Source of the DNA: a virus | Reading direction: 5' to 3' (one strand) | Virus record (IMG/VR): IMGVR_UViG_3300035698_009402 | Location: 1 to 51,658 of that record | Length of the DNA stretch: 51,658 bases | Shown here: piece by piece, positions 1 to 51,658 of the stretch | Numbering within the stretch: position 1 is the first letter of the stretch | Layout: every line of letters starts with the position of its first letter | Made by a program: the position numbers and the translations under genes | Notes under the pieces: model-generated | The model's database searches: none | What the model was told of the DNA's origin: nothing | Seen by the model: only the letters and a program-made list of their open reading frames with translations

Positions 1-1059
1 AGAGAAAGAAACGGTGAAGCACCTTTAACTAAATCTGAAGTAACAAAATTACTAGAAAAAGTTGCTGTTGAAAATCCAAAAGAGTTGGCTAATAGAGTAG
101 CTGCAGTTAAGGATAATATATCAAGTACAGGAAGAAATACTAGATTAGCAATTGATAATGAATTTAGTAATAAATCTGATATTAATAGTATCAATAAAAA
201 CTCTCTTTCCGAAAGGTTAATTTCTTTAGATGATATAGCTACAAAAGAAAATGATATAACTAAACGTAAAAACGCTTCTATAGATAAAGTACGTAGACTA
301 GAGATTAAAGCAATAGATCTAAAAGATAAAGGACTAGATAGAGAGTTAGATAGAACTGAAGAATCTTTCGCAGAAAGAGCAGTAATACTACAAGAAGATC
401 ATGAAATACAAATTCAAAATTTAGAAGTACAAAAACAAGCGGCCAAAGAAGCGTCTAATGTATTCCAAAGTCTTGGAAAGGCATTAGGTACTGATCTTAA
501 GGGAGCTTTTAGTGACTTTTTTAATACAGTATTTACAGAAGTTATTCAAGGTAGCAAATCCGTAGGACAGGCTTTTAGAGATTTATTCGGTAATATTCTT
601 ACTAAATTTATTGAAACTATTACTGATCAATTAATAGTTGGTCCTTTAGCTAAATTAGCAGGAGAACTAGCTGGTAATGCAGGTAGTTTTATTTCAAGTT
701 TCTTTGCCAGTGGTGGTCCTGTTAAAGGGTTTGCTAGTGGTGGGGTAGTTGAAAGCTTCGCTAGCGGGGGTATGAAGAGAGATAGTGTACCTGCGATGTT
801 AGAACCCGGTGAATTTGTTATGAGAAAAAGAGCTGTACAGCAAATTGGTGTAGGTAGTTTACGTCAAATGAATGAAGGAAACGGTGGTGGAGGTCAATCT
901 GTCCCCATAATTAATATAATTAATAAAGGAACCCCTCAGGAAAACGAAGGCCAGCCTAAAGTTGAATTTGACGGTAAGCAAATGATAGTAGATATTTTTA
1001 CTACAGATATGAGAAATAATGGACCTATGAAAAAGAGTATACAAGGATTAAGAAGATAA
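1..1059 (+). CDS. Tail tape measure protein, C-terminal part (truncated by window start)
   Basis: The reading frame is open from base 1, so the gene begins upstream. The visible part starts with a charged, probably coiled-coil stretch rich in Lys, Glu and Asp, then a hydrophobic region, then Gly-rich FASGG-type repeats and an EPGEFVMRK motif near bases 800-840. That last motif is a typical ending of tape measure proteins, which set tail length and thread the tail tube. The position just before gpM- and gpL-like genes matches the lambda tail order. Tape measure identity is inferred from the C-terminal signature and gene order, since the N-terminus is not in the window. Confidence 0.85.
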   Translation, partial: RERNGEAPLTKSEVTKLLEKVAVENPKELANRVAAVKDNISSTGRNTRLAIDNEFSNKSDINSINKNSLSERLISLDDIATKENDITKRKNASIDKVRRLEIKAIDLKDKGLDRELDRTEESFAERAVILQEDHEIQIQNLEVQKQAAKEASNVFQSLGKALGTDLKGAFSDFFNTVFTEVIQGSKSVGQAFRDLFGNILTKFIETITDQLIVGPLAKLAGELAGNAGSFISSFFASGGPVKGFASGGVVESFASGGMKRDSVPAMLEPGEFVMRKRAVQQIGVGSLRQMNEGNGGGGQSVPIINIINKGTPQENEGQPKVEFDGKQMIVDIFTTDMRNNGPMKKSIQGLRR

Positions 1060-1099
1060 TGAGTAAAGAATTATTAATTAAAAAGGAAATTAAGAGATA

Positions 1100-2047
1100 A
1101 TGGCAACGTACCCTGATGACGCTATTTGGAGCGCAGAAAATGTATTTACTACTATAAACAGTGTTGAATTTACGAGCACTGGCGCTACTACTGCGTTTAA
1201 TTTGGGTGCTTTTGCAGGAAGTGTTGGAGAAGTGTTTGCTATTGTTGATAGTATTGTGCAGCAAACTACTTCTTACACTTTATCTAATGGTGGAGGTACT
1301 GTTAATTTTTTAAGTGCGCCAGCAGCTAGTAATTTAACCTTAAGAACTTTAACAATTCCTGCTATATATCAAAAAAATCAAAGTGTAGATCAATTTTATA
1401 CTGTTAATTATACTAATACTGCAATAACTACTGTAGATAGTAATGTTTATATAATAAATGGCGTAATTACTGATTTTGCGTTACCAACAGAAGTGAATCC
1501 GTCTACTAAGAATGAAATATTTGTCTTAGTAGACGGAACTATTCAACCTAATAGTGCTTATACATGGCCTTCAGGTACCTTAGGAATTAATGGATTAGAC
1601 ATAGAACCTGCATTAGATAGTAATGCTAGCTTGGAAGTAAGAGTATTTAGTGCTTCTAGTGATTTTACTAGTAGAAAAGATAGTATGGCCGATAGAAAAC
1701 CTGACGTAGGGTTTAGTGTAGGAGTACAATTTGATAGTCTTAATTTTGAGAGTCAAGCAGGTTACACTAGTTATCGTTTAAGAAGTAGAAGACCTAAAAG
1801 AGATTATAGTCTTAGCTATACTAACATAACTGGTATAGAAAAAGCAGCTTTAGAAGATTTTTATTATGCTAGAAACGGTAAATTTGAATCTTTTACTTTC
1901 GATTTAGATCATATCAATGAATCTGGCACAGTAACTGTTAGATTTGATGGAGATAGTTTACTTTTTGGCCATAAAGGTATGAGAAGTAGTAATATGATAG
2001 ATAATTACTATGACGTTACAATTAACTTAAAGGAACATTTTATTTAA
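1100..2047 (+). CDS. Minor tail protein, lambda gpM-like with extra N-terminal beta domains
   Basis: A 315-residue protein. The C-terminal half (about residues 205-315) has the gpM-like pattern: RRPKRDYSLSYTN, then a helix beginning IEKAALEDFYYARNGKFESF, then a final beta strand region. gpM-like proteins join the tail tube to the tip. The N-terminal half carries two copies of a small beta module with a V-D-G-x-I-Q motif (around residues 45-90 and 130-180) that recurs in other tail proteins of this window. The gene follows the tape measure by 40 bases and precedes a gpL-like gene, as in lambda. The fold call is by motif and order. Confidence 0.75.
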   Translation: MATYPDDAIWSAENVFTTINSVEFTSTGATTAFNLGAFAGSVGEVFAIVDSIVQQTTSYTLSNGGGTVNFLSAPAASNLTLRTLTIPAIYQKNQSVDQFYTVNYTNTAITTVDSNVYIINGVITDFALPTEVNPSTKNEIFVLVDGTIQPNSAYTWPSGTLGINGLDIEPALDSNASLEVRVFSASSDFTSRKDSMADRKPDVGFSVGVQFDSLNFESQAGYTSYRLRSRRPKRDYSLSYTNITGIEKAALEDFYYARNGKFESFTFDLDHINESGTVTVRFDGDSLLFGHKGMRSSNMIDNYYDVTINLKEHFI

Positions 2048-2048
2048 T

Positions 2049-3542
2049 ATGACAAGCAGAACTTATGATACCATACTAACTTTAGATAGCGTTGTAGGAT
2101 TTACACAAGGTAATAACATAGTAGGAATAGATACTTCTGCTGAAGGTATTATCGCTAATGTAAATATTCTTAACAACACTATAAAAGTTAAGTTAAATAA
2201 TACTTATCAACAGTTTGGTAATTCCGAACAAGTTCAAAGTACGGTAATTGCCTTAACTGTTGGGAGTGCTAATACTAATATACAACCTTTTGTACCTAGT
2301 ACATTCAATTCATCTACAGTTACTATAAGTGCTAATATTAGCAACACTGCCCCAAGCAACTACGTTGCTGAAAAGAACGCTTTTATTCAACAACCTTTAG
2401 TTCGTTTATATACTTTATATTACCCTGGAGAGTTCTACCCTCCTACTGTAGGAGATAACCCTAATGGGCCTGGGTTAGGATTAGCTTGGCCTGAAAGTAT
2501 TCCTTTTAGATTTGCAGAGGTTAGAGGGGATTTTTCTAGTGATGTAGGTTATAGAGTTACTTACGATGGAGTAGATTATACTCCTTATCCTGTAAATAGT
2601 GGTGGGATAGATATAAGTTCTGAAGGAGAAGTAGCAGAAACTACTATAACTTTATCTAATTTTGATAATGTTATAACTACCTTAGTAGAAGATCCATTTT
2701 TATTCGGTAATAATACTAGCAATAGTGTTACAGGTATAGTAAATGGAGAAACTTTAGGTAATATAGACCCAAGAACTAACCCTACTCACGTTAATTACGA
2801 CGCGACAGTAGCTTCTAGAAAAGGTGGAGATAATGTTGCTTGGAATTATTCAGATACTATAGCTTTTGGAGATACTTGGAAGCCTCTTAAGGGGGATACT
2901 AGAGATTTACTAGGTGGAGTAGTAGAAATTAAATCCACTTTTGCAACAATGATAGATTTCTGGCCTGAATATGGAATAGTAACTAGCGTAGCTAGTAACA
3001 GCGTTCAAATGACTAGTTCTTTACCATATAGAGTAGGAGATACCGTTAGAAGCAATGTAGATGCTCAAACATTTAGTGTACTAAACGTTTTTGATGATTT
3101 TGTAATCTTAGATAGCAATACTCCTAGCAGTAATATTTCTTCTGGAGATAGATTGTACATAATAAATGAAGATGCAGATACTGAAGCTTTTACTAAAGAT
3201 GTCTTTAAAATAGACAGTTTACAAGCATTAAATGAACAAGTAGGAATATTCAGCTTAACTAATTTCTTACAGTTTTTCAAGCTACAAGTACCTAAAAGAA
3301 AGTTTTTTAAGAACACATGTCAGTGGGTTTACAAAGGAGCTGAATGTCAATATCCAGATAATGGATCTGATACTATACCAGGAACTACTTTAACTGCTAA
3401 TGGTTTTTTTGATATTAATAATCAAACAGTATTTAGTGCAGAAGATGATGAATGTCCTAATAATAGACAAGCTTGTGCATTAAGAGGTAACCTTAGACAC
3501 TTTGGAGCTTTCAGCGGAACCGGTCGTACGATACCACGATAA
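2049..3542 (+). CDS. Minor tail protein, lambda gpL-like with Fe-S cysteine set
   Basis: A 497-residue protein of the lambda gpL type, longer than lambda gpL because of an N-terminal addition. Near the C-terminus are four cysteines, at about residues 424, 433, 469 and 476 (C-x8-C then C-x6-C). This spacing equals that of the cysteines that bind the [4Fe-4S] cluster of lambda gpL, so a cluster in the tail tip is likely. The middle part (GVDYTPYPVNSGG and DISSEGEVAETTITLSN) has the gpL-like beta pattern. The start ATG lies one base after the gpM-like stop, and the stop overlaps the next start as TAATG. Confidence 0.8.
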   Translation: MTSRTYDTILTLDSVVGFTQGNNIVGIDTSAEGIIANVNILNNTIKVKLNNTYQQFGNSEQVQSTVIALTVGSANTNIQPFVPSTFNSSTVTISANISNTAPSNYVAEKNAFIQQPLVRLYTLYYPGEFYPPTVGDNPNGPGLGLAWPESIPFRFAEVRGDFSSDVGYRVTYDGVDYTPYPVNSGGIDISSEGEVAETTITLSNFDNVITTLVEDPFLFGNNTSNSVTGIVNGETLGNIDPRTNPTHVNYDATVASRKGGDNVAWNYSDTIAFGDTWKPLKGDTRDLLGGVVEIKSTFATMIDFWPEYGIVTSVASNSVQMTSSLPYRVGDTVRSNVDAQTFSVLNVFDDFVILDSNTPSSNISSGDRLYIINEDADTEAFTKDVFKIDSLQALNEQVGIFSLTNFLQFFKLQVPKRKFFKNTCQWVYKGAECQYPDNGSDTIPGTTLTANGFFDINNQTVFSAEDDECPNNRQACALRGNLRHFGAFSGTGRTIPR

Positions 3543-3994
3543 TGAATATACCATATTACAATGAGAAATGGGGATTACCAATGGGTACTATTTTACAAAA
3601 TACTGTTCCTAAGTATCTAGGAATAAAACACGAATATGATGGAAATAATTGTTTATCTATAATTTTTGATTTTTATGAAAAAGAATTAGGAAAATCATTA
3701 AAAGATACTTTGTCCAGAGTAGATACAGATTTAAAGGTAGATAAGAAATGGTTTACCAAATTTACTACAAATGTTGTGTCAGAGGAATCTAAATATTTTA
3801 AACAAATAAGTTTGGTAGATTTACATAACTTTGATATACTAGTATTTAAAGATGGAAAAGGAAGAGTTAATCATTTCGGTATGTATGTAAATTCATTACA
3901 ATTTTTACATTTACCTGAAAATAGTTATTCTTCACTATCACCATTGGATGATTATTGGAGAAATAGACTATATGGATGTTACAGAAAAGTATAA
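3542..3994 (+). CDS. NlpC/P60-type cysteine peptidase, tail tip (first copy)
   Basis: A 150-residue protein resembling the peptidase half of lambda gpK. The catalytic Cys is predicted at residue 37 (GNNCLSI) and the His at 111 (VNHFGMYV), with a D-I-L-V-F strand before it and a C-terminal NRLYGCYRK typical of the family. Such domains cut peptidoglycan cross-links and sit in tail tips. The start overlaps the upstream stop (TAATG). A second, different NlpC/P60 protein follows at once, which is unusual because lambda has one. Fold confidence is good; activity is inferred. Confidence 0.7.
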   Translation: MNIPYYNEKWGLPMGTILQNTVPKYLGIKHEYDGNNCLSIIFDFYEKELGKSLKDTLSRVDTDLKVDKKWFTKFTTNVVSEESKYFKQISLVDLHNFDILVFKDGKGRVNHFGMYVNSLQFLHLPENSYSSLSPLDDYWRNRLYGCYRKV

Positions 3995-4424
3995 AAAATA
4001 CTGCAATAAAAAATATAAACATTTAGGTAATGATATTGTATTAGGAATAGATTGTGTTAATTTAGCATTATACGTATTGAAAAAAGAATTTAATATATCT
4101 CGAAATTATACTACTAAAGATTTTTGCACTATGGAAGGCAATTGGTATAATGACGTAGATAGCGTAAAAAATAATCCATTAGGTAATTTTAGTAACCTTG
4201 AAAACGGGTGGGTTCCTGTAAGTAAAGACAGTTTAAAAGAGGGTGATATTATTATTATAACCATAGGTAGTAGTAATATACCCAACCATTGTGCCTTATA
4301 TTTAGGAAATAATAAAATATTAATGATATTAGAAGGGAAGAGAAGTTATATTGGAACTTATGGAAGTACTTATAAACAATATACCAATCAGTGTTACAGA
4401 TGCAAAGAATTTATGAACAATTAA
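3972..4424 (+). CDS. NlpC/P60-type cysteine peptidase, tail tip (second copy)
   Basis: A 150-residue protein with the start taken at the ATG at 3972, which has GGAG 13-16 bases upstream. An in-frame ATG at 3948 is possible but has no clear ribosome site. The predicted catalytic Cys is residue 28 (GIDCVNLAL) and the His residue 106 (PNHCALYLG), with a GDIII strand between them as expected for NlpC/P60. It overlaps the first peptidase gene by 23 bases and is clearly diverged from it. The two may be non-equivalent subunits of the tip or act on different cross-links; that is inference. Confidence 0.75.
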   Translation: MDVTEKYKKYCNKKYKHLGNDIVLGIDCVNLALYVLKKEFNISRNYTTKDFCTMEGNWYNDVDSVKNNPLGNFSNLENGWVPVSKDSLKEGDIIIITIGSSNIPNHCALYLGNNKILMILEGKRSYIGTYGSTYKQYTNQCYRCKEFMNN

Positions 4425-4789
4425 AAACAGATATGGGCATGCACGCTCAAAGTAGTTACCCTTTAGAGAGTTGTGGTATTATAACTAAAGATTTTAAATA
4501 TATAAAATGTGATAATGTATCTAGTGATCCTAAAAACAGTTTTATTTTAGATCCTTTAGCTCTATATAACTATGAAGATGATATATGGGGTATAGTACAT
4601 AGTCATCCAGGAGATGAAAATCCTATTCCTAGTGACGAAGATGCTCCTAGTACTGTATTTACAGAATTTAAATTCTTAGTAGGATTTGCAAATAAATACT
4701 TTATATATTGGAGACATACTAAATTAAATACTTTAATATACGAACCCTTTGAGGAAAAACATTTAAATGAAGACTATCCATTTTCATAA
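4400..4789 (+). CDS. JAMM/MPN metallopeptidase-like tail protein (gpK N-terminal-like)
   Basis: A 129-residue protein from the ATG at 4400; a GTG nine bases earlier is an alternative. It has the JAMM signature: Glu23 in PLESCG, H67-S-H69-P, then S78 and D81. Between H69 and S78 there are eight residues, where the common motif has seven, so one residue is inserted in the active-site loop. In lambda gpK the JAMM and NlpC/P60 domains are fused; here they are separate genes in swapped order. It overlaps the upstream peptidase gene and the downstream gpI-like gene, so the three are translationally linked. Confidence 0.75.
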   Translation: MQRIYEQLKTDMGMHAQSSYPLESCGIITKDFKYIKCDNVSSDPKNSFILDPLALYNYEDDIWGIVHSHPGDENPIPSDEDAPSTVFTEFKFLVGFANKYFIYWRHTKLNTLIYEPFEEKHLNEDYPFS

Positions 4790-5456
4790 AAGTTTACGTC
4801 AGTATACTAATAATCATGAGTGTATAAATGTAGATGTAGTAACTTATTACGATTTAATAAAAGCTACTATGGATTTATTTAAAAAATTCAATGATCTTAT
4901 AGTTAGAATGGGTACTCATAATAATGCAGAATTAGCTTTAGTAGTTGATGGTAAATTGTTAAATATAGGCAATTTAATGATGCCTGCTACTGGAAAAGAG
5001 ATTAAATTAGTTCCTATTATTAAGGGTAGTGGTAGAATAGGTATGATAATAGCGGCTATAGCTATAGTTGCTTTAATTATCGTTACAGGGCAAGTAGAAT
5101 TATTACCTGCGTTAACGGTTATATCAGGGGCTACAGGTAGTATCGGTGCTGCTGCATTAGCAGGAGGTACTGTAATCAGTCTTACGACTATTGGACAGTT
5201 AGCTTTAGGGATTGCAGCTAGTTTATTTTTATCTGCCTTGCAACCAGCTCCTAAGCCTCCTAGATTTGAAACTTCTACAGGAGGGTTTCGCAGAGATAAT
5301 GATGCATTTGGATCATTAACTAATACAGTTGATAGTTCTATATCAGTACCTTTAAATTATGGAGAAATTCGAACTGCAGGACATCTTTTAAGTGGGTTTG
5401 TTAAAACCATAGATCACGGAAAAGAAGATATAATAGAAGTATCGGATCAATTTTAA
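4767..5456 (+). CDS. Tail assembly protein, lambda gpI-like (first copy)
   Basis: A 229-residue protein with the gpI layout: an N-terminal beta-grasp (ubiquitin-like) domain of about 90 residues, a Gly- and Ala-rich hydrophobic region at about residues 90-160, and a conserved tail (LNYGEIRTAGHLLSG, KTIDHGKEDII). gpI-like proteins are needed for tail tip assembly next to gpJ. The start overlaps the JAMM gene by 23 bases and the stop directly abuts the next gene, which is a related copy. Confidence 0.75.
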   Translation: MKTIHFHKSLRQYTNNHECINVDVVTYYDLIKATMDLFKKFNDLIVRMGTHNNAELALVVDGKLLNIGNLMMPATGKEIKLVPIIKGSGRIGMIIAAIAIVALIIVTGQVELLPALTVISGATGSIGAAALAGGTVISLTTIGQLALGIAASLFLSALQPAPKPPRFETSTGGFRRDNDAFGSLTNTVDSSISVPLNYGEIRTAGHLLSGFVKTIDHGKEDIIEVSDQF

Positions 5457-6179
5457 ATGAGAGTAAAAATACATTTTCACAAATTAATTCAACCTTATAC
5501 TAGAGATTTACCTTCTATAGAAATAGAGGTAGATGATTTACATAGTATTTCGTTTGCTATAAATACTTATTTCCCTGAATTAATACAACATTTTATAAAT
5601 GAATCTACATTAGTAGAAAATAAAACTCATAATGACTTTTTATTAATACTGGATAAAGATAAAAAAATGCTTAATGAAAGTAGAATGTTAAGAAATAATT
5701 TAAAGCCTAATGAAGATGAATTTTATATTCTTCCTTGTATATGTGGAAATGGTAACGGTAAATCTGCTATATTAATAGGTGCGCTAGTATTAGCTACAGC
5801 ATTTTTTGCTATACCTGCTATAGCAGGGGCAGGGGCAGGAGCTATAGGAAGTCTTAGTGGTTTTAGTAGTGTATTATCTTCTGGGTCAGTATTGGGATTT
5901 TTAGGTAAAGCTGTAGTAGGGTTTGGGCTAAATCTTATATTAGGTGGAATACTTAGTTTAATTAACAAACCCCCTGAATTAGGTAATCAAGAAACAGATT
6001 CCGATAGTAGAAATAATGACAGCTTCGGTCCTTTAGTGAACAGTACTGATAGTAGTAATTTAATACCTTTAAATTATGGAGAAATAAGAGTAGCCGGACA
6101 GTTGTTGAGTGGATTTTTAAAAACAATAGACCACGGTAAAGAGGATATAATAAACGTAAATGACCAGTTTAGCGCATAA
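5457..6179 (+). CDS. Tail assembly protein, lambda gpI-like (second copy)
   Basis: A 240-residue paralogue of the preceding gene. It keeps the N-terminal beta-grasp domain, the hydrophobic Gly/Ala-rich middle and a nearly identical end (LNYGEIRVAGQLLSG, KTIDHGKEDII). The two copies are well diverged in the N-terminal domain, so the duplication is old or each has a distinct role. The ATG directly abuts the stop of copy one (TAAATG), and its 3' end overlaps the hub gene by 20 bases. Copy two stands in the place gpI has in lambda, next to J. Confidence 0.75.
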   Translation: MRVKIHFHKLIQPYTRDLPSIEIEVDDLHSISFAINTYFPELIQHFINESTLVENKTHNDFLLILDKDKKMLNESRMLRNNLKPNEDEFYILPCICGNGNGKSAILIGALVLATAFFAIPAIAGAGAGAIGSLSGFSSVLSSGSVLGFLGKAVVGFGLNLILGGILSLINKPPELGNQETDSDSRNNDSFGPLVNSTDSSNLIPLNYGEIRVAGQLLSGFLKTIDHGKEDIINVNDQFSA

Positions 6180-9099
6180 ATATTACCTTAATATAAAAAA
6201 CAAGCAAGTTCCGTTAATATACGGAGGAAAAGGTTGTTTTGTAGCAGGAACTTTAATAAAGACTCCTACAGGGTATAAAAAAATTCAGGATATTAAAAAA
6301 GGAGATTTAGTATCTTCTTTTAATTCCGACGGTGTTGTTACTTCTAATAAAGTAACAACTACTTTTATGCATAGAGGAATTCAAGATACTATAAAATTTA
6401 CTTTATGGAATAAACAAGTTATAGAAGTTACTCCTAATCATTGGATGTTAACTCCCGATAATAAATTTATGGATGCATGTATGTTCGATGAAGGAGATTG
6501 TTTAGTAGATATTTTTGGCAATTTCGTATCTATAGTAAAAAAGGAAATTAAAAAAGCTAGAATAACCTTTAATTTAACTGTTGAAAATAATCACACATAT
6601 ATAGCTAACGATATATTAGTACATAACAAAGGTGGAAATAAAGGAGCAGCTACGGGGGGCGTAGAAAGCCCTAATAGTCTATTTTCTACTGATATATTAT
6701 TCTTAACTATAGGGTTAGGAGAAGGTCCTGTATATAGAGTTAATCCTAATGGTCCTCAAGATATAGAATTTAATGAAAGTAATATTGATGATTTTATAAC
6801 TGTTGACGGTGTAGAAGATACTGAATTTCTAAAAACTTTAGTTAATACTGGTACCTTAAGTCAGGACCCTCTTGAGGTCTTCGGAGATGAAGTTGCAGTA
6901 CCACAATCATTTTCCAGTCCTATAAGTTTAAAAAACGGAAACGTAGAAGGAATACCAGAAAACAAGGTATTTCTACAAAACACTAGTGTTGCAGAAGTTC
7001 ATAGATTAAGATTCAATTTTGTACTTGGAGGATTATTACAAGTTAATGATAAAGGAGATATATTTGCTACGTCTGTAAGCGTAAAGGTAGATATATTCGA
7101 TAGAACAGGCACAACTTTATTACTTACTAAAGAATCTACTATAGAAGGAAAGACCAATACAGATTATAGATTTCAGTTAGACTTAACTATTCCGGAAGAA
7201 GATAGATCCGTCAGTGGTCATAAATTTACTATTACTAAAACTAGTTTAGATAGTGAAGATAGTAGAAATAGAGACGACGTTCAAGTAATTGGTTGGGATG
7301 AAATAACCAATGATGATGTATCTTATATAAAAACAGCAGTTATCGGGTATGCAGTAAAAGCTAGTTCGGACTTCAGAGGCGGAATACCTACTATTACTAC
7401 TTTAGAAAAAGGATTAATAGTAAAAACACCTAGTAATTATAATCAACCTATATTAGAAAATGGTGAAATTGATTGGAGAGAGTTAGAAGTAGTAGATGAT
7501 GATGGAGCCTCAGATACTAATAGCTATCAATCTGCAGGATATAGATTACAAAATTCAGGTAGTACAATATTAACTGCCGATGAACCTGAAATATATAAAG
7601 GTATATGGGATGGAAGTTTTACATTTAGTTGGACTCAAAATCCCGTGTGGATATTATATGATTTATTAACCAATACTGTTCACGGATTAGGCATTCCCGA
7701 AGAAAACATTGATAAATATAAGTTTTATAAAGTATCTCAGTATTGTGACGCAGTTGATAGTGCTACAGGTAAATTTGTAGGAGTTAGAGGGTATGCTGAT
7801 GGAACTTTTAGACATAAGCCTTTAGGAACTTTGACCGGCGTTAGAAATGTATTAATAGGTTTAAATGAAGGTATTGAAGTATTAAATAGAAGATTTACCT
7901 GTAATGTAACCATCAGCTCTCAGGAACAAGCTTTTCAGACTATACAAAAAATTGCTAGTGTATTTAGAGGAATATTATTCTATAGTGGTGGTAAGATTAG
8001 CTTAAACGTAGATATGCCTGATGAATTACCAGTAGCTACTTTTTCGGAAGCTAATATAGAAAAAGATAGTATAAGTATTTCTGGTATAAGAGAGAGTGAA
8101 ATCATAACTGGAGTAGAAATAGCTTACATAGAGCCTAATAATCACTTTAGAAGAGAATTAGTGCGAATTAATGATCCAGATCTATTAAGAGAACAAAATC
8201 ATATAGAAAACGTAGCTACAGTAGAAGCTACCGGATGTACAAGACGAAGCCAGGCAATCAGATTTGGACAATATTTTCTAGCAAATAATAAATATGTTAG
8301 AAGAAAAGTAACTTTTAGAACAAATATAGCAGGAATAAATTTAAGTGTAGGTGATGTTATAAGCGTATCTAACAGAATGCCGGGCACTGCTTGGGGTTAT
8401 GCTGGTAGAGTTGCTAGTAATGCTACGGTTAGTACTAATAACGTATTTTTAGAGCATTTTACAAGTCCTGCAATATCAGAATCTACTTTTTCAAGCAATA
8501 CTAATCCTTTAGCATTAAGATTAGTTAACTTACAAAGCGATAAAATAGATTTGTTTATTTTAGATAATAACTATACTACTGCTGCTAGCGGTAATGCGGC
8601 CAATGGTATAGATCTAATAGAAGTTCAGACTAGTCTAAAATTTGATGATGCTACTAAAACATTTGGTAGTAGTAATGTAGCTTTTAATATTCATAATACA
8701 CCTATAAAAGGTGATTTATGGACTTTAGGGGAAATAGACCCTACTAATTACTTAAGCAATCTAGGTGATAAACTATTTAAAATTACTAATATACAAAGAG
8801 ATGAAGATGAGAAAATTAATATAGCAGCTAGTGAGTATATATCTAATGTATATACAGATAGTGATAGTTTAATTAACTATGTACCTGTTAAATACACTGA
8901 TATTATTAGTCCGTTAGTTAAACCTCCTTCACCTATCTTAAGATTGAGCAATCAGCCAAAAAGGCAAGAAGATGGTAGTATAGGATATGATATTCACGTA
9001 TCTGCTACTACAGATACTTCTAGTTATCCTATTCAGATTACTACTGAAATAGAATACGCTCAATCTTCCGAGTTTAGAGAAATAGAAGAAATATTATAA
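6160..9099 (+). CDS. Tail tip hub protein, lambda gpJ-like, interrupted by a Hint domain
   Basis: A 979-residue host-specificity type protein. Residues 1-25 end in YGGKG. Residues 26-156 are a mini-intein or Hint domain. From residue 157 (KGGNKG) the usual gpJ start resumes, with VESPNSLFSTDILFLTIGLGEGPV matching the gpJ N-terminal region. Further on there is a WTQNPVWILYDLLTN segment and an FRGILFYSGGKISL segment, both common in gpJ-like hubs. The hub forms the tail tip and carries the central fibre. It overlaps the gpI copy upstream and shares a TAATG with the next gene. gpJ identity is strong; processing by the Hint domain is inferred. Confidence 0.85.
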   Translation: MTSLAHKYYLNIKNKQVPLIYGGKGCFVAGTLIKTPTGYKKIQDIKKGDLVSSFNSDGVVTSNKVTTTFMHRGIQDTIKFTLWNKQVIEVTPNHWMLTPDNKFMDACMFDEGDCLVDIFGNFVSIVKKEIKKARITFNLTVENNHTYIANDILVHNKGGNKGAATGGVESPNSLFSTDILFLTIGLGEGPVYRVNPNGPQDIEFNESNIDDFITVDGVEDTEFLKTLVNTGTLSQDPLEVFGDEVAVPQSFSSPISLKNGNVEGIPENKVFLQNTSVAEVHRLRFNFVLGGLLQVNDKGDIFATSVSVKVDIFDRTGTTLLLTKESTIEGKTNTDYRFQLDLTIPEEDRSVSGHKFTITKTSLDSEDSRNRDDVQVIGWDEITNDDVSYIKTAVIGYAVKASSDFRGGIPTITTLEKGLIVKTPSNYNQPILENGEIDWRELEVVDDDGASDTNSYQSAGYRLQNSGSTILTADEPEIYKGIWDGSFTFSWTQNPVWILYDLLTNTVHGLGIPEENIDKYKFYKVSQYCDAVDSATGKFVGVRGYADGTFRHKPLGTLTGVRNVLIGLNEGIEVLNRRFTCNVTISSQEQAFQTIQKIASVFRGILFYSGGKISLNVDMPDELPVATFSEANIEKDSISISGIRESEIITGVEIAYIEPNNHFRRELVRINDPDLLREQNHIENVATVEATGCTRRSQAIRFGQYFLANNKYVRRKVTFRTNIAGINLSVGDVISVSNRMPGTAWGYAGRVASNATVSTNNVFLEHFTSPAISESTFSSNTNPLALRLVNLQSDKIDLFILDNNYTTAASGNAANGIDLIEVQTSLKFDDATKTFGSSNVAFNIHNTPIKGDLWTLGEIDPTNYLSNLGDKLFKITNIQRDEDEKINIAASEYISNVYTDSDSLINYVPVKYTDIISPLVKPPSPILRLSNQPKRQEDGSIGYDIHVSATTDTSSYPIQITTEIEYAQSSEFREIEEIL
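6235..6627 (+). other. Hint/mini-intein domain inside the tail hub (residues 26-156)
   Basis: 131 residues bounded by Cys26 (block A, CFVAGTLIKTPTG, then IQDIKKGDLVSSF) and Asn156 (block G, DILVHN). Block B holds the T and H pair in VTPNHWML and block F is FNLTVENNHTYIA. No homing endonuclease is present, so it is a minimal domain. The residue after Asn is Lys, not Cys, Ser or Thr, so ordinary protein splicing lacks its acceptor. It sits inside a Gly/Lys-rich linker: the flanks are GGKG and KGGNKG. This pattern fits bacterial intein-like (BIL) domains that cleave rather than splice. Confidence 0.85.
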
Positions 9100-12000
9100 T
9101 GGCATTTAAAAGATTTTCCACAAGCAACGTAGATTTTACCTCAAATGGTGTTTCTGCTATACTAACAGGTAAAAACGGTTTCATAAGTAGAGCTGGGTCT
9201 ATTCCTGTGCTTATAGAAAGTGTTAGTATTATAGATTCTAGTAGTAATTTAGAACTTACTGCTAATAATATGAGTATGTTATATGATAATAACTTTAGTA
9301 ATCATGTATTAGAAGTTAATGATGGATTTTTTGCGGGGTTAAAAGGATTTGATAGTATAGGACTACCTGTAAATCAAAAAGCTAATAGTTTTAGCGATTT
9401 TGGATTTGTAGGATTTAACACTACTATTACCCAAATTTCTAGTAATATACTTATCCATAGTTTAGCAAATAATACTGTTGTAGTAGAAAATACTCTTACA
9501 GGAAGTACTAGATTGGTAGATAAATTACCTGCCACTCCTTTTTATGCATTATTACCTCAAATAATAGATACTAGATATTTCTCTAGTAAAGAATTATTCA
9601 TAAAAGGTACTAGTTTAGTAAAACAGAGATATCACAATGTTAATTCTGTGGCTAGTAGTTATATTGCAGATCTAGGAGTAGTCCCTAGAACTAAAAATGA
9701 AATTATGGTATGGCTTGATGGTATTGAGTTAGCTGCTAGTAATTATACTTGGGATAATTTATCTAATGTAACTTTATCTTTGTTAGATAACCAATTATTA
9801 AGAACAAGAGTTAGTACTTATACAGTGCCTAAAGTAGAGCAGGGGGATAATATATCCTTTTTTGCAGATAATACTTATAGTGTTGCTAATGTTTTTTATG
9901 ATATAGCAGATGGTAGTAGTAATACTTCTTTAACTGATAATCATTTTTATAAGATTAAATTAGGAGAAGCTATAAGGGCTAATGTTAGTGGAGTAAGTTT
10001 TACTAATAAAACATTAGATATCGAAGGAAAAATAAATAATGTTTATGCAAGTAATAATAGTTTTACCTTAGATTATAATGACGCCGCCTATCCTAGTAAC
10101 TATAGGTTATCTAATAATAAATTATATAGCGTACAGAGTGCATTAAGCTTCACTCCTATTACCTTAGGATCAGATAAGGTAATAAGAGGAGTACCTGTAG
10201 GCTTAAATTTAGTAAGAGCTAGAAACAGAAATAGTCAAGCACGTGTAAGTGATACTATTACTGAACAGGTATTTATTGATCAAATACCTATTAGAAAAGT
10301 TACTGATATATCTATAACCGAAAGTTTATTTGTTGACACTACACAAGGTGTATCGGTTAGAATAAGTATTTCTTTTAATGCAATACAAAATCAAGAAGTT
10401 ACAGACTATGAATTAAGTTATAAACTTAATAATTTAAGTGGAGATTTAAGTAGTTTTAATACTGTTAAGCTTCCTTCTTCAGGTATAGGATCAGACGGTA
10501 AAATACGTTTTACTATAAATAATATAGATAGAGGTGCTAGTAGTGCTACTAACGAGATAACTGTAAGAGTAGTTCCTTTAAATAGAAGTATAAGAGGAAT
10601 AGTTAATGAAGTTACTCAAGAAATTATAGGAAAATCTTCAAGCCCTAATGCTGTAGAAACTATATCAGGAGGTCAACAGGGTGAAAATATAATTTTAGCC
10701 TGGTCTTTCGTTACTAACTCTGATGGTACTGTGGCAGACTTAGATCTACAGGAAACTTTAATAAGAAAAATATCAGGAATTATTACGGAAGCAGATGCTT
10801 TAGATAATTGGAATATAGCCTCTACAGTAGCTAGAGTAGCTACCCCTGCTACTAGTATTGTATTAAATATTTCTACTTTCGATATTACGGAAACTTATCT
10901 ACTTAGAGCTAGAGATACTTCAGGAAATGAGAGTGATGAGGTAAAAGCTTTAACTATTACAACTTTTAAACCCGCTAATTCAGAGGTTTTTAAAGTGTAT
11001 AGTGAAGATGCTCCTTCTGTTAGTGTAATAACGGGTATTACTAATGATAATTCTACAGAAAATAATTATCCTAGTTTCTCCGATAGCACTACTGGAGGAA
11101 TAGTAGTTAGTGGTCACAGTTATGCAGATTTATCTAACGGCACAAGCTCTGGATGGACTAGTGTTACGGAGCCTACAGATTTATCTGCGGCGGGCTCTTC
11201 CGCTTTTTATCAAACACAGGTAAGAGATATAGGAGTTTCTGCTACAGGAATAGTAACTATTCGAGCAAATGGGATTAGCACTACAGCTAGTACTTGGAAT
11301 AGTTTATTAAGCAATGTATTAACGGGGGTTACTGAAGCAGGTAGTTCTAATAATGTATTTGTAGATTCTGATTTCGGAGGTATAGGTACGATACTAGGGT
11401 TTAGTAATATAAATGCTGCTACTGTTACTTATGATACTAATAATGGAACTTTAATAAGTGGCGGGTCCTCAGGAAATGTATACGCTATATGGAATTACGG
11501 ACAATTTTCTGGAGACGGAAGTAATGCTAACAGTTTTGCTTTAATAGCAGGTACTGTAGACGCAGATACTATAGAATTAGGGTCTACTTACTATGCTAAC
11601 GGAGAACCTACTGGTTCTAATAATTTTACCAATTTAAATAGTTCCACTAGTTATGCTTTAGTAGATTTAGTACAATACGTAGATGATACTGGTAGTATAA
11701 ATTTCTTAGGACCTAATGAAGCTGTTACTAGCAATATATTAATAAGGTATTCTGAAACTAGTCCTTACGATGCTAACGGCAATGTAGATATAGGAGTATT
11801 TTCTGCAACTCCTAGTACAGATAGTAATGGGTGGAAAAACTATACAGGAGTTAAAAGAACTTTTAGATATTTTCAATTAAAATACCAATTATTTAATAGT
11901 TCTCCCGCTCAAGCAGATTTCGTATTAGATAAGTTTAATTATTTAGTAGATTTAGAAGATAAAATATATAAAGAAAAAATAGACGTTTCTACTACTCCTT

Positions 12001-12191
12001 ATTCTGTGGATTATTCAACAGAAGGTTTTATATTACCCCCAGTAATTAGTATGGTAGTAGAAGGCGATGATAATTTAGTACCTGTAGTAATAGCACCAGC
12101 TACTGCAACTAGTGCAGATATAAATGTATATAATAATGTAGGAGTAGCACAATCTAGTATTAATGTGTACTTCGTAGCAACGGGAGTTTAA
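9099..12191 (+). CDS. Large tail fibre/tip protein downstream of the gpJ-like hub
   Basis: A 1030-residue protein without enzymatic motifs. About residues 1-400 are beta-rich and include the recurring module with V-W-L-D-G-I-E (near residue 205). Around residues 410-590 two fibronectin-III-like stretches are likely. The rest is Ser-, Thr- and Asn-rich, ending in a short beta domain (VISMVVEGDDNLVPVVIAP). Such proteins extend the tail tip. The start overlaps the hub stop (TAATG) and the next gene starts three bases after its stop. No closer function is recognised. Confidence 0.6.
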   Translation: MAFKRFSTSNVDFTSNGVSAILTGKNGFISRAGSIPVLIESVSIIDSSSNLELTANNMSMLYDNNFSNHVLEVNDGFFAGLKGFDSIGLPVNQKANSFSDFGFVGFNTTITQISSNILIHSLANNTVVVENTLTGSTRLVDKLPATPFYALLPQIIDTRYFSSKELFIKGTSLVKQRYHNVNSVASSYIADLGVVPRTKNEIMVWLDGIELAASNYTWDNLSNVTLSLLDNQLLRTRVSTYTVPKVEQGDNISFFADNTYSVANVFYDIADGSSNTSLTDNHFYKIKLGEAIRANVSGVSFTNKTLDIEGKINNVYASNNSFTLDYNDAAYPSNYRLSNNKLYSVQSALSFTPITLGSDKVIRGVPVGLNLVRARNRNSQARVSDTITEQVFIDQIPIRKVTDISITESLFVDTTQGVSVRISISFNAIQNQEVTDYELSYKLNNLSGDLSSFNTVKLPSSGIGSDGKIRFTINNIDRGASSATNEITVRVVPLNRSIRGIVNEVTQEIIGKSSSPNAVETISGGQQGENIILAWSFVTNSDGTVADLDLQETLIRKISGIITEADALDNWNIASTVARVATPATSIVLNISTFDITETYLLRARDTSGNESDEVKALTITTFKPANSEVFKVYSEDAPSVSVITGITNDNSTENNYPSFSDSTTGGIVVSGHSYADLSNGTSSGWTSVTEPTDLSAAGSSAFYQTQVRDIGVSATGIVTIRANGISTTASTWNSLLSNVLTGVTEAGSSNNVFVDSDFGGIGTILGFSNINAATVTYDTNNGTLISGGSSGNVYAIWNYGQFSGDGSNANSFALIAGTVDADTIELGSTYYANGEPTGSNNFTNLNSSTSYALVDLVQYVDDTGSINFLGPNEAVTSNILIRYSETSPYDANGNVDIGVFSATPSTDSNGWKNYTGVKRTFRYFQLKYQLFNSSPAQADFVLDKFNYLVDLEDKIYKEKIDVSTTPYSVDYSTEGFILPPVISMVVEGDDNLVPVVIAPATATSADINVYNNVGVAQSSINVYFVATGV

Positions 12192-12194
12192 TAA

Positions 12195-13445
12195 ATGGTA
12201 TCAAATACATTCGCAACACCTTCAGCAAGCAAGGCTATAAACTTAGCTAGAATAGATTTTAATGAATCTATTAAAGCTACAGTAAGTAATTTTTATGGCC
12301 CTAGTTTTCCTACTAGTGCAGATGTAACTATTCTAGGGAGTGCTACAGCGCCGTTAGATGGAACTTTACATAGAAATTTACATACAGGAGTGCTTTATAT
12401 AAAAGATACTGCTAATGCTAAGGGATTATCTGGAGATTTTACTACTAATGGTATAGGAAGCAGAATAATAGAAAGTTTAGCTGATTATTTTGGGCAAGAA
12501 TCTGGGTTTGAGTTAGGTGAGCTATTTAAAACAGTTGGCGGAAACTCTAGAATATATATGAAAACTAGCAATAGTACTGGCGACAGTAGTATTACTGATT
12601 TAGGTATACCTCCGGAAAACGAGTCTATTACTGCGGGAATGCTAGGCAGTGGAATAGTAAACGGATTAAAAGTTGGTAGTAATGTATCCGTTTTTGAAAG
12701 AAACGAAGTATTTACCGGGCAAAAGGAATTTAAAGGTAATACATTAATAGTTAGTAACACTGATGCTAGCGCTTCGAGTGGTCCAGATTTAGAATTATTT
12801 AGAAATAGTGCTAGCCCTGCTGACGCAGATTTAGCTGGTAGAGTTATTTTTACAGGAAAAGATAGTGGTGGGGATAATGTTGTTTATGCCTCTATAAGTA
12901 CAATATTAAATGACGTAACTGCTTCACAAGAAGACGGCGAATTATTAATTCAACTAATGAACGCAGGTACTTTAAATAACGTAATTCATTTAATTACTGG
13001 AAATATAATGGCATATTCCAATTTAGTATTATCCGATACAAGTAATATATATTCTTCTGAAAATTTTGGAGTATATATGAGTAATACCGCAGCTATAAGC
13101 TTAGATAGTGGTAGACAACATACAATTCAACAATCCTTCAATACGGCTAGTTTATCCGATGGAGCTAATATTTCTTGGAATTTAGATAGTGAACAAGTTT
13201 CGGAAGTTACTTTAGCAGGTAACAGAACTTTGGATAATCCTACTAATATGAAAGATGGCGGAACTTATATAGTAAGAGTAAGACAAGATGGAACTGGGTC
13301 TCGTACCTTAAGTTTTGGTAATGCTTACAAATTTGTGGGAGGTATTTCCCCTACCTTAAGTACTGATGCTAATGCTTTAGACATACTTAGTTTTACTAGT
13401 AATGGTAGCGCTATGTTAGGGGTAGGGTTAATAGGTATAGCGTAA
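12195..13445 (+). CDS. Tail fibre or spike protein with common marine-phage fibre motifs
   Basis: A 416-residue protein. The middle (about residues 190-240) reads SGPDLELFRNSASPADADLAGR followed by VIFTGKDSGGDNVVYASI, a pattern common in phage tail fibres. The last 85 residues (ISWNLDSEQVSEVTLAGNRTL and DGTGSRTLSFGNAYKF) form the terminal beta domain often found with it. The role is receptor recognition or trimer formation. The gene sits within a chain of fibre genes and its stop overlaps the next start (TAATG). Confidence 0.7.
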   Translation: MVSNTFATPSASKAINLARIDFNESIKATVSNFYGPSFPTSADVTILGSATAPLDGTLHRNLHTGVLYIKDTANAKGLSGDFTTNGIGSRIIESLADYFGQESGFELGELFKTVGGNSRIYMKTSNSTGDSSITDLGIPPENESITAGMLGSGIVNGLKVGSNVSVFERNEVFTGQKEFKGNTLIVSNTDASASSGPDLELFRNSASPADADLAGRVIFTGKDSGGDNVVYASISTILNDVTASQEDGELLIQLMNAGTLNNVIHLITGNIMAYSNLVLSDTSNIYSSENFGVYMSNTAAISLDSGRQHTIQQSFNTASLSDGANISWNLDSEQVSEVTLAGNRTLDNPTNMKDGGTYIVRVRQDGTGSRTLSFGNAYKFVGGISPTLSTDANALDILSFTSNGSAMLGVGLIGIA

Positions 13446-14155
13446 TGTTAACTTTTTTCTTTTCAGGGAATACTATCCTTAATGTAATAATATCTAGTAA
13501 TGATACTGACGTAAATTTAAGAACTTTAGTAGATTCTTTAGGTTATTTAGCTGCATCGCATACTGTAGTTAATATTACTATTAATTCTGGAATTGTTATA
13601 GGAGCTACTTCTACTAGTAATCCTGCTATTACTACGGGCAGTTTTCCTGCAGGTACTTTAATTAATCTTATAAATAATGGAATAATTGCAGGTAAGGGTG
13701 GCGCAGCTAGTTCTGGAGGAGTTCCTTTTGGATCGGATGTTGCGGGTCAGAACGGGTTTTCGGGCGGAGTAGCTCTAGAAGCTACTAACGCTATTACTGT
13801 TACAAATAATAATATTATTGGTGGCGGCGGAGGTAGTGGCGGTGGAGGAGCTGGAGATTACATTTTTATAGACAAAGGAAGTCAACAAAATTATAATGGA
13901 GGATCCGGAGGAAGCGGGGCTGGTTATACTAATACAGGATCAGCAGCTACGGAAACAGGGGCTGCAGGCGTAGCAGGACAAGTTAGTGCAGGAGCCGGCG
14001 GAGCGGGCGGAGATTTAGGAGATAACGGTACCGCAGGTACTGCGGGCAATTCTAGCCAGCCAGGCGGTTCTGGAGGTGTTGCAGGATTAGGCGTATCTGG
14101 TATATCTTTTGTAACTTACGCAGTAGAAGGAAGTATTTTAGGAGGCACAAGTTAA
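13445..14155 (+). CDS. Glycine-rich tail protein, adhesin-like
   Basis: A 236-residue protein. The first 80 residues are beta-like. From about residue 85 the protein becomes very Gly-rich, with runs such as GGGGSGGGG and GGSGGSGAG separated by short loops, like the polyglycine sandwich of gp38-type adhesins and other phage receptor-binding tips. The DNA in this stretch is more GC-rich than around it because of GGN codons. TAATG overlaps exist at both ends. Adhesin function is inferred from composition and place only. Confidence 0.55.
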   Translation: MLTFFFSGNTILNVIISSNDTDVNLRTLVDSLGYLAASHTVVNITINSGIVIGATSTSNPAITTGSFPAGTLINLINNGIIAGKGGAASSGGVPFGSDVAGQNGFSGGVALEATNAITVTNNNIIGGGGGSGGGGAGDYIFIDKGSQQNYNGGSGGSGAGYTNTGSAATETGAAGVAGQVSAGAGGAGGDLGDNGTAGTAGNSSQPGGSGGVAGLGVSGISFVTYAVEGSILGGTS

Positions 14156-14346
14156 TGATAATAGAAATTGATAATAAATTTACTACTACTGACGTTATTA
14201 GGAAGGGTATTATACAGAATAAAGAACAATTAGATGAATATATTAAATATAGAAGATCACTTAATTATAAACCTATAATTAGTAAATTACAGTTTCCAGA
14301 TAAAAAATACTGTTATCATAATACTTATGAAGAGGTTACGGTATAA
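14155..14346 (+). CDS. Small protein of unknown function in the fibre operon
   Basis: 63 residues, charged and without a membrane segment or known motif. The start and stop overlap the neighbouring genes as TAATG, which argues that it is translated. It resembles the small fibre-associated or chaperone genes often found between phage fibre genes, but nothing in the sequence proves a role. Confidence 0.5.
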   Translation: MIIEIDNKFTTTDVIRKGIIQNKEQLDEYIKYRRSLNYKPIISKLQFPDKKYCYHNTYEEVTV

Positions 14347-14843
14347 TGGATAGATGGGTTAATACTTTTTTTGTAGAAGAAAATATAATGCTTACTGAAT
14401 GGCAATATCGAAAAAATACTATTGATTATGGAAACTATTTAAGAGACATACCTGCTTTAACGATTCCAGATACTTATATTTATATATCCAAGGGTGGATA
14501 TACTAGATTTAATTGTAATAATATAGAAGAACCTGCGTTTACTGAAAAAACGTTAAATAGTAAATATAACTATCCTATAAGTAAAGGATTGTATACTTTT
14601 AAAATGACACAAGAAACACATAAATGGTGTGTTTCAAAAAATAATTTAGATAATTTAAAAGTAGCTTTTTATACCGATACTGCTGTATCTTTATCGAAAG
14701 GCTTCATTTTTATACTAGAGGGAATTCTTGCTATAAACGGTATTAAGTACAATAAATATACAAAAGTTAATATTTCAAAAAATATTAATTTGAATATAGA
14801 CAAAAACTGTGATATAGTACACATAATTAATAATGGTAACTAA
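14346..14843 (+). CDS. Protein of unknown function in the fibre operon
   Basis: 165 residues, no signal peptide or membrane segment. The C-terminal part (about residues 115-160: FIFILEGILAINGIKYNKYT) has an alternating beta pattern with an E-G...N-G-I turn that could be a small jelly-roll (cupin-like) domain, but the metal-binding residues are not evident. Its start overlaps the upstream stop and its 3' end overlaps the giant fibre gene by 11 bases, so it is likely co-expressed with the fibres. Confidence 0.5.
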   Translation: MDRWVNTFFVEENIMLTEWQYRKNTIDYGNYLRDIPALTIPDTYIYISKGGYTRFNCNNIEEPAFTEKTLNSKYNYPISKGLYTFKMTQETHKWCVSKNNLDNLKVAFYTDTAVSLSKGFIFILEGILAINGIKYNKYTKVNISKNINLNIDKNCDIVHIINNGN

Positions 14844-17800
14844 AACAACTAATAATATAATCAATAATAATACAGTAATGTCTAACCACTATCAAATAGA
14901 ACAGATAGAGGATAGACATTTAGTGTCTGCGTTATTTAACAATGTTAGTTTAGGAAATAACAATTCATGGGTTAATAGTAATGATTTTGTTACATATACC
15001 CTATTAAATAGCAATATCAATTTAACAGAGAGTAATCTTACCGCTTTAATAAAGAATTTTAAAAATAATATTCAATTTACTACTAATTCTTTTTTTAGTG
15101 ATGGGTCAAATGTATTTATTTTAGATAACGCTGCATTAAATGACTTGTCAATAGATGTTTATATTAATGGGTCTAGACAGTCTAATACTGATTGGGTATC
15201 TCATAGTAATAATACTGTTCAATTTAAAGACGATATCCCTGCTAATACTAGTATAGATTTAAAATATATTATAGAAGCACCTAACGTAAAAGTAGATAGT
15301 GATTTAATATATGACTTAAGTGAGAGATATGCAGGTAAAATTTTAGGTAGTACTTCTAAACCTAACTTCTCCATTAATTTTGAGAAAGTAAATAACTCAG
15401 AAACATTGGTTACCGCTGTTCAAAGTGCTGAAACATATACTATAAATGCTAAAAGAGAATTAGAAAGAGTTCCACCGAACACACCTCGTGTGTACCACGA
15501 GCCTAGCACAGGTAAAAGACTTGGAATACTTAGCGAACCTGATAGATATAATTTCTGGCTTGATTCAAGTAATGTGTTGGCTAATACACTTATGTATCGT
15601 ACTGAAGGGACAGGTACTATTAGTGGTAATGTTGCTGAAGCTCCTGACGGTAGTGATAGTGCTTTTTCTTTTATACCTGATACAGATACAGCTACTCATG
15701 CTATTACTATGCATAGCACGTATAGCCCTGGTGTAGGGGATATGGAGTATATAGTAGATATTTTTGTTAAAGACGCTGGATATTCTAATTTTGGACTAAG
15801 AGTATTTGATGATTCTGTTAATTACTTTTTAAGAGCAACTGCAAACCTAGCTAATGGCACAGTATATAATCAAGAAGCGGGTTCTTGGAATATAGATAAA
15901 TTATCTAATGGATGGTTTTGGATTCAGGGGGCTGCTACTCCCACTGCAGGATTCGTATCTCTTTCTGTTAATTTTGAAACACTGCCTGGCGGTGAAATAG
16001 TTCAAGCTAGTTTTCCTGGAGATGGAATTAGTGGTATGTATTTTTGGAAACCTAGAATATCTGCGGGTAATACTGCTTTTATGCCTATTATATATGAAAA
16101 TGATACTGATAATAGTATAATACAAGCCGATAATGTACATTTTGATTTTAATGATTTAGTATCTACAGAAGATAGTGTATACAGAATTTCATCTGTAAGT
16201 ACCTCTACAAATGGTAGTACTGATACTAAAATATTAGATTTAGTAACTGATGATTTTAATGTAATAGTATCTAGTAATATTGTAGGAAGTGTTAGTTATA
16301 GTAATTCATACACATCAACATTAGTTTTAAATGATAGTAATACTACTGCCACCTATAATACCGATTCTAGTAATGTTTTAGCTTTTTATAACAATAGCTC
16401 TGAAAATATAACTAAAGGCAAATTAGGTAGTAATGTTGTACTAAAAAGTGTTGAAGTGTGGAACAAAGAAAAAGATTATGCTAATGCTTATAATATAACT
16501 AATAATATACAAAATCTTCAAACTAGTGATAATTTAATTTTTGATATTACTACTATAGCTGATAGTGAATCTTTTGTGTTACCTGTTATAGGTGGTCAAC
16601 CTTATAATTGTACTATTTCTTGGGGGGACGGTATAAGTAATGTCTGTACTTCTTCTAGTGATAATACTACTCATACTTACGATACTGAAGGTACCTACAG
16701 AATAAACATTGAAGGGGAGTTTGCAGCTTTAAGATTTAGTACTTTAACTACTAGTAGAGATAGAATGACCAGAGTATTAAATTTAGGAAATGTTTCAGCT
16801 ACTTATTATGAATCCATCTTTTATTTATGTTCAAACTTAAAAGAGGTTACAGTAGGTAATGCTAATACTGATTTAGTTATTAGCGGAATGGATTCTTTTG
16901 TTAGTGGATGTTCTGAATTAGAATATTTAAATTTACAAGGATTAGATACTACTCATATGACTACCTTTTCTAGTACTTTTAGAGATTTAGATAAAATAAA
17001 ATATATAGATGCTTCTAATTTAAATACTAGTAATGTAACTTCTATGTTTTATACTTTTGGATATGCTTATGCGGCAGAAAATATAAAAGTAGATAACTGG
17101 ATTACTAATAATGTTACTGATATGACAGGAATGTTTTATGAATGTAATAGCATAGAGAATTTAAATTTATCTAGTTTCAATACTCAAAATGTTACTCATA
17201 TGTCTAGTATGTTATCTCATTGTTATGATGTTTTATCTTTAGATTTAACCAGCTTTATTACTCCTAGTCTAACTAATATGGCAGCAATGTTTAGAAATTC
17301 TAATAGTTTGGTTACTGTAGATGTGTCTAATTTTGTAACTAATAATGTTACTGATATGAATCATGCTTTCGAATCTTGTAAAGCTTTAACTACTGTTGTA
17401 GGTATTGAAAATTGGAATACTTCCAATATTACAAGTTTAGCAGCTTTTGTAAGAAATTGTTCTGAATTAGTTAATTTTGATATTTCTACGATGGATACTT
17501 CCAAAATAACTAGTTTAAATAGTTTTGCAACTCAAGATATACTTTTAGAAACTATAGACATGTCTATTGTTACTAATAATGTATCTGATATGGCTGTTAT
17601 GTTTGATGGTTGTGCTTCCTTAACTACTGTAACCGGTAGTGAAGATTGGAATAATTCTAATGTTACATCTATGGGTTACATGTTTAGAAATTGTACTTCT
17701 TTAGAAACTTTAGATATTACCAACTGGGATACTGTTAAAGTAACTACTTTCATTAGTACATTTTATAATTGTAGTAGCTTATCTAATATAGATCTAAGTG

Positions 17801-18426
17801 TACTAAAAACTTCTAATGCTACTAGTTTTAGTTCTATGTTTTATAATTGCGAAGCATTAGAGACTATTGATTTAACTAATTGGAATACTAGTAATGTTCT
17901 TACAACTTATAATATGTTTGCAGGTATTGCTACTCCCACCACTATTGATTTAACTGGTTGGAATACTTCCAAAAATGCTTCTTTTTATACTATGTTTGAT
18001 CAATCTACTGGAATAACTACTATAACCGGATTAGGGGGTCTTGTTACTTCCAATGCTACTACTATGGGATATATGTTTAGAAATAATTATGACTTACTAG
18101 AAGCAAATGTAACTAATTGGGATACTAGTAATGTAGTTGAGATAACTCAAATGTTTTATAATTCGGACGCCGTTGCAGCTAATGTAACTATAAATGGTTG
18201 GAATGTAGAAAGTGTTGTTTCTGCAAGTAATTTTATGGGATTAACTCAATTACCAACTGCAGAATATGATAATGTATTAGTTAATTGGGAAGCTCAAAGT
18301 GTTCAAGACGACGTTGTTATTAGTTTTGGAACTAGTACTTATACTTCTGGCGGAGCAGTAGAAACTGCTAGAACAGCTTTAATAAACGATCATAATTGGA
18401 CTATAACCGATGGAGGACCAGCTTAA
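14833..18426 (+). CDS. Giant tail fibre with DUF285/BspA-type repeats
   Basis: 1197 residues in three parts. About 1-200 is a virion-attachment-type region that includes the small beta module (VYINGSRQ). About 200-430 contains a PPNTPRVYHEPSTGKRLG motif and a lectin-like region found in many phage fibres. From about 600 comes a PKD-like stretch (SWGDG), then about 18 repeats of 20-25 residues with N-V-T-x-M-x-x-M-F as core, typical of DUF285 leucine-rich-like surface proteins. The repeats probably bind the receptor. The start at 14833 is supported by alignment with the paralogue at 18606. It overlaps both neighbours. Confidence 0.8.
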   Translation: MVTKTTNNIINNNTVMSNHYQIEQIEDRHLVSALFNNVSLGNNNSWVNSNDFVTYTLLNSNINLTESNLTALIKNFKNNIQFTTNSFFSDGSNVFILDNAALNDLSIDVYINGSRQSNTDWVSHSNNTVQFKDDIPANTSIDLKYIIEAPNVKVDSDLIYDLSERYAGKILGSTSKPNFSINFEKVNNSETLVTAVQSAETYTINAKRELERVPPNTPRVYHEPSTGKRLGILSEPDRYNFWLDSSNVLANTLMYRTEGTGTISGNVAEAPDGSDSAFSFIPDTDTATHAITMHSTYSPGVGDMEYIVDIFVKDAGYSNFGLRVFDDSVNYFLRATANLANGTVYNQEAGSWNIDKLSNGWFWIQGAATPTAGFVSLSVNFETLPGGEIVQASFPGDGISGMYFWKPRISAGNTAFMPIIYENDTDNSIIQADNVHFDFNDLVSTEDSVYRISSVSTSTNGSTDTKILDLVTDDFNVIVSSNIVGSVSYSNSYTSTLVLNDSNTTATYNTDSSNVLAFYNNSSENITKGKLGSNVVLKSVEVWNKEKDYANAYNITNNIQNLQTSDNLIFDITTIADSESFVLPVIGGQPYNCTISWGDGISNVCTSSSDNTTHTYDTEGTYRINIEGEFAALRFSTLTTSRDRMTRVLNLGNVSATYYESIFYLCSNLKEVTVGNANTDLVISGMDSFVSGCSELEYLNLQGLDTTHMTTFSSTFRDLDKIKYIDASNLNTSNVTSMFYTFGYAYAAENIKVDNWITNNVTDMTGMFYECNSIENLNLSSFNTQNVTHMSSMLSHCYDVLSLDLTSFITPSLTNMAAMFRNSNSLVTVDVSNFVTNNVTDMNHAFESCKALTTVVGIENWNTSNITSLAAFVRNCSELVNFDISTMDTSKITSLNSFATQDILLETIDMSIVTNNVSDMAVMFDGCASLTTVTGSEDWNNSNVTSMGYMFRNCTSLETLDITNWDTVKVTTFISTFYNCSSLSNIDLSVLKTSNATSFSSMFYNCEALETIDLTNWNTSNVLTTYNMFAGIATPTTIDLTGWNTSKNASFYTMFDQSTGITTITGLGGLVTSNATTMGYMFRNNYDLLEANVTNWDTSNVVEITQMFYNSDAVAANVTINGWNVESVVSASNFMGLTQLPTAEYDNVLVNWEAQSVQDDVVISFGTSTYTSGGAVETARTALINDHNWTITDGGPA
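15466..15494 (+). repeat. 29-base block identical in the two giant fibre genes, copy 1
   Basis: Identical to 19242-19270. The block codes for part of the RVPPNTPRVY motif, and contains a perfect inverted repeat ACACAC-CTC-GTGTGT at 15479-15493. Its codons (CCG, CGT, GTG) differ from the AGA/CCT style of the surrounding gene. Confidence 0.8.
16900..18280 (+). repeat. Coding repeats, DUF285/BspA-like leucine-rich units
   Basis: The C-terminal third of the fibre is a tandem series of units with an aromatic or Leu, then N-x-x-x-x-x-T-S-N-V-T-x-M-x-x-M-F-x-x-C. Typical cores are NNVTDMTGMFYEC, NVTHMSSMLSHC and NVTSMGYMFRNC. DUF285 units are known from Mycoplasma and other surface proteins. At DNA level the units are diverged, so this is not a recent expansion. 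Confidence 0.85.
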
Positions 18427-18602
18427 TGGCCATATTGAATAAAGTTCAAGGAATTTTTATAATTAATGGAGAATTATTAACTGTTTCCTCCAACAGTATG
18501 ATAAGCTATAGACATGATGCTATAGTAGAAGAATTTAATACTTACGAAGAAGCTTTACAAGAGCATAAAAATAGGTTTCCAGAAGCCTATTTAGAGGGAT
18601 AA
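18426..18602 (+). CDS. Small protein between the two giant fibre genes
   Basis: 58 residues from the ATG at 18426, which overlaps the fibre stop (TAATG). An upstream in-frame ATG at 18396 would extend 10 residues into the fibre gene and is less likely. The protein begins MAILNKVQGIFIING and ends FPEAYLEG. It has no known motif. Its place right after a fibre gene suggests a fibre assembly factor or a second tip subunit, which is inference only. Confidence 0.55.
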   Translation: MAILNKVQGIFIINGELLTVSSNSMISYRHDAIVEEFNTYEEALQEHKNRFPEAYLEG

Positions 18603-18605
18603 CCA

Positions 18606-21600
18606 ATGGTTTTAAGAAAAATTACTAACGCAACAATTGAAAGTAACACTATTATGGGTTACAATATGCAAAATACCCAAGTAGAAGATTATCATTTAGT
18701 TTCTGATTTACGTGCAAACATACAATCAGGCAATAATAACGCTTGGGTTAATGCTAACGACTATATTACATATAATTTACTTAATGAAAGAATTAATATA
18801 GTACAAGATAATGTTGCATTAATCTCTCCTAATAAAGCTAATTTTTTATGGACTAATACTATTACTACAGATGGTAGTAATATATACTTTATAGGACAAG
18901 ATGTAGAAAGCATTGATCAAACTAGTGTTTATTTAGATGGTGTTTTACAGAGTCAAAATGCGTATATAGTTAATACAGGCAATTCTACTATTCAATTTGT
19001 GGATAGTGTTTTACCGGGAGCATCTACTTTAGTAATAGACGCATTTTACTACTCTGGAACAGAATTTCTTTATGAAAAAGATATTTTACAAGATTTATCT
19101 AGATTGAGTTTTATAGATAACTTTGATGTTCAACGCCCAACTCACAGTATTGACTTTCAAAACATAAAGAAAACTGAAAATTTATTAATAGTTGAACAAC
19201 CTAATGAAACATATACTATTAATGCTAAGAGACAGTTAGAGAGAGTTCCACCGAACACACCTCGTGTGTATCATGATCCTAATACTGGAGAAAGACTAGG
19301 AGTATTAAAAGAAGCTGCAAGATATAATTTTTGGCATGATTCTAGTAATGTTTTAAATAATGCATTTGTTTACACTACTAGTGGTACTGGTACTATTAAT
19401 GCAAATGCAGCAGAAGCTCCCGACGGTAGTGATAGCGCTTTTTCTTTTATACCTGATGCAGACACAGCTACTCATGCTATTGACATGAGATTAACTCAAT
19501 GTCCGGGAGAGGGACAAGCTGAGTATGTTTTTGATATGTTTATTAAGTCTGCTGGATATTCTAATTTTGCTTTTAGAGCTTATGATGGAAATAATTATTT
19601 CTTACAAGTTACTGCTAACTTAGCTAATGGAGTAATATTTAGTGAATTAGGCGGCTCTTGGAATATGGACAAATTATCTAATGGATGGTTTTGGCTTCAA
19701 GGAACTAATACCTTATCTGAAACATCAACAGGTTTTACTTCTGTATGCGGATTTGAGTCTCTTGCTAATAATCAAATGTCTAGAGGTTCTTACTTAGGAG
19801 ATGGAGTTAACGGTACTTATTTCTGGAAGCCAAGAATAGCTATAGGAAATGTAGCTGCTATGCCTATAATTTATGAAAATGATACATCTAATGATACTAT
19901 TCAGGCAGATATAGTATATACTAATGTTCCTTTACAAGATTACGAAGATTTTGAAAATAGTTTAAGACTAAAAGTTATTAATAGAAGTAATGTGTCTAGT
20001 GATAATGAATATATTACTATAGCTAGAATGGCTAATACTAGAGGTAATACTACTCAAGAAATTAAAGTATTGGCTAATAGTAATGTTAATGCAGTAACTG
20101 ATATATCTGTATCTTTCGATAGTTACCAAAATATAATTACTAATACCAGAGGTACTAGTAACGTATTAAGTAATACTAATATTTATCCTGAAAAATTTTT
20201 TAGTATAAGTGCTACTGCATCAGCGTCTGAAAGCGTGCAATTTAAATATGACGGAACAAAAATGTTTATAGCTACTGGAGCAGATGAAATTGTAGAATAT
20301 GATTTATCTGAAAGTTGGAATATAGATTCTGCTGTACAAATAGGATCTTTCAATACGTCTTTAGGCACTACTTTAAAAGATGTAAAAATATCTCAAGATG
20401 GTACTAAAATGGCAACTCTGGATCAAACTACAGAAACTTTATCTAGTTTTGCTCTAAGTACCCCTTGGCAAGTAAATACCTCTTCTTATGTAAGTAATTT
20501 GGACTTAAGTGTAGATACTGCATTATGCTTAGGATTTACTATATCTCCTTTAGGCACTGAATTAATAGTAGCCGATTATTCTAATGATAAATTATTTCAA
20601 TATAATCTAGCATCTTCTTGGGATATAGCAAACGCTACTTTACACGATAGTAGTCTACCTCTAACTTATTACGGTATTAATCCTGTATACTCTATATTTA
20701 TAGATGATTCTGGTAAAGAATTATATATAGGAGAACGTAATAGAGGAAATGTTATGCAAATGTCCATGACAGATTCTTGGGATATATCCAGTATAATATA
20801 TCAAAAACAATTAACTCTTATAGACATATCTGGAGCTACTACTACAGGTTCTCTGGCTTTAAGTAATACTGGATCCAAGGCATATGTACATAGTAGTACT
20901 AATAATATTATAGAATTTAATTTAGGAATTAACTACGATATTTCTACTGCAGAATATGTACAGGAATTTGGTACCAATGTTAGTTCTCTTACTAGAGGAA
21001 TTACTTTTGATAATGTCGGGTCTAAAATGTACGTATTGGACCAAACTACCGCAGATATAAAACAGTTTAATCTATCAGAAAGTTATAATATAGCTACTAG
21101 TAGTTATCATAATATATTTAGTACTGTAGGACAAAATCCTACTGCGCAAGATATAGCTTTTCAAAATGACGGAAGTAATGTATTTGTTATCAATACATCC
21201 AACTTATCTAGATACAGTTTATCTACTTTATATGATATATCCACATGCGTATTAGAAGAAAGTCATGATATTGGTGATAATTTATATGAAACTACTACTT
21301 TAAAGGGTTTAGATGTTTCTCCCGACGGCACTAAATTCTTTTTAAGTACTACAGGAAGTTTTGTATATCAATTAAATACTGAAGTACCTTTTTCTGTTAA
21401 TGATATTATTTATGAAAGAGAACTATCTCTAATAGGTGATACTACTCTTTCTTACGGATTAAGAATATCTGATAGCGGACATAAATTGTATGTATTAGAT
21501 AGAGGTGCTAATGTTCACGAATATGATTTATCAAGTAATTTCGATTGCAACACAGGAACTTTAGTAAACGAATTTGATACTACGAGTTTTGTGGAAAATC

Positions 21601-22631
21601 TTACTACAGGATTAGAATTTAGTGAAGATGGAACAAAAATGTATATAAGCGGGTATGCCCTAGATAATGTAGCTCAATTTAATTTATCTTCTGCATGGGA
21701 TACTAGCACTGCTGTAGTATCTAATAATTTACAAATATTAGTTGCTGGATCTTCAGAAACATCTAGTACTGCTATGCGTTTAAAAGATTCGGGAACAAAA
21801 CTGTTTATAACCGGTCTTGGAAGAAAAGTTAGTAAATTTGATTTATCTATACCTGATGATATAACTAGCGCAACTTTTAACGGGGAAATAACTCTAAGTA
21901 ACGTATCTTCACAAACAGTTGCTGGACTAGAATTTAATAATGATGGAACAAAAATGTTTCTTTCTGAGTATACTCACGATAAAATACATCAATATGATTT
22001 ATTAGAGGCTTGGAATCTAGATACTGTTGTAAATTCTCTTACTATGTCTATGTTTCATTATGACACAGTAGGTACAGGAATTGCCTGGGATTCTGCTGGT
22101 TCTAACTTATACATAACAGGTTTCATAACAGATCAAGTTACTCAAATAAAAGTATTTAATAATCATGATTTATCGTCTATCAGTAGTAGTACTAGAGCTT
22201 ATTTCGTAGGTCAAGGAAATACTCCTACTAGTGTGAGATTCAGCCCTGATGGGATGAATGTTTATGTTACGGGAGATACTTATGATAATGTTATGCAAGT
22301 ATCTTTAGGTGAAAGTTTTAAAATATCAACAGTTACTTATGATTTTCCAGTATACTCTATAGACAATTCTTCTTCCTCTAAACAATTTATTATAACTCCA
22401 GATGGTAGTAAATTAATTACTTTATTTGAACAATCTGGAATAGATAATGTACAACAGTACGCCTTACATACAAGTCATAATCTTAATAAGTATAATCCAA
22501 ACGTAGGGTTCGATTTCGATACTGTATATTTTGGAGAAAATAAAACAAAACATTACAGCATGATTATTCAAAGTATAGATACTTTTAATAATAACTTAAG
22601 TAACGCTGACTTAAGTACTTTATCTACATAA
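18606..22631 (+). CDS. Giant tail fibre with beta-propeller-like repeats
   Basis: 1341 residues. The first 440 are paralogous to the fibre at 14833, with the same attachment region, the same PPNTPRVYH motif and the same lectin-like region ending in AAMPIIYENDT. From about residue 530 the protein changes to about 14 repeats of 45-50 residues of the form G-T-K-M-F/Y-I/V ... Q-F-N-L-S-x-x-W-D-I-S-T-A, as in NHL- or YVTN-type beta propellers, enough for two seven-bladed propellers. A likely alternative or second receptor-binding fibre. The ribosome site AGAGGG precedes the ATG by about 9 bases. Confidence 0.8.
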   Translation: MVLRKITNATIESNTIMGYNMQNTQVEDYHLVSDLRANIQSGNNNAWVNANDYITYNLLNERINIVQDNVALISPNKANFLWTNTITTDGSNIYFIGQDVESIDQTSVYLDGVLQSQNAYIVNTGNSTIQFVDSVLPGASTLVIDAFYYSGTEFLYEKDILQDLSRLSFIDNFDVQRPTHSIDFQNIKKTENLLIVEQPNETYTINAKRQLERVPPNTPRVYHDPNTGERLGVLKEAARYNFWHDSSNVLNNAFVYTTSGTGTINANAAEAPDGSDSAFSFIPDADTATHAIDMRLTQCPGEGQAEYVFDMFIKSAGYSNFAFRAYDGNNYFLQVTANLANGVIFSELGGSWNMDKLSNGWFWLQGTNTLSETSTGFTSVCGFESLANNQMSRGSYLGDGVNGTYFWKPRIAIGNVAAMPIIYENDTSNDTIQADIVYTNVPLQDYEDFENSLRLKVINRSNVSSDNEYITIARMANTRGNTTQEIKVLANSNVNAVTDISVSFDSYQNIITNTRGTSNVLSNTNIYPEKFFSISATASASESVQFKYDGTKMFIATGADEIVEYDLSESWNIDSAVQIGSFNTSLGTTLKDVKISQDGTKMATLDQTTETLSSFALSTPWQVNTSSYVSNLDLSVDTALCLGFTISPLGTELIVADYSNDKLFQYNLASSWDIANATLHDSSLPLTYYGINPVYSIFIDDSGKELYIGERNRGNVMQMSMTDSWDISSIIYQKQLTLIDISGATTTGSLALSNTGSKAYVHSSTNNIIEFNLGINYDISTAEYVQEFGTNVSSLTRGITFDNVGSKMYVLDQTTADIKQFNLSESYNIATSSYHNIFSTVGQNPTAQDIAFQNDGSNVFVINTSNLSRYSLSTLYDISTCVLEESHDIGDNLYETTTLKGLDVSPDGTKFFLSTTGSFVYQLNTEVPFSVNDIIYERELSLIGDTTLSYGLRISDSGHKLYVLDRGANVHEYDLSSNFDCNTGTLVNEFDTTSFVENLTTGLEFSEDGTKMYISGYALDNVAQFNLSSAWDTSTAVVSNNLQILVAGSSETSSTAMRLKDSGTKLFITGLGRKVSKFDLSIPDDITSATFNGEITLSNVSSQTVAGLEFNNDGTKMFLSEYTHDKIHQYDLLEAWNLDTVVNSLTMSMFHYDTVGTGIAWDSAGSNLYITGFITDQVTQIKVFNNHDLSSISSSTRAYFVGQGNTPTSVRFSPDGMNVYVTGDTYDNVMQVSLGESFKISTVTYDFPVYSIDNSSSSKQFIITPDGSKLITLFEQSGIDNVQQYALHTSHNLNKYNPNVGFDFDTVYFGENKTKHYSMIIQSIDTFNNNLSNADLSTLST
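19242..19270 (+). repeat. 29-base block identical in the two giant fibre genes, copy 2
   Basis: Identical to 15466-15494, with the same inverted repeat at 19255-19269. Sequence on either side is alignable at protein level but diverged in DNA. Confidence 0.8.
20220..22480 (+). repeat. Coding repeats, beta-propeller-like blades
   Basis: Tandem blades marked by D-G-T-K-M-F/Y (for example at 20250, 21010, 21630 and 21940) and by a closing F/Y-D/N-L-S-x-x-W-D-I-S-T pattern. Spacing is about 140-150 bases. Many marine phage fibres show such S-x-D-G-T-K-M-Y-V blades. The copies are diverged at DNA level. Confidence 0.75.
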
Positions 22632-22646
22632 TTTTAAAAATAATAT

Positions 22647-22680
22647 TTGAGGTATGATAATAAATAAGTTATAGTATAAT
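22647..22680 (+). promoter_or_regulatory. Sigma70-like promoter candidate for the two small late genes
   Basis: TTGAGG at 22647-22652, a 17-base spacer and TATAGT at 22670-22675; a TATAAT follows at 22675-22680. It lies in the only non-coding gap of the plus-strand half before 23169, directly upstream of an AGGAG ribosome site at 22688. By eye only. Confidence 0.45.
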
Positions 22681-22699
22681 ACATAATAGGAGAAAGACT

Positions 22700-22840
22700 A
22701 TGAAAGAGAAAAAATCTGTTGAAACTATTCATGAAGTGGGTTCAAACCACGTACACCCGGATTTTAAAAATCTCGGTAAAGTAGGTCATCACCTACAAAT
22801 CGGTAAAGCAAAACCGGGAAAGATTAAACTTAAAAAATAA
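22700..22840 (+). CDS. Small basic protein of unknown function (46 residues)
   Basis: The ORF starts MKEKKSVETIHEVGSNHVHP and ends KPGKIKLKK, with five His and many Lys residues. The ribosome site AGGAG ends 7 bases before the ATG, and the next gene begins 14 bases after the stop behind its own GGAG. Good start signals and a following co-directional gene support it as real. No family is recognised; a His- and Lys-rich small protein could bind nucleic acid or belong to the virion. Confidence 0.6.
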   Translation: MKEKKSVETIHEVGSNHVHPDFKNLGKVGHHLQIGKAKPGKIKLKK

Positions 22841-22854
22841 GGAGAACTAATACT

Positions 22855-23169
22855 ATGGTTAATAAAAAAACAGCTAGTGGCGGTCCTTTTCCAGTACAGG
22901 ATGTTACAAGATCAACTAAATATCCAGGTGGTGGAGTAAGCGGCGGGCCTAAGAAATTAAATAACGCAAAACTAAATGGTCAAGTAGATCAGAATGTTTT
23001 TGGTTACTATGATGTAAAAGATTCAGATGTAACCGCAGGAAATGCACCTAAGCAAGGAGTAAACGATACTTCTAAAGGTCCAGGATCTTACGGCGTTACA
23101 AAGAAAATGAATGCAGGTCAGTCTTTTAACACTCTTGACTCAAATAAAGATGTTAAAGGCGGCATGTAG
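22855..23169 (+). CDS. Small Gly/Lys-rich protein of unknown function
   Basis: 104 residues, low complexity, rich in Gly, Lys, Asn and Asp (SGGPFPVQDV, PGGGVSGGPKK, YGVTKKMNAG), without Cys, Trp or membrane segments. It looks largely disordered. GGAG at 22841-22844 precedes the ATG. It is the last plus-strand gene before the convergent terminator and shares a promoter-like region with the 46-residue gene. It may be a small virion or head-associated protein, but this is not shown. Confidence 0.6.
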   Translation: MVNKKTASGGPFPVQDVTRSTKYPGGGVSGGPKKLNNAKLNGQVDQNVFGYYDVKDSDVTAGNAPKQGVNDTSKGPGSYGVTKKMNAGQSFNTLDSNKDVKGGM

Positions 23170-23171
23170 TT

Positions 23172-23230
23172 TTTGTCGACAACTCCACAAAATTAAATAA
23201 CTTATTTACTTAAAAAGAGTAGGCGACAAA
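23172..23230 (+). ncRNA. Structured 3' region before the terminator (possible RNA element)
   Basis: TTTGTCG (23172-23178) pairs with CGACAAA (23224-23230), and ACTC (23182-23185) with GAGT (23217-23220), leaving a symmetric 3x3 internal loop. The inner loop holds a weaker AAATA/TATTT stem. It lies between the last plus-strand stop and the terminator. It could be a stabilising 3' structure of the late transcript; a separate small RNA is not proven. Confidence 0.35.
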
Positions 23231-23232
23231 CT

Positions 23233-23262
23233 AAAAGGCCCGGAAGCAATTCCGGGCCTTTT
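23233..23262. terminator. Strong bidirectional intrinsic terminator between convergent halves
   Basis: A 13-base perfect inverted repeat: AAAAGGCCCGGAA at 23233-23245, loop GCAA, and TTCCGGGCCTTTT at 23250-23262. Pure A and T runs on the two flanks give a U-tract in both directions. It stops the plus-strand late transcript and the minus-strand thyX transcript. Confidence 0.95.
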
Positions 23263-23268
23263 TTATTG

Positions 23269-24123
23269 CTATAATTTACTTAGAAATTCTTTAAATCTAC
23301 TATCACTCATTCCTGTCGGCTTGTCAAATAACTCTTCAATACTATTAACCATACCTCTTTCTGCGCTACTAAGTATTATTTCATTTATCAAATCCATTTC
23401 ATCCTTACTGAAAGTCGTTGACTTCAGTATATGATTTTCAAAAGAATTGCATAATTCTGGATGAAGTTTCTTAGTTAAATCATATACAGCTTGTGCAAAC
23501 ATCCTAATTTCGTATTGAGCATGGCTGTCTAACCTAAGTTTTAGAAAGTGAAATAGATTATTTAAGTCCATTTTCCAATACATTTCAGTATAATTACTAA
23601 CAGGTAATACTATTCTAGCTAATTCTCTAGTAAGATCTCTAGATAGCAATTCTTTATAATTTTCATAACTATTTTTGTTACTAATACCTATGGTACTACT
23701 TAAAATATCCTTGGCAGAATCAGATAACTCACCTTCTCTACCTTGATTATTGTTTTTACTCTGGGGTTGCATAACTTCGTTATCAGGTGAGTAAAATTCA
23801 TCCGTCATTTCTGAGTATCTTGCAGAATATTCATTAAGACTAGCCGTTCTATGCCTAATCCATTGTCTAGCTACGAAAATAGGCATTTTAATATGAAATA
23901 CTAATTCTATCATTTCTAGAGGAGAAGTATGTTTGTGTCGTATTAAATAATCTGCTAATTGTATATTAGATTGCCTAGAGCTAGTACCTTTACCATAACT
24001 AGTTCTAGCTGCTCTACACACTCCGTCTATATTACCCATACTATCTACGATACCTACAAAACCATCATCAAATACTTTGATGTAATCTTCATTATTTTCC
24101 GTTATTTCAGATTGTTTTGTCAT
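23269..24123 (-). CDS. thyX: Flavin-dependent thymidylate synthase ThyX
   Basis: 284 residues. It makes dTMP from dUMP with methylene-tetrahydrofolate, FAD and NADPH. The ThyX motif R-H-R-x-x-S-x-N-E-x-S-x-R-Y is complete at residues 90-103 (RHRTASLNEYSARY). The RHKHTSPLE segment at 62-70 is also typical. It is the last gene of the minus-strand nucleotide block. Together with dUTPase upstream it forms a dUTP to dUMP to dTMP route. The start overlaps the 67-residue gene by 17 bases. Confidence 0.95.
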   Translation of the reverse strand: MTKQSEITENNEDYIKVFDDGFVGIVDSMGNIDGVCRAARTSYGKGTSSRQSNIQLADYLIRHKHTSPLEMIELVFHIKMPIFVARQWIRHRTASLNEYSARYSEMTDEFYSPDNEVMQPQSKNNNQGREGELSDSAKDILSSTIGISNKNSYENYKELLSRDLTRELARIVLPVSNYTEMYWKMDLNNLFHFLKLRLDSHAQYEIRMFAQAVYDLTKKLHPELCNSFENHILKSTTFSKDEMDLINEIILSSAERGMVNSIEELFDKPTGMSDSRFKEFLSKL

Positions 24124-24310
24124 ATGTGGTATTTATTACCTTTCTAGCTGAATATTGTAATTCATTTAAAATTCCCATAGCTTTTTGATAAGCTTCTATA
24201 TCCGTTAGTTCTATACTAAATTTATCAGTATTTTTAGATATTATATATTTTTCATCTAGTGTTTTTTCTACAATATCATAATCTGATTTATTTCCAAAAT
24301 GTACTATCAT
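24107..24310 (-). CDS. Small protein of unknown function upstream of thyX
   Basis: 67 residues, acidic at the start and ending in RKVINTTYDKTI, with no recognised domain. It overlaps thyX by 17 bases and follows the dUTPase gene by 45 bases, so it is probably part of the same transcript. Its pattern (a beta-beta-alpha-like order) resembles small DUF proteins common in phage early regions. No function is assigned. Confidence 0.55.
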   Translation of the reverse strand: MIVHFGNKSDYDIVEKTLDEKYIISKNTDKFSIELTDIEAYQKAMGILNELQYSARKVINTTYDKTI

Positions 24311-24355
24311 TATATAATACTTCTCAACATTTCTTGTATATATTTATCAATATAA

Positions 24356-24859
24356 TTAAGTTTTACCACTGCTTCCAAAGCCTCCTCTATCCCTTTGTTC
24401 GATTTTTTCTACGTTCTTTATAGTAACTCTAGGAATCGGCCTAAAACATAATTGAGCAATTCGTTCATTTGGTTGTATAAAATAACCTTCAGAACTAAAA
24501 TTACTTAATAAAATATGGATTTCGTCCCTATACTCAAAATCAATAGTTCCAGGACTATTTAATACAAACACATTATGTTTAGCTGCTAATCCACTTCTAC
24601 TTCTAGCTTCTATTTCCCAATCAGGTGTTTCTAATTGAATTTTTAATCCTGTAGGTATTTTTACGGAACCCCAAGGAGCTAGAAAAATAGGATTAGGTAT
24701 ACAAGCTCTAACATCATATCCAGCATCTGATTCTCTATTTTGAAATAAATCAAAATTATACTGCTTATCTTCTTCTAGCATTAAGGCTTCGTGTGTTTTT
24801 TCTATTTTTACTAATAATTCTAAAGTACTACCTTTAGATTCTATTGTATTTATTCTCAT
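24356..24859 (-). CDS. dut: Deoxyuridine triphosphatase (dUTPase)
   Basis: 167 residues, the size of trimeric dUTPases. All five motifs are visible: SDAGYDVRA (residues 44-52), ARSRSGLA (87-94), NSPGTIDFEYRDEI, RIAQLCF, and the C-terminal P-loop-like RGGFGSSGKT. It hydrolyses dUTP to dUMP, keeping uracil out of DNA and feeding ThyX two genes downstream. GAGGAA precedes the ATG. The N-terminal 40 residues are slightly longer than usual. Confidence 0.95.
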   Translation of the reverse strand: MRINTIESKGSTLELLVKIEKTHEALMLEEDKQYNFDLFQNRESDAGYDVRACIPNPIFLAPWGSVKIPTGLKIQLETPDWEIEARSRSGLAAKHNVFVLNSPGTIDFEYRDEIHILLSNFSSEGYFIQPNERIAQLCFRPIPRVTIKNVEKIEQRDRGGFGSSGKT

Positions 24860-24867
24860 CTATTTCC

Positions 24868-25317
24868 TCAAAAAATTAACTTGGTAACGTCTTCGTTGTC
24901 TAACCAACTTATGTCTAATTTCCAAGTATAATTACTTCTTTCATCATATTTAGCAAATGCTTTTTTTACTTCCAACTCGGCCATATGTTTACTTAAATTA
25001 TTTACTTTCATAAATTTACTTAAAGCTAAATCATAATTACCGTTTATTCTAGCAAGCCCAATATGTTTTACCATGTGACAAACAGGGCATAGACTTATTA
25101 AACCTTTTAGTTTTTGTATTTTATTTATATCATCATAATACCAAATTTCATGGCATTCTACGGGGTGTTTAGTACCTTTACCTCCGCATATTTCACATAC
25201 ATATTTAGCTTTAGCATAAGATTTTTTTCTTAATCTATCCCATTCACTTCTACTAACATTACTTCTAACATTCTTAAAGTGGCAGCTTTGAGGTACTAAT
25301 TCAATAGTTAATTTCAT
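24868..25317 (-). CDS. HNH-type nuclease-like protein
   Basis: 149 residues. Two zinc-type cysteine pairs (YVCEICGG near residue 40-46 and SLCPVCHMVKH near 76-86) flank a VECHEIWYYDD core, the usual arrangement of HNH proteins of the phage type. It overlaps the exonuclease gene by 4 bases, so it is part of the operon and not inserted inside another gene. It may act in recombination or be a free-standing homing nuclease. Confidence 0.75.
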   Translation of the reverse strand: MKLTIELVPQSCHFKNVRSNVSRSEWDRLRKKSYAKAKYVCEICGGKGTKHPVECHEIWYYDDINKIQKLKGLISLCPVCHMVKHIGLARINGNYDLALSKFMKVNNLSKHMAELEVKKAFAKYDERSNYTWKLDISWLDNEDVTKLIF

Positions 25318-26171
25318 AGTAAACTATTTTGAAGGGCGTGCCAGGCGATATCCCCTTCTTTTCCTGCTCTAATAGCTTCTTCATAATAATCTAATAGATT
25401 AATTAGATTTTCATTTAATTCTAGAGTGTAAATACTATCATTTAAATTCTGAATATATTTGGATTTACCCGGTATAGGTAACGCGGATATAACATTATCA
25501 ATAGTTTTATATTGTTTAGCTAATCCTATACCTCTTTTAGGCCCTATACCTTCTACTCCATCAATATTATCTCCCTTATCTCCCATTATAATTTTAGCAG
25601 TTAGATATTCATAAGGGGTACAATCTAAATCTTGGTGTAAACTCTCTTTAGTAACTTCTTTTCTACTAAATATATTAAAGATACTAACATCTATATCTAG
25701 TAATTGATATAGATCCTTATCGCTAGAAATAATCCAAGTATGATCGTAACTATCTGCCATATTTTGTACAAAGAAAGTTATAAGATCATCAGCTTCTACA
25801 CCTCGGAATTTATAAAATTCTAATTCTAAATAGTTGTCTATTAAGTCATTTAGACAATCAAAAAATTCAGTTTTCTTTAACTGTTCTTCTTCTGTTAAAT
25901 CTTTTTTGCGATTATCTTTATATGAAGGTAATATGATATTTCTGTAATAGCTTTTACCGTAATCAAAACATAATATTACTCTTTCTGCATTATAACTTTT
26001 TCCTATACTAATTGCTTTTTTAATATAATCTTCTTGGTAAGAAGCATAGTTATATTTTCCTACGTATGAGAAAGCGAAATTATTACCGTCAATTAATATT
26101 AAATTTTTACCATCAGTATTAGCAAGAATCTCTTCTTCCATATCTACCAAATCATCCCATGTCTCTGACAT
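25314..26171 (-). CDS. 5'-3' exonuclease / RNase H-type flap nuclease
   Basis: 285 residues, of the family of T5 D15 and the N-terminal domain of Pol I. Acidic motifs are visible: LILIDGNNFAF (residues 23-33), RGVEADDLI, WIISSDKDLYQLL, and the helix-hairpin part IMGDKGDNIDGVEGIGPKRG. The family removes RNA primers and flaps. The polymerase in this window lacks such a domain, so this gene would supply it in trans. The ribosome site AAAGGA precedes the ATG. Confidence 0.9.
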   Translation of the reverse strand: MSETWDDLVDMEEEILANTDGKNLILIDGNNFAFSYVGKYNYASYQEDYIKKAISIGKSYNAERVILCFDYGKSYYRNIILPSYKDNRKKDLTEEEQLKKTEFFDCLNDLIDNYLELEFYKFRGVEADDLITFFVQNMADSYDHTWIISSDKDLYQLLDIDVSIFNIFSRKEVTKESLHQDLDCTPYEYLTAKIIMGDKGDNIDGVEGIGPKRGIGLAKQYKTIDNVISALPIPGKSKYIQNLNDSIYTLELNENLINLLDYYEEAIRAGKEGDIAWHALQNSLL

Positions 26172-26236
26172 TTTTTATCCTTTTCTTATTTTATACCGAA
26201 TTTTACCATCATAATGACTAATGTGCAAATTAATTT

Positions 26237-26716
26237 TTATTTACTTTTACTTATCATATCTTTTAAATCTTGATTTTCTTGTATAAATTCTTCTAATATA
26301 CCTATTTTAAAATCGTAACCAAATGAATCTATATGTAATTGATTTTTACACTTAAATCCAGTATTCCAACATACAAAATTCTTACTTCGATTCCATCGAA
26401 ATATTACTAATGGGTAGTATATTCTATTACTAAGTTCAGTCATAACATCAGCTTCTTCTTGACTTTGGTCCCAAAAACTGTATATTTCATTACTCTTAGC
26501 TGTAAGTAGATTATTAAAGTTTATCTCTTTATAATGTTTACACTCAATAGTAAAAGGCCATATATGCATATGATGAGGCGCCCATACGTCTCCTTTTAAA
26601 TAGCTTAAGGCTCCGCTGCTAGGAACTCTTTCAAAGTTTATACCATATTCTTTAGTTAAAATATCTCTTATTTTTCTTTCGAAGGCTCCACCTTTTGCTG
26701 CGCTTTTATTGACCAT
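26237..26716 (-). CDS. PD-(D/E)XK nuclease, Holliday-junction-resolvase-like
   Basis: 159 residues, start taken at the ATG at 26716 because AAAGGAA lies at good spacing; a longer form starting at 26785 is possible. The nuclease core is GAFERKIRDIL (conserved Glu), RVPSSGALSYLKGDV (Asp), and FTIECKHYKEI (E-x-K), the order of Hjc-type and other PD-(D/E)XK enzymes. A C-terminal W-x-R strand and a helix follow. It would resolve branched DNA during packaging or recombination. It is the first large gene after a terminator. Confidence 0.7.
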   Translation of the reverse strand: MVNKSAAKGGAFERKIRDILTKEYGINFERVPSSGALSYLKGDVWAPHHMHIWPFTIECKHYKEINFNNLLTAKSNEIYSFWDQSQEEADVMTELSNRIYYPLVIFRWNRSKNFVCWNTGFKCKNQLHIDSFGYDFKIGILEEFIQENQDLKDMISKSK

Positions 26717-26814
26717 AATCTTTTTCCTTTCCTCAAACGGCACATATTTATCCAGTATTCTGAAGTATCTCCATTTTTGGCCCATTTTCTCTTGGGTATT
26801 ATTTTTAGACTCAT
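26668..26814 (-). CDS. Candidate small basic protein overlapping the resolvase start
   Basis: 48 residues in a different frame (MSLKIIPKRKWAKNGD at the start). It has AGGAG eight bases before its ATG, better than the longer resolvase start in the same DNA. It overlaps the resolvase gene by 49 bases. It is the first ORF after the terminator at 26863-26904. The evidence is only the start signal, so it is a candidate. Confidence 0.4.
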   Translation of the reverse strand: MSLKIIPKRKWAKNGDTSEYWINMCRLRKGKRLWSIKAQQKVEPSKEK

Positions 26815-26862
26815 AATGTATGCTCCTAAATTTTTATTTACGTAAAATTAAATAAAAACATT

Positions 26863-26904
26863 AAAAAAGTCATGTTCTGCACTATGACGGAACATGACTT
26901 TTTT
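26863..26904. terminator. Bidirectional intrinsic terminator after the RNR-glutaredoxin genes
   Basis: A 15-base perfect inverted repeat: AAAAAAGTCATGTTC at 26863-26877, a 12-base loop, and GAACATGACTTTTTT at 26890-26904. On the minus strand it follows glutaredoxin by 18 bases and ends in a U-run. It divides the minus-strand genes into separate transcripts. Confidence 0.9.
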
Positions 26905-26922
26905 ATTTTAAAAATTCAAATT

Positions 26923-27162
26923 TTATGAAATTTCTTCAATGTGAGTTTTTAGTTCCGTATATCCACCTATTAATTTGCTTCTAAACACAATAATAGGAGC
27001 TGTTTTCATATTATACATAATTCCTACTTGTTTCTTTTTATCTAAAGTAGTCATAAGAATATACTCAAAATTTATCTTTTTCTCTTTTAATAATTCTTGA
27101 GCCTTGTCGCAAAAAGGACAATTAGGTATTCCATATATAGTATAATCTAGAACAATAGACAT
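26923..27162 (-). CDS. Glutaredoxin-like protein
   Basis: 79 residues with the thioredoxin-fold active site C-P-F-C at about residues 15-18 (GIPNCPFCDKAQELL), the cis-proline region TAPIIVFRSKLIGGY, and the usual length of a phage glutaredoxin. It overlaps the ribonucleotide reductase gene by 16 bases. It is the likely reductant of the C-terminal cysteine pair of that enzyme. Confidence 0.9.
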   Translation of the reverse strand: MSIVLDYTIYGIPNCPFCDKAQELLKEKKINFEYILMTTLDKKKQVGIMYNMKTAPIIVFRSKLIGGYTELKTHIEEIS

Positions 27163-29288
27163 GAGTCTCCCTCACAAAACTTGTTGGCCTCTAAGTTCTC
27201 GCCTTCGCTAGCTTCTACTTCTTCTTGAGTCATAACACTAAAATCTAAAGGTAGTAAGCTATTTTGGTATTCTATTATTTCTTCTCTAGGGGCGTCAGTG
27301 TAGGGAGCTTGTACATAATTATGATCACTTAAAGGTAGTAGACTAATACCTTTTAGTTCTTTATCAAAAGCACTTAAACATCTACTTATTTGAGAAGCTT
27401 CTTCTTTATTAAAAGTTACTGTTATACTTACCTGATTATCGGCCCAATAATATTGCATATCAGCAGCATTTTTAAATTGTTCCCATATACTTACTGAAGT
27501 TTTAGATACTATATTAGTTTCATGCAACATAGGAAAATATACTACTACAGTTTTCTTACTATCAGTAACACTAGGCTCTATTCTATAATTAGCATCTTCT
27601 AATATTTTAACTAGGGGGGATATAGACGCTATCCTAACTAGTCTATAATAACTAGAACTTTCTACATAATGTATTCCAGGTAATGCTCCTGCTACTAAAC
27701 TAACAGTACCGCTTGGTTTAACACTAGTAGATTTAATACTAAGAGGAATACCAAACCATTCACTATATTTTCTATCTACATATTGAATATAGGTATATGC
27801 TTGATCGCAGAATTGTTCAAAATACTTCTTTCTACCAAACTTATGAATGGCTTCTTGAATACCACTTTGTGAGCATCCTATTCTTCTATTTCTAGCGATA
27901 ACTCTATTAGTTTCATGCCAATGAGTTCCCATTAAAGTAACTGCTTTAGCGTATAAATAAGAAAATTTCAAAGTTCTTTGGAAGTCCCAGTAATCATCAT
28001 GAGCAGCAGGGAAGTTTTCTACTAAGCAGCATAATTCGTAACTTTCTAGAGATTGTTCAAGACAAGGATTTCCGCCTTCAACACGATAATCTTTATTATT
28101 AATACCATCTTTCATTCTACCGTAAGCTTTCATGTTATCTAACCAAGCAAATCCAGGTTCCCCGTTTATAGCAATACTTTCAGCAGCTTTATCATAGTTC
28201 ATTCCTACATCGCCAAATAAACTGTTATTAGAAGCCCAACGCCAACCACCTAATTTCCATGACCAAGCATGATCTGCGTACTTAAATTCAATCTCTTGTC
28301 GTCTTTTATACTCGTTATAATCGTTATAATCTTCTTCAGATAATTCTTTTAGCTCTAAAGGAGCTCTATTACCGACAGCTACTGGATGTTTATTCCAATC
28401 TTTCATATTAGAAAATTCAATATCATCAGGACTTCCAAAAGCTATTTCAGCTGTTCTTCTGACATTACCTGCTACTACGATTTTTCCAATAATATTCATT
28501 ATATCAGTAATTTCCACACTAGTTAAAAAATTATCTGCCTGATTAGCTCTATTTTCCAGTATTTCTTTAATACCGTTAAATCCTGCTATTAGAGGTTCTG
28601 GCCCGCTGGCTACGCCTCCAAATCCGTGAATTAAGGCTCCGTAGGGTCTAACATCCCTAGTATCAGGAATTACTGGACAAGCTTCTGGCTCCATGTAGCT
28701 ATCTATTACTCTACATATTAGTTCAACCCAGCCTTCTCTACTATCCTCTACATATACTATCTCGGGTTCTCCCTCAGGAACATATAAATCAATAGTATCT
28801 GCTCCGACAGTATCAAATCCTACTCCTACTCCCAACATACTCATATCCATTAAAAACGAAAAAGGTTTGCTATATTCAGTAGCTATATTCTTAGTTGAAA
28901 CAAACGCACAATTGTTAAGAGCAGCACCCCCTTTATCCCAAACCATATCTGTACCCATTACCCATAGTCCACGACCTGGAGGAGTCCATTTGAACTCAAA
29001 CATACGTTCAGCAGCTTCTTGAGCTAATTTTTCAGCTTTTTTAACATCCCAAGTAATATGTGAATATTCAGCATTAGTTTTTAGAATGGTAAACATACCT
29101 TCTATTACTCGGATAACACAATCACCCCAAGTTTCTAACTTACCATTATCTTTTTTTCTGGAATAAGTCCTGTAAAAAGTAAACTCACTTAATCCTCCAT
29201 AACCCCAAATTACGGGCTTACTTCTTAATTTTTCTTTGAAAGTACTATCTAATTTGTACTTAATTGGAATATATCCAGGTGCTAACAT
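27147..29288 (-). CDS. Class II (adenosylcobalamin-dependent) ribonucleotide reductase, monomeric type
   Basis: 713 residues, close to the 739 of the Lactobacillus leichmannii triphosphate reductase. It reduces ribonucleotides to deoxyribonucleotides with a B12-derived radical. Visible motifs are GGAALNNCAFVST, the NPCLEQSLESYELC segment with the active-site cysteine and Glu, and STSVKPSGTVSLVAGALPG. Cys705 and Cys710 near the end (CEGDSC) match the redox C-x4-C of this type. No small subunit gene or activase is present, as expected for class II. AAGGAG precedes the ATG. Host or medium B12 would be needed. Confidence 0.9.
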   Translation of the reverse strand: MLAPGYIPIKYKLDSTFKEKLRSKPVIWGYGGLSEFTFYRTYSRKKDNGKLETWGDCVIRVIEGMFTILKTNAEYSHITWDVKKAEKLAQEAAERMFEFKWTPPGRGLWVMGTDMVWDKGGAALNNCAFVSTKNIATEYSKPFSFLMDMSMLGVGVGFDTVGADTIDLYVPEGEPEIVYVEDSREGWVELICRVIDSYMEPEACPVIPDTRDVRPYGALIHGFGGVASGPEPLIAGFNGIKEILENRANQADNFLTSVEITDIMNIIGKIVVAGNVRRTAEIAFGSPDDIEFSNMKDWNKHPVAVGNRAPLELKELSEEDYNDYNEYKRRQEIEFKYADHAWSWKLGGWRWASNNSLFGDVGMNYDKAAESIAINGEPGFAWLDNMKAYGRMKDGINNKDYRVEGGNPCLEQSLESYELCCLVENFPAAHDDYWDFQRTLKFSYLYAKAVTLMGTHWHETNRVIARNRRIGCSQSGIQEAIHKFGRKKYFEQFCDQAYTYIQYVDRKYSEWFGIPLSIKSTSVKPSGTVSLVAGALPGIHYVESSSYYRLVRIASISPLVKILEDANYRIEPSVTDSKKTVVVYFPMLHETNIVSKTSVSIWEQFKNAADMQYYWADNQVSITVTFNKEEASQISRCLSAFDKELKGISLLPLSDHNYVQAPYTDAPREEIIEYQNSLLPLDFSVMTQEEVEASEGENLEANKFCEGDSCLLF

Positions 29289-29297
29289 TTATTCTCC

Positions 29298-29686
29298 TTA
29301 TATCTTAACGTCACTATTTATTTGATCTGATTTCGCATTAAAAGTAGTTTTAATTCCCTTTTTTAAATCTACGTTTAAATGATCACATAATAAAACCAAA
29401 TATTGATAGCCATCAGCTAATTCTTTTTCTATTTCTTGTCTAAGGTATTCTTCGGTTTCTTCTTTTCTATTACCTTTTACATTAGTTTGTATTCGTCTAA
29501 GTTTTTTATCTTGTTAGCGGCTTCTCCAAATTCTCCAAACATAGCATTAGAGTAATCAGCAGCGTTCCAAGGTTCTGTAGCTTCGGTTACCCAGTCTTTT
29601 TGTCGATATATAATTTTATTATTTATCAATTCCATTTCATCTATAACGCCTACCATTTTTTTAGGGTTAGTAAAAAATCTTACCAT
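29298..29686 (-). CDS. MazG-like NTP pyrophosphohydrolase split by a -1 frameshift
   Basis: The zero-frame ORF (29686 to 29477) ends after 69 residues and contains the first metal motif (GEFGEAANKIK). The second half (RRIQTNVKGNRKEE... KELADGYQYLVLL) with the E-L-A-D motif lies in the -1 frame and ends at 29298, ten bases before the RNR start. The frames meet at A AAA AAC (29507-29501), a standard -1 slippery heptamer. A one-base longer A run would also join them. Joined, the protein is about 129 residues, the normal MazG-like length. Either programmed frameshifting, a real mutation or a sequencing error in the A6 run is possible. Confidence 0.75.
29501..29507 (-). promoter_or_regulatory. Slippery heptamer A AAA AAC within the MazG-like gene
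   Basis: The heptamer fits X XXY YYZ with the correct zero-frame phase (ATA AAA AAC). A -1 slip continues directly into the frame that encodes the rest of the MazG fold. The zero-frame stop TAA follows about 24 bases later. No strong downstream hairpin is obvious. Confidence 0.5.
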
Positions 29687-31513
29687 TTATTGTTCCAATC
29701 TGCTTATATTATTTTCTTTTATTATGTTTATTTTTTCCATTAATGGATGTTCAAAGTCATGGCTCACTATAAATACATTAGTATCCATCTCTTCTAATAA
29801 TATATCTACTAATTTAGTTTTTCCGTAACTATCTAAAACTCCAGTAATTTCATCTAAAAATAGTAAATTTATACTTTCTCCATTAATTTCTGCTAGTATT
29901 TTTCTTAAACCTAATAATACACTAAATTGAACTCTACTAAACTCGCCTTTACTTAAACTTTCTATACTACATTCTATACCATTATTAACTATAACGATAT
30001 TTAATTTTTCTTTATCTAATCTAAATAATAGCTGAAACTGTCCGTCACTTAATTCATTTAAATAATTATTAATAGTATCTTCAAAGTTTTTTGTGTAATT
30101 TTCTAACTTGTAGGCAACTATTCCAGAAGCACTAAATGCTTTTTTTGATATATTTAAATGATTTATCGACTGTTGAAGTTTTACTATATCATCATTTAAT
30201 AGTATTTGTCTAGCGTAAAAATTTTGTTTTTGTTGAATTAGCGTTTGTATTTGTATATTTCTATTGTCTACTTTGTTATTGAAATCCTTTATATTGGATA
30301 ACTCTTTTTCATTATCTTCCTGTAAGTCTTTCAAAGATTTTAAATTAGACTCTAATTGTTTATAATCTTCTTGAGTATCCGGCAAAGAGTCGTCAATTAG
30401 ATTAGATAACTCTTCAAATCTCTTTATCTTATTTTGATTTTCCAAAAAACGACTCTGTTTTAATCGTAAATCTACAATTGTTCTTTTATGTGAATCTATA
30501 TCGTTTAATAAAATACCTTCATCATTTGTAAGACAAAGTATTTCGTCTTCTAACTGTTTTTTCATTTTTACGCTATCAGTAACATCTAGATAATGCCCAC
30601 AAGCATAACAAGTATCTTTTAAATCTAAAGATTTAATTTTATTCTTATTATTTTTTATTTTATCAGTAGTTATAGGTAAATTATTTGTTACATCTACCAA
30701 TACCTTTTCATAATATCTTAATTCTTCTTGCTGTTCAAAAATCATATTAACATCAAAGGTTAATTCATTTCGTTCGTTTGAGTAAATATTATTATTACTT
30801 ATTGCTTTATCTTTAATTCTATAATTAGAAATAGTAGCAGATAAATCAATAATTTCTTGGGATAAATCTTCAAAAATAGGTAATTCTCTTTTGTTTGCTT
30901 TTTCAGGTATTACAGTATCTTCTATAAAATCATTAACACTTTTTGCCTCACCTTTTAGTGAAGTTAACTGCTTCTCTTTAGCTAATAGTATTACTTTAAT
31001 ACTTTCTCCAATATCTAAGTATTTTTGTAAATTACATAGTTTTATCAAAAACTTTTTACGGTTAGTATCTGTAGCCTTAAGAAACTCTAGCAAATCTTCA
31101 CTACTTTGATACATTAGTTGAAAAGTTAATTCCATATCTCCAAATATACTGCTTAAAAGTTTGTAAGTATCTGGTATTTTATGTTCAGATATATCTATAC
31201 CATTTTTTTCTAAAGATACTTTACTAGTTTTACCTTTTCTAACTACTACTAAACGATAATCATCTTTATTCTTACTAAAAGTTACCTGTATAGTATAACC
31301 ATCTTTATCAGTATGTCTATTAGGAATTTCATCTTTCTTTAGCTTTTTAATATTTTTACTAGCTAAAGCCTCTTGTAAGATGTACATTAAAGAAGATTTA
31401 CCGCTACCATTAGCTGCGTTTAGTAAATTAACTCTATTTTTAGTAAAATCAATTTCATTATCGTTCCCATAACTGAAACAATTATCAAATTTTAGAGTTT
31501 TTAGTATTATCAT
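29687..31513 (-). CDS. SbcC/Rad50-like recombination ATPase (T4 gp46-like)
   Basis: 608 residues. Walker A is NAANGSGKSS at about residues 33-42. Two long coiled-coil arms surround a zinc hook C-Y-A-C at the centre (KDTCYACGHYL). The signature ESLSKGEFSRVQFS and Walker B LLFLDEITGVLD are near the end. With the SbcD-like nuclease two genes upstream it forms the gp46/gp47-type complex for end resection in recombination-dependent replication. The stop overlaps the MazG-like gene start closely. Confidence 0.92.
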   Translation of the reverse strand: MIILKTLKFDNCFSYGNDNEIDFTKNRVNLLNAANGSGKSSLMYILQEALASKNIKKLKKDEIPNRHTDKDGYTIQVTFSKNKDDYRLVVVRKGKTSKVSLEKNGIDISEHKIPDTYKLLSSIFGDMELTFQLMYQSSEDLLEFLKATDTNRKKFLIKLCNLQKYLDIGESIKVILLAKEKQLTSLKGEAKSVNDFIEDTVIPEKANKRELPIFEDLSQEIIDLSATISNYRIKDKAISNNNIYSNERNELTFDVNMIFEQQEELRYYEKVLVDVTNNLPITTDKIKNNKNKIKSLDLKDTCYACGHYLDVTDSVKMKKQLEDEILCLTNDEGILLNDIDSHKRTIVDLRLKQSRFLENQNKIKRFEELSNLIDDSLPDTQEDYKQLESNLKSLKDLQEDNEKELSNIKDFNNKVDNRNIQIQTLIQQKQNFYARQILLNDDIVKLQQSINHLNISKKAFSASGIVAYKLENYTKNFEDTINNYLNELSDGQFQLLFRLDKEKLNIVIVNNGIECSIESLSKGEFSRVQFSVLLGLRKILAEINGESINLLFLDEITGVLDSYGKTKLVDILLEEMDTNVFIVSHDFEHPLMEKINIIKENNISRLEQ

Positions 31514-31691
31514 ATTCTACCCCACATTTTGGACTACATAAACTTTTATCCAACGTTCTATCAAAAAATCCAGGTCCTTGTACTTTATAAGCTATAAAAT
31601 ACATAGGACCCAAATTATTACTGTCTTCATAGTATTCTAGTTCTACTATTTCTTTACTACAATTAATGCAAGTTAAGGCTTGTAAACTCAT
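31485..31691 (-). CDS. Small zinc-ribbon-like protein between sbcC- and sbcD-like genes
   Basis: 68 residues with C-x2-C (LTCINCSKEI) near the start and C-x3-C (SLCSPKCGVEY) near the end, a likely single zinc site. It overlaps both nuclease complex genes (29 bases on each side), so its position is tightly kept. The ribosome site AAAGGAA precedes the ATG. It may be an accessory subunit of the SbcCD-like complex; the role is inferred from place only. Confidence 0.65.
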   Translation of the reverse strand: MSLQALTCINCSKEIVELEYYEDSNNLGPMYFIAYKVQGPGFFDRTLDKSLCSPKCGVEYDNTKNSKI

Positions 31692-32646
31692 TTACTATTC
31701 CTTTTACATCTAATATTTTATTATGTTCTAAATATATAATAAATTCTTCTACTACATCGTCTTTAGCAGTTGATAAATCTAATGTTACATCTTCTTTAGG
31801 CTTTTCTGCTATTTTTTTATCTATAGTTACAGATAAGTCTCCAATATTTTGTAATTCATTTATATCTCCAGTTATTTCATATATAACATTATTATATAAA
31901 TCTGGTTTAATAGTATCTTTATCTTTTATATCTACTGTTTTTCTTATTAATTTAGGTAATCCTAAATCCACATATTGTATATCGTAATCATCTATACTTC
32001 TAAAATCTACTATGTTAACGCCGTATTTGTTATTGTTATTTCTATCAAAACTAACATTCATAGGGCTACCTGGATAATATGCAGGATAATCTTTATACTT
32101 CATATTCATATGTATATCTCCTAATAGTATCAATTTCCAGTCTCTTAACTTCTCAAAATCAAATTCTGCTGAAATATGAGGAGGTATCTCACCTCTTATA
32201 TGAGTAACTAAAATACTATCTTCAACATATTTAGGAACATTGTTTTTTTGCATATCAGTGTAAGGGAATAGTTGAAAAGTTACTCCATTATGTTCTATAT
32301 CTTTATTATTAACATATATTTCAACGTTTTTATTAATTATACTGTTTTCATTAACATTATAATTATCTAAAAAACTTTCGCCTTTCTTAGTAGCTTCATG
32401 ATTTCCAGGTATAATAATAGTTCGTTTTTTTACTTTATTAGCAAAGTCTTCGAACAAGGTACTTTCGGATAAATTAGGTGCTTTGTCAAACACATCACCG
32501 GCAATAATGTGGATATCAATATCATCTTCTATTTCTAAAAATAAGTCAAACATAGATTTAAAGCGATTTATTTGCCAATCTTTGTTTATTTTCTTATCAT
32601 TACTCTTTATATTTATATGCCAATCTGCCGAGTGTAGTATTTTCAT
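31663..32646 (-). CDS. SbcD/Mre11-like nuclease (T4 gp47-like)
   Basis: 327 residues of the calcineurin-like phosphoesterase fold. Metal motifs in order are SADWHI (residues 6-11), IIAGDVFDKAP, IIPGNHE, LVTHIRGE and LLGDIHMN. The C-terminal 100 residues would hold the Rad50/SbcC contact. It pairs with the SbcC-like ATPase to process DNA ends. Confidence 0.92.
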   Translation of the reverse strand: MKILHSADWHINIKSNDKKINKDWQINRFKSMFDLFLEIEDDIDIHIIAGDVFDKAPNLSESTLFEDFANKVKKRTIIIPGNHEATKKGESFLDNYNVNENSIINKNVEIYVNNKDIEHNGVTFQLFPYTDMQKNNVPKYVEDSILVTHIRGEIPPHISAEFDFEKLRDWKLILLGDIHMNMKYKDYPAYYPGSPMNVSFDRNNNNKYGVNIVDFRSIDDYDIQYVDLGLPKLIRKTVDIKDKDTIKPDLYNNVIYEITGDINELQNIGDLSVTIDKKIAEKPKEDVTLDLSTAKDDVVEEFIIYLEHNKILDVKGIVNEFTSLNLH

Positions 32647-33147
32647 TTATTTAATTCCTAAGTATTCTAATATTTCGTCTTCATTTTGTACTACTACATA
32701 AGATACTTTACTAAAAACTAACATACTCTCTATTAAATTATCTAATTCAATAGCTTCTTCTTTAGTCTGACTTCTACCATATGTTTGATATTTTTTTGTC
32801 CTATTTAATAAAAAATTGATATTATCATATTCATTATAACAATCCAAAATTACCTTCTTTAAATTATCACTTGCTCCGTATACTATACCTAGTAGTAAGG
32901 AACTATCGGTAACTAAATAATCTAGTTTTTTATCGTATTGTAGTATTCTTTTAAATCTTCTATTCTGTTTTGCTGTTATATATAGCTGATCTTCAAATAA
33001 CCTGTATCTTTGTTCGTACTCAACTTCTTTAGCGTATTCAGTGATATATTCACATGTAATATCTTTTCTTTTTAATTTAGAAAATAAAGCAGCAGCAGTA
33101 GTACTTTTTCCTGCTCCAGGACCTCCTAAAATGTTAATTACTTTCAT
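32647..33147 (-). CDS. P-loop nucleotide kinase-like protein (AAA_28 type)
   Basis: 166 residues from the ATG at 33147, which has GGGAG and GAGG upstream; a TTG nine bases earlier is an alternative. Walker A is GGPGAGKST near the start. EYAKEVEYE and YLVTDSSLLLGIVYG follow, as in NadR-like and phage AAA_28 kinases. A basic lid region includes NRTKKYQTYGRSQT. The substrate may be a nucleoside or a nicotinamide riboside; the sequence does not decide. Confidence 0.7.
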   Translation of the reverse strand: MKVINILGGPGAGKSTTAAALFSKLKRKDITCEYITEYAKEVEYEQRYRLFEDQLYITAKQNRRFKRILQYDKKLDYLVTDSSLLLGIVYGASDNLKKVILDCYNEYDNINFLLNRTKKYQTYGRSQTKEEAIELDNLIESMLVFSKVSYVVVQNEDEILEYLGIK

Positions 33148-33551
33148 AAGCCTCAATCTCCCTAATATTAAATGGATAATAACCTTCGTAGTTTTTGCAT
33201 AAAGGTATTAACCAATGTAAGTTATACATTAATGGTATATCTAAACTCTCTCGTACACTTACTATTTTTATTTCTTCTTCTTCTTGAGTAGTACATTCAT
33301 ATATTTTATCTGTAAAACAGTTAAATACATGTACACAATAACTATCAGAAGAAAAGTTACCACAGTAACCCCAAATCATCCAATACTATTCCAGTTTCCT
33401 CAGTAAATTCTCTAGTAATAGCATACTCATCTGATTCGTTATGCTCTATTTCACCTTCTACTCCGTTGAAAAAATCTTTCTGTTGATGTTTTTTAATTAA
33501 GAATACATCAGTTTTGTCTAAATTAAAGGCTAATCCTAATGAATACAGCAT
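33134..33551 (-). pseudogene. Nudix hydrolase split by a frameshift
   Basis: The upstream ORF (33551-33357, 64 residues) holds a perfect Nudix box, G-x5-E-x7-R-E-U-x-E-E-x-G-U, at residues 33-55. The frame ends soon after, but the next ORF (33379-33134, 81 residues) continues the fold with WGYCGNFSSDSYCVHVFNCF in a +1 frame. Loss of one base in the G4 run (33369-33372) would restore one protein of about 138 residues. Possible causes are sequencing error, recent mutation, or expression as two overlapping parts. The family cleaves nucleoside diphosphate-linked compounds. Confidence 0.7.
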
Positions 33552-33553
33552 TA

Positions 33554-34450
33554 TTACTTCCTACTTTCAAATATTCTAGCAACATCTCCGTGGAATGTAT
33601 AGCTTCCAACATGATTTAGTTTAGTATTGAGATCCAACCAAACTTGTCCACCCATTTTCTGAAGTAATCTACAGAAATAATAGTCCTCAGACAAATATCT
33701 TCCACTATCTGGATCAATTCCTGTATCAAATAAAGCATAACAATATTTATTAAATTTAGGATCAATATTACTATCATTAATATAGTGAAGTTCTGGGTAT
33801 TCTAACATCATTTTATCCATAACTTCTCGTTTAACTAAGAAAAATCCTGTACTAGCATCTAATAGTTCTACAGCACCATTCTCAAAATTAACTTTACCAG
33901 TTTTTCTATCTAGTAATTTTAGATTAATAGCATAATCTGCTTGATACTTTTCTAAGTCTGTTTCCCCTCGGGCAGCTGCTTCTTTAATAGCGTTCCAATT
34001 AATAGTTTTCTTAGGATATGCTCCTACAGCTAAGTCTTTATCCATAGTTATTAAACGTATTACGCTCTGTGCATCAAATTCAATATCTGCATCAATAAAC
34101 ATTAAATGGGTGCAATCGCTATCTAAAAACATACTATTTAAGATATTTCTAGCTCTAGGAACTAAACTTTCATTTCTTAAGGTAGTAATTCTAAAATTAA
34201 TACCTAATTTACTAAATTCTTGAGATAATCTAAACATACTTAAGAAATACTGATCAGTTATTTGCCCTCCATAGCAAGGGGTTGCAAAAAAGATATTAAC
34301 CTTTCTCAACTCTTCTAGATTTAGGTCTACTTGACCTGTTTCTTTATTTATACTATTAATGTATTTATTCTGGTAAGAGGAATCAGGAGAAGGAGACTGA
34401 GTACTCTCAGCCTCCCCTGATTTCCAATCACCTAATTTAGTGACTGTCAT
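33554..34450 (-). CDS. GT-A type glycosyltransferase-like protein
   Basis: 298 residues. After a 50-residue polar leader comes VNIFFATPCYGGQ, then a helix and strand, then HLMFIDADIEF with the D-x-D metal motif, VGAYPKKTINW, ASTGFFLVKREVM, and LSEDYYFCRLL, the usual family 2 pattern. It sits between the Nudix gene and a putative single-strand binding protein, away from the sugar cluster at the window end. The acceptor could be DNA, virion protein or a host glycan. GAGGA precedes the ATG. Confidence 0.75.
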   Translation of the reverse strand: MTVTKLGDWKSGEAESTQSPSPDSSYQNKYINSINKETGQVDLNLEELRKVNIFFATPCYGGQITDQYFLSMFRLSQEFSKLGINFRITTLRNESLVPRARNILNSMFLDSDCTHLMFIDADIEFDAQSVIRLITMDKDLAVGAYPKKTINWNAIKEAAARGETDLEKYQADYAINLKLLDRKTGKVNFENGAVELLDASTGFFLVKREVMDKMMLEYPELHYINDSNIDPKFNKYCYALFDTGIDPDSGRYLSEDYYFCRLLQKMGGQVWLDLNTKLNHVGSYTFHGDVARIFESRK

Positions 34451-34453
34451 ATA

Positions 34454-35125
34454 TTAGATATCCTCTTCAGTTTCATACTTATTTTCATCGCCTGCTTCTC
34501 CAATATAAAATAAGGTATTATCAATTAACCATTTTCTCTGCTCATCATAAGTAGGTCTTTTAATCAACTTATCTAACTCATAAAGAGCTAAGCCTCTTTC
34601 GTGCTCTGATAAAGGTCTTTTTACAGGACGGGGTCTTACGTCGTATTTAACATTTTGAGGTAGAGGTCCAGTCTTGGTTTTCATGATATTTACATCATAA
34701 CCAGACTCTATATCAGCAGGATTACCAAAATCAGGGTCTTTTGCACATTCTATTAAACCATCATAGACAGTTTTCTTAAGATCACATAATTCCATGATTT
34801 CTTCACCATCTGGAAAGTCCTTATTGATAGTATTGCATACATATGCAAACTGAGGCTTAGGTCTCTCACCTCCAAATACTTCATCCTTAAGTTCTTTAAT
34901 AGGGTCCATAGCATTATCTACAAATGCCTGTTTTTCTCTATCAAATCCCAAGCATTCAATAGGGTTTCTTTTGCCTTCTTTAGTAGTAATCCAATATACA
35001 TATCTAGGGCATACTCCTCCTACTAATCGTCTCTGGTTCTTTCCTTCTTTCCATTTAGTTCTTACTATGTCTCTGTTATCACCGCTACTCTTTGGTGCTT
35101 GTGAATCTGTCCATGATACTGTCAT
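34454..35125 (-). CDS. Putative single-stranded DNA-binding protein
   Basis: 223 residues. The RRLVGGVCPRYVYWITTKEGKR and ECLGFDREKQAFVDN segments, then NPADIESGYDVNIMKTKTGPLPQNVKYDVRP, resemble the OB-fold core of gp32-type and related phage binding proteins. The C-terminus is acidic (GEAGDENKYETEEDI), as in SSB proteins that recruit partners. AAGGAG precedes the ATG, and it is in the replication block. The family call is by pattern only. Confidence 0.55.
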   Translation of the reverse strand: MTVSWTDSQAPKSSGDNRDIVRTKWKEGKNQRRLVGGVCPRYVYWITTKEGKRNPIECLGFDREKQAFVDNAMDPIKELKDEVFGGERPKPQFAYVCNTINKDFPDGEEIMELCDLKKTVYDGLIECAKDPDFGNPADIESGYDVNIMKTKTGPLPQNVKYDVRPRPVKRPLSEHERGLALYELDKLIKRPTYDEQRKWLIDNTLFYIGEAGDENKYETEEDI

Positions 35126-35138
35126 TATATTCTCCTTA

Positions 35139-35573
35139 TCAATAGTTTAAAATTACATCATCGTTTTGTATAGTTATTATACTATTATTTAAATGATTTT
35201 CTTTTATAAACATTTTATCTACTTTGTTAGTTTTATCAGCAATACTTCTATTACTCGCTATAGATAAATATACTACTTTCTCGTAGGTAGTATATTTCTT
35301 AGACCACAAAAAACTTACATCGTTAATATAACTTTGAGGTTCTTTAGTGGTATATTTATTAATAATAGTATTAGGATAATCACCTCTTATTAATAATTTT
35401 CTGTTTAATATATATCTAGGTATGAACGGTATTTTTAATATTTCACACAGTTCTTTACTATTTTTACCTAGTTGCTTATTATATCCTTTATGCAGACCGT
35501 ATGTCAATAACAAAATAGAATTAAAATCATTATCTGCACTTTGTTTCAATTCTCTCCAATTATAATAAATCAT
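35139..35573 (-). CDS. Protein of unknown function, replication block
   Basis: 144 residues, basic, with several Tyr and Trp residues (MIYYNWRELKQSADND at the start), no known motif. It overlaps the helicase gene by 14 bases and precedes the putative single-strand binding gene. That position suggests a replication or recombination accessory factor, without proof. Confidence 0.6.
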   Translation of the reverse strand: MIYYNWRELKQSADNDFNSILLLTYGLHKGYNKQLGKNSKELCEILKIPFIPRYILNRKLLIRGDYPNTIINKYTTKEPQSYINDVSFLWSKKYTTYEKVVYLSIASNRSIADKTNKVDKMFIKENHLNNSIITIQNDDVILNY

Positions 35574-36867
35574 TTGTTTCTATGTATCCTTTATTATTAT
35601 AATAACTAACCCTTTTCTTTTGCTGTTTAATCATCAAATTTCCTTTAAGTTGTGTATCTCTAACTAAAGGAAAATTTAGTCTACCGTCGTAATCGTTTTG
35701 TATTCTGCCTATTCTTTGTTCCAATTTACTGGGATTATTACTAGGAGATATTAAGTATAAAGTATCTAATCTAGCGCAAGTTATGGCTTCGTCAAATAAA
35801 GTAGTTGTTAAAATGCCTTTAACATCTTTGCCAACTCTACTGACTATACTATCTCTAGCGGCACTATTAGTAGAACCAGTTACTACCTCCATACCATGTA
35901 TTAGTTCTTTCAGTCTCTGTAAAGCATCTACTCTTTCAAATATAATAAGAGGACATCTATTATTATGTATGTCTCTTACTGCATACTTCCCCACTAACTC
36001 TAAATAGGATTGTTGTTGCCCTAGTGCCGTAATACTTCTAGACCAGTCTTTTTTAACATCTACTATATGCATTTTGTAATCAGTAGGTATTAAACAATAG
36101 TAAGTAGTCATAGGTTTTTCTTTAGCATCATATAAAAAAGGGGTAAAATAGTAAGGCATTAAAACATCCCTACCATCTTTTCTTTTAGGAGTACCGCTTA
36201 TTCCTATACTTATTCTAGCATTTATACCATTTACACATTTAGAATACATATTAGCCCCTACATTATGACATTCATCAATCATAATCATGCCAAAACTATC
36301 ATGTAAGTAAGATAAATTATTAAGAACAGTTTTATATATACCTACAGTTATAGGTTTAATATCTACAGTTCCATCCCCTAATTTACCTGCATCGTAATTT
36401 AAAAATGTTTTTATTTCACGTATCCATTGATTTAAAGACATTATATCCTTAACTAGTATTAAACATGTAGTAGGTGTTTTAGATATTATATTACAAGCTG
36501 CTACAGTTTTACCCCATCTAGGTCTTGCCATTAATATACCAGATCTAGTTATATTATTTTTAGTATTAGTAAAACTATCAACAGCAATTTCTTGAGTCTC
36601 TCGTAATTGTCCTATAAAACTAGGTGTTTCGAATTTAGGATAATTTCGTTTATCCACTATTTCATCCCATTCTAAATCCCACCAGCTATTCTTAGGTAAA
36701 TAGAAATAGTCACAATTATTATACTCTTGCACTATAGTATAGTGTTCGTTTTGCAAGGCCCAACTATACTTTTCATGAACTTGATCTATATCAAAATCTA
36801 TTAAATCTTTTTTATAAATCTTTATCTTATCAGATACTTCTATCTTTTTACAACGTAATTTGCTCAT
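35560..36867 (-). CDS. SF2 helicase, UvsW-like
   Basis: 435 residues from the ATG at 36867; an upstream ATG at 36900 is also in frame. Helicase motifs are Q-like LRETQEIAV, motif I ARPRWGKT, Ia-like LVKDIMSLNQW, motif II MIDECHN, motif III GISGTPKR, and motif VI EQRIGRIQNDY. This is the layout of UvsW-type branch-migration helicases and DEAH-like phage helicases. It would unwind recombination intermediates or R-loops. Confidence 0.85.
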   Translation of the reverse strand: MSKLRCKKIEVSDKIKIYKKDLIDFDIDQVHEKYSWALQNEHYTIVQEYNNCDYFYLPKNSWWDLEWDEIVDKRNYPKFETPSFIGQLRETQEIAVDSFTNTKNNITRSGILMARPRWGKTVAACNIISKTPTTCLILVKDIMSLNQWIREIKTFLNYDAGKLGDGTVDIKPITVGIYKTVLNNLSYLHDSFGMIMIDECHNVGANMYSKCVNGINARISIGISGTPKRKDGRDVLMPYYFTPFLYDAKEKPMTTYYCLIPTDYKMHIVDVKKDWSRSITALGQQQSYLELVGKYAVRDIHNNRCPLIIFERVDALQRLKELIHGMEVVTGSTNSAARDSIVSRVGKDVKGILTTTLFDEAITCARLDTLYLISPSNNPSKLEQRIGRIQNDYDGRLNFPLVRDTQLKGNLMIKQQKKRVSYYNNKGYIETNDLL

Positions 36868-37333
36868 CTTCTTGTCTGAAATGACTAATAGAATATACAT
36901 ACCAGCAATTATCTATATATACTACTTGAGCATACATACCTATTAATTCTACTTCTGTAAAATAGTTAGGTATTTTAATAGGATAAGATATTCTATCTAA
37001 TATTATATAGTTACCTATTTTATTCATAATTTTTTTACTGGATCTTTTAAATTTCTGTTTTTTATGTAAATCATATATAATGCAATTATTATCTATTGCC
37101 CATACAGTTTTACTATTTATTAGTTCATTTATATTTCTACATGTATAATCAAATTTCATTCTATTTTTCATAACTAATAGTTTTTCTAAATATGAACAAT
37201 TTATACTAGTATCATTAATCAAGTACCAAACTGTGGATTTACACCCAAACAGTTTGGTACTTTCATATTTTAATGTAGGGTTAGTTTGTAATCCGAATAT
37301 GGGATAATTTATATTCGAAAATTTACTCTTCAT
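36848..37333 (-). CDS. Protein of unknown function between polymerase and helicase
   Basis: 161 residues, basic, with several Cys and Tyr and no clear motif (KIPNYFTEVELIGMYAQ near the end). The ribosome site GGAGG is strong. It overlaps the polymerase gene by 11 bases and the helicase gene by 20, which supports coding. Nothing more can be said from the sequence. Confidence 0.6.
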   Translation of the reverse strand: MKSKFSNINYPIFGLQTNPTLKYESTKLFGCKSTVWYLINDTSINCSYLEKLLVMKNRMKFDYTCRNINELINSKTVWAIDNNCIIYDLHKKQKFKRSSKKIMNKIGNYIILDRISYPIKIPNYFTEVELIGMYAQVVYIDNCWYVYSISHFRQEDEQITL

Positions 37334-39599
37334 TTGCCTCCGCCCAAGTATCTCCTACTCCAAAATCTACTTTAATAGGAGTTCCAGCTATACTTAAACC
37401 TCTATCTAGTTGAAGAAAGTCTCTAGTAATCTTAATATATTCTTCTACTAAATCTTCTCTAACTTCGCTAACAATAGAGTCGTGAACCAGTGTAAAAGGT
37501 AAAACAGCTTCTTCATATTGGTTAGCGGCTATCCAATCCATTAAATCACTAAATCCCATAAGGTTAATATCACTAGCAACACTTTGTACTAAGAAATTGA
37601 CACCACTACGTACCGCATGACCTGCTACGCCTTTATTTTTGCTCTTACTTTCAGGTAATCTTCTTTTTCTACCGTAATAACTATAGATATATGCGTTATC
37701 CTGAATAAATCTGTTACTACTATTAATAAAAGATCGTAGATTACTAGCTTCTTTGAAGTAGGTTTTAATATGTTGTTCAGCTTCTTTAACGGTAATTTCA
37801 TTACCCGGTTCACAACTTGCATTAACTTCTTCTGCAACTTTATAAGGTCCTGCCTGATACATGATACCGAAAGTAATAGCTTTAGATATCTGTCTAAGAT
37901 CGGGAAGTAACTTTTTAATATCCGCCACGTCACACGCAGGTTTGAACATTTTCTTAGCAATATAACTATGAAAATCTAGTCCGCTCTTAAAAGCTTCTTG
38001 TAAAAATGGATCATTACTTAGTACTGCTGCATAATACACTTCAGCAGTACCTAGGTCGCATTGAACAATCTTATATCCGGGTCTAGCTCGGAAAATACTT
38101 TTAACAGTTTTATCATCTCTTTGAATATTCTGATAGTTTAGAATACCACTACTAGATAGTCTACCACTAGTTGTTCCATGCAGATTAAAATTACTTCTTA
38201 ATCTACCGTCTTTATCTACACCATTTTTGATATTCATCAAATAAGTATTAAGTAGTTTACTCTTTTTTCTTAAATCTAATATAGCTTCTGCTATAGGATG
38301 TTCTAATTGTCCTAATACTTCCGCATCAGTACTTGCTACTCCTGTAGCCGTTCTTTTAGTAGGAGCTAATCCGATTATTTCAAACAATAACTTACGTAAT
38401 TGTAAAACACTATTTGGATTAAAAGGCTTACCTTGGATACTTTCTAATTCCAGTATTTCAGGACTTTTATTAATATCATATAAACAATCTTCAATATCAT
38501 CTTTTAACATAGAAATATGTTTATCTAAATCTGTTATCTCAATAGGTCCGCCATTATTTTCCATTTTCATTAGGTTTACTAATATAGGTAATAGAATATT
38601 ATAGTATAGATACTTAAATCTTTCATTTCTTTCAATTGCTGGTAAAAATTTATCCCTTAATTGATAAGTACCGTCCCCGTCCCTGAAAGCATATTCACAA
38701 AGTATTTCAGTAGGTATCATACCATAATTAAAATCGGCTAATTTAATCTTTTCTGCTCTGCAAAATTCTTTCTTGAATACATCTAATTCTTTTTCGTAAT
38801 CTCCTAGATCAGTGTATTTCATTGCTAACCCTTTTAAGCCATGACTACCTGTAGCTTCATTTAACACATAATGCATTATCATAGTATCATGGAAGTTAGG
38901 GAAAATTAATCCGTATTCATACTTTAGGAAAGCCATATCGAACTTAGCGTTATGAAAGATAGCTATTTTTTCATTAAAATAATCTTGTAATTCATCTAAA
39001 TATTGTTTAAATACTTCTGCTGTAACATATATTCCTTGATGCTTATAACAACTAAGCACAACTCCAAGTATATTACCTTTTCTAGGAGATAAACTTGTAG
39101 TTTCAATATCTACTACAACTTCACCAACTTCTTCCATTTCTTCAAGATAATCTTCAAAATCTTCACAATTAGATATATATCTATAGTCTTTGAAATTAAC
39201 TTCTATTGTATTAGTATCAGTTAATAATTGTTTTAATAATACAAAAGCTCTTAGGATATCTTCTTTATACTGAGGCTTAAATTCTACCATACTAGGATTA
39301 ATTATAGGAAAGTATAAATCTTCAATCAACATACCGTTATACTTAGTAATACCCGTCATACTCTTGTCCCCTAGTAAAGGGGGGGTATATTTTAAACTTT
39401 CGGCACCTACTGGGCAAATATAGGTATAATTCTGTAACTCTGTAGCATCTAAATCTACATTCTTTGATAATATTTTATCACGTTCTTCACTACATAAAAA
39501 AAGTATATCAATATTTATTCCGATATAATCGAAATATTCTTTAAAAATACTATATGCATCATCTGTTTTGCTAGGTAATATTATTACTGCTGTTTTCAT
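37323..39599 (-). CDS. DNA polymerase I-like, family A, with 3'-5' exonuclease
   Basis: 758 residues. After about 150 residues without a 5' exonuclease domain, the proofreading motifs are VVVDIETTSLSP, FHNAKFDMAFL and AFRDGDGTYQL. The polymerase part has motif A VQCDLGTAEVYYAA, motif B RQISKAITFGIMYQAG and motif C LVHDSIVSEV. The position matching E. coli Phe762 is Phe. The 5'-3' exonuclease is a separate gene at 25314. GAGGAA precedes the ATG. It is the replicative polymerase. Confidence 0.95.
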   Translation of the reverse strand: MKTAVIILPSKTDDAYSIFKEYFDYIGINIDILFLCSEERDKILSKNVDLDATELQNYTYICPVGAESLKYTPPLLGDKSMTGITKYNGMLIEDLYFPIINPSMVEFKPQYKEDILRAFVLLKQLLTDTNTIEVNFKDYRYISNCEDFEDYLEEMEEVGEVVVDIETTSLSPRKGNILGVVLSCYKHQGIYVTAEVFKQYLDELQDYFNEKIAIFHNAKFDMAFLKYEYGLIFPNFHDTMIMHYVLNEATGSHGLKGLAMKYTDLGDYEKELDVFKKEFCRAEKIKLADFNYGMIPTEILCEYAFRDGDGTYQLRDKFLPAIERNERFKYLYYNILLPILVNLMKMENNGGPIEITDLDKHISMLKDDIEDCLYDINKSPEILELESIQGKPFNPNSVLQLRKLLFEIIGLAPTKRTATGVASTDAEVLGQLEHPIAEAILDLRKKSKLLNTYLMNIKNGVDKDGRLRSNFNLHGTTSGRLSSSGILNYQNIQRDDKTVKSIFRARPGYKIVQCDLGTAEVYYAAVLSNDPFLQEAFKSGLDFHSYIAKKMFKPACDVADIKKLLPDLRQISKAITFGIMYQAGPYKVAEEVNASCEPGNEITVKEAEQHIKTYFKEASNLRSFINSSNRFIQDNAYIYSYYGRKRRLPESKSKNKGVAGHAVRSGVNFLVQSVASDINLMGFSDLMDWIAANQYEEAVLPFTLVHDSIVSEVREDLVEEYIKITRDFLQLDRGLSIAGTPIKVDFGVGDTWAEANEE

Positions 39600-40465
39600 A
39601 TGGTTTCCTCATTCAATGTTTGCCTTATTTCTTCTAATGTGAGATCACCTGGATCTTTGTTGAAAGGTACTCTGGCTATATTTGTTTTAATATAATTTCT
39701 CTCTAATAATTCTTTTACTTTGTGAGCACCTGCTATACCGGCCTTATCTCCGTCAAACATAACAGTTACTTCAGTACAGTTTATATTATTTAATAATTGT
39801 ATCTTAGTTTTAGTTAAGTTAGCAACTCCAAAATTACATAATGTAGAGGTGTAGCCGTGCTGCCATAGATTTAGTAAATCATATAAACCTTCCACTAATA
39901 TAACATGCTTTTTAAAGGATAATCTGTCTATAGGAAATAGAACATCACTCTTTTTACTATTTTCTGGATATCTCATATATTTAGGTCTAATACTATTAGG
40001 AATAGTATCCCTGCATTCTAGAAACTTAAGTTTCCCATATTGATAAACAGGAACACATATATACTTTTCTAAGTTATGTTTCTGAGTCCAGAAAGCTTTA
40101 AAGTCTCTCATAGTTTCATTATTTACTAATTTAACAGAACCTTCTACAGGTATTGCATCATCAGGAATAATTAAATTACTAATGCTCTTTATATTTCTTA
40201 TTTTATCTTGTAATAATTCTTTCTTAAATGTTTGATTAGTAGTTATCTCTAATTTAGTAGAGATACCTAAATGTTTTAGAAAAGATTTATAGCTACCTGA
40301 ATACCCACAACTCCAACAGTTGTATATATTTTTGGCAAGGTTAAATTGCATACTAGGACTAGTATCTTCATGTTCGGGATTTATACATTTTATCTTTATT
40401 TCTTGTACATTATTTGTTTTTATATAATTAATACCATTGTCGTCTAATATTTTAAGTATATCCAT
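39596..40465 (-). CDS. DNA primase, DnaG-like (zinc finger and Toprim)
   Basis: 289 residues from the ATG at 40465, which overlaps the radical SAM stop (TAATG); an upstream in-frame ATG at 40486 is less likely. The CHC2-type zinc finger is C-I-N-P-E-H then C-W-S-C-G at about residues 25-52. The Toprim core is HVILVEGLYDLLNL and VTVMFDGDKAG. It makes primers with the DnaB-type helicase of the same operon. It overlaps polA by 4 bases. Confidence 0.92.
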   Translation of the reverse strand: MDILKILDDNGINYIKTNNVQEIKIKCINPEHEDTSPSMQFNLAKNIYNCWSCGYSGSYKSFLKHLGISTKLEITTNQTFKKELLQDKIRNIKSISNLIIPDDAIPVEGSVKLVNNETMRDFKAFWTQKHNLEKYICVPVYQYGKLKFLECRDTIPNSIRPKYMRYPENSKKSDVLFPIDRLSFKKHVILVEGLYDLLNLWQHGYTSTLCNFGVANLTKTKIQLLNNINCTEVTVMFDGDKAGIAGAHKVKELLERNYIKTNIARVPFNKDPGDLTLEEIRQTLNEETI

Positions 40466-41325
40466 TATTTTACAAACATCCCACAACTAGCCTTAACATC
40501 ATATCCTACTCTATTTATTAACTTAACATCAGCTATTGTTTTTAGCATTTTTACATTTTCATTAATTAAATTAATATCGCTTTCTTCACTATGACCTTCG
40601 TAAGGGGGGTTGTATTGAATAATATTTACTTTAGGAACATATGGTAATTCTAACTTTTCTATAAAAGACATTATATTTTCTGTATTTTCAATACTATCGT
40701 TTTCATTCTTAATATACGCCCAATGAAATCTTATATAAGCACCTTTTTGTTCTGCTGTTTTTAAGTAATAATAAGTTTGTTCTAAATTACTAGCTTTAGG
40801 TAGCCATTTTTTTCTAAAAGTCTGATTGGTACTATAAAGACTGTGATACAGATGAGTACTATAATCTTTATGAAAATAAGAACTAAAATGCTTACTATTC
40901 ATTGATTTAGGTAATATACTAGAAATATTAAATCTAACATTATATATACCTACGTTGTACGCTAAATTTTGTAATTCATAATATAAGCTACTATTCAATA
41001 TACTACCAAAACTTAAAGGCTCTCCTCTAGCCATAAAATTGAAGTGAACTTTGGTAATTTTTTCTCTATTATCTACATTGGTTAAATTAGCTAAAGCAAT
41101 ACTGGCTTGTATTAGTAGCTCATCTAAAGTAGCACGTATTTCTTCTGTTTGTCCCGTTTGTGTTAAATGACAAAATCTACATGATCTATTACAGCCATTA
41201 TAAGTACTTAAATAGATAATAATATAATCTGATTTTCGTTGCACAAACCTACTTTCAAAAAACCCGTCTTGTTTTTCAAAAGTATAATTAACACTACTAT
41301 CTATTTTACTTCTTAATATTTCCAC
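40465..41325 (-). CDS. Radical SAM enzyme, RlmN/Cfr-like
   Basis: 286 residues with a GTG start overlapping the helicase stop (TAGTG). Cys45, Cys49 and Cys52 form the C-x3-C-x2-C cluster (YNGCNRSCRFCHLT). RlmN/Cfr landmarks follow: FNFMARGEPLSF, LYHSLYSTNQTFRKKWLP, IQYNPPYEGHS, and the methyl-carrier Cys281 in KASCGMF. The second catalytic Cys (E. coli RlmN C118, seven residues before the first cluster Cys) is replaced by Tyr38. The N-terminal helical domain of RlmN is absent. Family members methylate C2 or C8 of adenosine in RNA; the substrate here is unknown. Confidence 0.8.
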   Translation of the reverse strand: MEILRSKIDSSVNYTFEKQDGFFESRFVQRKSDYIIIYLSTYNGCNRSCRFCHLTQTGQTEEIRATLDELLIQASIALANLTNVDNREKITKVHFNFMARGEPLSFGSILNSSLYYELQNLAYNVGIYNVRFNISSILPKSMNSKHFSSYFHKDYSTHLYHSLYSTNQTFRKKWLPKASNLEQTYYYLKTAEQKGAYIRFHWAYIKNENDSIENTENIMSFIEKLELPYVPKVNIIQYNPPYEGHSEESDINLINENVKMLKTIADVKLINRVGYDVKASCGMFVK

Positions 41326-42710
41326 TATCCTATATCCCTATCACTTTCTTTACTTCCATATCTGATTTTATTAGTTACGCTTTCGTTAAGTAAATTAGAG
41401 TTACTGTTATCAATACTTACAGTATCCCAATCCATATTAATATCAAAATTAATAGCTGCTCCGTTTCTTATTTTTGCAGTATGAATATTAATACTTGTTC
41501 CACCATCTTTCGGAGGAAAGAATACAAAACTTTTATCTGCACTGTCCAAAATACCTTTAGCAAATCTAGCTTCACCAGATTCATCTATTTGATACGGACT
41601 TAATAATGTTATATCATACTTTCTAGATATTGTTTTTAAATTTTCAGCTAATTCTACTTGAGCCTTCCAATCTTTTTTATCTGGGTGACTTATTATGTTT
41701 ATATAATCTACTACAGCTAAGGTAAAATTAGGATATTTATTCTTAAATAAGTTACAATAGTGATCTATTCTGGATAATGTAAGAGACTCATCGTCAATGA
41801 TAAAAAATCTATTATCCTTAAACTTAGGCTTAGTAGCGTTATTGAATTTAAATTCAAATTGTTTAAAATCTTCGTCAGTACCACATTTACTTAATAGTTC
41901 CATATATTCTTGATACTTACTATCTTTTTGATAGAAATGATCCATCTTACCTTTAGCCATTTGTACTTTTTGACCTAGATCAATTTGGTTTTTGTATATA
42001 TCTAGAAAAGGTACTTTACTTACCATAGATACTAATCTATCATGTACTTCTTTATATCTCATTTCAATAGTAAAGAAAGCTACAGTATTTCCTCCATTAT
42101 ATCTGTGATTAGCACAATTTAAAGATATAATAGATTTACCACTACCTCTTCTACCGCCTAACATGACTAACTCTTGTAAAGCAAATCCTCCATTTTTAGA
42201 GTCAAAATGTTCACTTAATCCACTAGGATGTAGATCAAAACTATCTCCTGAAGGTATCAAATCTAAATCTGCCGCTACGTCAAAACATTCATCTTCAATA
42301 GTTATATTGTTATTTAGTTTTAGTAGATGATTTTGTAAACTATCCATAACTTCTACAGTTTCAAATTCTTCTATTTGATCTAGAAACTTATCTAAGAAAT
42401 TTAAAGTATTATCTCTAACATAATAATCTTGTAATTGAGATACTATAAATTCATTTTGTATATTAGCTACTTCATTTTCTTCAGTTAATACTTCATTCTC
42501 TAAATAATCTTGTATAAAACTATCCTTATAACTAGATAGTAATTCATCTTTGGTAGGCAGCCGTGTATTAGCACTATAGAATTTTTCTATAGTAGAAAAC
42601 AGAGTAAAAGACGATCCTGAGAAAAACTCAGCACGCATTTTACTATAAAATTCATGATTTTCATCTGTTATAAGTCTACTTAAAGCTACTTGTTGTAAAT
42701 CTAAGCTCAT
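41325..42710 (-). CDS. Replicative DNA helicase, DnaB-like
   Basis: 461 residues. An N-terminal helical domain of about 150 residues precedes the RecA-like core with Walker A MLGGRRGSGKS, then TVAFFTIEMRYKEV, Walker B FTLAVVDYINIIS, and LSPYQIDESGEARF. A hexameric helicase that works with the primase two genes downstream. GGAGGG precedes the ATG. Confidence 0.92.
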   Translation of the reverse strand: MSLDLQQVALSRLITDENHEFYSKMRAEFFSGSSFTLFSTIEKFYSANTRLPTKDELLSSYKDSFIQDYLENEVLTEENEVANIQNEFIVSQLQDYYVRDNTLNFLDKFLDQIEEFETVEVMDSLQNHLLKLNNNITIEDECFDVAADLDLIPSGDSFDLHPSGLSEHFDSKNGGFALQELVMLGGRRGSGKSIISLNCANHRYNGGNTVAFFTIEMRYKEVHDRLVSMVSKVPFLDIYKNQIDLGQKVQMAKGKMDHFYQKDSKYQEYMELLSKCGTDEDFKQFEFKFNNATKPKFKDNRFFIIDDESLTLSRIDHYCNLFKNKYPNFTLAVVDYINIISHPDKKDWKAQVELAENLKTISRKYDITLLSPYQIDESGEARFAKGILDSADKSFVFFPPKDGGTSINIHTAKIRNGAAINFDINMDWDTVSIDNSNSNLLNESVTNKIRYGSKESDRDIG

Positions 42711-43489
42711 TAACCCTCCTTAACAGGGAATAAAAGTTCTCTACCAATTGTTCTAAAACACCTATGATCTCCTAAAACCCATATTCTGTAATATTCTCTA
42801 CCTGTTTTTTCCAATCCGTCTTCTACTGCTTTTACAATATTAGAAACTGCTGTTCTTTTTATCTTTTCGTTATTAGGGTATAAATAATATACAGTATAAT
42901 GAGTATCTTCTTTCATATCTTCTTCTTTACAAATAATGTTACCTTTTCTATCCTTGATAGCACCTGAATGTTCTACGTATTCTTCCTTTACAGGGTTTAA
43001 TAAATATTCTACATAATCTTCATCAAATACTTTATCTACTTCCGCAAAACTACTTTCCTGACTGTAAAACACTTTATCGCCTATTTTAAATTTAGTATCT
43101 AAATCTTGAACAACATGTTCTGTTTTTGCAGGTTTCTTCTTACCTCTACCACGTAAAGGTATATTATTTTCAGTAAGTAATTTTTTAATTCTGTAATCAG
43201 TAACAAAATGATTGTTAGCAATTCTACTTACAGGCATCCCGGAAGTATAATCTTTGATTATACTACTTATTTCTAAACTTGTAAATACCTTCTTTTTATT
43301 TTTATCTCTAAGGTCTTTTTCTCTAGTAAGTGAAGTCTTATAATCTTCAATTAAAGTACTTAATCTTTTAGTATTATAAGGTATTGATAAAAATTCACAA
43401 CAAGCTTTTTTTGTTGCATTTTTATATTCTAACATCCATATAACTTGTCTTACTTTATCTTGGTCTATATCTGTAGCTTTTTTGCTCAT
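42710..43489 (-). CDS. Helix-turn-helix DNA-binding protein with C-terminal beta domain
   Basis: 259 residues. Two HTH-like segments are visible: about 10-55 (DQDKVRQVIWMLEYKNATKK) and 70-110 (LEISSIIKDYTSGMPVSRIA). A beta-rich domain follows from about 135 with FKIGDKVFYSQES, as in small SH3-like folds. As the first gene of the replication operon it may be a regulator or a helicase loader. It has a promoter candidate upstream. Confidence 0.6.
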   Translation of the reverse strand: MSKKATDIDQDKVRQVIWMLEYKNATKKACCEFLSIPYNTKRLSTLIEDYKTSLTREKDLRDKNKKKVFTSLEISSIIKDYTSGMPVSRIANNHFVTDYRIKKLLTENNIPLRGRGKKKPAKTEHVVQDLDTKFKIGDKVFYSQESSFAEVDKVFDEDYVEYLLNPVKEEYVEHSGAIKDRKGNIICKEEDMKEDTHYTVYYLYPNNEKIKRTAVSNIVKAVEDGLEKTGREYYRIWVLGDHRCFRTIGRELLFPVKEG

Positions 43490-43518
43490 ATTTAATACCT
43501 CTTAATTTATATTCTATA

Positions 43519-43547
43519 ATAATATCTTAAAATTATCTAATCAGCAA
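43519..43547 (-). promoter_or_regulatory. Sigma70-like promoter candidate for the replication operon
   Basis: On the minus strand TTGCTG (43547-43542), a 17-base spacer and TATTAT (43524-43519), about 30 bases upstream of the HTH gene's start. It follows the hairpin at 43575-43626. Found by eye. Confidence 0.45.
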
Positions 43548-43574
43548 GTAATTTTTTAAATAATTTTATCCCCT

Positions 43575-43626
43575 AAAAAATCCATAAAAAAACTCAGAGA
43601 TTAATCTGAAGCTTTTTATGGATTCT
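43575..43626. terminator. Intrinsic terminator candidate upstream of the replication operon
   Basis: AATCCATAAAAA on one side pairs with a TTTTTATGGATT-type arm on the other, with a nested TCAGA/TCTGA stem, and A/T runs on both flanks. It separates the small genes at higher coordinates from the promoter candidate at 43519. Confidence 0.65.
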
Positions 43627-43631
43627 TAAAA

Positions 43632-43748
43632 TCAATATAAATACCTGTGTCCGCTTTTTTCTTTTAATCCTAATGTAAAAAATACGCAATAAAATAAAGT
43701 CTTCCAATCACGATTAGAAGCTATACAATATTTAGTATCTAGGGTTAT
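43632..43748 (-). CDS. Candidate small ORF lacking a normal start codon
   Basis: In the 270-base gap there is an open frame of 38 residues ending LKEKSGHRYLY, with normal-looking composition. AAAGGA lies 7 bases before an ATA codon, which would have to serve as start. It may be a gene with a mutated ATG, an ATA start, or a remnant. Otherwise the gap from 43490 to 43759 holds only the terminator and promoter candidates. Confidence 0.3.
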   Translation of the reverse strand: MTLDTKYCIASNRDWKTLFYCVFFTLGLKEKSGHRYLY

Positions 43749-43759
43749 AAAAATATCCT

Positions 43760-44065
43760 TTAATTAATTGTAGTATTAAACGTATACATATTATTTATAA
43801 TTGATTTTATTAGTCCTGTATCTGTGTATTCTATGTCAAAACTTGTTTCTAAGAAATCATAGTGACGTAATAATTTTTCCATGTTAAAGCTGTTTCTATA
43901 ATGATTTTGTAGTTCTTTGTATGTATGATCTTCGTTTTCTACGTTTGGATAAAATCTTTTTATTAGTTGATCAATATACTCTGTTATATCTTTTTCTTCT
44001 AAGTTTAAAATTACATCTAAATTAACTTCCGGTATATTTTTTAAGAATAAATCATCCTGGTTCAT
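43760..44065 (-). CDS. Small protein of unknown function
   Basis: 101 residues, acidic, rich in Asn, Asp and Leu (MNQDDLFLKNIPEVNLDVIL at the start). No motif or membrane segment. It begins just after the terminator U-run at 44070-44081, without a clear ribosome site, so its expression may depend on read-through. Coding is supported mainly by its length and composition. Confidence 0.5.
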   Translation of the reverse strand: MNQDDLFLKNIPEVNLDVILNLEEKDITEYIDQLIKRFYPNVENEDHTYKELQNHYRNSFNMEKLLRHYDFLETSFDIEYTDTGLIKSIINNMYTFNTTIN

Positions 44066-44069
44066 CTTA

Positions 44070-44100
44070 AAAACACAAAAAGGCAGCAGAGTTAACTGCC
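44070..44100 (-). terminator. Intrinsic terminator after the GC-richer HTH-repeat gene
   Basis: On the minus strand GGCAG and CTGCC (44100-44096 and 44086-44082) close a hairpin, followed by the run TTTTTGTGTTTTT (to 44069). It would end or reduce transcription of the 232-residue gene. Confidence 0.6.
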
Positions 44101-44134
44101 ACCCTTATTTGTCGTATTAAGTAAGAAATATTTC

Positions 44135-44833
44135 TTACTTATCTTTGAAAGGACGATCCTTAGCAGATAGCTTTCTGCGAGTTAGAACAGTCTTAATGCC
44201 TCTGTCGGTTGCACCAACTTCCGCAAAATGTTCTACCAATTCAGCTACAGTCATAGTAGCTGCAACTTCATCAATACCATCGTACTTGCTCTTCTTAGCT
44301 TCCTTCTTGTCTCTCTGAGTAGCGGTTAGCTTCATGCTCAATAGCTTACCACGAACACTATTAGTGCTCTTATTTACTGCAGCAGCAATATCTTCAAGGA
44401 AATCCCCATTTTCAGCCATAGAACGTACTGTAGCTTCTTCGTCGTCAGTATAGGTCTTAGGCTTTTCCTTCTTCTCAGTAGGCTTGACGTGCATAGTCAT
44501 TTCCATAGATAGTACCTTACCGGCAATCTGCTTGTTGCTTACGACTCTACCGAAAGTATCACTAAGCTGAGAAGCAATTTCTTCTGCATTGTAAACTCCG
44601 CTATTAGCTTCTAAGAAATTCTTTAATTCCTCAGTTTCCTCTGGGCTAAAGGCAGGCGCTCTGTCAATCTTGGGTACATCATAATCCATTCTACGTAGTT
44701 TAGCGGTTAGGCTTCTACGAGGAACAGCCATTTCTTCCATAACAGATTCTAGCTTTCCTTCAGTTACTCCGTCGGCGAACACTTCGTGTAAACGCTCTAC
44801 TTGTTCTTCTGTGTAATTATACTTTTTTACCAT
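44135..44833 (-). CDS. DNA-binding protein with repeated helix-turn-helix modules
   Basis: 232 residues with at least three similar modules of about 50 residues: TEEQVERLHEVF...SLTAKLRRM, SPEETEELKNFL...KQIAGKVLSMEM and TDDEEATVRSM...NSVRGKLLSMKL, each a Myb/GcrA-like HTH. A fourth shorter helix pair ends the protein. Codons are clearly richer in G and C than in its neighbours, suggesting high expression. AGGAG precedes the ATG and its own terminator follows. It may be an abundant DNA-organising or regulatory protein. Confidence 0.65.
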   Translation of the reverse strand: MVKKYNYTEEQVERLHEVFADGVTEGKLESVMEEMAVPRRSLTAKLRRMDYDVPKIDRAPAFSPEETEELKNFLEANSGVYNAEEIASQLSDTFGRVVSNKQIAGKVLSMEMTMHVKPTEKKEKPKTYTDDEEATVRSMAENGDFLEDIAAAVNKSTNSVRGKLLSMKLTATQRDKKEAKKSKYDGIDEVAATMTVAELVEHFAEVGATDRGIKTVLTRRKLSAKDRPFKDK

Positions 44834-44948
44834 ATTTTTATCTTTTCTCCTGATTTATTTGGTTTTTTATGAGATTGAGTTTTCCAACCTTCAATACTAT
44901 GTATATTAACAAAGATTCGATTGTTGAGCAACTCAAAATTTATTGTTT
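44834..44948 (-). other. Gap between ligase and HTH-repeat gene with open frame and palindrome
   Basis: The frame of the HTH gene stays open upstream of its ATG for the whole gap (for example FVNIHSIEGWKTQSHKK), but no ATG is present, so either a TTG-started extension, a remnant or chance. The palindrome TTGAGCAACTCAA lies at 44924-44936 just behind the ligase stop. Confidence 0.35.
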
Positions 44949-46688
44949 TTAAGGCACTAGTCCTTTTAAAATTTTAGATTTTTCTGTCCAGTAATCTAAA
45001 ATAGGAATATTGTAACTAAGTGCTTTTTTACACTTGGTTGAATCTCCCGGTCCCGCATTAATTAGGTAGTCGCAGGATTTAGTAAGACTGATAGATACTT
45101 TAATTCCATAACTATTTAAAGTATCTTCTAAGTCTTGTTTAGTCATATCCATTTTCCCAGTTATACAAACTGTTATTTGCTTACTGGTAGGAACAGAAAT
45201 ATTACTTGTCTCTTCTTTCAAGTTTATAGGAAGATTATATACCCATTCTTGATTGATAAGCAACCAGTTTAAAATATTATTAACTGTTTTGGGGCCAATT
45301 CCTTTTATACTAATTTCCCCTATCTCGGATAAATTTTTAAAATCAGGTATCTTATTTACTATTAATTTAGCTGTAGACAACCCTACTCCTTGAATACCGA
45401 GACTAGATAACACCACATGATATGGCTTAGTTTTAGTAATTTCTACTTGTTGTTTTATTTTTGAACCATTAACCCCTAATAATTCCCAATCTCTATAATT
45501 ATATATATCGGAAATACTAGTAAATTTTACTTTATCTAAAGTAGCTGGTCCTAAATGTTTAATTCCCATACACTTTATGAAGTATTCAACTGTTTTTCTT
45601 CCATGTATTTCGTTATTATACTCTGTAACTAATCTAATACCGTTTTCCAGTTTTGTAGTCATTCCTATTTCTTTTTCTACATCTTCTTTAGTGATAGAAG
45701 AAGCATGTTCGTTATCTACTACCTTAGAAACGAATTTAGGAATAACACTACCAGCTCTTTCTATTTCAATAACATCTCCAGGTTTAATATTGTTTAGTTT
45801 AACCATACCAAAATTATGAAGAGTTACTCTACTTATGGTAGCTTCTTCTATTACTACTGGGTCAATATTAGCTACAGGAGTAACTGCCCCTGTTCTACCT
45901 ATAGTCCAATCAATACTTTGAATAGTAGAGACGGCTGTTTCAGTTTCTCTAGTTTTTAAAGCTACTGCAAATTTAGGATATTTACTAGTATATCCTAAAG
46001 AAGTTTGTAACTTATAATTATCTACTCTATATACTAACCCATCTGTAGGATAATTTTTTGTCATGTTTAATACAGTAGTAAAACCCATATTACTAAGAAT
46101 TTCCATTCTTTTAGTATAGTCTAATTTTATATTCAACCAATCGTGGGCTATAAAAACTATTTTTCTAGTCTTAAATTCGTTTTCATCCTTTAACCCTAAT
46201 GCACCTGATACATAATTTCTAAAATTAGTAACATCATTATCTGTTACACATTCACCTACTATTACTGCATCATAATTTTCATCAATTTTCTTAGGTATAT
46301 TACTGATATGTCTTGCTAGATAAGTTACGTCATCCCCATATTCCCCGTTACCTCTAGTTAGGGCTAACCTTAGTTTTCCTTTATCAAAAGATAAACATAG
46401 ATTAGCACCATCTATTTTAGGAGTACATACAGTGAAGTTATCAGCAACTTCAGAACTATTATACACTTTGTTAAGAGAATATAAAGGTAATACGTGTTTA
46501 ACCTTGCCACGTAAGTGGCCTACCTTAAGAGTAGGTGAATTACTGTCTTTCCAGTTTTGACTAGTCTCAAAAGATACTAATGCATCATATAATCTATCAT
46601 ATTCTTCATCTGTGATTTTAGGATTATTTAAGTCATAATACTTATTATTATGATATTTTATAGTATCCATTAATTCTTGATAGTTCAT
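44949..46688 (-). CDS. ligA: NAD-dependent DNA ligase
   Basis: 579 residues, shorter than bacterial LigA of about 670. The N-terminal Ia domain (HNNKYYDLNNPKITDEEYD) binds NAD, and Lys91 in TPKIDG is the adenylated lysine. The OB part, helix-hairpin-helix repeats (ISIKGIGPKTVNNIL) and a BRCT domain (VCITGKMDMTKQDLE...DYLINAGPGDSTKCKKA) follow. The four-cysteine zinc finger that usually lies between the OB and HhH parts is not visible. It seals nicks in replication and recombination. Confidence 0.95.
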   Translation of the reverse strand: MNYQELMDTIKYHNNKYYDLNNPKITDEEYDRLYDALVSFETSQNWKDSNSPTLKVGHLRGKVKHVLPLYSLNKVYNSSEVADNFTVCTPKIDGANLCLSFDKGKLRLALTRGNGEYGDDVTYLARHISNIPKKIDENYDAVIVGECVTDNDVTNFRNYVSGALGLKDENEFKTRKIVFIAHDWLNIKLDYTKRMEILSNMGFTTVLNMTKNYPTDGLVYRVDNYKLQTSLGYTSKYPKFAVALKTRETETAVSTIQSIDWTIGRTGAVTPVANIDPVVIEEATISRVTLHNFGMVKLNNIKPGDVIEIERAGSVIPKFVSKVVDNEHASSITKEDVEKEIGMTTKLENGIRLVTEYNNEIHGRKTVEYFIKCMGIKHLGPATLDKVKFTSISDIYNYRDWELLGVNGSKIKQQVEITKTKPYHVVLSSLGIQGVGLSTAKLIVNKIPDFKNLSEIGEISIKGIGPKTVNNILNWLLINQEWVYNLPINLKEETSNISVPTSKQITVCITGKMDMTKQDLEDTLNSYGIKVSISLTKSCDYLINAGPGDSTKCKKALSYNIPILDYWTEKSKILKGLVP

Positions 46689-46700
46689 TTATAGCCTCTT

Positions 46701-47237
46701 CTATTTTTGAGATTCTATTATAGAATGTAAAGTATTATAAAGTATAGGCAAAGTATAGTTATTGTCTATAATATAATCCCAATTGTTCCAATTATCTAAA
46801 GCAGTTTCTGATTCGTGAGTACTATCTCTAGTATGTTCTAAAGATGTATTATCTCGTACAATTTTTATCAAAATTCCATTATTGTCTAAAATTTTGTTCG
46901 CTTCATTTTCAAATCTTACATCAGAAATGACCCACTGGCAAGAAGTTTTATAATTTGAAAAAAGACCAAGGACCCAAGCATCTTGATGTAAATTGTTTCT
47001 CATAACCTCAGTTCCTAGTTTTTGTTGAAACTGTCCTATAGTCATTCCCCAATTAGGTAGATATTTATTTTTGCCATCTTGGCTATAACAATCTTCTATA
47101 TCACACCCCGTCATCATATGTGTTATAGTTTTTAATTTAGTAGCAAATTTCTTATTGTCAAATCCATACTTATCTACTAAATAATCTGCTGCAGTATCTT
47201 TACCAGACCTTATTTTACCGTGTATTCCTATTAACAA
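46701..47237 (-). CDS. Deoxynucleoside monophosphate kinase (T4 gp1-like)
   Basis: 178 residues with a TTG start behind AAAGGAAG. The P-loop is GIHGKIRSGKDT. TIGQFQQKLGTEVMR, WVISDVRFENEA and a HESETAL segment match phage dNMP kinases, which convert several dNMPs to dNDPs. It joins ThyX, dUTPase and RNR in supplying dNTPs. Confidence 0.88.
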   Translation of the reverse strand: MLIGIHGKIRSGKDTAADYLVDKYGFDNKKFATKLKTITHMMTGCDIEDCYSQDGKNKYLPNWGMTIGQFQQKLGTEVMRNNLHQDAWVLGLFSNYKTSCQWVISDVRFENEANKILDNNGILIKIVRDNTSLEHTRDSTHESETALDNWNNWDYIIDNNYTLPILYNTLHSIIESQK

Positions 47238-47254
47238 TTATTCTTCCTTTCTTG

Positions 47255-47545
47255 TTAACCTTTTTCATCTTCTTGTACCCATTCCCATAATAATTTAACG
47301 TTCTCTTTTTTGTTTAAATTTTCAGTTAAAAATCTAATACCACAATACTCTTCTATATCTCTAACCATCTGTTTAACAGTAGGTTCTCTATATTTTTCTT
47401 TAGGTAGATCATAAACTCCTAAACTAACTAATTTTCCTATAACATTTCTATGTCCTGTTTTAAGGATATCTGCCAATTTAAATACGTTTTTCTCTTTTTC
47501 ATATAAGTTTACTAATTTCTTAGTATCTCTATCTTCCCACGTCAT
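47255..47545 (-). CDS. Small helix-turn-helix protein
   Basis: 96 residues from the ATG at 47545, with GGAG upstream; a TTG 18 bases earlier gives a longer form. Residues 1-48 (MTWEDRDTKKLVNLYEKEKN and LADILKTGHRNVIGKLVSLGV) match the HTH module repeated in the 44135 gene, so the two are related. The rest is an acidic helix. It may regulate transcription or bind DNA together with the larger protein. Confidence 0.6.
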   Translation of the reverse strand: MTWEDRDTKKLVNLYEKEKNVFKLADILKTGHRNVIGKLVSLGVYDLPKEKYREPTVKQMVRDIEEYCGIRFLTENLNKKENVKLLWEWVQEDEKG

Positions 47546-47546
47546 T

Positions 47547-47816
47547 CTATTCTCCAAAATCAAAAGATAATTGATCTAAATCTTTTGAATAATAATGTCC
47601 TAAAAATTTGCTAACATTTTCCAGTTTAGCAATGACATCATCTAAGTAAGCTCCTTGAATAGCGTATCCGGACTTTGTAGGAAACATTACTCCATTATCT
47701 CCATCTAGATTGTATTCTCTTATATGTATATACATACTACCCCGAAACTCACTTGCAGTTACTTTTACTCCAGTACCTAATCTTTTACTATATGCTATTC
47801 CAAAATCTTTTTCCAT
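47547..47816 (-). CDS. PC4-like single-stranded DNA-binding protein
   Basis: 89 residues. VKVTASEFRGSMYIHIREYN, then FPTKSGYAIQG and a long helix (DDVIAKLENVSKFLG) match the PC4/YdbC fold, which binds single-stranded DNA as a dimer. The ATG overlaps the stop of the Fe-S carrier gene (TAATG). It may act in replication or transcription. Fold by pattern; function inferred. Confidence 0.6.
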   Translation of the reverse strand: MEKDFGIAYSKRLGTGVKVTASEFRGSMYIHIREYNLDGDNGVMFPTKSGYAIQGAYLDDVIAKLENVSKFLGHYYSKDLDQLSFDFGE

Positions 47817-48133
47817 TAACTAAAGCTACTTCCACAACCACAAGTATTAACAGCCTTTGAATTACTAATTTGTATAGATTTATATATCTCGTTCCCTGTA
47901 TAATCAATTATACAATCTTTTAAAAAAGATAAGCTACTTTCATCAGTAATAATTTTTAAAGATTCGTCAATGAATATATAATCTTCTAATTCATCTACTA
48001 AAGAAAATTTATACTGAAATCCGGCGCAACCTCCGGTTACTACTTCTATGTTCATATATTGGTTTAATTCTAAACTAGATATATAAATTTTAAATTTACT
48101 AGTTAATTTAGGTAATAACATTTCTTCTGACAT
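47816..48133 (-). CDS. A-type iron-sulfur carrier (IscA/ErpA/HesB-like)
   Basis: 105 residues. The three ligand cysteines are present: GGCAGFQYKF near residue 35 and the C-terminal CGCGSSFS. The family carries Fe-S clusters to client proteins. Phage versions are known as auxiliary metabolic genes. Possible clients in this window are the radical SAM enzyme and the gpL-like tip. It overlaps the glycosyltransferase gene by 26 bases. AAAGGA precedes the ATG. Confidence 0.9.
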   Translation of the reverse strand: MSEEMLLPKLTSKFKIYISSLELNQYMNIEVVTGGCAGFQYKFSLVDELEDYIFIDESLKIITDESSLSFLKDCIIDYTGNEIYKSIQISNSKAVNTCGCGSSFS

Positions 48134-49253
48134 TATTAAATCCTTTTATAGTTCTTAAATTATCTTCTAATATCTTAGTAGCATCTTCCCAACTATTTAC
48201 TTTAGTATTTAACTGCTTAGTTTTTAATATATTTTTTCGCTCTATGCCGTCATATAGATAAAACATCTGATTAGCCATATCTTCTTGGCTAGGTTCAAAA
48301 ATAGTGGCGTGACTGTGCATTGGTGACATACTATCCCCAGGTCTACTAGCCATAACATTAGGGTTGGATAAATCTACTAATCCTAAAGATCCTTCTAATA
48401 AATAACCATTATCCTCTGTTACAAAATCTTGTGTAGATCCCAATTTTGAAACCATAGGTACTGCTCCACATGCCATAGCTTCTTGTATATGCATACCAAA
48501 ACCTTCACCTCTATAAGGGTGAATTAATATATCGGTTTTTTTAAATAAATCAGCCATTTCTAATTCAGATAAATTATCATCTATGTACAGTATTTTAGCG
48601 CAATCTGTATGATATTGGATTTTTATAATATCATCTAATAACTTAGTATGCCCATACACATTAGGATTATCTTTTATTACTAATTTTACTTTACTAGCTT
48701 TTTTAAATATTTTAGGCCATACTCTTAATAGTAAGTCTATACCTTTTCTATATTGTGCATTACCAACAAAAGTAAAAGTAAATTCATTATTATCTACTCT
48801 ACCATCTGTATTATATATACTCTTATCAACACCTAAAGGTACTGTTGCTACTCTTTTAGGGTTTAATCCGGCCTGCATATATACATTACTACACCAATTA
48901 CTTGGAGTTATTAAAGCATCGGCAAAAGTATCAAATTTATACTGCCATTCAGTAGGTATTTTAGTAAATTCCCAAGGCTGCATATAAACTATCTTAGTAG
49001 TATCGTTGTCAGGATACATCCAATTAGGTGGGTAAGTATGTCTTATCTGTATATCTGGTACTGATATATAAGGGTCATCTCTAAGTTTAAATAAAGCATT
49101 CACTATTTCTGTATCTAATTTAGCTTCATGAGAAAATTCATCTAAACAAGTTATTTTTACGTTATTATTTTTTGACAACTCTAAAGCTGTATATCTATTT
49201 ACTTTTGATAAACTATGATTATCAAAAAACTTACCTACTATTTCTATATTCAT
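48108..49253 (-). CDS. Glycosyltransferase family 4, GT-B type
   Basis: 381 residues. The C-terminal half has the GT4 pattern: FTFVGNAQYRKGIDLLLRVW, ILIHPYRGEGFGMHIQEAMACGA with the E-x7-E motif, and a closing helix. The N-terminal half (ALITPSNWCSNVYMQAGLNP) is the acceptor side. It would transfer a nucleotide-sugar residue. TAATG overlap with the next gene upstream of it. Confidence 0.88.
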   Translation of the reverse strand: MNIEIVGKFFDNHSLSKVNRYTALELSKNNNVKITCLDEFSHEAKLDTEIVNALFKLRDDPYISVPDIQIRHTYPPNWMYPDNDTTKIVYMQPWEFTKIPTEWQYKFDTFADALITPSNWCSNVYMQAGLNPKRVATVPLGVDKSIYNTDGRVDNNEFTFTFVGNAQYRKGIDLLLRVWPKIFKKASKVKLVIKDNPNVYGHTKLLDDIIKIQYHTDCAKILYIDDNLSELEMADLFKKTDILIHPYRGEGFGMHIQEAMACGAVPMVSKLGSTQDFVTEDNGYLLEGSLGLVDLSNPNVMASRPGDSMSPMHSHATIFEPSQEDMANQMFYLYDGIERKNILKTKQLNTKVNSWEDATKILEDNLRTIKGFNNVRRNVIT

Positions 49254-50071
49254 TAATATGCTCTCTTTACGTGACTATCTAACCACTTAGGTAATTCCTT
49301 AGTAGGAATTTTAACTAACCTATTCCATTGATTTTCACCATATCCAGAAGTTTTAAAGTTTCTCAACGATTGGTAATTATCTAATGTAATACTTTTCCAT
49401 ACATTAAAAAATGGATCTTCTTTAGTTTTATCGCTATGTCCAAAGTTGCGAAGTTTTAAATCTAAATCGGTATCTTCTCTGCAGAAACTCCAATGTAGTA
49501 TACATAAAGGGCTTAATAGTTGTTTTTCTGTGTCAGTCCATCTGCAATAGGTATAGTTACTATTTTTATTAGTGGAAAATCCTTGTATATCTCCCATAAA
49601 AGGGCTTCCATCTTCATTAGCTATTACTAAAGTATCTTCTTCAAACTGCTTGTAGGGAAGTATCCATTTAAATAATAAATCTCTATTTATATAATCAGAA
49701 TATATAGGAATGTACTTAGTAAAAAATTCTTTAGCATTAACCAACTCTTCATCAGCATCAAAACTCATAATAATTTCATTATTACAATATGTTTTTAATA
49801 AATTTCTCTCATAATTATCATTATCTAAAGGTACAGAAAATTTATGAAAGTCATCTTCTACTATGATTATCTTTCTATCAGTGTCTAACATCTGCAATTT
49901 GTTCATAATATAATTTTCATCAAAGGAAAACTTATTACCACTCCAACTTATTCTATCTTTATCTAACCCTATTATTATTTCGTCTACATAACTATAATAC
50001 GACAATACGCTGTTAATCATATATATAGCATCATAGCTAAGTAAAGTTATTACACTTATTTTTTTACGCAT
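49253..50071 (-). CDS. Glycosyltransferase family 2-like protein
   Basis: 272 residues. MRKKISVITLLSYDAIYMIN begins the Rossmann-like core, NEIIMSFDADEELV holds the D-x-D, and ILHWSFCREDTDLDLK comes later. A distant GT2 or a related protein of unknown donor. It overlaps the GT4 gene by one base (ATGA or TAATG type), so the two act in one pathway. Confidence 0.75.
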   Translation of the reverse strand: MRKKISVITLLSYDAIYMINSVLSYYSYVDEIIIGLDKDRISWSGNKFSFDENYIMNKLQMLDTDRKIIIVEDDFHKFSVPLDNDNYERNLLKTYCNNEIIMSFDADEELVNAKEFFTKYIPIYSDYINRDLLFKWILPYKQFEEDTLVIANEDGSPFMGDIQGFSTNKNSNYTYCRWTDTEKQLLSPLCILHWSFCREDTDLDLKLRNFGHSDKTKEDPFFNVWKSITLDNYQSLRNFKTSGYGENQWNRLVKIPTKELPKWLDSHVKRAY

Positions 50072-50079
50072 AGTATCTA

Positions 50080-50826
50080 TTATTTCCCCTTAACTTTTTT
50101 ACTTATAACATATAATCCTACGCCTGTATACCATCCATTATCATTTCTTCCTTGTTCTCTAAGAAAATTAGTATGCTTTACATCTATATCAGGTAATTTA
50201 TGTATAACTTCATTTATCATATCAAAGTTACTTTGCTTATTTATATTAGCAATACTTAATATAAAATTATCCTGACAACTATCAATAACTTTCTTTAATA
50301 AATTGGAATAATCAAATCTATTAAGGGCGGATTTAGTTTTAACACCGTTTTCAGATTTTATTGATATAGGGGTTATAGGATCTAAATCTATATTTACTAA
50401 ATTATTTTGATTAAATATATTAGAAAAAGAAGTAATGGTATCTAATACATCTAATTTAACTATTTTAACTTTATTAAGTAGCGAATATCTCTCCAAGTTA
50501 TCGTGAATTGAATTTTCTACATCAGGCCAACCTTCTTCTCTCCATCTAGGACTTCTGTAAGGGTTATAGGTAAAATTATCAATACCTACACAACTATTAC
50601 ATTTTGAAAGTCCTACTGGAATTATTGTACCACCTCTAAAAACACCTAATTCTAAATAATTAACGTCTCTAAAGTTTGCTAAATTACTGTGTAGTATTTT
50701 GTTTCTCATATTAGTAAAAGCAAATAGTTCTAGACAAGGTAAGGGTAGAAATGTTTTATTCTTAGTGGTAAGTGCTACACTATCTTCAACTCTTTTTATT
50801 AATATTGTATCGACTATTTTGGCCAT
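50080..50826 (-). CDS. Class I SAM-dependent methyltransferase-like protein
   Basis: 248 residues from the ATG at 50826 (GGAG 7-10 bases upstream); an ATG at 50838 is possible. The SAM-binding loop is NYLELGVFRGGTIIPVG, followed by CVGIDNF, then VNIDLDPITP. Methyltransf_24 or similar sugar and glycan methyltransferases have this layout. Its place in the sugar cluster suggests methylation of a glycan. Confidence 0.75.
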   Translation of the reverse strand: MAKIVDTILIKRVEDSVALTTKNKTFLPLPCLELFAFTNMRNKILHSNLANFRDVNYLELGVFRGGTIIPVGLSKCNSCVGIDNFTYNPYRSPRWREEGWPDVENSIHDNLERYSLLNKVKIVKLDVLDTITSFSNIFNQNNLVNIDLDPITPISIKSENGVKTKSALNRFDYSNLLKKVIDSCQDNFILSIANINKQSNFDMINEVIHKLPDIDVKHTNFLREQGRNDNGWYTGVGLYVISKKVKGK

Positions 50827-51038
50827 ATTTTTCTCCATGTGTATTTGCTATATTTTACTAATAAATGTATTACTACTAACAGTAGTGTAATAGGTATTAA
50901 TAATATTGTTATAGCAAATATACATAATCCTAAAAAACATATAAATACAAATATTAAAAAAGTATCTATTAAATTTGTCTTTTTATTAGGTTTAACGTCT
51001 ATGTTTTCTAAAACCTGTCTCAGCTCAGAATCATCCAT
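50814..51038 (-). CDS. Small membrane protein with two transmembrane segments
   Basis: 74 residues from the ATG at 51038. Soluble acidic start (MDDSELRQVLENI), then a hydrophobic hairpin of two segments at about residues 25-60 (TFLIFVFICFLGLCIFAITI and LLIPITLLLVVIHLL) and a basic end. It could sit in the host inner membrane, for example as a superinfection factor or a partner of the glycosyltransferases. It overlaps the methyltransferase gene by 13 bases. Confidence 0.55.
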   Translation of the reverse strand: MDDSELRQVLENIDVKPNKKTNLIDTFLIFVFICFLGLCIFAITILLIPITLLLVVIHLLVKYSKYTWRKIWPK

Positions 51039-51046
51039 AGTATTCA

Positions 51047-51658
51047 CTACCAAACTACCTTTCTATTTACGTAATATTTGCAAATATTTTTTATTTCTTT
51101 ATTAAAATTCATTTGTTCCTGCCATCCGTATTTTCTTAATAGTTTATCGTCTAAGGAATACCGGATATCTTGACCAGGACGATTGTAATTACAGTTTACA
51201 TAATTTTCTATACAATCAGAATTTTTGATATTCTTTATAATACTACTAACCACTTGATTATTACTTAGTTCATAATTACTAGATATGTTATATATAGTGT
51301 TAATAGGCAAACTATTATTAATTATAAATAAAACAGCAGAAATACAATCATCTACATGTAACCAAGTTCTTACAGGAGTCCCGTTATTATGTAAAGGTAT
51401 TTTTTTACCTCTTAATAAACACTCAATACTATAAGGTATTAATTTTTCTATATATTGTCTTATTCCATAATTATTAGTAGGTCTTACTATTATATAATTT
51501 AAATTATAAGTTCTAGCCCAGCTTTGTATTAGTAAATCGGCAGAAGCTTTACTTGCAGCATAAGGATTACTAGGCTTCAAAATACTACTTTCATTATGGC
51601 TTCCAATATCTATATCACCATACACTTCATCAGTACTAAAATGTACAAACAAAGGAGG
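51047..51658 (-). CDS. NAD-dependent sugar dehydratase/epimerase, RmlB-like (truncated by window end)
   Basis: The frame runs past the window end, so the N-terminal NAD-binding part is missing. Visible are the short-chain dehydrogenase motifs HFSTDEVYGD, YAASK (the Tyr and Lys pair) and VRPTNNYG, then RTWLHVDDC and RPGQDIRYSLDDKLL near the end, as in dTDP-glucose 4,6-dehydratase. It makes an activated deoxysugar precursor that the two glycosyltransferases of the cluster could use. Confidence 0.85.
   Translation of the reverse strand, partial: PPLFVHFSTDEVYGDIDIGSHNESSILKPSNPYAASKASADLLIQSWARTYNLNYIIVRPTNNYGIRQYIEKLIPYSIECLLRGKKIPLHNNGTPVRTWLHVDDCISAVLFIINNSLPINTIYNISSNYELSNNQVVSSIIKNIKNSDCIENYVNCNYNRPGQDIRYSLDDKLLRKYGWQEQMNFNKEIKNICKYYVNRKVVW

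Follow-up and report, generated by a model that had tools for sequence, protein, structure and literature searches.

The window, by which the whole analysed stretch of 51,658 nucleotides of viral DNA is meant, encodes an RlmN/Cfr-related radical SAM protein in which the site of the second catalytic cysteine is occupied by a tyrosine (Tyr38). RlmN and Cfr are class A radical SAM methylases; RlmN forms m2A2503 of 23S rRNA and m2A37 of tRNA, and Cfr, a multidrug-resistance enzyme, forms m8A2503. For both enzymes the second cysteine has been called indispensable, and yet a large natural clade has replaced it by tyrosine, with an arginine (Arg100) at a coupled site. This Tyr38/Arg100 variant is real and strictly conserved, and the protein of the window is not an oddity of a single phage, but belongs to an unnamed family of wide distribution. 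Since a catalytic cysteine is replaced by an invariant tyrosine, the established mechanism must run differently here. The reading that is tentatively preferred is that of an active radical SAM methylase with a Tyr38/Arg100 resolving pair, representing a third, truncated clade. No paper on the function of the Tyr-type family was found in the open-access literature. The gene, its two neighbours and the relevant codons are located as follows:

39596..40465, minus strand: DNA primase, downstream of the radical SAM gene (profile match)
40465..41325, minus strand: RlmN/Cfr-related radical SAM protein, Tyr-type short family (PHROG 27142), 286 aa
40483..40485, minus strand: codon of Cys281, equivalent to the methyl-carrier Cys (RlmN C355, Cfr C338), in ASCG[MT]F; invariant
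41017..41040, minus strand: N96-F-M-A-R100-G-E102-P103, GxGE loop; R100 in 84/84
41170..41193, minus strand: C45-x3-C49-x2-C52, [4Fe-4S] cluster ligands; invariant
41212..41214, minus strand: codon of Tyr38, resolver/general-base position (RlmN C118, Cfr C105); Tyr in 67/67 aligned and 83/83 readable members
41254..41256, minus strand: codon of Glu24, equivalent to RlmN E105 and Cfr E91; invariant in 67/67
41325..42710, minus strand: DnaB-like helicase, upstream of the radical SAM gene (profile match)

The open reading frame starts with GTG and runs from 41325 to 40465; an earlier note on this DNA had given the coordinates 40465-41325, which were reproduced, and the strand, absent from it, is the minus strand. 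The TAG stop of the helicase overlaps by one base with the GTG at which the radical SAM gene starts (TAGTG), and the TAA stop of the latter overlaps by one base with the likely ATG start of the primase at 40465 (TAATG).

A search of the window protein against Pfam gave only a weak radical SAM match. The top NCBIfam model was RlmN (TIGR00048) with 60 bits, which does not reach the curated cut-off of 290, and the Cfr models with 31-36 bits did not reach their cut-offs of 468-550 either (TIGR04432: 31.7 vs 550 bits; NF000424: 36.2 vs 530 bits). A full-length match was obtained to PHROG 27142 (E=8.7e-73, 246.8 bits, residues 5-286 on profile positions 10-300). The label of this group, 'Fe-S-cluster redox domain-containing', is a name without a tested function, and with lower scores the profile also matches Cys-type and Val-type short proteins. 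In a phmmer search against the PDB, Cfr and RlmN were the only matches, and the best match of the family profile was the Cfr chain 9p0p with 70 bits. An AlphaFold2 model built from 68 family members (pLDDT 93) begins with beta strands. The top ten PDB matches of this model in Foldseek were all of the RlmN type (nine chains of E. coli RlmN and the related 6fz6) with a TMq of 0.66-0.74, followed by generic radical SAM folds with an E of about 1e-7. Spore photoproduct lyase ranked under every RlmN chain (E about 2e-5, TMq about 0.5) and gave no sequence match in the phmmer search against the PDB. Altogether, RlmN and Cfr are the sole close sequence relatives and RlmN is the best fold relative, no other radical SAM family being closer; the homology claimed in the earlier note is backed, far beyond chance, by sequence profiles as well as by fold matches.

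The motifs named in that note, C45-x3-C49-x2-C52, GEPL (101-104), SLYSTN (162-167) and C281, are all present at these numbers. Besides the C45/C49/C52 cluster, the family has kept E102 (of GxGE), S162 (of SLH) and N239 (of NP), which we take to be SAM-site residues by analogy with RlmN structures. Both the methyl-carrier Cys281 and the activating Glu24 are invariant (67/67); in RlmN, E105 is the base that activates the methyl-carrier cysteine (PMC9692996). Among the residues at the target nucleotide, N234 and A279 are kept, corresponding to Cfr N288, which contacts this nucleotide, and to Cfr A336, the carbonyl of which contacts adenine N6 (PMC13001441). Based on the RNA-contact residues of Cfr (PMC13001441), the contacts beyond the target nucleotide are mostly lost in the family (R184, K250, Y252, H286, R327).

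The window protein contains exactly four cysteines, all of which are functional sites. The absence of the resolver cysteine and of the N-terminal domain had been proposed from the letters alone, and both proposals held. Tyr38 aligned with RlmN C118 and Cfr C105 by phmmer, by profile and in the multiple alignment, and zero residues were aligned to the HhH2 domain in 67/67 members. An alignment placing a resolver cysteine elsewhere in the active site, named in the earlier note as evidence against its assignment, was not found: there is no such cysteine elsewhere in cis, the family has only four conserved cysteines, and 11 of the 67 aligned members possess just those four. Four replacements relative to RlmN and Cfr are invariant, namely Tyr38 for C118, Arg100 for M176 (Cfr M157), Tyr164 for the His of SLH and His201 for Glu in RlmN or Ala in Cfr. 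Changes that are concerted and fixed in this way suggest that the active site was rebuilt rather than that it decayed.

The family (PHROG 27142) is monophyletic and is found mainly in jumbo phages, but also in megaplasmids and scattered bacterial genomes. In IMG/VR, 69 loci were determined, mostly from jumbo phages, at about 34-42% identity, and 21 GenBank phage records showed at least 34.7% identity, including 201phi2-1 gp434, Psa21, Phabio, CcrColossus gp283 and Brevundimonas jumbo phages. To these can be added eight plasmids, pMPPla107 and the FeN3W megaplasmid being two of them, and about 20 bacterial or archaeal contigs. Tyr38 is present in all 83 readable of 84 distinct members, while Arg100 and the C-terminus SCG[MT]F are found in 84/84 distinct full-length members. 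An alignment of 68 members, the most distant of which share 35% identity with the window protein, has 33 invariant positions. That Y38, R100, E24, C45/49/52 and C281 are strictly conserved in phage, plasmid and bacterial members alike speaks for a functional enzyme. Since 11 of 13 bacterial carrier genomes encode another protein that exceeds the RlmN cut-off, and a twelfth shows strong matches below it, the family gene is an extra gene next to a true RlmN in most of them. Members from well-studied phages (201phi2-1, Psa21, Phabio, CcrColossus) are labelled 'hypothetical', 'Fe-S-cluster redox' or 'RlmN', the last of which overstates current knowledge.

In the trees, which comprise long branches, the Tyr family formed a clade of its own with supports of 96/98 and 100/99, and RlmN and Cfr formed a separate clade with 100/99 and 100/98, the branch between the two being long. 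The sister group consists of short phage proteins that lack the N-terminal domain; together with the Tyr family and an RlmN-like protein of Klebsiella phage 05F01 they reached a support of 97/93 in a tree from which the four variable sites were excluded. Based on these trees, the family is a third clade next to RlmN and Cfr, one with a truncated N-terminus. The short sister proteins comprise Cys/Val (L246, L247, L037, L255), Cys/Cys (L248, L249, L254) or Val/Cys (L251, L253) at positions 38/100, and the Klebsiella protein (L036 5935-6864), for which the scan found no relatives in IMG/VR, shows Val38 and Glu100 with extra cysteines at 41 and 96. Parsimony on the tree requires three changes at site 38. 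Within the sister clade, the cysteine appears to have shifted from the site of RlmN C118 to that of M176 via proteins carrying both. Since the cysteine moves between sites 38 and 100, both sites probably face one pocket, in which the resolving group could be moved or rebuilt. The graded series can be regarded as a natural relocation series for the resolver cysteine, and the simplest reading would be that Tyr38/Arg100 is one solution to a rebuilt resolving site.

A comparison with known systems shows that the family shares with both RlmN and Cfr the CX3CX2C cluster, the SAM-site residues, the equivalent of E105, the methyl-carrier cysteine in the CG motif and the fold. Unlike RlmN, it lacks HhH2, carries the four replacements described above, lies outside the RlmN+Cfr clade and scores far below the RlmN cut-off. 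With Cfr, which provided the top match of the family profile, the differences are the tyrosine in place of C105, the lost N-terminal domain, the loss of most second-shell RNA contacts and the low model scores. Hence, while the cluster, the SAM site and the methyl-carrier cysteine with its activating glutamate are those of the RlmN/Cfr class, three defining features (resolver cysteine, N-terminal HhH2 domain and clade membership) are missing, which makes an RlmN annotation unsuitable.

From the missing second cysteine, the earlier note had concluded that the enzyme may perform a different reaction, act on another substrate or resolve the adduct with another residue. The cysteine is indeed missing; a different reaction does not follow of necessity, since the resolver, seen as a disulfide partner in the earlier view, is now understood as the general base for the C2/C8 proton, the removal of which brings about homolytic cleavage of the C-S bond (PMC9692996, PMC13001441). 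A tyrosine can in principle stand in for such a base. A precedent for a catalytic tyrosine is provided by the class C methylases NocN and NosN, which also transfer a methylene radical onto an aromatic ring and require an active-site tyrosine (276/251) for full activity, although the behaviour of NosN Tyr to Phe variants was unlike that expected for a direct base (PMC12871812). In contrast to the family described here, these enzymes are HemN-like, bind two SAM simultaneously and form no methyl-Cys.

The first steps would be expected to run as in RlmN and Cfr. One SAM would methylate Cys281, and a second one would be converted to the 5'-deoxyadenosyl radical, generating an S-CH2 radical on Cys281, which would add to C2 or C8 of an adenine in nucleic acid. 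Tyr38, its pKa lowered by Arg100, could then take the ring proton, leading to cleavage of the C-S bond and release of methyladenine, and the remaining Cys281 thiyl might be reduced by the cluster or via Tyr38. With the resolver seen as a general base, Tyr38 aided by Arg100 would be the best-supported substitute for it. The substrate is probably an adenosine in RNA in a less structured context than that of the 23S rRNA or tRNA bound by RlmN; DNA is possible as well. The loss of the N-terminal RNA-binding domain and of most second-shell Cfr RNA contacts weakens the case for an RNA target. By analogy with RlmN C118A and Cfr C105A/S, in which a covalent RNA-protein crosslink is trapped and stalled (PMC9692996, PMC13001441), a non-cysteine residue may fail to resolve the adduct. 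The Tyr clade and its sister series represent natural experiments on the debated resolution step, i.e. whether the resolver acts as general base or via a disulfide, and who reduces the thiyl.

Ranked second behind the Tyr/Arg methylase is a changed chemistry on the same scaffold, which we consider a serious candidate although an unlikely one. Here, Cys281 would serve as a thiol/thiyl hydrogen donor and Tyr38 as a radical relay, and the target could be a base that is damaged or modified. In spore photoproduct lyase, a cysteine and a tyrosine cooperate. The four concerted active-site changes (Y38, R100, Y164 for His, H201 for Glu/Ala) and the long branch to RlmN/Cfr fit such a change, whereas the invariant E24 and Cys281 in the CG motif are the methyl-transfer pair of RlmN, and the lyase is a far weaker match in fold (E about 2e-5 vs 6e-15).

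An RlmN-type enzyme that works without the resolver cysteine and forms a product other than m2A or m8A is rather unlikely; the product could, for example, be a Cys-methylene-nucleic acid crosslink that persists, or a new modified base in the nucleic acid of phage or host. Taken by itself and ranked third, the crosslink as end product, i.e. a lasting Cys281-nucleic acid thioether made by a single-turnover protein-nucleic acid ligase, is improbable. Trapping upon replacement of the resolver in RlmN C118A and Cfr C105A (PMC9692996, PMC13001441) would be in line with it, as would the lack of any other cysteine in the window protein; all members, however, carry an ionisable tyrosine and an arginine at the coupled site instead of Ala, Val or Ser, and a suicide role alone would not demand both. 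Slightly less probable still is the resolution of the adduct by an external thiol or a partner protein, with Tyr38 merely shaping the pocket. While this would account for the absence of the resolver cysteine in cis, no neighbour is conserved across the carriers and the invariant tyrosine and arginine would be left unexplained. An inactive, decayed RlmN copy is hardly conceivable: a domain and a catalytic cysteine are missing, but the 33 invariant positions persist among the 68 members, at identities as low as 35%, in phages, plasmids and bacteria, and the reading frame is intact with a one-base overlap to each neighbour.

A nucleic acid role had also been derived from the position of the gene between primase and DnaB, and this argument failed. 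Among the nearest relatives, 14 with helicases 53-55% identical to that of the window have kept the order HTH-DnaB-primase-PolA without the radical SAM gene; their slot between helicase and primase is filled with other sequence, with a length of 42 bp, about 0.3 kb, 0.9 kb or 2.5 kb. A replication role by location was rejected, since the same slot is empty or holds unrelated cargo. Large phages and megaplasmids carry the gene as mobile cargo; it is not part of the replication machinery. In relatives (L130, L131) the slot contains HIT, 2OG-Fe(II) oxygenase and small open reading frames, as a cargo site inside the replication operon.

The record of the window has a length of 115,658 bp and contains about 30 tRNA genes, situated at 72-107 kb. 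A tRNA as target was suggested by this and by some phages in which the radical SAM gene lies within a tRNA array. The tRNA counts showed no difference, however, with a median of 25 in carriers vs 12 in LigA-selected large-phage non-carriers (Mann-Whitney p=0.67; the carriers are not a random sample), the latter being rich in tRNAs as well. Within 6 kb of the gene, 52 tRNAs were observed vs 37 expected, a strongly clustered excess driven by few lineages. The tRNA link is not supported, the test being weak in both directions owing to the non-random carrier sample. Outside the window, the tRNA genes of the same record (G000 72,879-106,830; L151, L152) include one with the anticodon CTA (amber) at about 88,768. 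Amber recoding by this tRNA is not supported, as TAG closes 6 of 45 open reading frames of the window and reading through it would extend them by 0-19 codons.

At 47816-48133 (minus strand) the window encodes an A-type Fe-S carrier (IscA/HesB-like, PF01521). As a dedicated partner it was rejected, since PF01521 proteins also occur in relatives without the radical SAM gene. In one jumbo-phage lineage (L052 2854-4749, L046, L060, L064 and relatives) an NAD-dependent DNA ligase gene precedes the radical SAM gene; a functional link to the ligase was discarded, because the cases form a single group of relatives and the gene is missing from most LigA relatives. No conserved operon around the gene was found among the bacterial carriers, and the neighbour gene in a Planctomycete looks lineage-specific. 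One record filed as Acinetobacter phage MD-2021a (L040, CAKLQH020000017.1) looks like a bacterial chromosome, with rlmN, ndk, gcpE and hisS, and seems to be mislabelled.
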